From Tridacna crocea (Eukaryota; Mollusca; Bivalvia; Cardiida; Cardiidae): a DNA stretch of 64,000 nucleotides. Positions within the stretch are counted from its first letter, which is position 1; each line of letters opens with the position of its first letter. The stretch covers positions 42,856,427-42,920,426 of the forward strand of contig OX031065.1 in the NCBI GenBank assembly GCA_943736015.1, written 5' to 3'. The notes beneath the pieces were generated by a model. It saw nothing but the letters and a program-made list of their open reading frames with translations, was not told the DNA's origin and made no database searches. A program made the position numbers and the translations under genes. Shown in pieces: positions 1-64,000 of the stretch.

Positions 1-32
1 CTAGTTCTTAAACAAGTCAAAAATTGACGCCA

Positions 33-70
33 CAGTAAATTTTGTCGCCTGCAAATGCTTTCAACTTACA
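33..70 (+). repeat. TAP long-flank fragment
   Basis: The stretch TTTTGTCGCCTGCAAATGCT followed by TTCAA matches the long flank of TAP1/TAP2 elements elsewhere in the window. No core or terminus is attached, so this is a fragment, possibly truncated by the window edge region. Confidence 0.4.
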
Positions 71-365
71 CAGGTAAAAATACCTGCAGTTTATTGTCCA
101 AGTGAAATATGAGTCATGTGATCAGACTTGTTTCTGGACGGGTAAAAACATTTTTGATAAGGAAGTATTGCTGGTTGCAATCATTCTCCTTTTTTTTCTC
201 TTAAGTTTTAAGAACACAACGCTCTTCAATACTTTATTGGGCCTTAAACATGTTTTGCGAAAGGAAAATGATAGGACAAATGCTACATTTATAGGATCTG
301 ATATAAGTTGGCATGTGAGGTGAAATATTATGAAACGAATCTAGAAAAAATATTATAAAGCGGCC
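71..365. other. No recognised feature
   Basis: AT-rich sequence. A 73-codon ORF at 102-323 has no recognisable domain and I do not regard it as a gene. Confidence 0.5.
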
Positions 366-594
366 TCAAACCTTTACAGTATGATGCCGACTTTTAACGG
401 CCCTGAGAAAGAGGCCTTTTGAAAACATTGTGGGAAAAGGAGAAAATGCTGGTAACCAGCATTTTCTCCTTTTCCCACAATGTTTTCAGCCCTATCAAAG
501 AAAGACATCCCCATTTGAGCCACCTTGAAATTGTCGGCAGCAAATGTTCTCAATTTGGACTAGGCTAGAATTTTATCGCTTTGTAAAGGACTAA
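366..594 (+). mobile_element. TAP element, degenerate ends
   Basis: A 67-nt palindrome at 421-487 has two 33-nt arms around one unpaired A (GCTGGTAACCAGC centre). It is flanked by the short flank (GGCCCTGAGAAAGAGGCC) and a decayed long flank ending TTTGTAAAGGACTAAA. The terminal TTAA sites are mutated, so the exact ends are approximate. Likely an old member of the TAP1/TAP2 group. Confidence 0.75.
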
Positions 595-599
595 ACTTT

Positions 600-790
600 A
601 TCCTGCTAAGTTAGCAAACTGGACCTTTTAAGCTGGTTGTAAAAACTAAACTTTTGCTCTATCAAAGGTATTTTTTTTGGGAAATATGCCATTATCGGAC
701 TGTACAGATCGAGGATTAGACTGCAAGTTTCGTAAGGGACTATAATTGACTTGTACAACCTGGGAGCATTAAGTGTGATGCCACAACCAA
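600..790 (-). mobile_element. Degenerate TAP4 copy
   Basis: Contains TTATCGGACTGTACAGATCG and a broken form of the GATTAGACTGCAAG core. The palindrome no longer pairs well. Identified only by similarity to the better copies at 828-1005 and 55985-56185. Confidence 0.35.
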
Positions 791-827
791 GGTCAGTATT
801 TACCATCCGTAATCAATCCTTGTCCTG

Positions 828-1005
828 CATAATAACTCAAATGGAACTTTCCAAGCCGATAGTGAAAACTTACTTTTATCTAAGACAAATATCTCCTTAT
901 CGGACAGTGTAGATCTAAGGTCAGACTGTACGTTTCATGCAGTCTGATCTTAATCTGCATTGTGCGCAAAAAGTCAGAGAGCGGCACTCAGAACCCCAAG
1001 GCTTA
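828..1005 (-). mobile_element. TAP4 element
   Basis: Carries CTTATCGGACAGTGTAGATC, then the core AGACTGTACGTTTCATGCAG and TCTGATCTTAATC, ending CCCCAAGGCTTAATG. Orientation is reversed relative to the intact copy at 20598-20811. Terminal TTAA is only partly preserved. Confidence 0.6.
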
Positions 1006-1040
1006 ATGTATATGATCATTTATAGCCTGTAATATTTGCA

Positions 1041-1311
1041 AGTTGGTTGGTTGGTTGTATTGGGGTTTAACGCCACTTTAACAGCTAAGGTCATATCATG
1101 GCGGTCGGTGACGCACATGTGTTTCCTGGCTTTCTCACACCAGTACTGACACAACTTTCTTTCCAAAGCCACCGACTACTTTTCTCACATGCTTCAGCAG
1201 AGGTGGGAGGCGAAATTACGCCGGAAAGAAAGTTTACCTCAACCGGGTATAGAACTCACAACCACCAGGTCATGAGTCCGACACGCTCACCACTGAGCCA
1301 CCCGAGCGGAC
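1041..1311 (-). mobile_element. tRNA-derived SINE
   Basis: Read on the minus strand, the head has a pol III A-box-like GTGGCTCAGTGGTGAGCG (within 1283-1308) and a B-box-like GAGTTCTATACCC (about 1241-1257). The body ends in the molluscan-type domain GTGGCGTTAAACCCC (1064-1080 in reverse) and a short (AACC)n tail at 1041-1056. The layout head, body, simple tail is that of a SINE. A 104-codon ORF across it is fortuitous. Confidence 0.75.
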
Positions 1312-2233
1312 AATATTCGCAAGCATATACAAAAATGTGTGTTGACGGTGTACATAATGTGTGGAAATTTACAGGAATAAAAGTGTTTCGCTTCTTTGAC
1401 AGGTGTGTATGACACAGCTAAAAACTGGTTCCAAACAAGCTTACAAATAAATGGTTACTATTAAATCTAAAAAATAAAGAAAAAAAAACTTAGCTTTGTC
1501 TTGATCATCAATTTCGAAAGTTCAATTACCACAAAAATCTAGGTCGGCAATTTTGATGAAAAAAGGATGTATAATTACAGAGCATCAACTAAATGATGGC
1601 ACTATATGCTTATCTTTTAAAAACGTGTGTGAGATAAGAAAATCGTAATAGGTATTTTACACTGAAAACAAAGGGCACTTGTATTAGTTCATAGATCTGT
1701 TTGGATCCACAAAATACTTGCAAAAATGTAGCAGAACGTTTTTGAGAGACGTGCAAGCATTCAGAGCTACGGAAAATGAATAAACAGTTTCTTTATTCAT
1801 ATTTTTGTGAAAGCATCTCCAGCTTTAGTAAGAAAGTCATTTAGAATCTTCGTTATCCTTTGTTTAAAATGACACGTGGAGAAATTCTCGGTTATACAGT
1901 CGCCTAGGATCTTTCCAACCGTTTAAAGTGACTGTGCAAAATATCTTTTCTTACCATGCCAAGATAAACGAAGGATAAGGAATATTGCAGTCGACTTTGT
2001 TACAAAAATTTTATATATTTTCACAGAATGTTGAATGAAAAAACTGTTTATCCCTTTTTTTCGTTGAGAAAACAGGTTTTTTACGCCGAGTTATCTAGTA
2101 AAAACCAAACAAATATGTATTTTTAGCACGTTCAAATAATTAAGGCATCCCTATCACTCTAAGGAAGGTTCACAGAGCACAAACCTGTTCCAGATACAGA
2201 CTACACATAACAAACAAATAACAGGATGTGAAT
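1312..2233. other. No recognised feature
   Basis: AT-rich, several A and T runs, no TIR, palindrome or coding signal that I can support. Confidence 0.5.
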
Positions 2234-2688
2234 ATATAGAGGATATTTGTTTTTTTTCGGTGAAAGATCGAAATTTATTTTATCGAGTGGACACCATCGG
2301 TAATATTTTCATGAGTGGCGCAGCATATTACCGATGGTGTTCACGAGATGAAATAAATTTCGATCTTTCACCGAAAAAAAACATTTATTCCATTTATTTC
2401 ATGCTTTTAACCTTTCCTGGGAAGAGCTTTATCAAAATCCAGTACAGTTCTTTTCCGTCATTCCCCGTGGCGTACCCCTCCCGCATAGCAACGCATTACA
2501 ATATTTCGTCAAGCGCGAGAAATATAAGGTGAATGACGTCACTTTTCCCATCTGGTTGTCAGGCACGCGCAATTTACATAGGCAACAAGAACGTGAAAAT
2601 CGGTATTTTCACTGGTGGTACCAGTGTAAGATCGAAAAATATTCTCACTGCTATTTCTCGATATCCTACCGGAAAGCATGAAATATTG
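2234..2688 (-). mobile_element. EHP element
   Basis: Full element in reverse orientation. The hairpin comes first (2243-2385, arms around TCGGTGAAAGATCGAAATTT, with a deletion at the loop). The middle module follows with GGCGTACCCCTCCCGCATAG, and the end is CTATTTCTCGATATCCTACC plus GGAAAGCATGAAAT. Two short ORFs over it come from the repeat. Superfamily is uncertain, as I see no clear target-site duplication. Confidence 0.85.
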
Positions 2689-2947
2689 TATGATAATTAT
2701 CACAATTCTTTACACCTAAGTGATATACCCTCGAAATACAGAACCCCAAGTCACATAGAATGCCCACACTATAGACTTGATGATTTGTAGAAACTTGATG
2801 CATATTGTTTATTTCTTGGTGAACTATTTTGTACACATGACACCTTTTAAGAATATAGTATACAATCACCAAGGGCTTTTATTTTTCAGGGCATTTTTTT
2901 CCAAACGGAGCAGCTAAAAAGCAATCGAGCATTTTATTTACCATTTA

Positions 2948-3151
2948 TCCTTCTATATCAGTGAAATGAAATTCTTAAACCTTTGGTATCAACCACGTTT
3001 TCACTATTTCAAAGGTTTTCTTTCGGGAAACAGACATCTGAATGGACAATGTAGGTCCAAGATCTGATTGCACGTTCTGCGCAGTCTGATCTTGAACTAC
3101 ACTGTCCGCAAGAGGTGCTAGAGTTCTTGGCAGCCTAAGGGTTCATCGCCT
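2948..3151 (-). mobile_element. TAP4 element
   Basis: Core AGATCTGATTGCACGTTCTG then CGCAGTCTGATCTTGAAC, followed by ACACTGTCCGCAAGAGG and a terminus GGCAGCCTAAGGGTTCA. The flanking TTAA sites are eroded. Confidence 0.6.
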
Positions 3152-3910
3152 TGTGAAGCCCGTTTGACATGCACATGTATCTGAAAAAAAAAACACCGCA
3201 GTTTGACAGAAACAAGCTTCCGATTTGTTTATTAAGGTAAACAAAAGGTCAACAACAAAGCGGCGGTGTGACACCTTCATTGCCATGAAAAAATAAATCC
3301 AGATTAACACGGAAGTTTAGTTACTTTTTGGACATTTTGGACCCATTAAGACCAGCCTGCATAGTAATGAGGTATAATAATGATATCATTTTAACAATGA
3401 ATATTTCAGCTGCTAATTATGATATTGATTATCACAATGACGAAGTTAAAATAATTTGGTTAACCATATTTACTGTTGTAGACATTTTGTCTTATACTGA
3501 CAGTGTTTGAATCAAGATGAAAACCGCCCGCTATTAAATTTCAAACAACGAAAACAAAAATTATCCTTTTTTTTTTTCTTTGTCTGTTGTCGCTTTCATT
3601 CGAAAGTTACTTTCCCCGCTAAACAAATAACAAATTAGTTTTTATCACATAAATACGTAATTCTTCACTGTAATACAATAAGTTTCACACAAACAAACGG
3701 TGCTGTATTTTGCCGAAGGTCCGTAATAGTACTTCTCAGTTCTAAAACAATGTTGGTCAACATTTCGCTGCGAAATTAATTCTAAAATTTATGATTTTGA
3801 CAAAGCTACGAGCTTTTTCGTCTTTACAATTCAAAGAAAAACATCACGCTAGTTATGCGATCTACTCTTGAGGCATTATTCTTCCGTAACAGGAGCAAAT
3901 CAGCTGCATG
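3152..3910. other. No recognised feature
   Basis: AT-rich. ORFs of about 60 codons show no domain. The bases just before 3911 abut the AGG element that follows. Confidence 0.5.
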
Positions 3911-4453
3911 TTAAAGGTGGGAATTTAGAATTTTCACATCACACCAAATTAAAAAATATATATATCATTGAAATTTATATGAAAGAACAGTACAAATCAT
4001 CAATAATTAAGAATCATAAAATTACAAAAAAAAAATTGATGGTATTCCCTTAAAAGGCTACGTAGCTTCTTAAGCTATTTTTAGATTTCACGCTAAACTC
4101 ATTAAAGCATTTGGGGAATGTCAAGTGACTGGCACGTGACTGATAACGCTTAAATTCCATTACATAACAAACATGTAATAATCATTTTCCATAATGTCTT
4201 CTTCGGACAGATGTTTGAAACTTCGTCGGTGTTTTCCTGTATTTAAATGAGAGAATTGGTAATCTAAAAATAGAATGTGTCTCCCGTTGGTGTCAACCTG
4301 GTGTATAATAAATCTCTAATTTCTCGTGTTATCAGATTGTTTTTGACTACTGGGGTTTTATGAACGCAAATTAAAAGGCTATGGGAGTATAAGGATGATT
4401 TCTTTTGGCATTTTTGTAAAATTTCGTCCCAAAATCTGAAGGGCCACCTTTAA
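3911..4453 (+). mobile_element. AGG element, most complete copy
   Basis: Begins TTAAAGGTGG and ends CCACCTTTAA, a 10-bp inverted terminus that contains TTAA at each edge. Two further copies lie at 31732-32279 and 54813-55348, colinear over ~540 bp (shared landmarks TTAGAATTTTCACAT, AGGCTACGTAGC, CATTTGGGGAATG or variants, CGTCCCAAAATCTGA). No ORF of note, so non-autonomous. Whether TTAA is a target duplication or part of the TIR is unclear. Confidence 0.8.
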
Positions 4454-4468
4454 CACTTATTCTGCTGA

Positions 4469-4703
4469 TTAACGCTTTGCCAAACAATTCCTGGTTTTTA
4501 CGACCCTGAGATAAAAGCGTTTTGAAAACATTGTGGGAAAAGGAGAAAATGCTGGTAACCAGCATTTTCTCATTTTTCCACAATGTTTTAATGCCCTGCT
4601 GGAAACAATTTTCAATTTTTGGGTTACTCTAATTATGTTGTGTGCAAGTGCTTTCAATTTGGACCAGTCTAAAATGTTGTCCTTTGTTAAAGAGTTATGT
4701 TAA
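4469..4703 (+). mobile_element. TAP2 element
   Basis: Starts TTAACGCTTTGCCAAACAAT with the TAP2 short flank CCTGGTTTTTACGACCCTGA. The core at 4521-4588 has lost part of its pairing (TCATTTTTCC in the right arm). The right end is TAAAGAGTTATGTTAA, with the terminal site mutated. Confidence 0.8.
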
Positions 4704-4914
4704 ATAAAAAATTCAACCCGATAGTAAAAATACAAATTTTGCCATTTCAGTTATTTATTTTAAGGAAAACAATATCTTCTTATCGGACAGTGTAGATACA
4801 AGATCAGACTGCACGTTCTGTACTCTCTGATCTTGATCTTCACTTTCCACAAAAGCTCACTGTCTTCACTGTCCGTAAAAGATCAGTGAGTTGCATAAAG
4901 CAGCCTGAGGGTTA
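4704..4914 (-). mobile_element. TAP4 element
   Basis: Directly abuts the preceding TAP2. Contains TTATCGGACAGTGTAGATAC, AGATCAGACTGCACGTTCTG and TCTGATCTTGATC. The segment CACTGTCC(G/A)-AAAAGATCA is duplicated near 4840-4892. Ends CAGCCTGAGGGTTA. Confidence 0.6.
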
Positions 4915-5002
4915 TTGTCAATATACATGTAGTTGTAAACCTATATTTAATGAAATATGATCCGTAGATTTATGAATAGTTGCAAACTACAAGTCTTTTG
5001 CG

Positions 5003-5066
5003 GAGGGCATATTTCCCAGATCAGACTGCACATTCTGTGCAATCTGGTCATAGATTTACACCGTCC
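5003..5066. repeat. TAP4 hairpin fragment
   Basis: Only the core is left: AGATCAGACTGCACATTCTG, TGCAATCTGGTC and ACACCGTCCAC. No termini. Confidence 0.45.
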
Positions 5067-5483
5067 ACAATTCGATACAGAACTATACACCAAAACCATA
5101 TTCAAATGCAGAGGGAAACAAAAATAAATTCCCCAAAGAGAAAGAGTGTACTGTATTTATTTGGTAATAAAAGAGTTAAAAATGAAAGAGTTTTAAAAGA
5201 TGAGAAGTGCACTTATTTGCATGCGGAAGCTGAAATTTTAAATTCATCTTGCGTTGAATGATTTGCAAGAAAACACGGAAAGAAGGTATAATGAAAACGT
5301 GGCAAGTCCTCTTCCTTAGTCGAGAGCGTCAAGGGCCGATAAATCCAGTGACTAGTAGTTTGAATAACGATTTGGTTATAATTCTTGTCGAGATTTTGTG
5401 ACAGTTTTGGCAACGGGATTTTCGTATTACTGAATGGCGTTTCGACGCTGTTTTTTTTTTTGAAACACCGATATTCAAAACAG
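5067..5483. other. No recognised feature
   Basis: AT-rich with a T run near 5450. A 93-codon ORF that ends here starts inside the TAP4 fragment and has no domain. Confidence 0.5.
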
Positions 5484-5686
5484 GGCCTGTATTCACCAAC
5501 CGTTATTAAGAAAGTTCTTTGCCCTTTTCTCCAGAATTTTCTACATTTGTAAGAAACACAACTTCTGATTGGCTAAACCGAATGGTTTAGCCAATCAGAA
5601 GTTGTGTTTCTTACAAATGTAGAAAACCTTGGAGAATAAGACAAAGAATATTCTCAAGAACGGTAGGTGAAAGGTGAATACAGGCC
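5484..5686. mobile_element. FHP element, intact, 43-bp perfect hairpin
   Basis: Ends are GGCCTGTATTCACC and its inverse GGTGAATACAGGCC, so the whole 203 bp is one long inverted repeat. The central hairpin has perfect 43-nt arms (5537-5579 and 5584-5626) around the loop GAAT. Arm motif: CTTCTGATTGGCTAAACC. The outer arms differ by a few substitutions while the centre is perfect. An interrupted copy is at 14507-16472. Confidence 0.9.
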
Positions 5687-6078
5687 AAGGTTCATTATTT
5701 TGATAAAATATCGTAAAGTTGGTTCTTGTGGTTTTGGATGTTATTTATACCACATATTTAATGAGTCCATAATCATGCGATGGCGTGCTTTGTGCCGCTT
5801 CAGTATTTAATGGAGTTGCATTAAACTTCAATTTTCAGCTCCTTACCTACGAGTAGTTGTATTTAGAATCGATGGTAAATACGGTCCTAGGTGACTGCAG
5901 AGATAACGAGACCTGTAACCCCGCGGATACATACATGGCACGGGGCAGCAGTACAATGACTTATAAACTGACTTCAGGCTTGATCAAAACTGTTTTCATA
6001 AAACTTAAACTATTATATGGGATAGTAGCCACTGTCTTAGAAACATACTTGTGCATGGTAAAACAAAAGAAATAAGAC
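5687..6078. other. No recognised feature
   Basis: No repeat family of this window recognised. A 72-codon ORF at 5857-6075 has no domain that I know. Confidence 0.5.
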
Positions 6079-6377
6079 TATGCTCCCCGAAGCTGAAGGC
6101 TGTTGGTAAATGGGTGATCATAGAAGAAAATATCAATAAACCCCTCTTTTCCATGACACAGCGCCAAATGGGAAAACCGGAAAAACACATTGGCGCAATA
6201 TCTTAAAGAGTCCATGTATGAAGTTTCATCCAGTTTGGTTCAGGGGTTGTGGAGAAATGGCTTCGGAAGGACAGACCGACGGACGGACGGACGGACGGAC
6301 AGACGAAAGGACGGACGGACGGACGGACGGACGGACTGACGAAGCAGATACTATATGATTGCTCTTCGGGGGGCATA
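6079..6377. mobile_element. TIR element with (GGAC)n microsatellite
   Basis: Left end ATGCTCCCCGAAG (6080-6092) and right end CTTCGGGGGGCATA (6363-6376) are inverted. Near the right end is a (GGAC)n tract, about 6274-6340, with a few interruptions, preceded by GGTTCAGGGGTTGTGGAGAA. Repeats with a (GACG)n tract of this kind are familiar in molluscan DNA. The ORFs across the tract are repeat artefacts. Confidence 0.65.
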
Positions 6378-7164
6378 AAAATTGAAAGCTTGGTTGGCTG
6401 CCGTGACACGCATGAGGTATCGTCGAGTGTTATTATTCCAGGAGTGTCCTTGAATCGGTGATTTTTTAGTACATCTCGTAGAGCGCATGTTTTGATGACG
6501 TCAAACAGTATTTCTGCTCGTAACCCTTACCAATATTCGAATGTCTCATGGCCCTTGAATTTCAGACAAATACAAGGCAAATACATGCACACTAGAAAAT
6601 AAACTAATTAGCATATGTTAAAGAAATCTACTTCTCTTTTCTTGATGTTAATTGGTGTTACTTCTCAGAAAATGCAAAGATCGGCGACTTTCTGCTGTAG
6701 ATACTACCGAGCTACCGGAATTAGATCACGCCATGTTTGCACAAAAAAGCATGTTCATTATTTATGCACATTGAAAATGAAAATAGTTATCTAAATTATC
6801 CTTTTCACATGAAAGTGACCAGAAATGATTTTCTATTGAAGGCAAGTAATTTTTAGCTCATATTCTAGTCCCAATTCTTAATTTCATGAAGTTGTTTCCT
6901 TATCATCACGGAATACGGACACTCGGGAGAACATATACCTAGTGAAAAGACGCAAGATATAATCATTTCCATTTGAATAATGTCTTTTTCTGCTTCCCAT
7001 TGTTCTAACTTCTGGACTTATTTAATGTTTATGTTTGCTTTATTTTCGCTGACGCTAACCGTGACGCTGCAGAGCCTTGAAAGGCAGATGTCAATATTTT
7101 TGCCACTCTGCACGACCTTTTTTGTCTTCCACAGACGCCATACCATTAAAAACATCTCGTATGC
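6378..7164. other. No recognised feature
   Basis: No TIR, palindrome or coding signal that I can support. A 62-codon ORF at 6980-7168 is not convincing. Confidence 0.5.
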
Positions 7165-7362
7165 TTAACCCTTTCCCAAACAAGCCATTGTTTTTACGTA
7201 TACAAGTCTTTTGAAAACACTGTGGTAAAAGGAGAAATTGCTCGTAAAGAGCAATTTCTTCTTTTCCCACAGTGTTTTCTGCCCGTTCGGATAATTTTTT
7301 GCCCTTGTTATGACTCTTTCGGTTTGGAAGAGTCTAAAATTTGTCGTTTGGGAAAGGGTTAA
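7165..7362 (+). mobile_element. TAP2 element with CTCG-type core
   Basis: TTAA at both ends (7165-7168, 7359-7362), with termini CCCTTTCCCAAAC and GTTTGGGAAAGGG. The core centre is TTGCTCGTAAAGAGCAA, the type otherwise found in TAP3, not the TGCTGG type of most TAP2 copies. Confidence 0.9.
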
Positions 7363-7445
7363 CCAAACAAGCGGAAGGTATTGATCAAGGATCAGATTGC
7401 ACGTTCTATGCAGCCTGATTCAAATCTATGTCGTCCACCCAAAAG
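7363..7445. repeat. TAP4 hairpin fragment
   Basis: GGATCAGATTGCACGTTCTA then TGCAGCCTGATTC, with a decayed GTCGTCCACCCAAAAG. Lies directly after the TAP2 element. No termini. Confidence 0.4.
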
Positions 7446-7644
7446 CCTGTTTTCACCGATGGCGCCGAAACGATTAATAAACGCCACGAAGGACCACTGA
7501 AAAGAGGTTGAAAAATGGCGTGCACAGTCTCAAACAAAATGTACCGTGCGAGGGTTGATTAATAGTTTGTGAGCCTTGTATTGAGGAAGTTCGGTAGTGA
7601 TGTCTGTTTTCAGCCCGATTATTCCCTGTCTAACGAACAAAGTT

Positions 7645-7836
7645 CGTAACAAAGAAACAAATGAAAAAATGCATAACAGAAATAAGGGACCGGACAGGAT
7701 TCGAACCCAAGAACGCCCCGACGAAAGGCCAATACCTTAACCACTAAGCCAAAGAGATATCTCCCCAACGCAGTAAGTTAGGTATTGTATTTAAATCGGG
7801 ACAGAGCCATGCATGAAGGAGTGTTCTACTGTACCA
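7645..7836 (-). mobile_element. J-type repeat with tRNA-like head
   Basis: On the minus strand it shows an A-box-like TGGCTTAGTGGTTAAGG (7737-7753) and a B-box-like GGGTTCGAATCC (7698-7709), spaced as in a tRNA. It ends TATTTCTGTTATGCATTTTT. The conserved unit also extends ~80 bp upstream of the tRNA-like part (ATACAATACCTAAC, CTCCTTCATGCATGG). Related copies lie at 38952-39142, 39274-39464, 50852-50936 and 52712-52830. Likely a SINE rather than a tRNA gene, since flanks are shared between copies. Confidence 0.7.
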
Positions 7837-8060
7837 CCGGACTTTTTTAGCCGAAGACCAGTGTTATTTGTTCAGCCTATGCAGAAGAATACTCTAAACA
7901 GGCAAATGATTTGTTCAAAATGTACAATACCGCTGACAGAGCAATGACTCCAAATTTGAATAAGAAAGGTCTTGCACCAAACGATAACCAAACTGATATT
8001 GCAGCAAGTCTAGGAAATGATGGCCCTCCATATGTTACAGTGAAAAGGTGAGTGGCGGAA

Positions 8061-8274
8061 TTAAGCCCTTAGGGTACAAAGTGCGACTCACTGACCTTTT
8101 GCGAACAGTGTATATCAATATCAGACTGCACAGAACGTGCAGTCTGATCTTTGATCTGCACTGTCTGATAACGAGGCATTTTTTTCTCAAATTATGTACC
8201 ATTAAATAGAATAATTTGGATCTTCACTATAGGCCTGAAGTTTTATTTCATTTATTTAGCACGATAATGGTTGA
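8061..8274 (+). mobile_element. TAP4 element inside the mariner remnant
   Basis: Length 214 bp, the same as the intact copy at 20598-20811. Left site TTAA (8061-8064), right site TTGA (8271-8274). Removing it joins the transposase codons GCGGAATT to GAGCATGGAAGG, restoring the local mariner alignment. Core: CAGACTGCACAGAACGTGCA and GTCTGATC, a perfect inner palindrome. Confidence 0.85.
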
Positions 8275-9104
8275 GCATGGAAGGCAGAGCTTTAGAATGA
8301 CGCCCGTCCTAGAAGTTCTGCCACTGTTGTACTAAAAATGGTCAATAAACTCCATAGTAATGTGGTTGACCGGCGAGTTACCGACAGATATGTAGCTAGT
8401 ACAGTTGGGATTTCACATAAAAACAACACGTACATTCCACTCTTACAGAAAATCTTGCAATGAAGCCTTCCGCTCATTGAGACTTTTGACAATTGATCAG
8501 AAGCACAACGGGCGTACTTTGTCACATTTAAATCTGAAACTTTCAGAGGCAGGTCCTGCTATTTTTTTCCAGAGGTTTGTAAGCGTGGATGAAACGTTGT
8601 TTCAAATTTCACCCTGGAGGCCACACGTAGTCTCGACAATGGAATCACCCTGGTTCACGCCCACAAAGAAAACCAAAGACAATTCCATCCATTAGAAAGG
8701 TTTTGCCATTTGTTTTCTTGGATTCTGATGGTATTCTGATGAGAGGTTGTCTGCAAAAAGGACAAAAGATAATAGTATATCTATTAATCAATTCTAAGTT
8801 AGTTGAGAGAAAATATGAAACTCAAATGCCGCTGAAAACTTGGTATTGGTGTATTGGTTTACCAGAACAATTTGAAGTTGAACCTGTTCACAACTCTGTC
8901 ACTGCTACGGCTTCCTTCAACCATAGTGGCTTTGAATGAACTGAGCATCCGACTTATTCGCCTAGCGTAGCTCCTTTGACTGTCTTTTATGTTCAAAAAT
9001 AAAAAAAAAGTTTCCGATACTCATTTCGATCAGATAATGGCATGCAGTGGGGGACTGTCTGAATGGTCAAGAAAATGACGTCTGTAAATGTGAAATCGAG
9101 GGCC

Positions 9105-9333
9105 TTAACTCATTACCACACGAGAAAATTTTGGACTGGTCCAAATTGAAAGTATTTACAGACGACAAAATAAAGGTGACTGCAAAATAGAAATTTGTTC
9201 TGGGAAGGGTAGAAAACACTGTGGGAAAAGGAGAAAATGCTGGTAACCAGCATTTTCTCCTTTTCCCACAGTGTTTTCAAAAGGCTTCTTTCTCAGGGGC
9301 GTCAAAAGTAGGGATTGTGTGGTAATGGGTTAA
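9105..9333 (-). mobile_element. TAP1 element inside the mariner remnant
   Basis: TTAA at 9105-9108 and 9330-9333. The flanks read long-flank first, so it is in reverse orientation, yet the core centre is GGTAACC as in forward copies. The palindrome therefore looks inverted relative to its flanks. Arms carry CACTGTG and CACAGTG. It splits the mariner C-terminal region. Confidence 0.92.
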
Positions 9334-9474
9334 ACATCGCTGGCAAAAGTTTACATAGATACTGAAGGGGGTCATGTTTAGAAATAGAGCAATTTATTTC
9401 AGGCTATAGAGAAATATTGGTGAAATATTTTTCGGTATGTCATGGTTACGACCAATGAAAATACCCAATCTTTT

Positions 9475-9925
9475 AGTCTAACTCTTCAACTGAAGGCGGA
9501 AACAGTTGTTCCTATAGTCTAACTCTTCAACTGAAGGCGGAAACAGTTGTTCCTATAGTCTATCTCTTCAACTGAAGGCGGAAACAGTTGTTCCTATGGT
9601 CTAACTGTTCAACTGAAGGCGGAAACAGTTGTTCCTATAGTCTAACTCTTCAGTTGAAGGCGGAAACAGTTGTTCCTATAGTCTATCTCTTCAACTGAAG
9701 GCGGAAACAGTTGTTCCTATAGTCTATCTCTTCAACTGAAGGCGGAAACAGTTGTTCCTATAGTCTAACTGTTCAACTGAAGGCGGAAACAGTTGTTCCT
9801 ATAGTCTATCTCTTCAGTTGAAGGCGGAAACAGTTGTTCCTATAGTCTATCTCTTCAACTGAAGGCGGAAACAGTTGTTCCTATAGTCTAACTGTTCAAC
9901 TGAAGGCGGAAACAGTTGTTTCTAT
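9475..9925 (+). repeat. 41-bp minisatellite, 11 copies
   Basis: Exactly 451 bp, i.e. eleven 41-bp units beginning AGTCTA. Each contains CTTCAACTGAAGGCGGAAAC and AGTTGTTCCTAT with few substitutions (for example AACTGTTC against AACTCTTC or TATCTCTTC, and CAACTG against CAGTTG). A single unit-like segment is found in the EHP elements at 10695-10720, 22412-22446 and 49095-49115, so the array grew from an element-internal sequence. Confidence 0.95.
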
Positions 9926-10027
9926 AGTCAATTGAAGGAAAAGGTTAATGTTTCCAAGCACTAGTTACCTAGGTAAAATGCGCCTGCCTCAGAAAAAGAT
10001 TGGAATATACCTTAATTTTCATCACAT

Positions 10028-10409
10028 TTAAGGTAAGACCTGTGTAATGGAAAACAGCTATTTCCACTAAAATATCATCATGCAAAATTAGCTATTACAA
10101 TGAGTATCATTGAACTACTTTCACCTTTTCATTTTTTTCCATTTTTTTCCTTCTTTGAATTATCATTTATAAATCTAAAACCGCTGTATTCTCAATTGAA
10201 AAAAAAAAAAGATAATTACCTCCCCTTTTAGAAATCAAACAGAAGTATCAAAAAATAGTTTTAAGATAGATAAAAACGGAATTTCTGATCCGTTTGAAAT
10301 GTGCAAAATATTTTTTTCTACATAAATCCTTACTGATCCTTTTTTAACAAGCAATAAAGAATTGTTGCCAAATGTTCACCGGAAGTGCATTACACAGGTT
10401 TTACCTTAA
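10028..10409 (-). mobile_element. GTAAG element inserted in EHP
   Basis: TTAA at 10028-10031 and 10406-10409. Termini are GGTAAGACCTGTGTAATG and, inverted, CATTACACAGGTTTTACC. Reverse orientation: the CACTTCCGGTGAACATTTGG end lies at the right. Taking it out rejoins two parts of the host EHP. Confidence 0.9.
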
Positions 10410-10602
10410 CGTAATATGTAATGCGTTGCTATGCGAAGAGGATACGCCACGGGGGATAACCAAACAGAACTGTACAGGATTTTTATCAAGTTCCCTTAGA
10501 AAGGGTTAAAGGGCTCCGCCACTCGTGAAAATGTTACAAATGATGTTCACTCGATACAATAAATTTCGATCTTTGACTGTATAAAAAAACAAATATCATC
10601 TA

Positions 10603-11065
10603 TTTATATCATGGTTTTCAGTAGTTTATCGAAAGAATAGCGAAGTATTCTCAGTGCTTCAGGGTGATGACCAGTGAAAACTACCGATGTCATTTACTGA
10701 CTCTTCAACTGAAGGAGGGAACAGTGGTTCCTGCGCACTGGTTACTTAGTTAAAAAGCGGGTGCCATTCAACTACATGGAAATATTGCCCTACATTTCTC
10801 GCTTTCTACGTAATATTATAATGCGTTGTTAGGCCGAGGGGGTACGCCACGGGGAATTTAGGAAAACAACAGGACTGTATTCTGGTGTTACTTTCCGTCT
10901 CTCCCCCAAAAAAGTTAGAAGCACGAAATAAATATAACATTTTGTTTCATCGAGTGAAAACCAACAGTACCATTTTCACGTTTTCATTTTCGTTCGTGGA
11001 AATGTTCCGATATGTTCACTCGATGTATTAAATTTGATTCTTTCACGAAAACAGATCCCCGATAT
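10603..11065 (+). mobile_element. EHP element, diverged
   Basis: Follows the previous EHP directly. Landmarks: TGACCAGTGAAAACTACCGA, one 41-bp-unit-like segment (CTTCAACTGAAGGAGGGAAC), TACATTTCTCGC, AATGCGTTGTTAGG, GTACGCCACGGGGAAT, AAGCACGAAATAAATA, and a hairpin with poorly matching arms. Older than the copies at 21537 and 42963, judging by divergence. Confidence 0.7.
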
Positions 11066-11389
11066 GTCCACAAAAAGTCAAACCCTTACAGATAAGGCTC
11101 ACAACTTCGCAATCGGCCCTCGTGGTATGTTACAATAGAGTCGTCGGATTAAGGATGTCATCTATTATGCACGTTTCCTGATTAATTACTGACTGGCTCC
11201 ATAAAACAAATGGATCAAACAAACCTCAAGAGTCTAACTTTTTGTGTCCGACATTGTCTTCTTGTACAAAATCACGTGAATTATTTCCTGTCACAGATGC
11301 ATATTTGACCTTTTTCCGGGTTTTATCGTGACACTCATGGTTATATCACTGTTTCTTGAGTGTTTTAGGTCAGTTATTTCGATATTACA
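11066..11389. other. No recognised feature
   Basis: Mixed AT-rich sequence without a recognised repeat or ORF. Confidence 0.5.
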
Positions 11390-11598
11390 TTAACCCTTTC
11401 CCAAACGACAAACTTTTGGACTAGAACAAATTGAAAGCATTTGAAGACATCAATTCAACTCTTGCTGAAAATATTACTTCTGTCTATGATAGGGTAGAAA
11501 ACATTGTGGGAAAAGGGGAAAATGCTGGTTACCAGCATTTTCTCCTTTTCCCACAATGTTTTCAAAAGGCTACTATTCTATGTTTGGGAAAGGGTTAA
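11390..11598 (-). mobile_element. TAP2 element
   Basis: TTAA at 11390-11393 and 11595-11598, with termini CCCTTTCCCAAAC and GTTTGGGAAAGGG. The core has a GGTTACC centre and CATTGTG/CACAATG arms. The short flank is shortened between core and right end. Confidence 0.92.
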
Positions 11599-12252
11599 TC
11601 ATACCAAAGCGATATCTAACACAGTGTGCCTGTTTATATTTTGTAGTTTCCGATTTCATCCGTACTTCACAAAACTACATAGCTTTCAAAGTAACTGGCT
11701 GCTTTCCCACAAATACATCGATGAATTAATTATAATTGTGTGATGGAGGAATGAATCTTTCTGCAATACCTTTCATTTATCCATTTAAAGCCATAGACGA
11801 CAAAAACAAGGGCTACTGCACACGGCTCAAAAATAAAAATGCACAGAACATGCAGTCTGATCTTAATTCCATTTCCCATGCATCTTTAGTCAGGACTTTA
11901 TGATGAAAATCTTTCTTATTTTCAGTGGATTATATCTTCAGCAGTCGAAGGAGGTCGGGTTTATATGAAAAAGGTGTTTGATGCATTTGAAAAAAAGTGT
12001 CGACTCATGTCAGCCTGCACTGTCCCCGCAGGCTCAATTAATAACACGATCAACATAACATCCAAAATGGTGGCGTCGATCAAAATTAATATCAAGATTA
12101 TAAGCCAAGCGACACGTATAACTAAGGTCTCAGTGCCGTCCGTTGCCATGTGATCTTAGTTTACATTGAATAGGGGCTCTCAAAAAAGGGAAATTCTACT
12201 TCGTCGGTGTACTCCATTTTTAGATCAGAACATACATGTAGGTCAAATTCGC
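11599..12252. other. Mostly unrecognised, with a TAP4 core scrap
   Basis: Around 11842-11868 is GCACAGAACATGCAGTCTGA and TCTTAATTCC, half of a TAP4 palindrome. The overlapping 62-codon ORFs at 11961-12153 lie on opposite strands of the same bases and show no domain. Confidence 0.45.
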
Positions 12253-12633
12253 TTAAGGTAAGACCTGTGTAATGCACTTCCGGTGAACATTTGGCAAAAA
12301 TTGTAGTTGGTTGTTAAATAAGGATAAATAAGGATTTGTGCAGAAATAATATTTTTGCACATTTCTAACGGATCAGAAATTCCGTTTATGTCTATAATGA
12401 AACTATTTTTTGATACTTTTGTTTGTTTTCTAAAAAGGGGGTTAATCATTATATCTTTTTCAATTGAGAATATAGCGGTTTTAGATTTATAAATGGTAAT
12501 TCAATGAAGGAAAAAATGGAAAAAGTGAAAAGGTGAAAGTAGTTCAATAATACTCATTTTTAATTATAGCTAATTTTGCATGATGATATTTCAGTGGAAA
12601 TAGCTGTTTTCCATTACACAGGTCTTACCTTAA
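12253..12633 (+). mobile_element. GTAAG element
   Basis: TTAA at 12253-12256 and 12630-12633, 381 bp. Inverted termini are GGTAAGACCTGTGTAATG and CATTACACAGGTCTTACC. The interior is AT-rich with AAATAAGGATAAATAAGG near the left. The right subterminal region GGAAATAGCTGTTTTCC is itself palindromic. No ORF. Confidence 0.95.
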
Positions 12634-12674
12634 CAAACGTTGGAATGGTAAAACCATGCAGTATGATAAATTCG

Positions 12675-12816
12675 TTGTACCGTCAGGTGGCAGGGGACTT
12701 GGAAACTTGTTCAAGCTGTGGTGAATCATGTTGCCACCTCGCCTTCGGCTCGGGGCGATATGATTAACCATAACCATGAACAAGTTTCCAAGTGACCTGC
12801 CACCTGACCGTGCAAC
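12675..12816. repeat. Foldback inverted repeat
   Basis: The left arm contains GTCAGGTGGCAGGGGACTTG and GAAACTTGTTCA. The right arm is its inverse (GAACAAGTTTCCAAGTGACC, TGCCACCTGAC). The loop holds TCGCCTTCGGCTCGGGGCGA, itself a small hairpin. Seen once in this window. Family unknown. Confidence 0.75.
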
Positions 12817-13493
12817 AGATGCATTCAAGTCCGTTTGCCAGAGCAAGGCTCAGACATTTGGACCTGAAAAGCTTCATCTTCGGGTGCTATTTTGATTTCA
12901 ACTCCTGTAAGAAACTGGCTTGGCTCCAATGCACAACTACCAGCAGACTTTAGGAAACGTTTTGGCCAACAGAGAAAAGGACTGAAACCGTCAACCCACA
13001 ATGTTTTCAAAACTGTCTGTTGCATAACAGAAAATACCGACTGCAGTTGTTACCTATTTTCTAATAAGTCGACTCTTTACCCTACAATAAGACTTCTGAG
13101 CCGTCCATATTGTGTGGATGCTCAAAAGACAAATTAATCGTGACTCAAGTGGAGGAATTCGCTTATGAAAGGGTGTAAAAAAATTCTTTGGAAAGCTTTA
13201 AATGATCTTTGCCACTTTTTTTTTTTTCTTTTTCAAACAAAGTTTCCCAGAAACCCCCTTCTCAATGGTCGTTAAGACACGTGACTGTTTTATAAAAGGT
13301 TGATGCGCAGTGTCACACAAGCAAGGTCACGTTAATTAATGACTTCTGCAAAGATACAGTTGACATTTAAATAGACAAAAACGCTTCTGTTTGATAGGAA
13401 ATGCAGACTAAGTCAATTGGCTTATGCTGAACTAGTTTCTGAAATATAAACATGTAAAAAAATGCATAGTGTTTCTGATTAGACGTAGCAGCT
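12817..13493. other. No recognised feature
   Basis: Contains CCCACAATGTTTTCAAAACT at 12996-13015, possibly half of a TAP core. Otherwise nothing recognised. ORFs of 66-81 codons here are not convincing. Confidence 0.4.
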
Positions 13494-13722
13494 TTAACCC
13501 ATTACCACTCAATCCCTACTTTTGACACCCTTGATCAAGAAGCCTTTTGAAAACACTTTGGGAAAAGGAGAAAATACTGGTAACCAGCATTTTCTCCTTT
13601 TCCCATAGTGTTTTCTGCCCTTCTTAGAGGAAATTTCAATTTTTCAGTCACCTTTATTTTGTCGTCTGCATATGCTTTCAATTTTGACCTGTCTAAAATT
13701 TTCTCGTGTGGTAAAGAGTTAA
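13494..13722 (+). mobile_element. TAP1 element
   Basis: TTAA at 13494-13497 and 13719-13722. Core arms have diverged (CACTTTGGG against CCCATAGTG), so the palindrome is imperfect and the copy is probably old. Long flank complete. Confidence 0.92.
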
Positions 13723-14506
13723 AGGTGGATGGGGGAGCTACGCAGATTTTAGTCTCATACCAAAATTCGAAAAGGTTTTATCACTGATTTACTAGATAAT
13801 AACGGGAGAAATATCTTCTAATTAGAAAAATAAAGGCAAGAAAAACCCTTAAATGTATTTAAGTTTTTTCGATACGTAGATCTTTGAGATATCTTTGTAT
13901 TCCGAAGCAGAACTACGCACGACTTATGGAAATGTTACATTATCGAAAACTCCCGTCGAGTATTATTTGATTATGGTGAATAATGTCTCTTTTTTCCAGT
14001 GTTTTCTTAAACCTCTTGTGTCAATAGAAGTTGTATTACTTTCAAATTGGAAAAAAAACTTTGAAAATGGAAACAAAGAATGATATCATAAATGATTTGA
14101 GAATCTGGACTAACACTTCATGTATGTCGAACAGTAAATGTTACCACCCACAGATAAAGACTTCGGACGTTTCCGTAACTATATATTTATATTTATGTAA
14201 TGTATATTCTTCCGGGGGGGGGGGGTCCATTTTGAAATACTATTAACCATGTAACCATTAGCAACGAGTACAACAACAACGATCGAGTTATTCGAATCAA
14301 ACGGAAGTGGAAAGTCTTGCTAAAAATGAACTACCAATCTGCTTGTTAATATCAATGCATTGGGAAAGATTTGGATAGAAAAGTGTGATTCGTGCTTTAT
14401 TTCAGTACAGTTTTACCATTTTAAGAACTTTAAAACAGTCCTTTTCCTGATAAGAAGTTTACCGTGTAGATGCTTGTCAACCATTGTAATACAGCTGAGG
14501 GGTTTG
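13723..14506. other. No recognised feature
   Basis: AT-rich with a run of about 14 G at 14213-14226. ORFs of 62-90 codons show no domain. Confidence 0.5.
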
Positions 14507-16472
14507 GGTTTGTATTCACCAGCCATTCTTGAGAATATTCTCAGTCTTATTTTCCAAGTTTTTCCAAACTATAGTTACATAAATTCTGATTTTAGTTACA
14601 CAAATTCTGATTGGCTAAACAATCCGGTTTAGCCAACCAGAAGTTGTGTTACTTTCAAAATTAAGACAAGAGGGCCAGGGCCAAGATGGCCCTGGATCGC
14701 TCACCTGAATTTTTGAGAGGACCATAGCCTTTTTTTTTTTTTTTTTTTGAGGAATTGAAACATTGGAAACTAAATCATTATTTTGTCAAGCAACTTTCAA
14801 AAGTTCACCTGTAAAAGTCTTTCAAAATCTGACCATCAGTTTCAGAAAAGAAGATTTTTAAAGAATTTCTTAATTTCCATAAAGTGCAAGTAGTCCCCAT
14901 TCACCAGAGCATGTTTCTTGATGGATCAAAATTTCGCTAACAATTTTTGATAAGGGTCATTCTAGGAAAATTTCTTTAAAATTATTTCAAAATCTGACCA
15001 GCCGTTTCAGAGAAATAGAATTTTCAAGAATTCCTTCATATCTGTATAGTGCAGGTAGACCCCATTTACCAGAGCCATGTTTCTTGACGGATCAAAATTT
15101 CGCCAAAAGTTATTGAAAAGAATCACCCAAGGAATATCTCTGTGAAATTAATTCAAAATCTGACCAGCCATTTCCGGGAAGAAGAATTTTCAAGAATTTC
15201 TTCATGTCTGTATAGTGCAAGTAGCCCCCTTTCACCAGAGCCATATTTCTTGACAAATCAAAATTTCGTGAACAGTTTTTGAAAAGGGTCACCCAAAGAA
15301 CATCCCTGAAAAATTATTTCAAAATCTGACCAGCGGTTTCAGAGAAGAATTTTTAAGAATTTCTTCTTTGCCGTATAGTTCAAGTAGCCCCCATTCACCA
15401 GAGCCATGTTTCTTGACAAATCAACAGTTAGCGAACACCTCTGAAAAGGGTCACCCAAAGAACATCCCTGAGAAATTATTTCAAAATCTGACCAGCCGTT
15501 CAAGAGAAGAAGAATTTTCAAGAATTTCTTATTTCCTGTATAGTGCAAGTAGCCTCCATTCACCAGAGCCATGTTTCTTTACGGATCAAAATTTGGCGAA
15601 CAATTTTTTTAGAAGGATCGCCCAAAGAACATCTCTGAGAAATTTTTTCAAAATCTGACCAGTCGTTTCAAAGAAGAAGAATTTTTAAGAATTTCTATTC
15701 AGTGACGTATAGTGCAAGTAGCCCCCATTCACCAGAGCCATGTTTCTTGACGGATCAAAATTTCGCGAACAATTTTTGAGAAGGATCACCCAAAGAATAT
15801 CTCTGTGTAATTATTTCAAAATCTGACCAGTCGTTTCAGAGATGAAGAATTTTTAAGAATTTCTTCTTTGGCGTATAGTGCAAGTAGCCCCTATTCACCA
15901 GTGCCATATTTCTTGATGTTTCTTGACAGATGAAAATTCGCGAACAGTTTTTGAAAAGGGTCACCCAAAGAACATCCCTGAGAAATTATTTCAAAATCTG
16001 ACCAGCCGTTTCAGAGAAGAAGAACTTTTAAGAATTTCTTCTTTGCTGTATAGTGCAAGTAGCCCCCATTCACCAGAGCCATATTTCTTGATGTATCAAA
16101 ATTTCGCGAACAATTTTGAAAAGGGTCACCCAAGGAACATCTCTGAGAAATTATTTCAAAATCCGGCCAGCGGTTTCAGAGAAGAAGATCTTTAAAGAAT
16201 TTCTTAGAAAATTCCATTTGGTTGCCATGGCAACCAGAGTTTTTGACAGAATCAAATTTCGCGAACATTTTTCAAAGAAGACCTCCCAAGGAACATTCAA
16301 GCTAGCCTTGTGGTTTAGGAGAAGTTGATGTTGATGTTTAAAGAATTGTTGACGACGCACGACGGACGCCGGACACCGGGTGATCCTAAAAGCTCTCCTT
16401 GTGCTCAGGTGAGCTAAAGAAAAATGGAGAATAAGACTGAGAATGTTCTGAAGAATGGTTGGTTAACACGGA
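14507..16472. mobile_element. FHP element split by element K
   Basis: Left half 14507-14665: TTTGTATTCACCAGCCATTC, TTGGCTAAACAATCCGGTTT and AGCCAACCAGAAGTTGTGTT. The right half resumes at ~16419 with AATGGAGAATAAGACTGAGA and TTCTGAAGAATGGTTGG. With K removed, the two halves rebuild an inverted repeat like 5484-5686. The hairpin also has a duplication in its left arm (AATTCTGATT twice). Confidence 0.8.
14666..16417 (+). mobile_element. Element K, ~165-bp internal tandem units
   Basis: Begins CAAGAGGGCCAGGGCCAAGA and TGGCCCTGGATCGCTCACCT, and ends TGTGCTCAGGTGAGCTAA. Between about 14840 and 16210 are eight units of ~165 bp with landmarks TAGTGCAAGTAGCCCCCATT, CACCAGAGCCATGTTTCTTG, ATCAAAATTTCGCGAACA and TCTGACCAGCCGTTTCAGAG. 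Spacing of the 'ccagagcc' landmark is 163-175 bp. The frame stays partly open, giving repetitive ORFs of 60-96 codons that I do not call as genes. It is inserted in an FHP element. Confidence 0.85.
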
Positions 16473-18133
16473 TCCAGATTAACGGATAAGCCGAGGTAAC
16501 TTGTCGAGTGTCACTGTCGACAAAAAGACGATTTATTGGAACTACTTTTTGTGCACGTTTCATTACTATACACATACAGTACTCAAAGTCTGTTAAGCAC
16601 CAAATGTTAAGCACCGGACAGAAATCGCCGAACCTGGGATAGGAATCACTAAGCTCTATGTTTCAAACCTTGTACCTTACCGACAGCGCTACCTCCCCAG
16701 TGTGTCGTTTTATAAAGAGTTAACGGCTAGGTTATGAAGGACCTCCTTCACACGATAAGCCACCGCTACTTTTTATTATGCAAGTCTGTAAAATGCAAGT
16801 CATTATAAGCCAAGGCCATTGTTTCTGAAATGTGGGTTTGTGTGCAAGATAATATTATATAATCATGAACCGTTGTAAATTAATATTTTTATTTTGTTAT
16901 TATTTCTTTTGCAGTATATAAATCCATCAAAGGTCGACTGAAAATGCACCAGGTCGCCTGACATTATATTGATTGATTGTTTGTTTATCTCTTGTTGATG
17001 ATCGCGCATGTTTGAAAACAAAAAGCAAACTTAATGATAAACAATACATGTAGATATAATAAGTTTCACGCACTTTATAAGCGCCCTTGAAAAATGATCA
17101 GAGTAGATCAGTCTAGACGACTTGCCTTTTTATACAATAACTTTCATGCTAAAAGCAAAATTGGGGGAAAATGTGGAATTTCTGTTATCTGCCGTGTTAT
17201 ATAAAACATGAAGGTAACTATCTAGGTCCAATATAATTACGTGTACATGATTTGCTTTAATTTTTAACCTTGCTTCTCCTATTAGGGGTATTGCGATTTT
17301 TGTGGTATTTGTCGAAGACAATACCACTATGAGTTCAATATTGAATTTTGAAGATCACGTATCGTATTTTATGAAAAGCCGAAGGAAATAAACCCAATTC
17401 AACTCAATTAATCTCAGGCAAATGAGTTTTTCGGTACCACTGAGATACATTAGTAGAAATGACATGTTAAAATACTCTCCGTCAGGCCATCAATTATGGA
17501 AAAGCTAATATTTGATTAAAAATAGCTTCATTCGCTAATTGCCTTCTGTTGGCGCAATGATACAAAACTTGTCTACCGTCCTGTGTTTTTCGTTCCAAAA
17601 CCAGTTCGTCCTATGATTTGTTCATCCCATGATTGCGTGCTACTCCATATGATTGGGCACGAATTTTTATAGATCGAAAGAATTGATCGTAATATTGGGA
17701 ATTAATTTCAAACTGCAAATTACATTTCAAAATAATAGTTTTCAGATACAAACTTAATTTTATTTAGATACATTCACATTGTTTCTCTCTATCCATCATG
17801 CATCCTACTGTCAAGGGACTTTACTCCCGACTCCATCTAATGATCAAGGGAGACCACCAATACACAAATAATCCTCACTTTTTAACGAGTACTCTCCCTT
17901 GAAACATAAAAGGTAATAATTTGCCTAGAAAGTTGACTTTCAAGCCAATATGTGAAATACTTTTAGGTTTCTTTCAAACTATTAATTCCACACAATGGCT
18001 TCTTTAATAAATACCACTTTATCGTTCTTAACGCTTTGATTATTATATGCACAAACCATTCATGGTATTTAAACATGGAGTTTACAAAATTTTATCACTA
18101 ATATACAGTTGGTGGATCGAATTGGGAATTATC
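16473..18133. other. No recognised feature
   Basis: AT-rich, about 1.7 kb. I looked for TIRs, palindromes and exon-like ORFs and can support none. Confidence 0.5.
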
Positions 18134-18319
18134 TTAACCCTTTGCTAAGCACGACTCGCGGATCTTTTGTGAACAGTGTAGATGAAGATCAGATTGCACA
18201 TTCTCTGCAGTCTACACTGTCCGGTAAAGACTTAAAATTCATCCAAATATAACTTTAAAATAGTAATATTTGGGTTTCAACTATCTAATATTTTAGTTAA
18301 CACGCAGAAAAAGGGTGAA
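18134..18319 (+). mobile_element. TAP4 element
   Basis: Starts at TTAA (18134-18137) with CCCTTTGCTAAGCACGACTC and ends AAAAAGGGTGAA, the right site mutated from TTAA. The core is shortened: the right half of the inner hairpin (CTGATCTTGATC) is deleted between TCTGCAGTCT and ACACTGTCCG. Confidence 0.75.
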
Positions 18320-18369
18320 TTTCAATGGAAATGCTTATTCCTGAAATTTCTGAATAGTACAAAGAACAA

Positions 18370-18580
18370 TACGGACAGAAAACAAGTAAATCCTGATTTA
18401 GGACTTATGAAAAGTCGAAAAAAAAGGTAAATCTTTTTAGGAATATTATATATATATATATATATATATCCTCGTCGGATAGTGTTGATTGAGATCAGAC
18501 TGCATGTTCCGTGCAGTCTGATCTTGATCTACACTGTCCGCAAAAGGTCAGGGAGTCGTGCTTAGCATCCCAAGGGTTAA
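18370..18580 (-). mobile_element. TAP4 element with (TA)n
   Basis: Core GATCAGACTGCATGTTCCGT then GCAGTCTGATCTTGATC, ending GCATCCCAAGGGTTAA with TTAA at 18577-18580. A (TA)n tract of ~24 bp lies at 18447-18470. The left end is not clear. Confidence 0.7.
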
Positions 18581-18581
18581 C

Positions 18582-18905
18582 TTAAAGTTTTCTTGATAGT
18601 TGATAAATACGGATTTATACAGGTGTAATACTTTTGTACATTTTTAAAGGACCAGAAATTTCTTTATGCCTATCTTGAAATTATTTGTAGATACTTTTGT
18701 TAGTTTCCAGAAAAGGGAGATAATTACTATCTCTTTTCGTAATGAAAATATAGTGGTTTTAGATATATAAATGATAATTCTAGAAAAGACATAAAGGGAA
18801 AAGTGGCTTGATTAAAGCAGTACAATAACACTTTTTTAAACATAACAAACTTTGTAGTATAATATTATTGTGGAAATAGCTGTCTTCTATTTCTAATTAC
18901 GTTAA
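18582..18905 (+). mobile_element. GTAAG element, degenerate
   Basis: Interior landmarks are in order: AAATACGGATTTATACAG, TTTAAAGGACCAGAAATTTC, TTTATGCCTATCTTGAAATT, GTGGTTTTAGATATATAAAT, GTGGAAATAGCTGTCTTC. Both termini are lost or mutated. Confidence 0.65.
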
Positions 18906-19034
18906 TTTCCCGTCACATGGTTCGGGTTTGGGAGAGTTCAACTTTTTCTCATTTGATAAAGGGATCACTGTCTACAAGGTCAGAACTGTACAAAACTATA
19001 GCGATTGAGGGAAGCGCTACAAAAGGACCCAATG

Positions 19035-19275
19035 CCCCTGGAAATGGAGACTTCGTGCATCTCCATGAGGTATTATACCAATCCAAAACAGCCATTTTGC
19101 CTACAAACCGATCAAATCACGAGGTAGACTGGTTCCATGCAGAAAACATGCAGAAAATTGACCAATGAGAAAAAGCGTTGCCTCAGGTCATCCTACGCGT
19201 CCTGCGCAGGCTGACCTGAGCCGGTCCTTTTTGCCGATGCATTAAGTACCCTTTTCACAGAGTATGGCTCAAATA
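19035..19275 (-). mobile_element. GHP element
   Basis: GHP elements have TIRs like TGAGCCATGCTCTGTGAAAA and GGGGCTTAATGCATCT, with a hairpin near one end. Here the hairpin is at the right (GCGCAGGCTGACCTGAGCC with a degraded left partner), then GATGCATTAAGTACCC and TTTTCACAGAGTATGGCTCA. The middle has GAGGTAGACTGGTTC, the family's 'dispersed' motif. The 83-codon ORF here is not a gene. Confidence 0.7.
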
Positions 19276-19696
19276 TTTTTGCCGCCAGTTCGAAGGGGTT
19301 ATACGGCTGGTTAGGAATTTAAAGTGCTAATTTTCTTTACATGTTAGTGGGGCAATTTGGAACGAACGCTGCCAGATTAGAATAATCAAGTTAGGGTGGC
19401 GCGAAACACCTGCAAAAATTCAGAGCCGATATGCTGGGTTCATTGAGTAAGCTCTCGCACTACAATTAATTCTAGAATAATTCGGCATACTCAGAAGAAA
19501 ACTGCAGCAGACGACCCTGCAAAAAAAAAACACACACACAGTGAACAATTATATGTGCCGTACTATGGAAAAAAGAGGGGGGCTTTAAAGGGATTCCACC
19601 CCTAACTCATCCGTAACACTCGTGTAACATCGACGTTTTCGTAAAGGCTATTCGGCCGATCTCGGTCCCTTCCGTCTTTTAATATGACAGTTAGAG
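19276..19696. other. No recognised feature
   Basis: Nothing recognised apart from a short A and CA-rich tract near 19520-19540. Confidence 0.5.
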
Positions 19697-19925
19697 GCCG
19701 TAGCCCCTAATTCATCTCCGTGATAGATTCTAACAAGCAAGTCACGCTATTATGGACCCACTAATCCATTTAGTCCAAGAACCAACTTAGTCATGAGATA
19801 GTTTGGTCCATTAGCATGCGGAAAATCGATCAATGGCAAAAAGTTTCGACTCAGGTCAGCCTGCGCAGAATCGATACTTTTTGCAAATATTTTAACACCC
19901 CTTTTCACGAATCATAGCAATTGAC
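19697..19925 (-). mobile_element. GHP element, hairpin arm deleted
   Basis: Starts AGCCCCTAATTCATCTCC and ends CCCCTTTTCACGAATCATAG. The hairpin lost most of its right arm: AAAGTTTCGACTCAGGTCAG and CCTGCGCAG run directly into AATCGATACTTTTTGC. Confidence 0.65.
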
Positions 19926-20187
19926 TTTTCTGTAAACATGAGTTTGACACGCCCCCTTAGTAACGCGCTTTATTGGTTGTCAAGCCAGTCAAGCTAACCA
20001 GAAATTGTGTCAGACTTTTTTGTTTACATAACGTCTAATGCTGCGTTTTCATTGGCCGATAAGACGCACGTAGACCTGTCAATCAAAATCGGCAGAAAGG
20101 TCAATTATTTAAGATCAACGCAAATTTTGAAATCAAATGCAATTGTACCATGTACATGCATTCTGAGGAAAGAATAAATTGAACCGG

Positions 20188-20431
20188 GCTCTGTAAAAAG
20201 GGAGCTTACTCTATCTTGAAATAATAAAAAAAAAGTAACAATCCAGGTCAGCCCTTCGCAGTCTGATTTTGGCCGAAACTTATCGCCATCGGTAAAAATT
20301 TCCGTATGTCAAAGGTTCATGCTACCTAATGATCCAGTCTGTGATTTAGCCAAAATGGGTTTTATGAATCTATAATTATGCGATGAATGGAGATCTTTTA
20401 AGCCCCCTTTTCCGATAGCATGGCTCAAGCG
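20188..20431 (+). mobile_element. GHP element, degenerate hairpin
   Basis: Starts GGCTCTGTAAAAAGGGAGCT. The hairpin is degraded (CCAGGTCAGCCCTTCGCAG then GGCCGAAACTT). It ends TTTTAAGCCCCCTTTTCCGA and TAGCATGGCTCAA. Confidence 0.7.
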
Positions 20432-20597
20432 CTTGTACCGAGCAAGTTCTCCAATTACCATAATTCTTGTAAAAATAGACTGAGTACTAAATTACAAAAT
20501 AATGTTTTCTACAGGTGGTAAATTGCTGATAAATCTTGCTGGTATTTATGGAGAATTGTCTGTATCTAGAATAGAGGTTGTACTCCCCAAATGCTGT

Positions 20598-20811
20598 TTA
20601 ACCCTTTGACTGGTAAGCGTGACTTGCTGACCTTTTGCGGACAGTGTAGATCAAGATCAGACTGCACAAAACGTGCAGTCTGATCTTTGATCTACACTGT
20701 CCGTTAAGGAGATATTATTACCCAAAACATGAGTTTGAAACAGCAATATTTGGGTTGTTGATACCGAATTAGAAATTTAATTTTAGTTTTATTTTGCAGA
20801 ACAAGGGTTAA
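20598..20811 (+). mobile_element. TAP4 element, best preserved
   Basis: TTAA at 20598-20601 and 20808-20811, 214 bp. Left end CCCTTTGACTGGTAAGC, right end ACAAGGGTTAA. The core is about 20639-20704: TTGCGGACAGTGTAGATCAA, GATCAGACTGCACAAAACGT and the inverse arms. The hairpin is near the left end. No coding capacity. Confidence 0.9.
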
Positions 20812-20970
20812 CGTTTTATTATAATGGATAAAGACAATTAAAAGCGACAATAGGTATATTGTAAACACAGTCATTATTGCCGAGAATCGAGACACCATAA
20901 TGTTATGCAATTAGATTTAGATATCACTGGGAATAAATTTGTAATAACAGATATTATCTTTTAATTGTAA

Positions 20971-21236
20971 TACAGGGTGTCCGAAAAGTGAGGTAACTCT
21001 TTTGTACATTTATGATACCGCTTTCAAAATCGGATAATGAGATAAAAATAGACAGGCACTTTTGATTTAAATTTGTTTTAAATCGAAAAATAAAATGGAA
21101 TTTGAATTAGACTGTCAAACAACAGACTTACATATTTCATTTACTTCTATATATTATATTCTTATCTCTGTATTATATATCTAAAGCCGTACTATGAATG
21201 TAGGAAAGTGTTTCCATACTTTCCGAACACCCTGTA
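20971..21236. mobile_element. mariner-type MITE
   Basis: Inverted ends ACAGGGTGTCCGAAAAGT (20972-20989) and ACTTTCCGAACACCCTGT (21218-21235), bordered by TA on both sides. TACAGGGTGTCC-type ends with a TA target are usual for small mariner-derived elements. About 265 bp, no ORF. Confidence 0.85.
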
Positions 21237-21402
21237 TGTTTTACAGCTATTTAAATTTAGTACGAGCATTTCACTTATGTTCTAGGATTTCACCAATAAT
21301 AGGCAAAACCTTTGCGGGTCTTGGCCGATGATCAATGCTGGCTCGTGATCTTTTAATCATAAGAGATATACCTGTCTAATTTTTTAACTACTGAATAAAT
21401 AG

Positions 21403-21536
21403 AGGATATTTGTTTTTTACGGTGGAAGATCGAAATTTTTTTGATCGAGTGAACATCATCGGTAATATTTTTATTAATGGCGCAGCCGCTCGTGAAAATA
21501 TTACCGATTATGTCTACAAGATGAAATAAATTTCGT
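21403..21536 (-). repeat. Solo EHP hairpin
   Basis: AGAGGATATTTG, then one hairpin with arms around AAGATCGAAATTT and CATCGGTAATATTTTT. It lacks the rest of the element and joins a complete EHP at 21537. It may be a leftover hairpin end or the remnant of a reversed copy. Confidence 0.75.
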
Positions 21537-21984
21537 TATTTCATGCTTTCCGGTGGGATATCGAGAAATAGTAGTGAAAATATTTTTCGATCTTACACTG
21601 GCACCACCAGTGAAAATACCGATTTTCACGTTCTTGTTGCCTAGTTAAATTGCGCGTGCCTAACAACCAGATGGGAAATATGACGTCATATACCTTACAT
21701 TTCTCGCGCTTGACGTCACGTTGCTATGCGGGAGGGGTACGCCACGGGGAATGAGGGAAAAGAATTGTACTGAATTTTGATAAAGCTCCTCCCAGAAAGG
21801 GTTAAAAGCATAAAATAAATAGAATATTTGTTTTTTTCGGTGAAAGATCGAAATTTATTTCATCTCGTGAACACCATCGGTAATATTTTCACTCGTGGCT
21901 GCGCCACTCGTGAAAATATTACCGATGGTGTCCACTCGATGAAATAAATTTCGATCTTACACCGAAAAAAACAAATATCCTCTA
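21537..21984 (+). mobile_element. EHP element, complete
   Basis: Order: TTTCATGCTTTCCGGTGGGA, TATCGAGAAATAGTAGTG, CTGGCACCACCAGTGAAAAT, AACAACCAGATGGGAAATAT, GACGTCAT, GTACGCCACGGGG, GGGTTAAAAGC, then the long hairpin (~21833-21972, loop GGCTGCGCC) and AAATATCCTCTATA. Arms are almost perfect. Confidence 0.9.
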
Positions 21985-22009
21985 TATCTTCCATCATATA
22001 AAACAAATA

Positions 22010-22555
22010 TTATATTTATTTCATGCTTTTAACCCTTTCTGGGGAACCTAATCATAATCCAGTAAAGGTCTTTTTACCTGTTCCCCTTGGCGTACCCCCT
22101 CCGCATAGCAAAGCATTACAATATTACGCCAATAGTAAGGTAAATTACCATTATCTCCCGCTAGATGGCACTCTATAAATACCCATCTATGTAATTTGGG
22201 CATATTGGGTATAGCAACGGACTACTTTTCTACGCGACAACCGTTACTTTGAATTTCAAACTAAAATAAACGTTTACTCAATAAAACGCAATCTGTTGCT
22301 ATTCATTCAGCTATGATCAGCAGTTTAGAGAAATCTCGAGCTAAAACAGGCCTGATTTTTCCTTATTGATTACAGCCGTTTCACGTGCATTTCACCCAGG
22401 TAACTAGTGTGCGGGAACAACTGTTTCCGCCTGCAATTGAAGAGTTAAAATATAAAAAAAAATCGGTATTTTCACTGGTCGTAACCATGAAATATATCGT
22501 AAAACATTTCAACGATATTTCTCGACAAGCCAGAGGAAAGCATGAAATAAATAAA
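22010..22555 (-). mobile_element. EHP element with unusual middle, no hairpin
   Basis: Reverse orientation, head to head with the copy at 21537. It has GGCGTACCCCCTCCGCATAG and, at the far end, GATATTTCTCGACAAGCC and AAAGCATGAAATAAATAAAT. Between 22136 and 22385 is ~250 bp not seen in other copies (CTCCCGCTAGATGGCACTCT). One 41-bp-unit-like segment occurs at 22412-22446. Confidence 0.75.
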
Positions 22556-22627
22556 TCAAATTTTCTCAAAGTAAACAAATACAGTTCTGCCACAAAGCCA
22601 AGGGACGGTTCGTTCATAAACCAGAAT

Positions 22628-22720
22628 AAGACAGTGGACAGTGTAGATTAAAGATCAGACTGCACGTTTTGTGCAGTCTGATCTTAATGTACACTGTCCA
22701 CAAAAGCTTCTGGTGTCGTC
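22628..22720. repeat. TAP4 core fragment
   Basis: GTGGACAGTGTAGATTAAAG, ATCAGACTGCACGTTTTGTG and the inverse arm through ACACTGTCCACAAAAGC. An intact palindrome without termini. Confidence 0.6.
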
Positions 22721-23129
22721 TTTGGTATGGCAGAATCCCACACCAGTGATAGAAATTAGAATGATTATCATCGCAAAGAGAAGACGCTTTAGTGACACTA
22801 TAGATAAGACGGAAACAACTTACTGTTTTAAGTAAAAACACTTATTCCTTGTTTTTATGACCCTGGGATAGATGTCATTTAAACGTATGGAAAATAGTGT
22901 AGAGATGAAAGTCAGTTATCCTCTTGTTGAGCCATATGTTAGTCGGTGGCAGAAAATAAGAATTTTAAAATACGACAAAAAGTAAATAAAAGATGCATCC
23001 ACCTGGCGGGGTTTTAGTGTACTTTTGAAATAAATATGTCTGTCTGCAACTAACGCTTGGAATGACTGAACAATAGGACAATGTTATCTTTACAATTATT
23101 TCCATACTTTCAAATTGTTTCATATTATT
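22721..23129. other. No recognised feature
   Basis: TTCCTTGTTTTTATGACCCT at 22845-22864 resembles a TAP2 short flank with nothing attached. Nothing else recognised. Confidence 0.4.
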
Positions 23130-23350
23130 TTAACCCTTTACCAGACGACAAAGTTTTAGACTATAGTCCAAATTGAAAGCATTTACAGAGGGCAAAATAA
23201 AGGTGACAGAAAAATTGAAATTTGTACTAGAAAGGGTAGAAAACACTGTGGGAAAAGGAGAAAATGCTGGTTACCAGCATTTTCTCCTTTTCCCACAGTG
23301 TTTTCTTTCTCAGGGGCTTCAAAGGAAGGGAAAGTGTGGTAATGGGTTAA
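23130..23350 (-). mobile_element. TAP1 element
   Basis: TTAA at 23130-23133 and 23347-23350. GGTTACC-centred core with CACTGTG/CACAGTG arms. The short flank has lost the AAAAGGCTT step after the core. Confidence 0.92.
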
Positions 23351-23619
23351 ATGCATTGAAACGCCCGCGTTTTTACTTTTGGGCTTTATCATTAAGTTAA
23401 TGAGCAAAATGTATAAAGGAAACAGTTTATAATCTCGGGTAAAGATGCTATACAGGTAAAAAAAAATACTTTATCATCGCAAAATAAAGATGTCTTAAGT
23501 TCGCAGTATGTAAAAAAAAGAATCATCACGTCAATTAAAACGCAATAAGGTCGCTACAGGTAAAGAGATATCATCGCATGTAAAGGCGCCTTAATGGCAG
23601 CAAAAATATATATGAAATA

Positions 23620-23783
23620 GAGCTAATTTCATCAGCTTGTGGTTAATATGGATAAATATTTGCAGAAAAAGGGAAAGGTATGCGAAAATAACGAGTGCCG
23701 TAAGGTAAGAGTTATTTTCGCGGACCTTTCCCTTTTGAGGCAAATATTTCCCCATATTAAAACCACAAACCGATGAAATAAAT
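23620..23783. repeat. Large hairpin inside the tandem region
   Basis: Left arm TTTCATCAGCTTGTGGTTAA, TATGGATAAATATTTGCAGA, AAAAGGGAAAGGTATGCGAA, AATAAC. The right arm is its imperfect inverse, ending CCACAAACCGATGAAA. Loop about 23694-23710. Overall layout (A/T-rich outer arm, GC-containing loop) resembles the hairpin at 37613-37777, but the sequence differs. Confidence 0.8.
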
Positions 23784-23891
23784 TATATATTATATTTCCT
23801 CTCATTATTTTGTCAACGAATGCTACTTTTAAAACTCGTGATCTCAAGTCAGTTGACCAGATTTTCGGCTGGAGGAAAGTGTTGACTGTGA

Positions 23892-24007
23892 CGCGAAATA
23901 ATTCTCCCAGCTTAAATGACGTCATATACTATATTTCATGTGTCTATTTTTAGAAATTTCATGGGTAAAGAAATGACGTAATTTAAGCTGAGGGAATTAT
24001 CATCGCG
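23892..24007. repeat. Inverted repeat with ~40-bp arms
   Basis: GCGAAATAATTCTCCCAGCT and TAAATGACGTCAT on the left pair with ATGACGTAATTTAAGCTGAG and GGAATTATCATCGCG on the right. Lies between the hairpin at 23620 and the clear 54-bp units. Confidence 0.65.
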
Positions 24008-24528
24008 AGTACCACACTCAAAAAACACCAAAGATAAAATGAAAACAATCTATTATCGCGTGTAGGAACGCTTAAAAAACATTGTAGATAAAATGAAAAC
24101 AATTTATCATCACGAGTAAAGGCGCTTTCTAAACACCATAGATAAAATAAAAACAATTAGTAATCGTGAGAAGAGGCGCTTGAAAAATACCAAAGATAAA
24201 ATAAAAACACTATTATTACGAGTAGAGGCGCTTCAAAAATGCCGGAGATAAAATGAACACAATATATCAAAGACACTTTAAGAAAAAAACACCATAGATA
24301 AAATAAGAACAGTACATTATCGCGAGTAGAGATGTTAGAGAAATACCATAGATAAAATGAAAACAACTTATATTCGCGAGTAGAGGCACTTGAAAAATAC
24401 CATAAATAAAATACTAATTTAAGTTATAATCACGATTTAGACTCTTTAAGGGCAACATAAATAAAATAAAAAACACTTTTTGTCCAGCGTTAAGGACAAA
24501 ACGGAAAACAAGTTGGTATCACGACACT

Positions 24529-24757
24529 TTAACCCATTACCACACGAGAAAAATTTGGACTGGTCCAAATTGAAAGCATTTGCAGACGACAAAATAAAGG
24601 TGACTGAAAAATTGAAATTTGTTCTGGGAAGGATAGAAAACACTGTGGGAAAAGGAGAAAATGCTGGTTACCAGCATTTTCTCCTTTTCCCACAGTGTTT
24701 TCAAAAGGCTTCTTTCTCGGGGGCGTCAAAAGTAGGGATTGTGTGGTAATGGGTTAA
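24529..24757 (-). mobile_element. TAP1 element
   Basis: TTAA at 24529-24532 and 24754-24757. Complete, GGTTACC centre, CACTGTG/CACAGTG arms, perfect core at about 24638-24704. Confidence 0.95.
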
Positions 24758-24799
24758 GACACCGAGGTAAAAATAGGAAAAGATAATGTCGGACTGCAT

Positions 24800-25035
24800 C
24801 ACGCAAAAAGGGGTTTTCAGGCATTTGTGCAAATTGTCGTCAGCGCAGTGTGCGCAGGCTTATACGGGATGCCACTTTTTTACAACATTAGATTTCGTTT
24901 TAAAGTAGATTTAGGCGAAAGAAAAAAAATACATAAGAACGGAATGTATCGTTTCATATTAGTCTGCGCTGACGTCGCAGGCTCATTCGGGACGACACTT
25001 CAGGAAATGTGTGAATGTCCTTCGTCGCATGTTGC
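24800..25035. mobile_element. MHP element
   Basis: Two paired motifs occur: GTGCAAATTGTCGTCAGCGC with GTGTGCGCAGGCTTATACGG, and CTGCGCTGACGTCGCAGGCT with CATTCGGGACGACACTT. This double hairpin arrangement also appears at 58905-59160. A 102-codon ORF across it is likely fortuitous. Confidence 0.6.
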
Positions 25036-25582
25036 AAGCCAATTTACTGTATCATTGCAAGTTAAGACGCCTTTAGGACACCATAGAAGACAATGCATAT
25101 CTGATGCTAATCAAGCAAGTTCCGTGTCTGGTTAGATATTCCTGATAAGTAATCATATAAAGATAAGGATAATTTGTGGTGAAATAAGCTGTTAACATTC
25201 AAACCGCCAAGGGATTGGCTTGAACAGACAGAAATGTAATGTCCGGTGCCGGTGCCTGAGAATAAAAATGGTTAAAAGCGATTAAGCACTAAAAGTTGGT
25301 TTTTTTTCTCATACTTCCATTTGATGCAAAAGCTATAAATTGACATCAAAGAAATTGCTTAGGTATAAGTTTTGACCCGTCAATAATAAAGATATTCAAT
25401 ATAATGACAAAACAAATGATATATTGCTAAAATGGCTGAATTTTGTTTAGAAAGAATAGAAATCGTTGAGGGAAATTAAGACAATGCAGAGAACCAGCAT
25501 TTTCCACAATTCCTGCAATGTTTTAAAGAAGTGTTTTTTCATCAGAGACCAGAAAACATAATTGTTCTATAAAGATTGTTAA
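25036..25582. other. Decayed TAP copy, otherwise unrecognised
   Basis: 25440-25560 holds AGAATAGAAATCG, AACCAGCATTTTCCACAATT and CCTGCAATGTTTTAAAG, a badly decayed TAP core. The rest is AT-rich without features. Confidence 0.45.
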
Positions 25583-25810
25583 TTAACCCTTTCCCAAACA
25601 AGCCCTGGTTTTTACGTGTCTGCAGTAAAAGTCTTTTGAAAACACTGTGGGAAAAGGAGAAATTGCTCGTAACGAGCAATTTCTCCTTTTCCCACAGTGT
25701 TTTCTACCCTTTTTGAGAACTTTCTGCCATTTTCTCAAAATCTAAAATTGTCGTCTGCAAACTCTTTCAGTTTGGAAGAGTCCAAAATTTGTCGTTTTGG
25801 AAAGGGTTAA
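25583..25810 (+). mobile_element. TAP2 element with CTCG-type core
   Basis: TTAA at 25583-25586 and 25807-25810. Short flank AGCCCTGGTTTTTACGTGTC. The core centre is GCTCGTAACGAGC with CACTGTG/CACAGTG arms. The long flank differs from TGCTGG-core copies (CTCTTTCAGTTTGGAAGAGT). Confidence 0.93.
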
Positions 25811-26250
25811 GAAGCATGGCTCTGTACAGCTGTACGCACGATATCCGTTAAACCTGGGGGTGCAGGATAAAAAAATGCACTGCTAAAAAAGCTAATTGTT
25901 TCAATGCATAATATATTTCCATGATATCAAACAAACAACGGGCGATCTAAGTCTAAGATAAATTTAGCACATGGCGCTCGGTACTGCCTTGACTTGATAC
26001 AAAGCAGTGGCAAGAGCGAACACACTTGCCCATAATAGCAACAAGGTCAATGCAGGTTTGGTTCTTCACCTTGACCTTCTTCTACAGTAATAATTCAGTT
26101 GGTGAAGTTTCCAATTTACGATGCCTGGGGGTGTATCATTCAAGACCATGATCTGTAAATCAAAGTAAAGAAATAAAGCAAATATATTACAGATAAAAGA
26201 CATAAAGGACAATGTCATTGCCATCCATAGACTTTGTCCCCGTGCACTAT
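25811..26250. other. No recognised feature
   Basis: No repeat, TIR or coding signal supported. Confidence 0.5.
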
Positions 26251-26480
26251 TTAACCCTTTACCACATGATCCACACTTTTTAACGACATTGGGAATTTGG
26301 CTTTGGAAAACATTATAAGAAAAGGAGCAAATGCTGATCGCCAGCATTTTCTCCTTTTCCCACAATGTTTTCTATCCATAAGACAAAACAATTATTTAAG
26401 CCGTACTGAATTCGTTGTTTGAAAATAGCCTACATTCAATTTGGACTAGTCTAAAATTGTGTCGTCTATTACAGAGTTAA
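26251..26480 (+). mobile_element. TAP element, diverged
   Basis: TTAA at 26251-26254 and 26477-26480. The core left arm has mutated (AACATTATAAGAAAAGGAGC) while the right arm stays canonical, so the palindrome is damaged on one side only. Confidence 0.88.
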
Positions 26481-27601
26481 AGGAGGACAAATAATTTTTT
26501 GTAGAGTATTAATGTCAGGCGCTTAGCTTCATGTATCAAACTTGCAGTTGCGTGCACTATGCAAAAAAAAAACCAACAACAAATATTGTATAAAAAATGT
26601 CCCCAGAGGCCACCAAAAAGATTATACGTAAAATACAGATCAAAAAAAGTCTGGAGGAGCCTCCCAATAATGTTTGGAAACCCGGGAAGTCCCCTCCCCG
26701 TTCTCGGCTTCGGGCAATGCCTTAAATATTATCGTTGTGTATACTTTCGATGATTTCAGTTGGCTTGCCAGATTTTGGGACGCATTGGGGGTCCTAAAAT
26801 GTTTAAAATTCAAAGATTATGACGTCAGAATTCTAAAGATGCTGGGTGAAAAATCTAAAGATTTTAACGGTATGAAGATGTAAACTACTGAAGAAGTCGA
26901 GTCTAATAATCGTATGTTTTAGGGAAATAAAGTTTCCGAAAAAGATTAAAACTTTTGAGACACAAAATTCAAAAAAATATCGGAACGTAAACTTCCACAG
27001 AATTTGTGGTGAAATTCCTAGTGAAAAAGAATTGTCATAGATTTCCAAGAATTGGAATAAAAAATTCCAACGGTTTGAGGATGTAGACCTTTTGGTCAGT
27101 ATAAATGCTGCGTTTAGGTCGTAAAACTGCGAATTCTGGGCTCCAGAGAACTTGAGTCAACATTTCCCATAGAATTAGGGTACAAACATGCTAACAATTT
27201 TTAGAAAAATATTCTAGAGAAATGACAATAAGAAAAACAAAAATCGTTATTCCAAATATTCTGGGTCGAAAAAATCAGAAATTGTTTTGTAAAGGGTTAA
27301 AACATAAACATAGATCAAAGATCAGAAAAGGGAGCTTAAAGCATCTTTTTGATACATTATAGCAAGCAAGTCGTCACATAATTATGAATCCATAAAATAC
27401 ACTTTTTTCAATGTATTACACACTGAAAATTTATATTCTTAACATTCTTGGCGTACACTTTTGTTTGAATGTATATGAACTTTGGGCTACGTTACTCTGC
27501 AAACATATTTTTGGAGAATGGGCCGGAAGCCTTAGATTGCCGATGAAGAACTGAATTGAACTGAATTGAACTTTTGGCTGAATCCTGAGATAGAACGCTC
27601 C
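26481..27601. other. No recognised feature
   Basis: About 1.1 kb. Three ORFs of 64-71 codons show no domain. No TIR pair seen. Confidence 0.5.
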
Positions 27602-27830
27602 TTAACTCTTTACCACACGACAAAATTTTAGACTGGTCCAAATTGAACGCATTTGCAGACGACAAAATAATGGTGACTGAAAAATTGAAATTTGTTCTGG
27701 GAAGGGTAGAAAACACTGTGGGAAATGGAGAAAATGCTGGTTACCAGCATTTTCTCCTTTTCCCACAGTGTTTTCAAAAGACTTCTTTCTCAGAAGTGTC
27801 AAAAGTAGGGATTGTGTGGTAATGGGTTAA
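27602..27830 (-). mobile_element. TAP1 element
   Basis: TTAA at 27602-27605 and 27827-27830. One arm mismatch (GGGAAATGG against CCTTTTCCC). GGTTACC centre. Confidence 0.95.
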
Positions 27831-27934
27831 TCGAGAGAGATTAGTGTAAGTTGTAAGAACTTGTTTCTCAATCGATGTAAAATAAAAATGTTTACACTAG
27901 AATTAAATTAACGCTCCGTAGACATGTAGAAAGA

Positions 27935-28045
27935 TGATTCGTAGCAATATGTTTCGTCTAAGGTCAGCCTGCTGAGACTATACAGGCTAAGCTGAGTCGA
28001 TACTTGTTTGTAAATGCATTACGTCCCTTTAACACAGATCACTGC
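27935..28045 (-). mobile_element. GHP fragment
   Basis: Degraded hairpin (AAGGTCAGCCTGCTGAGACT, ACAGGCTAAGCTGAGTCGAT) followed by the terminus AAATGCATTACGTCCCTTTA and ACACAGATCA. The opposite end is missing. Confidence 0.55.
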
Positions 28046-28861
28046 TTAATTGTATTGCCATAATAGATAAAACAGTGAAAGCTGTATTTTGTTACTATCA
28101 TTTTTGATAATCTTTTTTGATACCGGCTATAAAATATTTCCAGGTTTAACATTATTAAATGAAATGTACTCTTTTTTTCATTTTCACACGTACAAAACGA
28201 AGCATAAATAACGTTTGATTAGTAAACCAATGAAATCTACTAGAAATAGAAAGACATAAATTAGGACACACAAAAAGGGAGAAAAAGTTGAACTAGAAAA
28301 CAAGATATCGATAACCACTTTTTTTTTTTTCGTTGTTTTAAAAAGGTTAAGATTCATACCTTGTCCAAAAGAAATTTAGTTTACACCGAAACTTACCCAC
28401 ATGGCTTATCGACACGAGAGCGATAAGTTTTAGAACTATAACAATATAATCATGGAATTGTGCAACAACAGGGTAGATCCTTTTTGCACCGGACAATTCT
28501 AGAATTGTTCTGCTTTGGCAATGCTGTTTCGGCATTGCTTGGTTCGGCTGTTAGGTATGCACTTTCCTATCTCGTATATATGAGTCGTATGTGTCTTGCG
28601 TATTTTGATCGTTTTCTTGCAAGTATGTACATGTACTTTGGAAATTGTTGTTCAAAAACTTTGTTCGCTTACCGTTGATGTGTTTGAGTAAATCTTGCAA
28701 AGAATGTTTTGCGAAGTAATAGTAAAAGACATTTTCGGAATGCAGAGATAAGACCACCAGCCGTCACTATGTTCTAAACGCCTTCCAAATAAACCAGCAA
28801 ATAAACAGTGTTTCTGCAAAAATCGGACACATATATCTAGGCTATAGATAAGAGTCATTGA
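28046..28861. other. No recognised feature
   Basis: A small perfect hairpin GACAATTCTAGAATTGTTC lies at 28492-28509. Otherwise no repeat or coding signal that I can support. Confidence 0.45.
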
Positions 28862-28869
28862 CAGAACTT

Positions 28870-29060
28870 AAAGGGACTTTAAGCCATAGGCTGCTAAGAC
28901 CGGCTGGAGGCGCTTTTGCGGACAGCATACGTAGATTTAAATCAGACTGCGAGAAAACGTGCTGTCAGATCTTTGGTCTAAACTGTCTGAGACGATATTT
29001 TCTGTCCGGAAAAATCAACTCTTAAATTGCAATTTTTGTTGTTTTTTTCTATTGCATGCA
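28870..29060 (+). mobile_element. TAP4 element, degenerate
   Basis: GGCTGCTAAGACCGGCTGGA, TTTTGCGGACAGCATACGTA, then a damaged core (ATCAGACTGCGAGAAAACGT, GCTGTCAGATCTTTGG) and ACTGTCTGAGACG. The ends are unclear. Confidence 0.5.
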
Positions 29061-29325
29061 ATTTTTCGTTACATTTATTTGGCTATTGAAGGATTTAAAA
29101 AGTTTTTGTTTGGCAAGTTTCTAGAACATTTTAACAAAGATTAATTAGTTTCCTATGCGTACATAGACAGCTATGAAACAAAAAACTACATAGAAGTGAA
29201 ATTTATGTAGAAAACACGAGGAATTACCTAGTTTTTTGGGGATCAAAATATGGTTAAGGCACCTTTTAGTATCGAATAAAGCGGCGTCAAACTCTGTTCA
29301 AATTCTTAATGTACCTGCAAGGGGA

Positions 29326-29481
29326 CCATGCTCTGTGAAAATGGGATTTAATGAATCTGATAAAAATGTCAACCCTGGTAAGCCTGCGCTGTTCGCCCAG
29401 GCTGACCAGGGTCGACACTTTCTGTTGTGGGTATATTTTATGCATCTCAAACATCCGGTCTCTCTCGTGGTTCAACCAATT
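29326..29481 (+). mobile_element. GHP element, cut by GTAAG
   Basis: Starts CCATGCTCTGTGAAAATGGG with ATTTAATGAATCTG. The hairpin is AACCCTGGTAAGCCTGCGCT and GCCCAGGCTGACCAGGGTCG. It continues to GTTCAACCAATTT, where the next element begins. Confidence 0.65.
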
Positions 29482-29870
29482 TTAAGGTAAGGCCTTTGTA
29501 ATGCACTTCCGGTGAACATAGGGCAAAAATTCTAATTGGTCGTTAAATAAGGATAAATAAGGATTTATGCAGAAATAATATTTTTGCAAATTTCTATCGG
29601 ATCAGAAATTCCGTTTATGTCTATCTTGAAATTATTACTTTTTTTTTTATACTTTTGTTAGTTTTCTGAAAAGGGAGGTAATTATCATCTCTTTTTGAAT
29701 TGAGAATATAGTGGTTTTAGATTTATAAATGATAATTCAAAGAAGGAAAAAATGGAAAAAAATGAATCAGTGAAAGTAGTTCAATAATACTCATTTTTAG
29801 TTATAGCTAATTTTGCAGGATGATATTTATGTGGAAATAGCTGTTTTCCATTACACAGGTCTTACCTTAA
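29482..29870 (+). mobile_element. GTAAG element
   Basis: TTAA at 29482-29485 and 29867-29870. Left terminus slightly mutated (GGTAAGGCCTTTGTAATG), right terminus intact. 389 bp, with a longer T run near 29640. Confidence 0.93.
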
Positions 29871-30554
29871 GACAAAACAAGCACGTATTATGCAAGGACA
29901 GGATTGTTTTTTCATAATCTTTTTCTTGAGCTTCGAAATATCATTTTACTGACGCATTATAAAATATTTTATGGTAATCGATTATTTCAGTTTATGAGTG
30001 GGTTTTTTTTAAAGAAAAGGAGTAAGGAATGACACGGGGTTATAAAATTACCTCTTAGATAAGATGCATTATAAAATTACGCAACCGTTTTAAGCACATA
30101 AACATTTATTAAAATTACTGTTAAAACTCGCAGATATGAACTAAGCACTTGCTAACACTCCTTGCCTCATTGATTCATGTTTCTACACTTTACTGGAATG
30201 GCCATAAACCCTATTCTATCATACGTAACAATAAGAACCATTCTTTAGTTATTTATCTTGATTCCTCTCCAGTCCTACATTGATCCTGATAAAGTAATTA
30301 CTTGGTTTTCATTCTTGATTTCTTGTACTACACAGCTAGGTTGTTCAGGTAACATTTCGACTAAATCTTGATAGATTGTTTTACATATATATATTTAGAT
30401 AGTATAACTGATCATTGAGAATATAATTTGATTTGAAGACCATAGATACCTTACACATGTTTCATAAATCAGGTTGTATTTATCGCAACATCCTCAAGGG
30501 AATCAAGGATAAAAAGAAAGGAACACAGGTGAAGGACCAATCTGAACACATTAT
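29871..30554. other. No recognised feature
   Basis: AT-rich with a short (AT)n near 30385. Nothing supported. Confidence 0.5.
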
Positions 30555-30951
30555 TTAGTTTTTTCATGCTTTCCGGTAGGATATCGAGAAATAGCGGTGA
30601 AATATTTTTCGATCTTACACTGGTACCACCAGTGAAAATACCGATTTTCATGTTCTTGTTGCCTGGGTTAATTGCGCGTGGCTAACAACCTTACATTTCT
30701 CGCTCTTGACATAATATTGTAATGAGTTGCTATGCGGGAGGGGTATGCCACGGGGAATAATGGAAAAGAACTGTACTGGACTTTGATTAAGCTCCTCCCA
30801 GAAAGGGTTAAAAGCATGAAATAAATAGAACATTTGTTTTTTTTCGGTGAAACATCAATATTTATTCAATCACGTGAACACCATCAGTCATATTTTCAGT
30901 CGATGAAATAAATTTCGATCTTTCACCGAAAAAAAACCATATATCCTCTAT
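30555..30951 (+). mobile_element. EHP element with hairpin deletion
   Basis: Left and middle modules intact (GGTAGGATATCGAGAAATAG, CTGGTACCACCAGTGAAAAT, GTATGCCACGGGGAA). In the hairpin, the loop and most of the right arm are missing: ATATTTTCA joins GTCGATGAAATAAATTTCG. Ends AATATATCC-like at TATATCCTCTATAA. Confidence 0.85.
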
Positions 30952-31264
30952 AACTTAGATGTTATCTGCAAGCAAGACAATTTGACTTACATAATGGCCT
31001 CATTGGACTAAGATCAGAGTCTGCCAACTATTCTCAAGAACAAGATGTTGATCAATGTCGTCCACAAAGGGCTCGGATTTTTATTGAACCGAAAAGGCTA
31101 CAGGTAAAGAAAACTGCACTAAAAACTAACTCTACACGCCGTGCACTGGGGCGAAGTTTGACACAGTTTGTTATCAACATTACGAGCGAAAACTGTCAAA
31201 CAAAGTAATATGCAAGTCTATGAAATATAAACAAATAAAACCTTCACTGCTTTTTGCCGGGTAT
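30952..31264. other. No recognised feature
   Basis: No repeat recognised. Confidence 0.5.
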
Positions 31265-31505
31265 AGTTAGGCACTCTTGAAGAAAGAGGGTTTTAATGCA
31301 TCCTCCGTAAATCATTATACCAACAACGTCGCCTAAAAAATCGGTCCAGTTTGTTTAAAACTTATCTGGATCACTAGATAAAATGGGCTTGTGGCATGCA
31401 AAATGTCTACCCATAGCAAAGAGCTTCGACGCTCAGGTCAGGCTAATCATGATTGTTGCAGATTACACTCAGTGACTAAGCGAATATTTCACCGGGCATG
31501 ACTCC
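31265..31505 (-). mobile_element. GHP element, degenerate
   Basis: Begins AGGCACTCTTGAAGAAAGAG with TTTTAATGCATCC and ends ATTTCACCGGGCATGACTCC. The hairpin is reduced to CTCAGGTCAGGCTAATC. Confidence 0.5.
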
Positions 31506-31507
31506 TG

Positions 31508-32291
31508 TATATGTTCCATGTTTTGTGAAAAGGGAGCTTCATGCATCTTCATCTGCGAAAAGTTTCGACCCAGGTCAGCCTGCGCAATTCGCGCAGGCTG
31601 ACCTGAGCCGAAACTTTTCGAAATTTGTCAATTTTTGTATGACAAAGAACCAGTCTACCTCGTGATTCAGTCAATTGTTGGGCCAAATGATTATGTGATG
31701 ACTTGCTTAGTAGCATGCATTACAGATTACATTAAAGGTGGGTATTTAGAATTTTCACATAACACCAAATTAAAAAATGTATACGTCACTGAAATTTATA
31801 TCAAAAAATCATACAAATCATCAGTAATTAAAAATCATAAAATTACAAAAACAAAAAAAAAATTGGTGGTATTCCTTGAAAGGCTACGTAGCCTTTTAAG
31901 CGATTTTTAGATTTCCCGCCAAAAAAAGTGCATTGTGGGAATGTTCAGTGACTTGTATGTGACAATTCACCATTAAATTCCATAACATAACAAACATATA
32001 ATTATTTTCCATAATGTCTAGAACCTCGGATGCTATGTTTGAAGCTTCATGGGTATATTTCCGTTATGTAAGTGAGCGAGTTGCTCATGTAAAAAATAGA
32101 CCGTGTTTCCCTTCAGTGTCGACCTTGGCTGTAGTAAATCTCTATTTTATCTAGTTGTCGGATGGTTTTCGACTAATTGGGTTTAATGAATGAAAATAAC
32201 AATGCTTTGGGAGTATAAGGATGATTTTTTGTTTTATTTTTGTAAAATTTTCGTCCCAAAATCTGACGGGCCACCTTTTCACGGGGCGTGA
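31508..32291 (+). mobile_element. GHP element interrupted by AGG
   Basis: Starts TGTTCCATGTTTTGTGAAAA and GGGAGCTTCATGCATC. The hairpin is near perfect (AAGTTTCGACCCAGGTCAGC, CTGCGCAATTCGCGCAG). Then CCAGTCTACCTCGTGATTCA. The AGG element sits at 31732-32279. The GHP resumes with TTTTCACGGGGCGTGACTC. Confidence 0.8.
31732..32279 (+). mobile_element. AGG element inside GHP
   Basis: Left end TTAAAGGTGGGTATTTAGAA. Right end CTGACGGGCCACC, where the expected TTTAA has been lost against the GHP terminus. Colinear with 3911-4453. The 91-codon ORF at its left is not conserved as protein. Confidence 0.85.
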
Positions 32292-32501
32292 CTCTTATTT
32301 ATATACCTGTGTCAGGACGACTGCCTACGCACTTCACCCTAGTTCTATGAGTGCTCCCCCCAAAAACATGTTGATAAATATCTGATACTTCAATCTGAAA
32401 TATTAGAAAATCTGATTTTGTAATCGGCGAATCTTTGATGTCATAAATTATTTCAGTTCTTCTTAGTTTTTAAAATGCCAACGACTACCGCTGCTATTGT
32501 A

Positions 32502-32732
32502 TTAACCCATTACTACACAATCCCTACTTTTGACGCCCCTGAGAAAGAAGCCTTTAGAAAACATTGTGGGAAAAGGAGAAAATGCTGGTAACCAGCATTT
32601 TCTCCTTTTTCCCCACAATGTTTTCTACCCTTCACAAAACAAATTTCAAATTTTCAGTCACTTTAATTTTGTCGTCTGCAAATGCTTTCAATTTGGACCA
32701 GTCTAAAATATTGTCGTTTGGTAATGGGTTAA
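32502..32732 (+). mobile_element. TAP1 element
   Basis: TTAA at 32502-32505 and 32729-32732. CATTGTG/CACAATG arms, one extra T and C in the right arm (TTTTTCCCCAC). Confidence 0.95.
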
Positions 32733-33732
32733 CCATCCCTTTATCTGACGGTATATTTAATCCTGTTCAAAGTCAATGCATTTGCGAAAGAAAACTTAAA
32801 TAAGACCTAAACTTTTGTCTTTACAAGGGTATAGGTAGTTTGAGATATATAATGAACCTCCTGAATTTTGAAATATCTTAAAAAATGCTTTAGCGATCGT
32901 AATGAAATCTTGCAAAATTAATTATTTATATCTAAACTAATGCCGAGTGAAATTTTCAGAATATTTGATAGCTTAGTTCCGATTTCTTTTTTGCATTCCG
33001 TGCAATGTTAAAATGTATGAACAAAACAGCTTTGAAACGGAGCGAGGGTTGAAGGTTTTTCCGAGTGAAAGGTTCAGAAATGACGAGATTTTCTGCTAAC
33101 TTATTTTGAAAAAGAAACACGTGATACTATGGTAGGACCAAAGACCACAGTACCTAAGCTTAAGCAGCATTAGTTTGACCGTATTAGATTGTAAAACATG
33201 CACTCCTGGTTGATTTTCATTGTATTAATCTCGTGTAACCGTCCAATACACAAGTGATTGGAAACAAATCAGGCAATGGTATAAACGTTGCTTTAAACAA
33301 GTTACAATGCCAGGAGAGGTCAGCAACAATGTTTTCAAATTAATTTCAATATATTTTGGAACATGTAAATGAACAAGCAAAAAAAAACCGCCGCGCAGAA
33401 ACCTCATATGCTTTACATGACGGTCAATTGAATTTCTTGCCGCGTTTTCAAGTCTCATAAACTTGTCCAGCGGTCTTTTTTCTCTCTTTTAAGGATTTTT
33501 TTTTTCTTTTTTGCTTCGATTTATTTTTAACATCATCACTTATTCCGCTTATTCCGGTGCTTTCAGCGCTTTGAAATGAAAATGAGATAGATTTTTTTTT
33601 TGAGGGGGGGGGGAGTTTTCTACTTTAACAGATCATTGAATTCAGCCCAGAAATCTGGGACGATAGGCATCTGGAATTCTCATTTACGGTATATCATTTG
33701 TCCTGATCCATTTTCTGCGTATTATATTTCAG
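32733..33732. other. No recognised feature
   Basis: About 1 kb, AT-rich, with T runs near 33500 and 33590 and an 11-G run at about 33603-33613. No repeat family or gene supported. Confidence 0.5.
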
Positions 33733-34215
33733 CCATGCTCTATGATAAAGGGGCTTCATGCATCTGCGAAGACTATCGACGCAGGTCACCCTGCGCAATA
33801 AGGGCAAGCTGAAGTGAGTGTAAACTTTTCCCTTTTGGTCAATGGTGTATGTGCAAGGACCAGTCTACCTGATAATCAAGCCAGTTATGTAAAAGTAGCT
33901 ATTATGGATCCATAATTATGTAATACGTTGTTTGGTATCATGCATCACGTAGATGCATTAAACCTTTACCCCATAAGGCATTTCTATGTTATCTCTAATT
34001 GACCCTAAATAACAGCGAGGATGAAGCTGTTTCTTATGTGTATATGACACCTTTTGATAGTGTAGAAAACATTGTGGCAAAAGGTGAAATTGCTCGTTAC
34101 GAGCAATTTCACCTTTTGCCACAATGTTTTCCAAAGGCGCCTACAAGCAATGCGTAGAAATGAGTATCTATGGAGTAAAGGGTTAAACTTCATTTTTTAT
34201 AGAGCAAGACTCATC
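33733..34215 (+). mobile_element. GHP element interrupted by TAP3
   Basis: Left part: CCATGCTCTATGATAAAGGG, GCTTCATGCATCTGCG, a degraded hairpin, GGACCAGTCTACCTGATAAT, and CATGCATCACGTAGATGCAT. The TAP3 occupies TTAA at 33958. The terminus resumes as ACTTCATTTTTTATAGAGCA and AGACTC. Confidence 0.78.
33958..34186 (-). mobile_element. TAP3 element inside a GHP terminus
   Basis: TTAA at 33958-33961 and 34183-34186. Termini CTTTACCCCATAAGGC and TATGGAGTAAAGGG. Core GCTCGTTACGAGC with arms AAAACATTGTGGCAAAAGGT. It lies exactly in the GHP sequence GATGCATTAA. Confidence 0.93.
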
Positions 34216-34300
34216 TAATATGTCCCTTGAGAAGACACTAGATCTAGACTAGGCCGCAAATCCATGCAGTTTGATCTCAATCTGCTCTCTTCGACACACA
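34216..34300. repeat. TAP4 scrap
   Basis: AGACTAGGCCGCAAATCCAT and GCAGTTTGATCTCAATC are the decayed core of a TAP4. No termini. Confidence 0.3.
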
Positions 34301-34379
34301 GTCGTTTTGGAAGCTTTACCAAACTCTTCTTTGATCAATTAGTAAACCTTGCACTATGATATAAACGTTTTCTTGCTGA

Positions 34380-34566
34380 ATACGTTGAACGACATGTTCC
34401 AATCAATTGCCTAAAAACCCAAATATTGAGAAGATTTTTTGGCTTAGAAATATCTCCATATCGGACGGTATAGATCCAAGATCAGACGGCAGGTTTTGTG
34501 CAGTCTGATCTTGATCTACACTGTCCTCAGAAGGTACTTGTATCGCGGTTGACGGCCTAAGGGTTG
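34380..34566 (-). mobile_element. TAP4 element
   Basis: ATATCGGACGGTATAGATCC, core AGATCAGACGGCAGGTTTTG and TGCAGTCTGATCTTGATC, then ACACTGTCCTCAGAAGG, ending ACGGCCTAAGGGTTGA. Part of the spurious 123-codon ORF at 34403-34774 lies here. Confidence 0.65.
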
Positions 34567-34570
34567 AATA

Positions 34571-34849
34571 TAGGACGAAAAAGAAACGCAGGGTACCATA
34601 CGAGATATTGAACAAGCTTCGGGTCTCCATAATTATTATGTAGTCATTCACTACTTTTTTCACTGGGGAAGGGGTACTGTCGATAAGAAGCCATTTTCTC
34701 ATTTCCTTTTGGCCACGCTGAAATGAAATTTCGTCAAAATATTCAAAACTGATCAGTGGTAAACATAAAATCATAATTTAGAATTCTCAATCCAGTTAAA
34801 CACCTCTAAACTGCCTTGAAGGGTTACCGTGCGTTTCTTTTTCGTCCTA
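34571..34849. mobile_element. Small TIR element next to Tc1
   Basis: Inverted ends TAGGACGAAAAAGAAACGCA (34571-34590) and TGCGTTTCTTTTTCGTCCTA (34830-34849), a perfect 20-bp pair that continues with small differences (GGGTACC, GGTTACC). 279 bp, no ORF of its own. A TA at the edges suggests a Tc1/mariner-type target. It ends six bases before the Tc1 element. Confidence 0.8.
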
Positions 34850-34856
34850 GCATATA

Positions 34857-36415
34857 TACTACTCAAAATTTGCTAAGGATCACTTTTTCGTTTAATGATT
34901 TAATGCTCAAAACAAATCGACTCAAAAAAAGATTTTTTTATAAAGATAGGTTAATATTCGGACTTGATGACCCTGTAGCAAACATGTCGATTCGGCATGT
35001 ATACTACGCACGAGGAGCTCGGGAAAAGACATACCCCCTAAAACGTGTTTCATTTTGCCTTGTATCTTCAAGTGCGTTGGTACATTTAGCGAACTTTCAA
35101 CTAAGTTATCACAAATTTTAGATTGATTTCCATTTCAATATGGCAGATAGACGTTTAAGACGCCATCTCAGTCAAGATGAGATGAATAGGGGCATTGGGA
35201 TGCTTCATTCTGGGTTATCCCAAAGACATGTTGCTAATGTCCTTGGTGTGTCCCAGAGTGTTGTCTCCAGAATGTGGAACCGGTTTATTACGACCGGAAA
35301 TGTTAGGCATTTGCATGCTGGGGGGACGAGAACGCTCAACCAATGAGGTTCAAGACCGATTTCTGGTGGTTCAGGCACTGCGTCACCGATTTGACAACGC
35401 AACAACGTTACGTAGGGACTTCCAGAACGCTACCGGTGTGCGCATAAGTACCCAAACCATCAGAAATCGGTTGCATGATGCTGGCCTGAGGTCAAGACGA
35501 CCTACAATCCGGATTCCGTTGACCCGATATCACGTGCAAATGCGTTTAGCATGGGCACGGGATCATGTCACTTGGACCCAAAATGACTGGGCCCCAGTCC
35601 TGTTTACAGACAAGTCCAGGTTTTGTGTGGTCTTTACCGATAGACGTGCTAGGCAATGGAGAATGCCAAATGAGCGTTTTGCTACAGTTTGTGTGGCAGA
35701 CCATGATCGGTTTGGCGGGGGCTCAATAATGGTTTTGGCGGAAATAAGTGCTCAGGGGAAAACGGACCTCCACGTCATTGACAACGGCACGTTGACGGCT
35801 CTCAGGTACGTAAACGAGATCTTGGTGCTGTTGGTGAAAATTTCATTCTGATGGATGACACTGCGCGTGCACATAGAGCCCGCATCACCGATCAATATCT
35901 TGAACAAGCCATAATCGTCCGTATGGAATGGCCAGTTAGATCCCCGGACCTAAATCCAATAGAGCATGCTTGGTATATGTTACAGACAGCTGTTTCATCA
36001 CGCCCCTTGCAACCAGCATCTGTACAGGAGCTCAGACAAGCTCTTCTTGAAGAATGGGATCAAATTCCACAATATAAGATCAGGAGGCTTATCAGCAGTA
36101 TGCGGAGGCGTTGTCAGGCGGTAATTGAAGCACGGGTACATCACACACGCTATTAAAGTGCATAAAACTTCTAAATTTTTGGAAATACTCAATTTCTTTA
36201 TTTTCATGATAGCACCGAAAATGTTGATTTTTTACCATTACGTCCTTCGTGTAAGCCTTACTCTCAAAATAACACCGGAACATTCAATCTTTAACAAAAT
36301 CTCAATACCTAAAAACACTAAAGTTCTAGGAAACACAAAAATACTTGTGTAATTTCCTCAAGATACAAAAATATTTAACTAGAAAAAAGTGATCCTTAGC
36401 AAATTTTGAGTAGTA
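34857..36415 (+). mobile_element. Tc1-like transposon with intact TIRs
   Basis: Perfect 32-bp TIRs at 34857-34888 and 36384-36415 (TACTACTCAAAATTTGCTAA, GGATCACTTTTT), with TA on both sides (34855-34856 and 36416-36417). Length 1559 bp is normal for Tc1 family. It holds one broken transposase. Perfect TIRs with a frameshifted gene suggest a young, non-autonomous copy that might still be moved by an enzyme from elsewhere. Confidence 0.95.
35140..36156 (+). pseudogene. Tc1-like DDE transposase, two frameshifts
   Basis: Cut-and-paste transposase that binds its TIRs and inserts at TA. Start ATG at 35140 opens an HTH part (LSQDEMNRGIGMLHSGLSQR, then ANVLGVSQSVVSRMWNRF) read to about 35320. At the G run 35320-35325 the frame moves and continues as RERSTNEVQDRFLVVQAL and STQTIRNRLHDAGL. 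First catalytic Asp in LFTDKSRF (near 35610). A second shift near 35820-35835 follows NEIL: about eight family residues are missing before GAVGENFILMDD, where the second Asp is. The Glu is in SPDLNPIEHAW, with 34 residues between, the D34E spacing of the Tc1 family. C-terminus ends at 36156. All three acidic residues remain, but the reading frame is broken, so no active protein. Confidence 0.93.
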
Positions 36416-36482
36416 TATTAGTTGGATAAAGTTTACTGCGTTCATCGCCTATCAGAACCTTGAGTTGCCTTTACTACCAGCG

Positions 36483-36556
36483 TGGATCAAAGACCAGTTT
36501 ATATAAAACATGCAGTCTGATCTTTGGTCTACACTGTTCACTTAAATGAGACTTTA
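36483..36556. repeat. TAP4 core fragment
   Basis: GGATCAAAGACCAG, ACATGCAGTCTGATCTTTGG and CTACACTGTTCACTTAAATG. The left arm is mostly lost. Confidence 0.4.
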
Positions 36557-36626
36557 AGAGTAAGAGCAAACTTGAAATAGGGTCATATAAGTCTTATATA
36601 TACACTTAAAATAATTATTCGATGGT

Positions 36627-36857
36627 ATAACCCTTTACTCCATAGATACTCGTTTCTACGCATTGCTTGTAGGAGCCTTTGGAAAACATTGTGGCAAAAG
36701 GTGAAATTGCTCGTGACGAGCAATTTCACCTTTTGTCACAATGTTTTCTATGCTATCAAAAGTTGTCCTATACACACAAAAAAAACGGCTTCATCGTTGC
36801 TGTTATTTAGGGTCAATTAGAGATACCATAGAAATGCCTTATGGGGTAAAGGGTTAA
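36627..36857 (+). mobile_element. TAP3 element
   Basis: Left site is ATAA (mutated), right site TTAA at 36854-36857. Short flank ACTCCATAGATACTCGTTTC. Core GCTCGTGACGAGC with one mismatch (CTTTTGTCAC). Long flank GGCTTCATCGTTGCTGTTAT and TTAGGGTCAATTAGAG. Confidence 0.92.
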
Positions 36858-36941
36858 TTCAGCGGTTCGATTATAAACGTATGTTTTCTGTGTTTACCCT
36901 TTTAGCAGCGAGAGAATCAGTTTACCTTTGCCGAACCCGGT

Positions 36942-37480
36942 ACCTCAGTCACTAGCGTGCAGGACTTGAGAACACGGGGTCCGGGGTTAGATCCCTGGCT
37001 ACGACGCTGGCTAGTTCAACTTTCTCCCGAGGACTGATGATAGTTACTGCGACAGGATTCATTCCTCTCCCACCCCTGACCATTGTTCCGGCGATGATTA
37101 TGTGGGAAAGTAACCATGGGTTACAAAGAAAATTGTGCGAAGTACTGGTAAAAGAAAACCCCAGGAACGTATGGATCGGTGCACTGGCCGCCGGGATATA
37201 ACTGAAATTGAAATAATGTTGAAAACGGTGTTAACCCTTTCCCAAACGGCAAATTTTGGACCAGACCAAATTGAAAGCATTTTGCAGATGACAAATTAAC
37301 AGTTGCTAAAAAGATGATTTTTCTATATAATAAGGTAGAAAACATTGTGGGAAAAGGAGAAAATGCTGGTTACCAGCATTTTCTCCTTTTCCCACAATGT
37401 TTTCAAAAGGCTTCTATTCCTGACCCGTAAAAACCAGGGATTGTTTGGGAAAGGGTTAAACATCATACAATCAGTCATTC
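36942..37480 (+). mobile_element. tRNA-derived SINE split by TAP2
   Basis: Head: CCTCAGTCACTAGCGTGCAG (A-box-like) and GGGGTTAGATCCCTGG (B-box-like). Body: TTCTCCCGAGGACTGATGAT, GAAAACCCCAGGAACGTATG. 3' domain: GGGATATAACTGAAATTGAA and TTGAAAACGGTG. The TAP2 sits in the TTAA of the conserved GGCGTTAAAC. After it, AACATCATACAATCAGTCAT is the simple-repeat tail. Shares the 3' domain with the SINE at 1041-1311. Confidence 0.8.
37231..37459 (-). mobile_element. TAP2 element inside the SINE
   Basis: TTAA at 37231-37234 and 37456-37459, termini intact. GGTTACC centre, CATTGTG/CACAATG arms, perfect core at 37338-37404. Confidence 0.95.
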
Positions 37481-37561
37481 AAAATTTACCTGTACGGAAA
37501 TGTAAGTTTGAAACCGACTTTACTGACTGTGTACTACAGAATTCCGGGACCCTTTCAGGGT

Positions 37562-37606
37562 AGGCTTTTGAAAACATTGTTGGAAAGGGAGAAAATACTG
37601 GTAATG
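37562..37606 (+). repeat. TAP core fragment
   Basis: TTTTGAAAACATTGTTGGAA, AGGGAGAAAATACTGGTAA: the left arm and centre of a TAP core, stopping just before the hairpin at 37613. Confidence 0.55.
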
Positions 37607-37612
37607 TAATAT

Positions 37613-37777
37613 ATAGAGGATAATCAACTGTTTTTTTTTATATGAAAAATATCTCACGAGGATGCGTTGTTAGGCGTTGAAAAAACAAGTGCGCAGAACG
37701 AGTTTTTTTAACGCCTTACGACGCATCCGAGTGAGATATTTTTCATATCAAAAACAACCAGTTGATTATTCTATTTA
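37613..37777. repeat. Large hairpin, ~70-bp arms
   Basis: Left arm ATAGAGGATAATCAACTG, ATATGAAAAATATCTCAC, GAGGATGCGTTGTTAGGCGT. Right arm ACGCCTTACGACGCATCC, GAGTGAGATATTTTTCATAT, CAGTTGATTATTCTAT. Loop CAAGTGCGCAGAACGAG. The TATAGAGGATA end resembles that of EHP hairpins while the rest does not. Confidence 0.85.
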
Positions 37778-38257
37778 TTATATACCTTATTAACATTATT
37801 ATTTTTAATTTTCGTTTGAAAGTCGAAAAAAAAAACGGTCGACAAAAAAATACTAGATCTACTTAAATTTATGGCATGAAGTGAAAGTGAAAGTTGATAA
37901 CGTCACTAGTGATGATATCAAAATTTATTACACTGGGAAATTCCAGGATTTCACTGCTAGGTATATAATAAATCACGGTGACTCATGTATCTTTCCATGC
38001 CTTACTACAGCTTTTTTGTGCAAGTAGTTAGAAGAATATACGCTCTAACCCTTTGACTGCTTTCCCAAATAACCATCGTCACAAATCAATGATCAGCGGT
38101 GACAGGGGAACGAATCCTGTTGCAATGACAACAAACAAAAATCCCCGTAATGAAATTAGGCTAGCTGGAGACTCGAACCAACGACCCGTTGGTTGTACGT
38201 CCTGTACGCTACTGTCTGTGCTTATTTAATCCTATAATTGTGAACAAAACTCTCTCA
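37778..38257. other. Mostly unrecognised, one weak tRNA-like segment
   Basis: At 38165-38215, minus strand, AGCGTACAGGACGTACAACC and GTTGGTTCGAGTCTCC look like A and B boxes of a tRNA-derived repeat. The rest is AT-rich without features. Confidence 0.35.
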
Positions 38258-38485
38258 TTAACCCTTTACTCCATAGATACTCATTTCTACGCATTGCTTG
38301 AAGGAGCCTTTGGAAAACATTGTGGCAAAAGGTGAAATTGCTCGTGACGAGCAATCTCACCCTTTGCCACAATGTTTTCTGTGCTATCAAAAGGTGTCAT
38401 ATATACATAAGAAATGGCTTCATCCTTGATGTTATTTAGGATCAATTAGAGATACAATAGAAATGCCTCATGGGGTAAGGATTAA
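38258..38485 (+). mobile_element. TAP3 element
   Basis: TTAA at 38258-38261 and 38482-38485. Core with two right-arm mismatches (CAATCTCACCCTTTGCC). Right terminus ATGGGGTAAGGATTAA. Confidence 0.93.
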
Positions 38486-38951
38486 AAAGGGTAGCAATGT
38501 AGAAAATGGCTATACACAATTATACTTCTAAGAGAAATAGGAGCCTGTTTTTCGCTCCAAGTTTTTTAAACAGTTTTAGTTATGTCAAACGGGGAAAACA
38601 GTCTTTTTGAAATACTATTGTTTACTGCAAATCTTTGACTGAGGTTTCAAAATATAGACTTTGGGATTTCTACGGGGTTTTCAACAGACCAATCGACATG
38701 AAATGTCTGGGCTTGTACCGGGGCTATTTACCAAGCCTGTTGGGGCTACATTTACATATGGGCGTATATATTAGCGAACCAAAGCCAGATGCATCATACC
38801 AGGTGGCGTTGTTTTGAATAGAAGTTTTGAAAAAATCAGTTTTGAAATTCGAAGAAACGGTTAGCATTCGGAAAAGTAATCCGGTTTTCTACCCAGAATT
38901 TCCAAATGTAACCTGGCTGAAGATAAAGAATTATATATACTTACGAACAAA
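38486..38951. other. No recognised feature
   Basis: A 60-codon ORF at 38635-38817 shows no domain. No repeat recognised. Confidence 0.5.
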
Positions 38952-39142
38952 ATACGTCCAAAGAAACGAATGAATATATGCCTAGCAGAAATACGAGGAC
39001 CGGGCAGGATTCGAACCTCGAATACCCGAACAAAACGTCAACACCATAAGTCATTGAGCTAAAGATAATTCCCTAATGCACTTGTTAAGTATTGTATTTA
39101 AAGCAGGATGAAGTCATGCAAGAAGGAGTGGTCTCCTGTAAC
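38952..39142 (-). mobile_element. J-type repeat with tRNA-like head
   Basis: Minus strand: B-box-like GAGGTTCGAATCCTGCCCGG (39003-39022), A box eroded (TTTAGCTCAATGACTTATGG). Same upstream and downstream conserved parts as 7645-7836 (AAAGCAGGATGAAGTCATGC). Confidence 0.65.
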
Positions 39143-39273
39143 ACAACCTGTCTTAAATTCATCATTTATTGATGACTCAGAACCTTGAATGGCAGAAAGT
39201 CCGTTTTTGGATAACAAATGGGATTAATGGCTCAATGGCCATCCCGGAAGCGCCGTCATCTTAGATACAAATA

Positions 39274-39464
39274 CCGTAAGAAAGACACAAATGAACAACT
39301 GCATAGCAGAAATACAGGGACCGGGCAGAAATTGATCCTAGAAAGCTTGGACGAAAGGTCAACACCATAACCACTGAGCTAAAGAGAATTGTCACTAACG
39401 CAGTAGTTAGGTATTGTATTTAAACCAGGATGAAGCAATGCATGAAGGAGTGGTCTCCCGTAAC
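39274..39464 (-). mobile_element. J-type repeat, second copy
   Basis: About 330 bp from the previous copy and in the same direction. A box kept (TTTAGCTCAGTGGTTATGGT), B box mutated (AGGATCAATT). The two may derive from one duplication or independent insertions. Confidence 0.65.
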
Positions 39465-39551
39465 AAAATTAAGTTTCTTTTACCAAAGTAGAGCACTGTA
39501 ATTGAATAATTGGGTTAGGACCATAGTTTCCCTACCTTCCCACCCCCAAAA

Positions 39552-39748
39552 GCCCGTATTCACCAACAAGCTTTAATGGTAATCTTAGTTTAAAACTAAA
39601 TCTAAAAAAAGAAAATAGTACAGTTCACCGAAGGCTGAACCACTTGGTTCATCCAATCAAAACTTATCTTTCTCTGAAATCACCGCTCACACAAAATGAG
39701 AATTAGAAATAGATTTAATTTAAAATGTTTAGTGAATATAGCGCCCGA
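39552..39748. mobile_element. FHP-related TIR element
   Basis: Left GCCCGTATTCACCAACAAGC, TTTAGTTTAAAACTAAATC-like segment at 39578-39602. Right end AGATTTAATTTAAAATGTTT and AGTGAATATAGCGCCCG, inverted. Shares the CCTGTATTCACCAAC-type start with FHP but the centre differs (GGTTCATCCAATC). Confidence 0.6.
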
Positions 39749-40149
39749 TTGCACAGGTTATCTTGCATTCCTTGGTGTCAAAAACTTATTGCGACGTGAA
39801 ACGAGGTTTCAGTTCCAGAATTTATTAAAGCTTTTTGCAGTGCAAAAACCTGTGTGATTTATTAGTCACTCGAGTGGAAGTTCAAAATATTTTCTAGGGT
39901 GCATTTACATTAGTTGTTAGCCCTGCTGTTTAATCATTTATTCAGATAGACACAATTTCCGCTTATGATGCTATCACATTTGGTGCTTCTGATATATTTT
40001 CTACTGAACGTTTCTTTCTCTTTTAAAACTTTTGTGGATTGTTGTAACCTAGCTTTTATAGTATTTTCAATGCCTTGTATTCAGAATTAGGATTGGAAAT
40101 TTCAGTGATATTATCATGAGAATACATCGGCTAAGTTCTGACAATAAGG
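39749..40149. other. No recognised feature
   Basis: AT-rich, nothing supported. Confidence 0.5.
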
Positions 40150-40392
40150 TGCATTAGCATCCCCCTTATGTGTTAATCAAACAAGTTCTCAATTGTTGAT
40201 CAATCCATGATATCCATTTTGTATAATAATCGACTGGAATGTGCGGCAGTATGGCCCTTCGGTGTGCAAAAAGTTTACAAATAGCAAAAAGTATCAACCC
40301 ATGTCAGCCTGCGCGGACTGCGCAGGCTGACATGAGTCGCTACTTTTTGCAAATGCATTTAGCCCCTTTTCTTAAAAGAGCAGTCTTCAAAT
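40150..40392 (-). mobile_element. GHP element
   Basis: Hairpin near perfect at 40284-40351: AAAAAGTATCAACCCATGTC, AGCCTGCGCGGACTGCGCAG, GCTGACATGAGTCGCTACTT. Then AAATGCATTTAGCCCC. The left end (GGTGCATTAGCATCCCCCTT) is decayed. Confidence 0.7.
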
Positions 40393-41652
40393 ACTAATCG
40401 ATCTTCCTTAAAATTGGTAAAAGTATTTTATGTGCAGATCGCTAATTTTCTACTTCACATACCTTGGCACCATGTTTCTTGGCAAAAATCTGCGGCAAGA
40501 ACTGCTTAGGTTTTTGGGCACCAATGGTGCATCATGGTGCGGGTATTGTTCAATTTCTAGGAAGTAGTTACGTATTTTGGTATTAGCAAGGATCATGTTG
40601 TCAAGAAGCGACCATGGAGAGCAAATGATGAAAGCGTTGTCTGCGCATGTCATATTCTTCGAAGATTCGACCTTGTCTGCCACAATGCAGCACCGGTCCC
40701 ACATGCTAGGGATAAGTAGGACTTACACTGAAGCTACTACCCAAGCCTGTAGAGGCTGTTTTGATAAATGACCGGTGTAGGAGTTACATGCTAACCGATC
40801 ATAGCTGAATGAGTCGCAAAAGGTAGAGTTTTATTGAGTGACCGTTTATTTTAAGTTGAAATTCAAAGTAAAGGTTGTAAAGGTTCTATGGCGTGTATTT
40901 TCTTTTTCTCTTTTTTTCCCCGATGATGCAATGTGGTTTGAAATAAAGAGGAATGAATGTTTAGCTAGTCTTTATAATGTGACGTTTACGGTGCTTCTTT
41001 TTATATCTGGAAGTTTACCGCACCGCACCGTTTCTAGTCCAACGAGAATTTTTTTGGCAGCAAAGATAGAGCACTGTGCTGACTTTCAGTTTCGTCGGCT
41101 TAATATGTATTGCAGCGAACCACAATCAACTCTGAGTAAAAACCATGACCAACAGCAAACTATTAAACCTTTCATTACCTAGAGCGCTTGAAGAAGTCGG
41201 TCGTTTATATCATCTTAAACACGAAAAAAAACTGACGAAATTTACCTTACATGCCGGCCATTTTGTGTTTGTTTTCGGGAGGGAATGTAAGCATCTTGAA
41301 TAAACTATATAATAAACTGTTTAAAGGCTTATATTTAGCTTTTCAATAAGAAACTATTTGTATTTCAAGCAAACGGTAATATTCTATTTTAAACATAGGG
41401 TTTTTGAATACGTAAGCAACTATTATGTTTAAATTCTAGTTTTCCTTCTGTTTGTGAAGATATACGAGATATTTGTGCACAAAATTTGTGCTGAGATTAA
41501 TTTCTTTTTTCAACGAGCGTCTCTGTATTTAGAGACGAGCTGTCAAAAATTACAATCGCATTTGGATACAATTATCTGTATGTTCAGTCAGCAGAACTTA
41601 TTAGTCTACTTATCTTCGCTTTCTACGGGAAACATTTTTTGCCGATGTCAAA
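40393..41652. other. No recognised feature
   Basis: ORFs of 64-114 codons at 40450-41182 on both strands show no domain known to me. The 114-codon one (40838-41182) cannot be excluded as an exon, but has no splice or conservation evidence. Confidence 0.4.
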
Positions 41653-41877
41653 TTAACCCTTTCCCAAATGACCAATTTTAGACTGTCCCAAACTCAAAGT
41701 GTTTGCAGATGACAATTTTGAATTTGACGAGAATGGCAGAAAGTTTTCCGATAGGCTAAAAAATGTGGGTAAAGGAGAAATTACTCGTTACGAGCAATTT
41801 CTCCATTTCCCCCAGTGTTTTCTAAACATTTGTACTGCAGACACGTAAAAACCAGGGCTTGTTTGGGAAAGAGTTAA
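41653..41877 (-). mobile_element. TAP2 element with CTCG-type core
   Basis: TTAA at 41653-41656 and 41874-41877. Core centre GCTCGTTACGAGC-like (ACTCGTTACGAGC), one arm eroded (AAAAAATGTGGGTAAAGG). Long flank of the same subtype as 25583-25810 (ACTTTCTGCCATT in reverse). Confidence 0.9.
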
Positions 41878-42962
41878 GTGTAGCTCGGATGACGATTGCC
41901 TTGTTTGAAGAGAAAGAAAACCTTTTTGAAAAAGGGGAAAATCCTGGTGATCATCATTTTCTCATTTCCTCACAATAGTTTCAAAATCATTTTCTGGCAG
42001 GGTCATGAAAATTCGACGTTTTGTTGCAAACGGTTGATAAAAAAAATAATCAATAAGACATTAAACACTTGCAGTATACGATAAGAAATAAAACCAGGGC
42101 TTTTCTTGTATACGATTACATAATTATCAAATAATATAATAAACACACGGTTTTGTAAAATCAGACATAGTAGACGAGAATTCCAGATTTTCCTGGCTTT
42201 CTTCAACATATATTGTGTATAAACAGAGTCGTATTGTCCACAAATACTCTTTTTCTCAGTTACCTAGAATGTTAGATTTGGTTTCTACAGCAATGTCATG
42301 TATGTCAACAGGAGCAGAGTTTGTACATGTCTCTTTTAGATACTTCACAAATCTGCTTTTATACCAGTGTTATCGATATGAGATATCGTTTAAAAACAGG
42401 CGAACTTTGACATTATGCTGGTCTCTTCATGTTATATTAAATAACAAACTGCGTTACTGTATTTTCGACGAAATAGTCTGTTCGAATACCAAATGGCAAA
42501 ATCGACTAATATCAGCAAAATCGGCCAATTTTAGAAAAACTCGACCAATATCAACAAAATAGGACCAATTTGTATCGGTTAACATTAAATTTAGAATGGA
42601 CAACAAAATTAATCGGTTTTTGATAAAAACTACTCTTTAATCCTTTACCATACCCTATCAAGCACTGTTTTAACAACCCTGAGAAAGAGGCCATTTAAAA
42701 AATATATTTTGAAAAGGAGAAATTTTCTTGACTCTTTACACGAAGAAAAAATTTAGAATCGCCAAAATTGAATCCATTTTCAGGTAGCAACTTTTTGATC
42801 TGGCACAATTGATGGAACCTGTCTGAAATAGGATGGAAGACATTTCAGGAAAAAGAGAAAATCTCGACACCAATTCTCCTTTTCAGACCAAATATTCACA
42901 ACCCTTCTTCCTAAAGATCTTTTTAACTCAATATTTCGGTTATAGAGCGGTAGATCTAAGCT
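41878..42962. other. Two badly decayed TAP copies, otherwise unrecognised
   Basis: 41915-41995 (AAAAAGGGGAAAATCCTGGT, TTTTCTCATTTCCTCACAAT) and 42650-42910 (CAACCCTGAGAAAGAGGCCA, TTGAAAAGGAGAAATTTTC, later TTCAGGAAAAAGAGAAAATC) are TAP remains. A 115-codon ORF at 42215-42562 has no domain. Confidence 0.4.
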
Positions 42963-43400
42963 TTTATTTCATGCTTTCCGGTAGGATATCGAGAAATAGC
43001 AGTGAAAATATTTTTCGATCTTACACTGATACGACCAGTGAAAATACCGATTTTCACGTTCTTGTTGCCTAGGTAAATTGCGCGTGCCTAACAACCAGAT
43101 GGGAAATATGACGTCATATACCTTACATTTCTCGCGCTTGACGTAACGTTGCTATGCGGGAGGGGTACTCCACGGGGAATAACGGAAAAGAACTGTACTG
43201 AATTTTGATAAGGGTTAAAAGCATAAAATAAATAGAATATTTGTTTTTTTCGGTGAAAGATCGAAATTTATTTCATCGAGTGGACACCATCGGTAATATT
43301 TTCACGAGTGGCGCAGCCACGAGTGAAAATATTACCGATGGTGTCCACTCGATGAAATAAATTTCGATCTTACACCGAAAAAAACAAATATCCTCTATAT
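42963..43400 (+). mobile_element. EHP element, complete
   Basis: TTTCATGCTTTCCGGTAGGA at the left. Shortened middle (lacks the GCTCCTCCCAGAAA step). Then an almost perfect hairpin at about 43245-43386 with loop GGCGCAGCC. Ends AAATATCCTCTATA. Good reference copy. Confidence 0.92.
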
Positions 43401-44696
43401 ATACAATGAAAAAACCTATATGGGTAACGGTAAATCAAAACTCTTTGCTATCACATAAATTTTTCCGTCAAATGAAATGGCAAGGAGATTCAGAAAAGTC
43501 CTTTTGTTTTAATTTGTTTTCAACATATATTCACAAGCCCTCTTTTTCAAGTTGGTTAAAACTCAGGATAGTGAACTGGTCTTCGTTGCACAGGAACACT
43601 GCACAACTCTATAGACTTTGCTGTGCCAGGAGAGGCGATTTAACTACGTTATGTCTTTACTCTAAACTCGCCTTCTAACAGTACTTTCAGTACTTTGATT
43701 TGATTAGGGTAATAGTTGGTGTTTATTTTTAGTATCCTGGAAATACTTGTGTAAAACTAATAGCTCTTCAAATTAACCATATCACTGTTATGTTAAGTTT
43801 GATTGATGTCAGAGCTAACATTAGGATATTAACTTCTAATTGCAAATACCATTCAGACTGTAAACGTTAAAAACAAACCAAATGAAAATAATCGCATAAT
43901 CTGTGACAAAAAAAATACATAGGAAATAACCAAAACAATTAAATGGCAGCTTGTTTATTTTTATCCTCGCATAAACAGCAATTACACTAAAATTCTACGG
44001 AGTTTAAGATCACCCCAAGTGAGACTATACTAAACATTACGATTGTTTCCAATATACTTTTAATTTTAGAGGACCTGTTACATTAACATACATTTGTTGA
44101 CCAACACCACCAAACTTTTGTTTGAAGATGTTTGTTCATGTTTGTCCATATTGTGTCTGCAATACAACAAATCGAGCACACAAAGTCGGTGATGTTTGAA
44201 AATCGGGTGATGCATTCATCACATGCTAACATGACAATTTCTGACTGGTCAGTATATTTAAAAACACCATTTACCAACAAGAAAAGCAAACAAAAATAAA
44301 CATGTCCAAACACAATCAAACTCTGTTTTAGCAATGTTTGCCCATGTTTGCTGGTATAGAACAGCCAGACTGCAAAGTAGATCACTAAGATTTTGCCGTC
44401 GTCCATTATTGTCCTGAAAAAGATTACTTTATCATTGATTACATCCTGACCTGGCAAATTTGTAGATGAGGACACCTCAAATATACCTCAAATTATTAAG
44501 GTTTGATATACATGTATGAACGCAATTAATACATATAAATACATTTTTACTTAAGGAGATGGGGGCTCATATAGAAAAAAATCTGTACATGATTTACAAA
44601 AATAATTAGTTTGCAAGTCGGAAAAGGTCGTTGACTTGACAAGACGTATTACACGTTATAAGAATAGACATACGGCATTTGAGCAGTGCCGGACAG
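43401..44696. other. No recognised feature; weak 130-codon ORF on minus strand
   Basis: The minus-strand ORF 44083-44475 (130 codons, hydrophobic middle) has no recognised domain. Its bases contain imperfect repeats of ATGTTTG(T/C)(T/C)CATGTTTG, so it may be repeat DNA. It lies 260 bp from, and divergent to, the possible exon at 44736. Confidence 0.35.
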
Positions 44697-45155
44697 AATC
44701 ACGGCGGGGAATCACGAGACACAACAACAACAACAATGGCCGACATTTTAAGAAATTCCCCCACTTCAGGTAAGAAAATATTCAATAATTCCCTTAATAC
44801 GTGACCGATTGGAATTTGGTTTGAAGCAAAGAAGGCGGAAGGACTCCAGGGATGCTTGATGTGTTAGATCTTTTAAACAACACCTGATAAAAAAAGTTAT
44901 TGACGAGCAAACGAATTTTTACCCCGGATAACGTTCGCGTCAAAAATAAACAAAATGCACAAACAGGCCAGATTTCTTCTTTTACTGCTTATTGTGTTCT
45001 CTTATGCATAAAATGTGAAGAGTATGAATAAAAAGTGTTGTCACTATCACTACTTTTTTATTTGAATACGATTTTCTAGGTAAACAACGTTATTTTTTTA
45101 AAATGATGTAGTTCACGTCAGGAAATTTTTATGATAACGTTCACGTCATAAGTAG
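44697..45155 (+). repeat. Long inverted repeat, left arm
   Basis: Pairs with 47005-47379 over ~375 bp at roughly 80-85% by eye. Shared segments in order: CACGGCGGG-AATCACG, AACAACAATG-CCGACATTT, CCCACTTCAGGTAAGAAAAT, AGATCTTTTAAACAACACCT, ATTGACGAGCAAAC, GGATAACGTTC, TATGCATAAAATGTG, GATTTTCTAGGTAAA and two GTTCACGTCA motifs. This arm has ~82 bp extra at 44780-44861. Confidence 0.9.
44736..44769 (+). other. Possible first coding exon with splice donor
   Basis: ATG at 44736 after a (CAA)n leader (ACAACAACAACAACA), then 11 codons reading MADILRNSPTS and a split codon, followed by GTAAGAAAAT at 44770, a strong donor. In the other arm the copy reads ATGCCCGACATTTGA, a stop after four codons, but keeps the donor. 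No downstream exon identified. Inference only. Confidence 0.25.
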
Positions 45156-45166
45156 AATGTAGAATA

Positions 45167-45620
45167 TATTTATTTCGTGCTTTCCGGTAGGATATCGAGA
45201 AATAGTAGTGGATATATTTTTCGAGCTTACACTGGTACCACCAGTGAAAATACCGATTTTCACGTTCTTGTTGCATAGGTAAATTGCGCGTGCCTCACAA
45301 CCAGATGGAAATATTGTGTCATTTACCTTACATTTCTCGTTCTTGACGTAATATTGTAGTGCGTTGGGCTATGCTGGAGGGCTACGCCACGGGGAATAAC
45401 AGAAAAGAATTGTACTGGATTTTGATAAGGCTCCTCCCAAGAAAGGGTTAAAAGCATGAAATAAATACAATCTTTTTTTTAAATCGAAATTTATTTCATC
45501 TCGTGAATACTATCGGTAATATTTTCACTCGTGGCTTCACCACTCGTGAAAATATTACAGATAATGTCCAATCGATGAAATAAATTTCGATCTTTCACCG
45601 AAAAAAACAAATACCCTCTA
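45167..45620 (+). mobile_element. EHP element inside the inverted-repeat loop
   Basis: Starts TTATTTCGTGCTTTCCGGTA eleven bases from the left arm. Normal order, hairpin loop GGCTTCACC, left hairpin arm lacking the TCGGTGAAAG step. Ends AAATACCCTCTATAC. Confidence 0.9.
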
Positions 45621-46908
45621 TACATTTCATTATCTTAGTTGCGTCATGTTGTCTTGAATATCATGTTAATGCATGCTTAAAATTATGAAATTGTCTGATT
45701 TTAGCCATATTTAAAAGTGTTACGTGTTGTGTCTAGTTGTTTAAAGCATGTACAAAGTGTATTCTTATTTAGTACTGATTACTGATGGGATCCTACTAAA
45801 ATACGCCATGGACAATTTATACGCCATGGGAGTTTTTGCATGCCACAGCTGTTCCACAGCAGTGAAATAATATAGTAGAATGTATTGATATATGCATTTT
45901 ACATTACATACTAATGTTTCATCGATATATATTTTGCAAGACATTTGCCTTTGAAATTGTGATAAATAACAAAGGGAGACAACTCTTATGACATAAGTAT
46001 GAGATATGAAACTTTGCTCGCCCGAGCAATAGTATATCGATTAAAAAGGACAAAAATTTGTTATCATTGTGTAATATACCATAATTACTACGAAATTTGT
46101 CTCTTTTTACACACGAAGATCGGGAGACTACGTAGTTTTGGCTCGCCATGGCAGAATTTCTTCGCCAGAGCGTTCCAGCTAAAATACAACGAGTAAATTA
46201 CTATAAATACTTCTTTTATTGGTTATTTCTTACTACATGTTTAAATTTCAATAAGATTCACTTTGTATATTACAGGAAATTTGGAATTACAAATCAACCT
46301 GTTCTACGGGTGAAACAAGGGAATTAATACCGTATTTATTAACAGAACACACAAGATATTCTTAATGTGTATTCAACCACAGGAATTTGATATTCTATAA
46401 CCAAAATATATGATAAAAAAAATGATGAAAAAAAAAACTCCCCTATATAATATAAGCACAAGGAATGCAACGTCTCGATTGCTGGCGCTAGCAACCGACA
46501 GCCTTTTCCAACCAAAATCACCCACGAAACACACATTGATAATAATTTCCTTTAGCCTCGCGATATACAACACACAAATGTACCTGCGACATTCGGCTAT
46601 ACCTCTGTAGACAATTTTCCACAATATTTTCATAAGGATCGCCACTAAGGGAATTTGGAAAAGTGATTTTAGGGGTTTAATAGTCCAATCATTTTATTTT
46701 TCGATGGTTTAACAAACGAGAGTGGATTCTGCCTAAAAGTAAACCGAGCATTCTCCAATTTGCTCTCTCATGTCTAGCTCAGATGACCGAAATGTCTTTA
46801 TTTCTATATATAATGGTTAATAAATGCATATTAATTTGTATCTGGTTATCTACATAAATTCCGCATATTATATGATTCTGCAAATTAAACGGTATATTTG
46901 ATATTTGA

Positions 46909-46957
<49 letters not shown>

Positions 46958-47004
46958 TTCAAATTACACCAGTATTCATGATAGAACTATTTTGATATGA
47001 AAAG
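45621..47004. other. Loop of the long inverted repeat, unrecognised
   Basis: AT-rich. Contains TACGCCATGG twice (45804, 45829), a small palindrome TTTGCTCGCCCGAGCAAT near 46012 and a (CT)n tract. ORFs of 65-90 codons here have no domain. Confidence 0.45.
46912..46955 (+). repeat. (TC)n microsatellite
   Basis: About 22 uninterrupted TC units. Confidence 0.95.
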
Positions 47005-47379
47005 CTATTTATGACGTGAACGGTACCATAAAAAAAATCCTGACGTGAACGATATTATTTTCGAAAATAACGTTATTTACCTAGAAAATCATATTCTGCT
47101 TAAGAATATTGATAGTGACAAGACTTTTCATTCATGCTTTCCACATTTTATGCATACGGGAACACAATAAATGCACTAAAACAAGAAAAGTAGCATGTTT
47201 GTGTGTTTTATTAATTTTTGCCGTGAACGTTATCCAGGGTAAAAATTTGTTTGCTCGTCAATATCTTTTTTATCAGGTGTTGTTTAAAAGATCTAACAGA
47301 TTTTCTTACCTGAAGTGGGAGAATTTCGTCAAATGTCGGGCATTGTTGTTTGTGTCACGTGATTACCCGCCGTGAGAAT
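47005..47379 (-). repeat. Long inverted repeat, right arm
   Basis: Reverse partner of 44697-45155. Read on the minus strand it keeps CTTCAGGTAAGAAAATC and TCTTTTAAACAACACCTGAT but lacks the 82-bp insert. Outer ends fade at GAATGG on this side and GAATCA on the other. No target-site duplication seen. Confidence 0.9.
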
Positions 47380-47394
47380 GGATTATAACGCATT

Positions 47395-47830
47395 TCCGTG
47401 ATGCATTATACCGAGCAAATTACAATAGCATTATGAATCAATACATGGCACTCTAGTGCTTTGACATGCGGAAAATTATACATATAAAACACTACCGAAA
47501 TTTCGACCAATGGCTGCCTCTGCAAAACGCGCAGGTTGACATGCTTCAATACGTCATGCAGATGCTTCAACCCTTTATCCCATAAGGCATTTCTATGGCA
47601 TCTCTAGTTGACCCTAAATAACAGCAAGAATGAAGCCGTTTCTTATGTGTATATGGCACCTTTTGATAGCATAGAAAACATTGTGACAAAAGGTGAAATT
47701 GCTCGTCACGAGCAATTTCACCATTTGCCACAATATTTTCCAAAGGCTCCTACAAGCAATGCGTAGAAATGAGTATCTATGGAGTAAAGGATTAAATGCC
47801 CTTTCCACAAAGCACACCCTTTGTACATTG
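47395..47830 (-). mobile_element. GHP element interrupted by TAP3
   Basis: GGACCA-type middle is decayed. Hairpin remains: GCGCAGGTTGACATGC. The terminus CATGCAGATGCTTCAA is interrupted at 47567 and resumes ATGCCCTTTCCACAAAGCAC. Confidence 0.65.
47567..47795 (-). mobile_element. TAP3 element inside a GHP terminus
   Basis: Left site TCAA (47567-47570), right site TTAA (47792-47795). Core GCTCGTCACGAGC, arms with three mismatches. Sits at the same GHP terminal TTAA as the copy at 33958, but in the opposite GHP end. Confidence 0.92.
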
Positions 47831-47969
47831 TTTCTGACAGAAGCATTTCTTTATTGCTTCGGTAATGAAAAATAAAATACACGATTATAGGTCTGCCAAA
47901 ACGCGACGAGAGAAAAGATGTGGAAATAGCTCTTCCTATTTTATGTTCACCCTTAAATGTCTGAGCGTA

Positions 47970-48047
47970 ATTTTATTTTGTCGTCTGCATGCAGTGCTTT
48001 CAATTTGGACCAGCCTAAAATTTTGTCGTTACGTAGTAAAAAGTTAA
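47970..48047 (+). repeat. TAP long-flank fragment
   Basis: TTTTATTTTGTCGTCTGCAT, GCTTTCAATTTGGACCAGCC, TAAAATTTTGTCG and AAAAAGTTAA with TTAA at 48044-48047. The core and left half are missing. Confidence 0.75.
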
Positions 48048-48135
48048 TCGGCCAAAGGTATTTGTCTTTTAAGTTCGAAATACAAAAAAGAAAGCAAGTT
48101 ATGTACAGTTGTGTCATTTCAGAGGTGTTTAGATT

Positions 48136-48163
<28 letters not shown>
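48136..48163 (+). repeat. (CAA)n microsatellite
   Basis: Nine uninterrupted ACA units. Confidence 0.9.
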
Positions 48164-48166
<3 letters not shown>

Positions 48167-48189
48167 CTTCCCAGAAAAAAAGAATACTT

Positions 48190-48305
48190 CAGCGGACGGT
48201 GTAAATGAAGGATCAGTCTGCGCATTCTCAGCAGCCTGATTTTTTATCAACAGTCTCTTTCTATAATCATTGTTGAGATGCTTTGACGGCCTTGAGATTT
48301 CAAAA
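48190..48305. repeat. TAP4 degenerate copy
   Basis: CAGCGGACGGTGTAAATGAA, GGATCAGTCTGCGCATTCTC, AGCAGCCTGATTTTTTATC. Termini not found. Confidence 0.45.
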
Positions 48306-48563
48306 GTCCGACTTACAGCATTCATTTCATTTGTTTAGAAGGGTAAAGAGTTGGTTATCATAAATTTTCTTGCCATGAAACCCGAGTCGTCAAATGTTCA
48401 TTAAATGAAAATAATAAGGTAGACAAAACAAAAAATGAAGAGTTATCTAAAGAGATAATTGTAAATGCCTTTCACAATTAACCTTGATATTTGCAAAGAC
48501 GTAATTTCTATTGTTGTAATTATTCTCTTTCAATTATATGTAGTCTAGCAAAAATAAAAGTCA

Positions 48564-48792
48564 TTAACCCATTACCACACAATCCCTACTTTTGACGCCC
48601 TTGAGAAAGAAGCCTTTAGAAAACATTGTGGGAAAAGGAGAAAATGCTGGTAACCAGCATTTTCTCCTTTTCCCACAATGTTTTCTACCCTTCACAAAAC
48701 AAATTTCAAATTTTCAGTCACTTTTGTTTTGTCGTCTGCAAACGCTTTCAATGTGGACCAGTCTAAAATATTGTCGTTTGGTGATGGGTTAA
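48564..48792 (+). mobile_element. TAP1 element
   Basis: TTAA at 48564-48567 and 48789-48792. Perfect core with CATTGTG/CACAATG arms at about 48620-48686. Close in flank sequence to the copy at 32502-32732 (both have CCTTTAGAAAACATT and CACAAAACAAATTTCAAATT). Confidence 0.95.
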
Positions 48793-49094
48793 AAGCTGTA
48801 AAGGTACTTTAAATCGTAAAAAAGGAGATAAGAAGATATTTTGTACATAAATCGGATTCAAAAGTGAAGTTTTTCTTTATGAAATAAAGCACTGATTTAA
48901 CCAAATTCCTGGTAAATGTGACAGTCGTTTTGCACATTTCTGTATTCTGTTTTTTTTGTGAGATACTCAGTCTGAAAAAATGAATTATGTTTACTTGCAT
49001 TTCATTTCTTTTGATAGCTTATTTAGAAATATGGTAGGTTATGAATTTATATTTATGGTTAAGATGAATGAAAAATGCGTTTTTCATATTTTCT
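48793..49094. other. No recognised feature
   Basis: Nothing supported. Confidence 0.5.
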
Positions 49095-49770
49095 GACTTT
49101 GCAACTGAAGGCGGAAATACTAGTGTCTGCAAAGCAGAGAACTGACCCTCCTCTACAAAATGACCCGTGGGTAATTTCTCTACGGAGAGAAATGGTCCAT
49201 GGGCCATTTTTGTACGTGGAGGAGTGACCCGGGTCATTATTCTACGTAAAGAAATTAGCCCAGAGGGTCATTCCTGTACCTAGTGAAACGACTTCTGGGG
49301 TCATTTCTCTACGTAGAATAATGACCCGGGTCATTTTGAAGGGAAAGGTCATTTCTCTGCATTACACCGTGCCATTCAACCTGAGGAATAATGACGTGAT
49401 TTATGCACTTTGACCCTATATTTTTTTACGCTTCATGTAATAGTGTAATATGTAGGTACCTGGTAAACAGCGAATGCCGTTCAACCAACATGACCTAATT
49501 TAGGCTCATTTACAAATGTACATTTCTCGCGCTTTACGCAATAATGCAATGCGTTGTTATCTGAAGGGGCTATGCCACGGAGAATTACCGAAAACAACTG
49601 TGCTAAATTTGCCCAAAAGTCTAAACGAAAAAGGCGTTAGAAGCTTGAAATAAACAGAATATTTTCTGTTTAAAAAAAAAAACATTGAAGTTTAATTCAT
49701 CGAGTGAACATTATTTGGTAAGATTTTCATAAATGCCACGACCACGAATGAAAATATTACCGACGATGTT
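49095..49770 (+). mobile_element. EHP element, old, with palindrome-rich insert
   Basis: GCAACTGAAGGCGGAAATAC is a 41-bp-unit-like start. After a foreign block (49140-49365) it continues: GTACCTGGTAAACAGCGAAT, ACATTTCTCGCGCTTTACGC, AATGCGTTGTTATC, CTATGCCACGGAGAAT, AAGCTTGAAATAAACA and a decayed hairpin (CATCGAGTGAACATTATTTG, GAAAATATTACCGACGATG). Confidence 0.65.
49140..49365. repeat. Block of GACCCGGGTC and CTACGTAG palindromes
   Basis: ATGACCCGGGTCAT or close variants occur at about 49162, 49193, 49225 (GTGACCCGGGTCAT) and 49321. CTACGTAGA or variants occur between them (CTACGGAG, GTACGTGGAG, CTACGTAAAG, CTACGTAGAA). The two palindromes alternate at ~30-bp spacing. Found nowhere else in the window. 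Confidence 0.75.
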
Positions 49771-50544
49771 TACGAAGTCTTTGCCACGCAGGTTTATTTT
49801 CAGGGAAGTAAATGTTTTTGACTGTCTTTGTTATGATGTAAAATCTAAACACCTCTGAAATGACATAACCGAACATAACTTTGCTTTCTTGTCATATTTC
49901 GAACCTAAAAGAAAAATAACTTCGGCCGATTACAATAGCAATCAATTTCATTACATGTTGCTGACCGGCTTTTAAAGTCTATTCGTGAAAAGGAGCAACT
50001 CCTTCAGGTATTCAGTAAAGGTTTTGTTGTTGTAACAATCGTTGCTTCATATGATCGAAGGAAAAAATCGGTTCTTTCCTTCATATAGTAATGCTATGTA
50101 CCACAACGTACAAATGATTTTGTCATCTGCCAAATAAATGTTAAAATGGATCTTTTATAGATACATCTTGTCAGTGCTGCGATCCCACTCTCAGTACCAT
50201 CAGTGCTTTGATTTTCGTTCATTTTTTTTCGCTCGACGAAAAAATTTAAAAATATCAAGATTTGCAGACTATGAACTAAATGTATACTCGGCGTCCATAA
50301 AAAAAAAGTCACCAGGTACTAAAGTTGAATAATTTTTACATTGCCACAACAGAGAAAATTTCAATTACGTCATTTACCAACGTATTTTTTTGACATGAGA
50401 ATGCCCCTATGCCTTTGTGCTTCACGTTGAAACTGTAACAATGTGCCAGAAAAAATATAGCTTTTTCAGGAATTATGCCTTTTAATCAATACAGAGTAAA
50501 TTTTGAATGACTAGTTGGTGACTTGTCATTGACGCTGAGTATAG
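49771..50544. other. No recognised feature
   Basis: AT-rich. ORFs of 64-72 codons around 50094-50332 have no domain. Confidence 0.5.
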
Positions 50545-50772
50545 TTAACCCATTACCACACAATCCCTACTTTTGACGCCGCTGAGAAAGAAGCATTTGA
50601 AAACACTGTGGGAAAAGGAGAAAATGCTGGTAACCAGCATTTTCTCCTTTTCCCACAGTGTTTTCTACCCTTCCCAGAACAAATTTCAATTTTTCAGTCA
50701 CTTATATTTTGTCGTCTGCAAATGCTTTGAATTTAGGCCAGTCTAAAATTTTCTCGTGTGGTAAAGAGTTAA
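50545..50772 (+). mobile_element. TAP1 element
   Basis: TTAA at 50545-50548 and 50769-50772. Perfect core, CACTGTG/CACAGTG arms. Right terminus TCTCGTGTGGTAAAGAG. Confidence 0.95.
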
Positions 50773-50851
50773 CTCAATGGAATTTGTGTATGGAGAGCAT
50801 ACTTGTTTCCAGCATTTCTATTTTTCCTAAAATATTTTCAAATACCCTGCT

Positions 50852-50936
50852 ATTACCGGAGACCACTCCTTAATGGATTCTTAACAACCGCGTTGGAGAG
50901 ATATCTCTTTAGCTCAGTGCTTATGGAATTAGTCTT
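50852..50936 (+). mobile_element. J-type repeat, truncated
   Basis: GGAGACCACTCCTTAATGGA, CAACCGCGTTGGAGAGATAT, CTCTTTAGCTCAGTGCTTAT (A box). It stops at the TTAA of the next TAP, so the B-box half is lost or displaced. Confidence 0.6.
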
Positions 50937-51121
50937 TTAACTCTTCACCAAACGACAATATTTTAGGCTTGTCCAAATCGAAAGTATTTGCAGACGACAA
51001 AATGAAAGTGACTGAATATTTGAAATTTGTTTTGTGAAGGGTAGAAAACATTGTAACCAGCATTTTCTCATTTTCCCACATTGTTTTCTAAAGGCTTCTT
51101 TCACAGGGGCGTCAAAAGTAG
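50937..51121 (-). mobile_element. TAP element with half its core deleted
   Basis: Left TTAA at 50937-50940 with CTCTTCACCAAACGAC. In the core, GAAAACATTG joins TAACCAGCATTTTCTC: about 22 nt of the left arm are gone. The right terminus is missing after GGGGCGTCAAAAGTAGG. Confidence 0.85.
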
Positions 51122-51189
51122 GAAAAACGAAGATATTTGCCCGTCATGGGCTCGATTCATTTATTATTCCGAAAAGACAAATGGTAATC

Positions 51190-51450
51190 AAGTTACACTC
51201 TGTAAAAACGGGGTTTGATGTACCTACAAAAACAAATATCGACCTGGGTCAGCCTCCTCAGTTCGCCTCGACGAACCTTTGTCGAAAAAGTTATCTATTG
51301 ATAATTTTTTTTTTGTATGTCCAAGGACCAGTCTACTTCATGATTCAGTTGGTTGTTATAGAAACTGGGTTGTATGTTTCTAAAATCATGAGATGATTTG
51401 TTTGATATCATGCCTCATGACGATACATCAAATCCCCTTTTTGCGAGAGT
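51190..51450 (+). mobile_element. GHP element
   Basis: Starts TTACACTCTGTAAAAACGGG and GTTTGATGTACCTAC. Damaged hairpin (CGACCTGGGTCAGCCTCCTC, AGTTCGCC). Middle GGACCAGTCTACTTCATGAT. Ends GATACATCAAATCCCCTTTT and TGCGAGAGTATCAC. Confidence 0.7.
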
Positions 51451-51617
51451 ATCACGTATTTGTTGTTATCTATAAGTGTAGATGCTGGGGTGAAGAATTT
51501 AGTCTCTAGAAAGTATTGTCTAATACTTAAAAAGCCGTTTGCGAAAATAAAACCTTAATCTGTTTAAAAGTACTTTATGCTTCAATTATTGAAATTACAG
51601 GAAAACTAAATTACAGT

Positions 51618-51838
51618 TTAACCCTTAGGCTGTTAAGCGCGATTCGCCGACTTTTTTGCGGGCAGTGTAGATCAAGATCAGACTGCACAGAACGTGCAGT
51701 CTGATCTTGGATTTAAACTGTCCGATAAGGATATGTTATTCCCCAGTACATAACTTTGAAAAAAGCCAAGTTTGGGTCTTTTTCTATCGAATCGACAATT
51801 TTACTTTAGTTACATGTATTTGACAGGAAAAAGGTTAA
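51618..51838 (+). mobile_element. TAP4 element
   Basis: TTAA at 51618-51621 and 51835-51838, 221 bp. Left terminus CCCTTAGGCTGTTAAGCGCG, core AGATCAGACTGCACAGAACG with inverse arm, right terminus GGAAAAAGGTTAA. Confidence 0.9.
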
Positions 51839-51864
51839 TCTTGTACCTAAATAGAGCCTTTTTG

Positions 51865-51965
51865 ACGATCACAGTAGAGGTCTATTAAAACAGCGTAAGG
51901 ACATTATGGTTAGTACTACTATCTCCTTTTTCCATAATGTTTTCTATTCTTTCAACAGACAAGTT
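51865..51965. repeat. Decayed TAP copy
   Basis: CATTATGGTTAGTACTACTA, TCTCCTTTTTCCATAATGTT and TTCTATTC are a shrunken core. Termini not identified. Confidence 0.4.
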
Positions 51966-51996
51966 TGAACGATGATTAACTTGTCTGCTTCTGTAT

Positions 51997-52227
51997 TTAA
52001 CCCTTTTCCAAGCGACAAAATTATAGACTGGTCCTAATTAAAAGAACTTGCAGACGCCAAAATAAACGTAACTCAAAAATTAAAATTTGTTTCATGTACG
52101 GTAGAAAACATTGTGGGAAAAGGAGAAAATGCTGGTTACCAGCATTTTCTCCTTTTCCCACAATGTTTTCAGAAGGCTTCTATCTCGGGGTCGTATACAA
52201 ACCAGGGATTGTTTGGGAAAGGGTTAA
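51997..52227 (-). mobile_element. TAP2 element
   Basis: TTAA at 51997-52000 and 52224-52227. Perfect core with GGTTACC centre and CATTGTG/CACAATG arms. Confidence 0.95.
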
Positions 52228-52229
52228 TA

Positions 52230-52268
52230 TGAACAAATCTAATGTTTTGTCTTCGGGTAAAGAGTTAA
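52230..52268 (+). repeat. TAP right-end fragment
   Basis: AATCTAATGTTTTGTCTTCG and GGTAAAGAGTTAA: the last ~35 bp of a TAP element, wedged between two complete copies. Confidence 0.65.
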
Positions 52269-52289
52269 TGACATGGACTGTTGAATCAT

Positions 52290-52485
52290 TGTAACCCAAT
52301 ATAAGATACTTGGAAACACTGTGGGAAAAGGAGAAAATGCTGGTAACCAGCATTTTCTCCTTTTCCCACAGTGTTTTCTACCTTTTCCATAACAAATTTC
52401 AATTTTTCTGTCACCTTTATTTGTCGTCCGCAAATGCTTTCCAATTTAAACCAGTCTAAATTTTTGTCGTGTGGTAAAGAGTTAA
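52290..52485 (+). mobile_element. TAP1 element, left end lost
   Basis: The short flank is replaced by CAATATAAGATACTTGG. Perfect core (GGTAACC, CACTGTG/CACAGTG) and complete long flank to TTAA at 52482-52485. Confidence 0.88.
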
Positions 52486-52711
52486 CACTTTACCAAACAA
52501 TCCCTGGTTTTTACGAAACTGAGAGAGAAGCATTTTGAAACTATTGCAGGAAAAAGAAAAAATGCTGGTAACCAGCATTTCTCCTTTTTCACACAATATT
52601 TTCTCCCTTGATCTAGACAAATTTCAGTTTTTGAGTTTCATTTATATTGTCCTCTGCAAGTGCTTTCAATGTGGACAAGTATAAAGTTTTGTTGTTTGGT
52701 AAAAGAGTTAA
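52482..52711 (+). mobile_element. TAP2 element sharing a TTAA
   Basis: Begins at the same TTAA that ends the previous element and finishes at TTAA 52708-52711. Core arms poor (ACTATTGCAGGAAAAAG, CTTTTTCACACAATATT), so it is the older of the two. Confidence 0.88.
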
Positions 52712-52830
52712 ATACAATACCTAACAGCTGCGTCAGGGAGAATTCCGTTTAGCTCAGTGGTTATATTGTTGACCTTTAGTCCCGGCGTTCTAGGTTGGAA
52801 TCCTGACCAATCAACCAATCATTGTGGCAG
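52712..52830 (+). mobile_element. J-type repeat with tRNA-like head
   Basis: ATACAATACCTAACAGCTGC, TTTAGCTCAGTGGTTATATT (A box), TTCTAGGTTGGAATCCTGAC (B box). It begins at the TTAA end of the TAP2; in other J copies this point is TTTAAATAC, which contains TTAA. Confidence 0.65.
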
Positions 52831-52870
52831 AAGGCGAATAATTATGCTCGTTAGTAAGTACACCTGTCTG

Positions 52871-53330
52871 CATTTATTTCATGCTTTCCGGTAGGATATC
52901 GAAAAATAGCAGTGAAAATATTTTTCGATCTGAGACTGTTACCACTAGCGAAAATACCGTTTTTCACGTTCTTTTTGCCTAGGTAAATTGAGCCTGCCTA
53001 ACAACCAGATGGGAAATATGACGTCATATACCTTACATTTCTCGCGCTTGACGTAATGTTGCTGTGCAGAAGGGGTACGCCACGGGGAATAAGGGAAAAG
53101 AACTGTACCGAATTTTGATAAAGCTCCTCCAAGAAAGGGTTAAAAGCATGAAATAAATAGAATATTTGTTGTTTTTTTTTTCGGTGAAAGATCGAAATTT
53201 ATTTCATCTCGTGAACACCATCGGTAATATTTTCACTCGTCGCTGCGCTCGTCGTGAAAATATTACCGATGGTGTCCACTCGATGAAATAAATTTCGATC
53301 TTTCACCGAAAAAAGCAAATATCCTCTATA
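52871..53330 (+). mobile_element. EHP element, complete
   Basis: TTTATTTCATGCTTTCCGGT at left, all modules present, hairpin at about 53180-53311 with loop CGCTGCGCTC and near-perfect arms. Ends AAATATCCTCTATAT. Confidence 0.92.
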
Positions 53331-53381
53331 TCGTTCACTAAAAAAAGATGACTTAGCAGATGAATGAGGAAAAAACTATCG

Positions 53382-53610
53382 TTAACCCTTTACTCCATAG
53401 ATACTCATTTCTACGCATTGCTCGTAGGAACCTTTTGAAAACATTGTGGCAAAAGGTGAAATTGCTCGTGACGAGCAATTTCACCTTTTGTCACGATGTT
53501 TTCTATGCTATCTAAAAATGTCATATACACATAAGAAACGGCTTCATCCTTTCTGTTATTTAGGGTCAATTTGAGATACCTTAGAAATGCCTTATGGGGT
53601 AAATGGTTAA
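53382..53610 (+). mobile_element. TAP3 element
   Basis: TTAA at 53382-53385 and 53607-53610. Core GCTCGTGACGAGC with two right-arm mismatches (TTGTCACGATG). Long flank complete. Confidence 0.94.
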
Positions 53611-53750
53611 CCCTTTCCCGAATGACAAAAGTTAAACCACTAAAATCAAATGTTTTGCTGACGACGAATTCTAAATTGTTAAGAAATGAGTTTTACTTCA
53701 CTAATAGAAACGAAAACGTTTTGGAAAAGGAGAAATGCTACTTACCACAT
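53607..53750 (-). mobile_element. TAP2 element, truncated by L
   Basis: Shares TTAA 53607-53610 with the TAP3. Reads CCCTTTCCCGAATGACAAAA and through the long flank to GGAAAAGGAGAAATGCTACT and TACCA, i.e. to the palindrome centre, where element L begins. The rest is not found after L. Confidence 0.75.
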
Positions 53751-54487
53751 TGGTAGCTCCACTGGCCAAAGGCCAGCGGGCTTGAGTCATGGCTCGGTGT
53801 CTATCGTGCTTCCCTGCGTTCGTCTGTACGTGCATGCGTAACTTTTATTTCAAACATCTTCTCTGAAGCTATCCAATTAATTTGATGAAACTTTTGAAGT
53901 TTTCTTTTTTTCCAAGTTATAGCCCTGGGGTCAAATTTTGCACCTTCCCGAGGTCACAAGTTTTACATGGGCTGATATAGGGAAAGTTTGATCATCTTCC
54001 CGTACATAGCCATAATGCCTAGGGCTACAAAATTTTGCATGTAGCTTGACGTAGTTGGTCTCTACCAAGGGTATCCAAATCATAGCACTAAGGTCAAATT
54101 CGGCCCCGCCACCCTGAGGGTCACAAGTTTTACATGGGATTATATACAGAAAACTTTAAAAATCTACTCGTATCTAGCCATAACGCCTAGGGCTACCAAA
54201 TTTTGGCCGTGGCTTTATCTAGAAGGCCTTAACAGGAAAGTCCAAACTATAACCTTGGAACTTGAGCCAAAAGTTTGGCTCCACTGCAGAGGTCACAAGT
54301 TTTACATTGGTACAGCTTTGTGGCCTAAAACGGCTTTGCCCTGGGGTCATAACTTTCTCGAAGCATTTTATAGAAAAGATTTTGTACATCTTCTAGTCTA
54401 ACCAATTGGCAAGTATTGTAGTGTTTGTCATGTAGTGTTTCGACTTATTAGCCAGTGGAGCGTTACAGGGCCATCATGGCCCTCTTG
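53751..54487 (-). mobile_element. Element L, ~170-bp internal units
   Basis: Inverted subterminal GCTCCACTGG (53756-53765) and CCAGTGGAGC (about 54453-54462). Internal units share AGGTCACAAGTTTTACATGG (53952, ~54119, 54291; spacing 167 and 172) and CATAACGCCTAGGGCTACCA. Ends AGGGCCATCATGGCCCTCTTG, the mirror of the start of element K, hence called minus. Confidence 0.8.
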
Positions 54488-54812
54488 TTTTTGAAATACC
54501 TTCTACCATTGTCTTCACGACCACGTGGTTTTCAAACTCTTTTCCCCTGGGAGGGCTGTAAACACAAAATTGTTTGGCAGTGTCTTAATTTCGTATGCAC
54601 TAAAATACTTATTTTTACAATTACTGTATAATCCCTAGATAAGAAAAATGAGCACCGGGAATTTTAATCCGGGGCGGAATCAAATATCTTTTATGGCATG
54701 GATGAGTTTAATCCCTCTCTCACGAAATTTAAATAATTCATTAACTTCTGGTGGTAAAATGCGAACGCGAGATAAGCGGTACTTGGTTAGCAATACTGAC
54801 CCATTTAAAACA
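54488..54812. other. No recognised feature
   Basis: Nothing supported. Confidence 0.5.
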
Positions 54813-55348
54813 TAAAGGTGGGTATTTAGAATTTTCACATCACACCAAATAAAAAAAATCTATATTATTGAAATTCATATGAAAAACAATACAAATCATC
54901 AATAATTAAGAATCATACAATTACAACATTTTTTTTTGGTCATGGTATTGCCTAATAAAGCTAAGTAGCCTCTTAAGCTATTTTTAGATTTCGCGCCAAA
55001 AAATCAATAACGCATTGTGGGAATGTCAAGTGACTGGCACGTGACTGATAACGCTTAAATACCATTAGATAACAAACATATAATAATTGTTTTCCATAAT
55101 GTCTTCTTCGGACGGATGTTTGAAACTGTGTCTGTGTTTTCCTTTATCTAAATGAGAGAATTGATAATCTAAAAATAGAACGTGTCTCCCGGTGGTGTCA
55201 ACTGGTCCGTAATAAATCTCTAATTTCTCGTGTTGTCAGATGGTTTTCGACTTCTGCAGTTTTATGAACGCAAATTAAAAGGCTATGGGGTTTTTTTTTT
55301 TGCATTTTTGTAAACTTTTCGTCCCAAAATCTGAAGGGCCACCTTTAA
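54813..55348 (+). mobile_element. AGG element
   Basis: Starts TAAAGGTGGGTATTTAGAAT (outer TT lost) and ends GGGCCACCTTTAA. Closer to 3911-4453 than to 31732-32279 (shared GACTGGCACGTGACTGATAA). Confidence 0.88.
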
Positions 55349-55634
55349 AAACAAGTCGTAAGTTGTGAGTATAGTTGTCATGTTACATTGACAGCATCGC
55401 ATCTGCCACCTGGGTACAGTTGTCCGATCTTAGGACTATCGATAAAGCGATTCAAATTTGATTGGTTGATATGGGTAGATGACATTTTATTGCGTTTTAT
55501 TTATAGTTATGGATGTTCCTAGGGTTATATAGGGTATGTACCGTTTTGTTTGAAATAGCTTTCTGAGATTAACGGCAACAGAATGGGTGGTCACGTTATT
55601 TCTGGAAGCTTATAGATTTGTTTATTCCAAAGTG
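55349..55634. other. No recognised feature
   Basis: Nothing supported. Confidence 0.5.
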
Positions 55635-55863
55635 TTAACTCTTTACCACACGAGAAAATTTTAGACAGGTCCAAATTGAAAGCATTTGCAGACCACAAAA
55701 TAAAGGTGACTGAAAAATTGAAATTTGTTATGGGAAGGGTAGAAAACACTGTGAGAAAAGGAGAAAATGCTGGTTACCAGCATTTTCTCCTTTTCCCACA
55801 GTGTTTTCAAAAGGCTTCTTTCTCAGGGGCGTCAAAAGTAGGGATTGTGTGGTAATGGGTTAA
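55635..55863 (-). mobile_element. TAP1 element
   Basis: TTAA at 55635-55638 and 55860-55863. GGTTACC centre, one core mismatch (GTGAGAAAAGG). Confidence 0.95.
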
Positions 55864-55984
55864 GGTGCAGAGCAAGGCTATAGTCCCTATTTAGCAGGCA
55901 TAACAGATGAAGATCAGACGTCATAACAAGATCGTTTATCTATTTCATGCGGTACATTATGAGGAGATGTAAAAATCTCTTAAT

Positions 55985-56185
55985 TAACCAGTGTCATGCC
56001 AAATAAAAGAACTACAGCTTTCAACCAATTGTAAAAACCAATGTTGTTGGTTGAAAGGTATTTTTGGTGGAAAGATAAGTCCTGATCGGACGGTGTAGAT
56101 TCAAGATCAGACTGCACGTTCTGTGCAGTCTGATCTTGATCTACGCCGTCCGCAAAAGGTCAGTGAGTTGCACTCATGGATTAAG
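55985..56185 (-). mobile_element. TAP4 element
   Basis: Perfect core: CGGACGGTGTAGATTCAAGA, TCAGACTGCACGTTCTGTGC, AGTCTGATCTTGATC, CTACGCCGTCCGCAAAAGG. Both arms carry the ACGG-CCGT variant (other copies have ACAG-CTGT). Right terminus CATGGATTAAGG. Confidence 0.75.
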
Positions 56186-57053
56186 GAATAAGCTTGAAAT
56201 TTTAATATCTGAATGCTTGCTTTGTTCTTGATGGTAAATGTCTTTTTAATCGATGCTTTTAAGACACGAAACATGTTTTGAAATCATGATTTACACTTGC
56301 TGAAACTGCTTTTAATATTTAACGAGGTAAAATGTGGAAAGTCTGCCAAAGCAATTTGCAAAGTCCTTTTGAGGTACAAAGATCGGTCTTGTTCCTAGTC
56401 ATACTAAAGTCCAAACGTAGAAAGGCCTGTTTACAAAGTCCAAATGTAAAAAAGAAATTTCATTTTTACCATGTAAATTTATGGCGATTATTATGACTTA
56501 ACGATATGTAAAGGTGCACTTCATAAAAAAATCCAGTCAGTAGCAGAAAAAAGAATTTTGAGACTAAAGCAGATCCTACCATGCCCCCATTATCTGTTTG
56601 TTTACACCAATGGTCACCGCCGATTAGCCGACTTTTTGTCGTAAATCTCCGCAGTTACCTGATAGTGACGTAAACACCACGTGATACTTCAATGCGTCCA
56701 AACAGACCTTTCATTCACTCGATGGTTCTGTATCCATTCTAGCTTTGAAAAACGAAGTTTATCGTAGCACTAATGAGATGCAATGTTATCACGTGAAGTT
56801 CTCGAGTACTTAGTTCGAATATAAACGAATGATAATGAAGGTTGTCTCGATCAAATATGGCATCCCTGAAATCGACGGGCTTCTTCATGCATTTTCGCAC
56901 ACGTATATATATAATGGCAACCGATGCAGTAACTGACACATTAGGGTATTCTCCAATCTTATGTACACGTATGTGTATTGTGATGAATTATCCATAATGT
57001 TTTCGAGTAATAAACGGTTAAAAATTCCTTTTTTTTTTTACTTTACATATGCT
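56186..57053. other. No recognised feature
   Basis: No repeat, TIR or convincing ORF. Confidence 0.5.
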
Positions 57054-57282
57054 TTAACCCATTACCACACAATCCCTACTTTTGACGCCCCTGAGAAAGA
57101 AGCCTTTTGAAAACACTGTAGGAAAAGGAGAAAATGCTGGTAACCAGCATTTTCTCCTTTTCCCACAGTGTTTTCTACCCTTCCCAGAACAAATTTCTAT
57201 TTTTCAGTCACCTTTATTTTGTCGTCTGCAAATGCTTTCAATTTGGACCAGTCTAAAATTTTCTTGTGTGGTGAAGAGTTAA
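57054..57282 (+). mobile_element. TAP1 element
   Basis: TTAA at 57054-57057 and 57279-57282. Core with one mismatch (CACTGTAGG against CCCACAGTG). Confidence 0.95.
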
Positions 57283-58282
57283 GTAGTAGGGTACATTTTG
57301 ATGTATATATCACAATACATATCAGTGCTGTCTTGTCTCGAACCAAATTTCCGCCTCCCTCCTTTGCAGTTGTATAATAACCATGAAATTTCAAGGGAGT
57401 AAAATTGAATTTAGTGAATAAACTCCTCATTATTAGTGTAATACAGTTATGTCGTATTTTCGTTAATTTTATATTTGTTTGAGATAAAGAAATAGTCCTG
57501 TATTTGCACTCGTCACAACTTGACCGATTCCATACCTACATCTAACCTCGTCTATATCAAGGAGATTTCCATTTTGAAATGAGAATCACGTGATTCTAGA
57601 TATAGCACGCCACTTACAGTTGTTTAGCACCGACATAAACAACCTCGATTATTAAGTTATTCACATATTATGTCTATTTGTCGGTGAAAACTTTAATCAG
57701 AATTGATAAACCACATTAAAAATGAATGTACGAACAGTTTGTCAACTGAAATATAGTAAGAATGATTTTGATAGAAAATTTAAACTCAGGTTTTCAATAT
57801 AAATTTACCAGATACAGCCGAGGGATATGATGGCTCTCATCACCCGAGGTATGCCGAATGCTGTACAATATTTAGTCAAAATTCTGTAGTAATACTCCGA
57901 AATATCACTTCCCTATGTTTTTTCTGTGAAATAAAATACCAATATTAAAGACAACTCAGTGCGTTTGTTGAGACAGTATAGATCGAGATCAGGCTGCAGA
58001 GAATGTGCTATCTAATTTTTGCCCTACCCTGTCCGAGACTGTTTCATTACTGAAAACTTGAAATCGAAGCATTTGGTATTTTATTACATAACGAGTCTTA
58101 TGTTTAGTGCAATACAAACATAACGAATTTTCAAATCTTACAAAAATATCAGTATATCAAATACAATGTAGTTCCATATTTGGTCAAAACTCTGCAGTTA
58201 TTCTCCTCATTCCTGAAACATTGCAAACCAAGATTTTGCTGTTAACTTTCAATCAAAGACTTCAACAAGGCTAAATCTTCAG
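57283..58282. other. Mostly unrecognised, one TAP4 scrap
   Basis: 57960-58035 has GAGACAGTATAGATCGAGAT, CAGGCTGCAGAGAATGTGCT and CCCTGTCCGAGAC, a decayed TAP4 core. The rest is AT-rich. Confidence 0.4.
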
Positions 58283-58347
58283 TTTACTTCGAAAACATCG
58301 TAACTACAGCTTGTTACAAGCTGTAGTTACGAGGTTTTCGAAGTAAA
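58283..58347. repeat. Hairpin, 32-bp arms
   Basis: Arms 58283-58314 and 58316-58347 (TTTACTTCGAAAACATCGTA, ACTACAGCTTGT) around a single T, with one mismatch (A against C). Not part of a recognised element. Confidence 0.9.
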
Positions 58348-58904
58348 CCGACGATATATTCTGTCACCTACAAGTACATAACAAAATAATTACTCTATTC
58401 AAGTTTCTTAGGAAATAGCTTTCATATGTGATGTACTGTACACATATGTCAAAATCGAAAGTAGGCTTTACAATAAACATGTACACGTGAGGCCGATTGA
58501 GATACATATAATTGTGTGAGGAAAAGAATTTGAAATTCGTTGGCTTTTGAGGTGAACCTGTTTGATTTTCATTGGTATCTATCTCGCAGGTGAACTTCTT
58601 ACAGTGGCACAGTGAAACTTCCGACAAAGCATAGTGTCTACAAATAAGCTATGCAGGCTCTAGAAATGGCACTTGACGGGGTATGTACAAATGATGGAAA
58701 GGAGAAAGTGCTGGTAACTAACATTTTCTGCTTTTCCTGCACTGTTTACCAAAGCCTGTTTACAAGCCTGGTACTCTGCAAGGTGTAAAAATAACATCTG
58801 CAGGCGGTTTGAAGTTTATGTGATAAAGTAGAATAGCAGATGGCCTCAAAAATTGATATACTAGATCAATATTGTAAGAATAGCACCAAACATATAATTT
58901 GCAA
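58348..58904. other. Decayed TAP core, otherwise unrecognised
   Basis: 58690-58760: GGAAAGGAGAAAGTGCTGGT, AACTAACATTTTCTGCTTTT and CCTGCACTGTTTACC. No termini. Confidence 0.45.
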
Positions 58905-59160
58905 CACGCGAATATAGGGTCATTCGCACATTTGGGTAAAAAGTGTTCTCGGATCAGCCTATGCATTCCGCACAGACTAATCAGAGACAGCACTTTACGA
59001 CTACATTAGATTTTGTGCCACAGTAGACTCGTGTAAAACAGAAATTTACATAAAAAACGGAGAGAGTGGTTTCAGATTAGCCTGCGCGGCTTGTGCAGGA
59101 TAATGCGAAACGACACTTTAAGCAGATGTCTGAATGCCCCTTCTCACGTGTTGCAGGCTA
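58905..59160. mobile_element. MHP element
   Basis: Two hairpins: GTGTTCTCGGATCAGCCTAT with AGACTAATCAGAGACAGCAC, and GTTTCAGATTAGCCTGCGCG with GCAGGATAATGCGAAACGAC. Same double arrangement as 24800-25035. Confidence 0.65.
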
Positions 59161-59177
59161 CGTAGATATGTGTCGTG

Positions 59178-59412
59178 CTCTGAAAAAAAGGGTTTTAAGT
59201 ATCTCCGTGATGAATTATACCAGGAAATTCATCACATAGATAATTATGTATCCATAATCCTCAGATAGACTGGTCCTTGAACACGCGGAGATTAACGAAT
59301 AGCAAAAAGTATCGACCCATTTCAGCCTGCGCGGACTGCGCAGGCTGACATGGGTCGATACTTTTTTTTTGCAGGTGCCTTAAACCCCTTTTTTAGATAG
59401 CACGGCCAAAAT
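59178..59412 (-). mobile_element. GHP element
   Basis: Starts GTCGTGCTCTGAAAAAAAGG and GTTTTAAGTATCTCCG. Middle TAGACTGGTCCTTG. Near-perfect hairpin at 59304-59370 (AAAAAGTATCGACCCATTTC, AGCCTGCGCGGACTGCGCAG). Ends GCCTTAAACCCCTTTTTTAG and ATAGCACGGC. Confidence 0.85.
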
Positions 59413-59765
59413 AATTACGAACTTGGCTTCTTCTGATGGCAGAAAATAAAATTCAACTGAAACCCAGAGAGGTTCTTAATCTTTATAGACTTAACTTAAA
59501 GAGCAGACTGTATGAAACACGTTCAGATTGTACACTCTGTGAAGTCTGGTCTTCATCTTTGCTTTCCTGAAGAACTCCCCGTTCTCGTCTATGGAGCTGA
59601 AAGGGTCAGACGTACCCGAATCGTGTCGTACCCATAGCTAGCGTACTGCTGCGTATTGGAGGAAAATATAGAACCGTTCTAATTAACTACTGCGGGGTAA
59701 ATACCGATATAGAAAATCGCACGGCTGGAAAGATGGGCTGGTGTGCTACAAAATGTCTCAGATTT
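59413..59765. other. TAP4 scrap, otherwise unrecognised
   Basis: 59508-59580: CGTTCAGATTGTACACTCTG and TGAAGTCTGGTCTTCATC. Nothing else. Confidence 0.35.
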
Positions 59766-59932
59766 TTCTCTTTTTTTCCCCTCCCCCCCCCCCCCCCCTT
59801 TTTTCCCCCTTCCCTTTCCCCCCCCCCTTTTTTTTTTCTTTTTTTTTTTTTTTTTTTTCTTTTTTTTTTTTTTCTTTTTTTTTAAATTTCTTTTTTCTCT
59901 TTTTTTTTTTTAATATAATTTTTTTTTTTTAA
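59766..59932. repeat. Poly(C)/poly(T) low-complexity tract
   Basis: Long C and T homopolymers with little else. The length is probably unreliable in the assembly. The phenylalanine-rich ORF over it is an artefact. Confidence 0.95.
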
Positions 59933-60105
59933 TTAACCCTTTTTCCAAACAATCCTATGTTTTTACGACCCTAAGAAAGAAACCATTTGAAAACATTTTG
60001 AGAAATCAAAATATAAAACTTCTAGTTACAGGTATTTTCTCCTTTTCCTACGATGTTTTATGTCCTTGCGGACCAGTTCACTTTTGTGTCGTATGTTAGA
60101 GAGAT
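59933..60105 (+). mobile_element. TAP2 element, decayed
   Basis: TTAA at 59933-59936, CCCTTTTTCCAAACAATCCT, short flank good. The core left arm is destroyed (ATTTTGAGAAATCAAAATAT), the right arm kept. Right terminus missing. Confidence 0.75.
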
Positions 60106-60116
60106 AATTTGATATT

Positions 60117-60167
60117 TTGAGTGGCGCTCTTGGGAAAAGAAAAGGCTTGATGCATCTTCGTTATGAA
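60117..60167 (+). mobile_element. GHP terminus fragment
   Basis: GTGGCGCTCTTGGGAAAAGA, AAAGGCTTGATGCATCTTCG, TTATGAA. Ends where the TAP1 begins. Confidence 0.6.
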
Positions 60168-60396
60168 TCAACTTTTTACCAGACGACAAAATTTTGGACT
60201 TGTTCAAATCGACAGCATTTGCAGACGGCAAAATAAATGTGACTCAAAAATTGAAATTTGATTTGGAAAGGGCAGAAAATATTGCGGGAAAAAGGAGAAA
60301 ATGCTGGTTACCAGCATTTTCTCCTTTTCCCACAATGTTTTCAAAGGCTTCTTTCTCAGGGTCGTCAAAAGCCGGGGTTATGTGGTAAGGAGTTAA
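60168..60396 (-). mobile_element. TAP1 element
   Basis: Left site TCAA (60168-60171), right TTAA (60393-60396). GGTTACC centre, arms with ATATTGCGG against CCCACAATG. Confidence 0.9.
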
Positions 60397-61281
60397 ACCG
60401 AGGAAGTTTTTGCATAATAAGCACCCGTTGTCTAAGACTGATTGAATCATAAGGTAGACACGCGCAGGCAGGTCTTGGATCATCATCATCATAATCATCA
60501 TTATTGCTATCATCTTTATCATTATTGTTATATTTTTTTCCTGCACTGTTTCCTACTTGTTCTAGCACAAATCGTATCATTTCAGTTGTACTGTATGATT
60601 GGAAAATTTTGCATCTTCGCGAGCCAAGTTTACGATCACTACGTGGATCTTACCTTGACTGATTAAGCCCGATTTCGAGATTCCTGTGATGCACCCTCTA
60701 TTGGATGCTGGTTATTACTTCCCCCCCCCTTTATATCATATTTCTAAAAGGTAATGAAATTCGTTTTACAAACCCCTTACGAATACACATGGAGCGATAA
60801 GCAGACATCCACGTGGATTTCAATGTTTACCTTCTATTCGAAAGGTAGCAACCTTATTCTGTTTTTATCAAAGATGAAATGCTACGAGCGATTTCATTCG
60901 TTGCATTTAGAGCTGGCTGCATCCAATGAAAAAGCGTATCGGGGGAATGTTAAAATTAAGCTAAATCCGCCAAGGGTAGAGTAGCGTAGTGAATCGTCAG
61001 CCTTGGCTTGCGAAGATGAAAATTTTGCAACCTTGATTTTTTTGTGTGTGTGATTTCGCGATTTCGAAAATTTCGCAAAATTTCATGTTCGCGTATTTAA
61101 TAACAAATAGACATCAAATAACGAAAGTCTTGAATTCGCAAATATTTTTTCTTTTTTTTTTGTCTGAATACACGTTTGATTTGGACGAGATTAATATTAT
61201 GTTGTCTGATAGAGGGTTAAGTCAACGAGTGTAAGGATCGCTGACCGCCCAAATATAACCGGTAACCTGTTTTATACTATC
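60397..61281. other. Unrecognised, with a (TCA)n-like tract
   Basis: 60478-60535 is rich in TCA and TTA units. ORFs of 62-76 codons beyond it have no domain. Confidence 0.45.
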
Positions 61282-61656
61282 TTAAGGTAAGACCTGTGTA
61301 ATGCACTTCCGGTGAACATTTGGCAAAAATTCTAATTGGTTGTTAAATAAGGATAAATAAGGATTTATGCAGAAATAATATTTTTGCACATTTCTATCGG
61401 ATCAGAAATTCCGTTTATGTCTATCTTGAAACTATTTTTTTTTTTTTTCTAAAAAGGGAGGTAATTGTTATCTCTTTTTCAATTGAGAATGTAGGGGTTT
61501 TTAGATTTATAAATGATAATTCAAAGAAGGAAAAAAAAATGGAAAAAATGAAAAGGTGAAAGTAGTTCAATAATACTCATTTTTAATTATAGCTAATGTT
61601 GCATGATGATATTTTAGTTGAAATAGCTGTTTTCCATTACACAGGTCTTACCTTAA
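61282..61656 (+). mobile_element. GTAAG element
   Basis: TTAA at 61282-61285 and 61653-61656. Both 18-bp termini intact. 375 bp, the shortest good copy. Confidence 0.95.
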
Positions 61657-61887
61657 CCATAACCATTTTCCAGACGAAAGAAATTTACCCTTGTCCAAAT
61701 AGAAACCAGTTGCAGACGAGAATTTCAATGCGGCTCAAATAGTGCATTTTTTTACTTGATAGGGTAGAAACATTGTGGGAAAAGGCGAAAATGCTGGTTA
61801 ATAGCATTTTCTCCTTTTCCCACAATGTTTTCAAAAAGGTTTTTTTCAAAGGTCGTGAAAAGTCGTCATTGTGTGGTAAAGGGTTAA
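61657..61887 (-). mobile_element. TAP1 element next to GTAAG
   Basis: Left end CCATAACCATTTTCCAGACG directly follows the GTAAG TTAA. Right TTAA at 61884-61887. Core damaged at the centre (GGTTAATAGC). Confidence 0.85.
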
Positions 61888-61961
61888 GACGGCTGAATAA
61901 GTTAAAAGAGACTTTCGAATCTATAGTAAAAAGCCAAGTATTGCTATTTTAGACTTTTTTT

Positions 61962-61985
61962 GGGGGGGGGGGAGGGGGGGGGGGG
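61962..61985 (+). repeat. Poly(G) tract
   Basis: About 22 G with one A. Length probably unreliable. Confidence 0.9.
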
Positions 61986-62046
61986 TAGTCTTCTTTTCGG
62001 ACAAGATGAGGCTGCATGTTTCCTTCATACCTTTGTTGACGTTTCT

Positions 62047-62275
62047 TTAACCCATTACCCCATAAGCCATTTCTATGGTATCTCCAATTGACCCTAAACA
62101 ACAGCAAGGATGAAGCCGTTTTTTATGTTTATAGGACACCTTTTGATAGCATAGAAAACATTGTGGCAAAAGGTGAAATTGCTCGTGACGAGCAATTTCA
62201 CCTTTTGCCACAATGTTTTCCAAAGGCTCCTACAAGCAATGTGTAGAAATGAGTATCTATGGAGTAAAGGGTTAA
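62047..62275 (-). mobile_element. TAP3 element
   Basis: TTAA at 62047-62050 and 62272-62275. Flanks are in reverse order but the core centre is GCTCGTGACGAGC as in forward copies, so the core appears inverted relative to the flanks. Arms perfect. Confidence 0.95.
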
Positions 62276-62477
62276 CAACACTTTTGCACAAATATCCGTC
62301 CAAGTCACTAGCTGCTTTCTCGCCTGACCTTCGTGGAAACAGGACGCCGAGTAGACAGAAAATCTAGATAACAGTAACAAAGACCTTGGTGGGGGATTTT
62401 GAATATTAGGTTTTCTAAGAAAAACGAAGATGGCATTGGCAGTTTAATAACAAAACAAACAATTAAATAACTTAATC

Positions 62478-62736
62478 AGTGCTTAGTGAAAAGGGGGCTT
62501 AATGCATCTGTTAAAAAGGTATTGACCAAGGTAAGCCTGCAGAGTCCGCACAGGCTGACCTTGGTCGAAACCTTTTGCTAAGGGTCAAATTTCTGCATAT
62601 GCAAAGGACCAGTTTTCTCTGTGATTCAGTTGAATGAGGTACAAATTAAATGAATCTATATCTAATTGATGTGTTACGAAGTGTAATGCATCATCCAAAT
62701 GTATGAAGCCCTCTTTTGTCAGAGCTTGGCTCAATT
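62478..62736 (+). mobile_element. GHP element
   Basis: CAGTGCTTAGTGAAAAGGGG, GCTTAATGCATCTG, hairpin ATTGACCAAGGTAAGCCTGC and CAGGCTGACCTTGGTCGAAA, then GGACCAGTTTTCTCTGTGAT, ending ATGTATGAAGCCCTCTTTTG and AGAGCTTGGCTCA. Confidence 0.85.
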
Positions 62737-62743
62737 ATCTATT

Positions 62744-62972
62744 TTAACCCTTTATTCTATATTTACTCAATTCTACACATTGCTTGTAGGAGCCTTTGGA
62801 AAACATTGTGGCAAAAGGTAAAATTGCTCGTGACGAGCAATTTCACCTTTTGTCACAATGTTTTCTATGCTACCAAAGGTTTCATTAACACAAACGAAAC
62901 TGCTTCATCCTTGCTGTTATTTAGTGTCAATTAGAAATACCATAGAAATTCTTTATGGGTTTAAAGGGTTAA
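62744..62972 (+). mobile_element. TAP3 element
   Basis: TTAA at 62744-62747 and 62969-62972, eight bases after the GHP end. Core GCTCGTGACGAGC with mismatches at GGTAAAATT and TTTGTCAC. Confidence 0.93.
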
Positions 62973-63005
62973 AAGATGTAAACCCGAAAGAAGTTTATAC
63001 GATAT

Positions 63006-63318
63006 CTATCATCCTCTTTCATTCGTTTGTCCGGATTATGGATCATTCTTGGTTTCTATGTTGAAATAAAAATATCTTAGAGAAAAAGAAATCGGAAATT
63101 CAAGGCGTACCCACCCACCAGAAGTTAAGCTTCTGATGCGTCCATTTTGAATCAAAGCTTATAATCTATCATCCCTTTTCATTCGTTTGTCCGGGTTATG
63201 GATCATTCTTGGTTTCTATGTTGAAATAAAAATATCTCAGAGAAAAAGAAATCGGAAATTCAAGGCGTACCACCCACCAGAAGTTAAGCTTCTGATGCCT
63301 CTATTTTGAATCAAAGCA
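63006..63318 (+). repeat. Direct tandem duplication, 2 x ~160 bp
   Basis: Unit 1 starts CTATCATCCTCTTTCATTCG at 63006, unit 2 starts CTATCATCCCTTTTCATTCG at 63166. They are nearly identical and include CACCAGAAGTTAAGCTTCTG (a small palindrome). Recent duplication, as few differences separate the units. Confidence 0.93.
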
Positions 63319-63467
63319 CTAAGAGCACCGGGAGAAGATCAAAGTGCTGAAAGCGCCAAACTGGAATCAAGGTACTGAGCGTGCTTAACTTTTTCAGTAC
63401 TAAAATATCTGAAATCGCCCTCTTACGACGTATAAAAATATAATCCACTGCCAAGTAAAACATTAAG
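63319..63467. other. Short sequence with 'CAAAG(T/C)(A/G)CTGA' motifs
   Basis: CAAAGTGCTGAAAGCGCCAA and CAAGGTACTGAGCGTGC recur in variant form at 63955-63990 (CAAAGTACTGAAAATGC). They may be members of a short degenerate repeat, not defined further. Confidence 0.4.
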
Positions 63468-63718
63468 GCCATGCTCTGTAAATAGGGGGCCGTAATACAT
63501 TTCGAAAAGTATCGACCCAGATCAGCCTGCGCGGACTGCGCAGGCTGACCTGGGCCGACACTTTTCGCCATTGGTCAATTTTCTGTATGTCAAAGGACCA
63601 GTGTAAGCCCTGATTGTGTAGGTTGTGATACAAACCAGATTTTAAAGATGTTTTATATTGTGATATCATGCACCACGATGATGTATCAAGCCTCCTTTTT
63701 CCAGAGCGTGGCTCATTT
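63468..63718 (+). mobile_element. GHP element, reference copy
   Basis: Left GGCCATGCTCTGTAAATAGG and GGGCCGTAATACAT. Hairpin at 63505-63568 (AAAAGTATCGACCCAGATCA, GCCTGCGCGGACTGCGCAGG, CTGACCTGGGCCGACACTTT). Middle GGACCAGTGTAAGCCCTGAT. Right ATGTATCAAGCCTCCTTTTT and CCAGAGCGTGGCTCAT, the inverse of the left end. Confidence 0.88.
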
Positions 63719-64000
63719 CGTAATCTCATAATCTTGACTATGCAAGCGGACACAACATATCTAGACTAAGGTCCGTATTTAAAGATCATTCTAACGAAGA
63801 TTCTTAAGCTTATTCTTAAGATATGCAGCTTTTTATTAGCCATATCGCGCTAAAAAAAGTAACACGTAATAATATCAAAGTACGCAAAGTGTGAAGTGAG
63901 ATCCAAGTGCTAAAACTATCAAATACAAACAGGGTGCAGGAAAAATTAGAGTACGATAGAAATCAAAGTACTGAAAATGCTAAACTAACATTGAGATAGA
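63719..64000. other. No recognised feature
   Basis: GGTCCGTATTTAAAGATCAT near 63770 with ATTCTTAAGCTTATTCTTAA could be the start of an FHP-related element that leaves the window. Not supported further. Confidence 0.35.

Follow-up and report, generated by a model that had tools for sequence, protein, structure and literature searches.

Transib ends read CACWRTG and RAG/Transib targets are GC-rich, hAT ends usually start with YARNG, P-type elements duplicate 7–8 bp of their target, and Polintons duplicate 6 bp and carry AG ends. Transib/RAG-like (RAGL) elements of the CMCT group are described as having 5'-CAC ends and 5-bp target duplications, with CACTWMCAAACKTYKBB given as the end consensus of the protostome RAGL elements (PMC7204232), and 5-bp target duplications are also reported for hAT5, an animal group of the hAT elements (PMC12730594). 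In a survey of mollusc genomes, a single Transib element stands against counts of 44–105 for several other superfamilies of the rarer kind (PMC10294476), so that Transib would have a lower prior probability in a bivalve host. Long terminal inverted repeats (TIRs) together with palindromic short derivatives have been described for Foldback, Galileo and Tetris, and the TIRs of Galileo are internally repetitive. The element analysed here occupies positions 44700–47374 of the window, i.e. of the 64-kb stretch of DNA under analysis, and its family has the CAC ends and the 5-bp duplications in common with Transib/RAG-like elements (PMC7204232), the 5-bp duplications in common with hAT5 (PMC12730594), and the long TIRs and palindromic short derivatives in common with Foldback, Galileo and Tetris. 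It is almost certainly an internally deleted, non-autonomous cut-and-paste DNA transposon, the arms being its long TIRs.

The element starts with CACGGCGGGGAATCACG, and its right end is the slightly mutated reverse complement of this sequence. The sequence-only reading had placed an inverted repeat at 44697–47379, with arms of 459 and 375 bp and 80–85% identity; its coordinates were correct to within a few bases, and the paired inverted arms are real, measuring 457 and 370 bp and being 87% identical outside gaps (320 of 367 ungapped columns in a global alignment). The same alignment contained 93 gap columns, mostly belonging to one stretch of about 80 bp, which is present in the left arm and absent from the right arm of the window copy, while the right arms of other copies have kept it (L052 in part). 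In a BLAST search of the 64-kb window with the left arm, the main segment of the right arm was matched at E = 1.4e-87 and no third arm was found. The earlier statement that the arms have no family members elsewhere is correct within the window only; in the genome the family is dispersed. With up to 3 mismatches allowed, the window contained the terminal 26-mer twice, and none of 100 shuffles contained it. The family termini derived from the aligned copies are CACGGCGGGG...CCCCGCCGTG. All five exact occurrences of the motif GTTCRCGTCA in the window fall within the arms, where they are possible candidates for transposase-binding repeats. Directly outside the element, at 47674–47740, there is a second hairpin with 33-bp arms (91%).

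Table 1. Coordinates of the element, its parts and associated features (positions in the window, unless a contig is named).
Feature	Position	Strand	Remarks
Target site duplication, left copy AGAAT	44695–44699	+	
Left terminal inverted repeat	44700–45156	+	457 bp; among the 18 left arms of the tree
Terminal 26-mer, left	44700–44725	+	1 mismatch to the genome-wide CACGGCGGGGAATCACGTGACACAAC
Subterminal motif GTTCRCGTCA	44933–44942; starts at 45111, 45139	+	left arm
Nested dispersed repeat R1	45170–45620	+	451 bp, inside the element
R1, near-full-length copies in the window	45170–45620, 42964–43397, 52874–53328, 21536–21984, 2237–2685		
Hairpin inside R1	45483–45591	.	52-bp arms, 83%
Inner segment	46372–46613	+	followed in longer copies by an inverted duplicate of the same segment
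Internal deletion junction	46612–46615	.	L051 and L052 have ~1.24 kb more here
(TC)n microsatellite in the element	46912–46955	.	boundaries read from the sequence
Right terminal inverted repeat	47005–47374	-	370 bp
Subterminal motif GTTCRCGTCA	starts at 47012 and 47041	-	right arm
Terminal 26-mer, right	47349–47374	-	2 mismatches
Target site duplication, right copy AGAAT	47375–47379	+	
Facing polB pairs	C17:2166843-2178194, C2:20112352-20123647, C8:3361253-3372699, C4:964924-976370		coordinates only
Facing polB pairs	C5:16390250-16402881, C4:25067152-25078504, C11:22798300-22809101, C1:71029522-71041546		coordinates only

The CACGG...CCGTG ends of the window copy are directly abutted on both sides by a perfect 5-bp AGAAT, so the sequence-only reading was wrong in denying a target duplication. 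When the two flanks were joined and searched against the genome, the matches covered query positions 1–160 and 156–320, i.e. they overlapped by exactly these 5 bases. The same search revealed no empty site of the window copy in the assembly, since its flanks are nearly single-copy, the exceptions being four weak hits of some 60 bases, all to the right flank. The duplications were counted in 21 two-ended copies, comprising the window copy, 10 long copies and 10 short relatives of the MITE type; this set omits L058 and L060 as duplicates of L059, as well as the copies with no two usable ends (L052, L053, L054, L061, L065, L067, L068, L069). An exact 5-bp direct repeat abutted the ends in 14 of the 21, a 6-bp repeat was present in two (L062, L080), and no direct repeat was found in the remaining five (L055, L057, L064, L066, L076). 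Unoccupied counterparts were obtained with two of the 21 joined-flank queries, both lying within the window: the empty site of the MITE L071 at 19621–19663 (43 bases, 84%, gapless) and that of L063 at 1156–1305 (150 columns, 77%, with a 3-base gap within the target word). Junction-spanning matches of L063 were also present in L055, L058–L060 and L061. Defined and shared termini, a target duplication of 5 bp in two thirds of the copies (14/21) and the unoccupied targets of L071 and L063 characterise the family as one of TIR transposons.

A search with one arm had been proposed in the sequence-only reading as the way to tell a transposon, with many paired copies, from a duplication at one locus, and in the genome from which the window comes (1.05 Gb, 31 contigs) it gave the former result. 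At least 40 matches were obtained with one arm (40 of 1310 candidates scored), and 247 with the whole stretch. Both arms were present in 14 of the 20 stretches fetched (L051, L052, L055–L064, L066 and L070; some of the arms are incomplete), while the pieces read of the other six (L053, L054, L065, L067, L068, L069) contained one arm only. L064, at about 1.5 kb, was the shortest two-ended copy; L051 reached about 4 kb, and L056, L057 and L070 were larger still through nested insertions; in L070 an insertion of about 2.2 kb (3248–5489) is nested in one arm, with an overlap of about 6 bp of arm sequence at its edges. A 29-mer taken from the inner part of the long arm (up to 3 mismatches) had 84 forward and 92 reverse matches in the genome, 176 in total, against none for the reversed-pattern control. 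Among the 100 listed of these 176 sites, 16 pairs of neighbours lay within 20 kb of each other, 15 of them convergent and one divergent, and none of 10000 strand shuffles reached 15 convergent pairs. Convergent sites as far as 12–18.6 kb from each other lie around C1:64007187-64020700, C3:15957215-15969600, C3:56901926-56918230 and C6:36397419-36416450. Three of the 15 convergent pairs represent one duplicated insertion on C16, and the sole divergent pair (L068/L069) is an inverted segmental duplication with a common outer flank.

The three C16 copies (L058, L059 and L060, at 29.1, 31.3 and 33.0 Mb) are near-identical, have common flanks and are spaced by about 2 Mb; they are a segmental duplication of one insertion. 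Near-identical segmental duplicates of a single insertion are thus represented by L058–L060, L068/L069 and L030/L032, so that fewer of the insertions are independent, and the duplicates cluster more readily in the arm tree.

In the tree of 33 full-length arms, which keeps the segmental duplicates, the 18 left arms were separated from the 15 right arms by a single change (SH-aLRT 95), compared to a mean of 11.2 changes after shuffling, and none of 500 shuffles was as low. Arms with less than about 380 matched bases were omitted from the arm consensus, the tree and the codon-position test. According to this full-arm tree, the copies go back to a single element whose two ends differed slightly, and the existence of left and right clades is evidence against both a chance pairing and a local inverted duplication. 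The tree of the first ~250 arm columns together with the MITE halves left the two kinds of arms unseparated: 11 changes were needed for the left arms (shuffled mean 15.2; 6 of 500 as low) and 12 for the right arms (shuffled mean 13.3; 121 of 500 as low), showing that the left/right signal sits in the inner part of the arm. The end branches of the window arms were 0.042 and 0.047 changes per column, for which no absolute date is claimed.

The interior of the window copy contains the dispersed repeat R1, which has four further near-full-length copies and one 362-bp match in the window and is absent from the element copies L063, L029 and L040. The "EHP" reported between the arms in the sequence-only reading, a label left undefined there, is taken to be the hairpin at 45483–45591, which was indeed found in this place. 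The region 43500–48500 had no Rfam matches at the gathering score. Five large copies (L069, L043, L039, L042 and L040) have a common insertion junction between ...AATGTTTTCA and ATCAATCAATCC..., and the stretch inserted there leads, in L068/L069, into what remains of the reverse transcriptase of a decayed LINE. Among the five, L069, L040, L039 and L042 have left flanks that differ from each other, and the left end of L043 is unrecognisable. The common junction combined with differing flanks suggests that the element moved with a retrotransposon cargo.

The same ends delimit a much more abundant short form. The terminal 26-mer (up to 2 mismatches) occurred 1865 + 1856 times in the genome, and perfect 17-mer end pairs 438–467 bases apart were found at 850 places, with zero hits for the controls in both cases. 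Ten MITEs were hand-picked from the listed C1 pairs, all with ends that are perfect by selection and two of them of odd length. Eight of the ten measured 442–464 bp; of the two others, L076 (362 bp) is missing part of one half, and L077 (505 bp) contains an additional stretch. The MITEs are built from the arm's outer ~200 bp and its mirror image, and the folds predicted for three of the ten include 214–217 base pairs in 451–452 nt. The MITE halves clustered as a single clade (SH-aLRT 95) to which none of the long arms belonged. On the simplest reading, the MITE would be an internal-deletion derivative with two opposed ends, which was amplified on its own. Its hundreds of copies of about 450 bp, TIRs and target duplications are as in MITEs in general, from which it differs in being palindromic over almost its whole length. 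Overall, the family is ordinary in kind and well defined: non-autonomous, with long ends and a large offshoot of palindromic MITEs.

Of the ATG/GTG/TTG frames contained entirely in the window copy, the longest encodes 90 aa. A Pfam scan of 10 frames, chosen from those of at least 90 aa in 17 stretches, produced two real matches. One is a 104-aa frame at 155–466 of L065 with a helix-turn-helix of the transposase type (HTH_23 at 6.7e-6, above the cut-off; HTH_Tnp_IS630 below the cut-off), located on the left side of the matched inner part; the stretch in question does not show its left end, and the frame may belong to a nested or neighbouring element. The other is a reverse-transcriptase fragment in L068 (5.9e-6, below the cut-off). 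The matches to SWIM and DUF5499 were weak, scoring well below the respective cut-offs, and no viral domain was present in the 10 scanned frames of the read copies. The RAG1 profile PF12940 had no candidates in the genome, and neither had it in the control genomes. The hAT-dimer profile gave at least 104 matches (150 of 403 candidates scored), the type-B DNA polymerase (polB) profile PF03175 at least 158 (70 of 454 candidates scored) and the P-type profile PF21787 19 (all 26 candidates scored). None of the hAT and PF03175 matches listed and none of the 19 PF21787 matches was inside an interval between convergent arms, among the 100 arm sites listed of the 176. The best hAT match (C1:24751644) lies about 1.7 kb from a MITE and another one (C5:21903779) about 4 kb from an arm, although this proximity may be due to chance. 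Altogether, neither the scanned frames of the read copies nor the RAG1, hAT, polB and P-type profiles yielded a transposase that could be attributed to the family. This counts against the transposon reading, in which mobilisation would take place in trans, as do the five of 21 two-ended copies with no duplication.

A separate observation concerned the polB genes themselves: at eight loci (Table 1), two type-B DNA polymerase frames of 992–1558 aa face each other at a distance of about 10–12 kb, reminiscent of a virus-like or Polinton-like element with polB inside its long inverted repeats.

Apart from a transposon, two explanations of the paired arms had to be considered. An inverted duplication at one locus, possibly of a gene, with the arms as two copies of host sequence, could account for the length of the arms and for the short ATG-led frame followed by a splice-donor-like GTAAG in the left arm, and the sequence-only reading had called the arms gene-like. 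However, in 28 arms (those of L059, L060 and L069 omitted as duplicates) third-position rates were not clearly higher in any of the six frames, the largest contrast between codon positions being 0.085 versus 0.069 and 0.073 in a 45-aa frame, and only 8 of 45 arm deletions were a multiple of three, while 23 were of 1 bp; the gene-like character was not borne out by these data. An exon in the arm was likewise discarded as a candidate, as a stop follows the fourth codon of the ATG-led frame in the arm consensus, and there is no clear codon-position bias. The paired copies at many genome loci, the division of their arms into left and right clades, the 5-bp target duplications and the ~80 bp missing from the window right arm but retained in those of other copies all contradict an inverted duplication, which was rejected as having practically no probability. 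The same verdict applies to two unrelated copies of a dispersed repeat lying in opposite orientation by chance. The great abundance of the terminal 26-mer and the failure of the outer ~250 bp alone to part left from right arms might be quoted in its favour, but the separate clades of the 33 full-length arms, the inner sequence common to the copies, the 15 convergent among the 16 close neighbour pairs at the 100 listed sites and the duplication abutting the outer ends of both arms make it extremely improbable. Among the options offered by the sequence-only reading, the TIRs of a larger dead transposon was the right one: paired ends of one family are present at many loci, with defined termini and 5-bp target duplications, the left and right ends are distinct, and a palindromic MITE of about 450 bp has the same ends.

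As to the kind of transposon, CAC ends plus 5-bp duplications fit best, of the known groups, with either a Transib/RAG-like element of the CMCT group or hAT5, and it is reasonably probable that the ends belong to one of the two. In favour of hAT5, hAT genes are present in this genome, two of them near family members, but the listed hAT matches are all outside the convergent-arm intervals and the ends here start with CACGG instead of YARNG. As to a Transib/RAG-like element, the PF12940 search was empty, as were its controls, and the family end CACGGCGGGGAATC does not agree with CACTWMCAAACKTYKBB of the protostome RAGL elements beyond CAC; the GGCGGGG following CAC fits neither this consensus nor CACWRTG, the TIRs are long and the duplications look AT-rich. 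A foldback- or Galileo-like member of the P superfamily, moved by a P-type transposase, is very unlikely: the resemblance to Foldback, Galileo and Tetris, and with it the foldback-type option of the sequence-only reading, holds for shape only (long TIRs and near-palindromic, hairpin-forming short relatives), whereas the duplication is 5 bp here against 7–8 bp for P-type elements and no P-type gene was found in association with the family among the listed intervals. A Polinton or virus-like element with long TIRs was rejected as highly improbable, despite its long TIRs, the 12–18.6 kb separating some of the convergent arm sites and the frequency of polB genes in the genome, in view of the 5-bp duplication and CAC ends (against 6 bp and AG), the position of all listed polB matches outside the convergent-arm intervals, the absence of viral domains from the 10 scanned frames and the nested LINE remnant common to five large copies. 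It is also conceivable, but rather unlikely, that the elements with CACGGCGGGGAATCACG ends, arms of about 460 bp and AT-rich 5-bp duplications represent a DNA transposon lineage not described before. The string CACGGCGGGG had no transposon context in the 16 papers containing it, judging by titles and opening lines of abstracts; the literature on long TIRs, 5-bp target sites and mollusc transposons yielded, at the same depth, only ProtoRAG and a Salmonella island; and no name for the family was found in this literature, a scope distinct from Repbase and Dfam. If true, such a lineage might be distantly related to CMCT/Transib-RAG and distinguished by TIRs of unusual length; its transposase would escape the profiles used here, and it would be the source of a large MITE family in this genome.

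For the non-autonomous TIR transposon favoured here, the insertion can be envisaged as follows. A transposase supplied in trans would have recognised both arms and inserted the element as a unit, duplicating the 5-bp AGAAT. The enzyme would be of the DDE type and come from an autonomous relative, binding the ends perhaps at the GTTCRCGTCA repeats, and the window copy itself would presently be inactive.

In this way an odd inverted repeat can be attributed to a transposon family whose boundaries are known to the base, so that its masking, dating and annotation become feasible, and the family is large, with thousands of matching ends. Of more general interest is the question of which transposase yields 5-bp duplications on CACGG ends. 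Finally, since the MITEs fold as nearly perfect hairpins of 450 nt, they may plausibly give rise to small RNAs, inversions and assembly errors.
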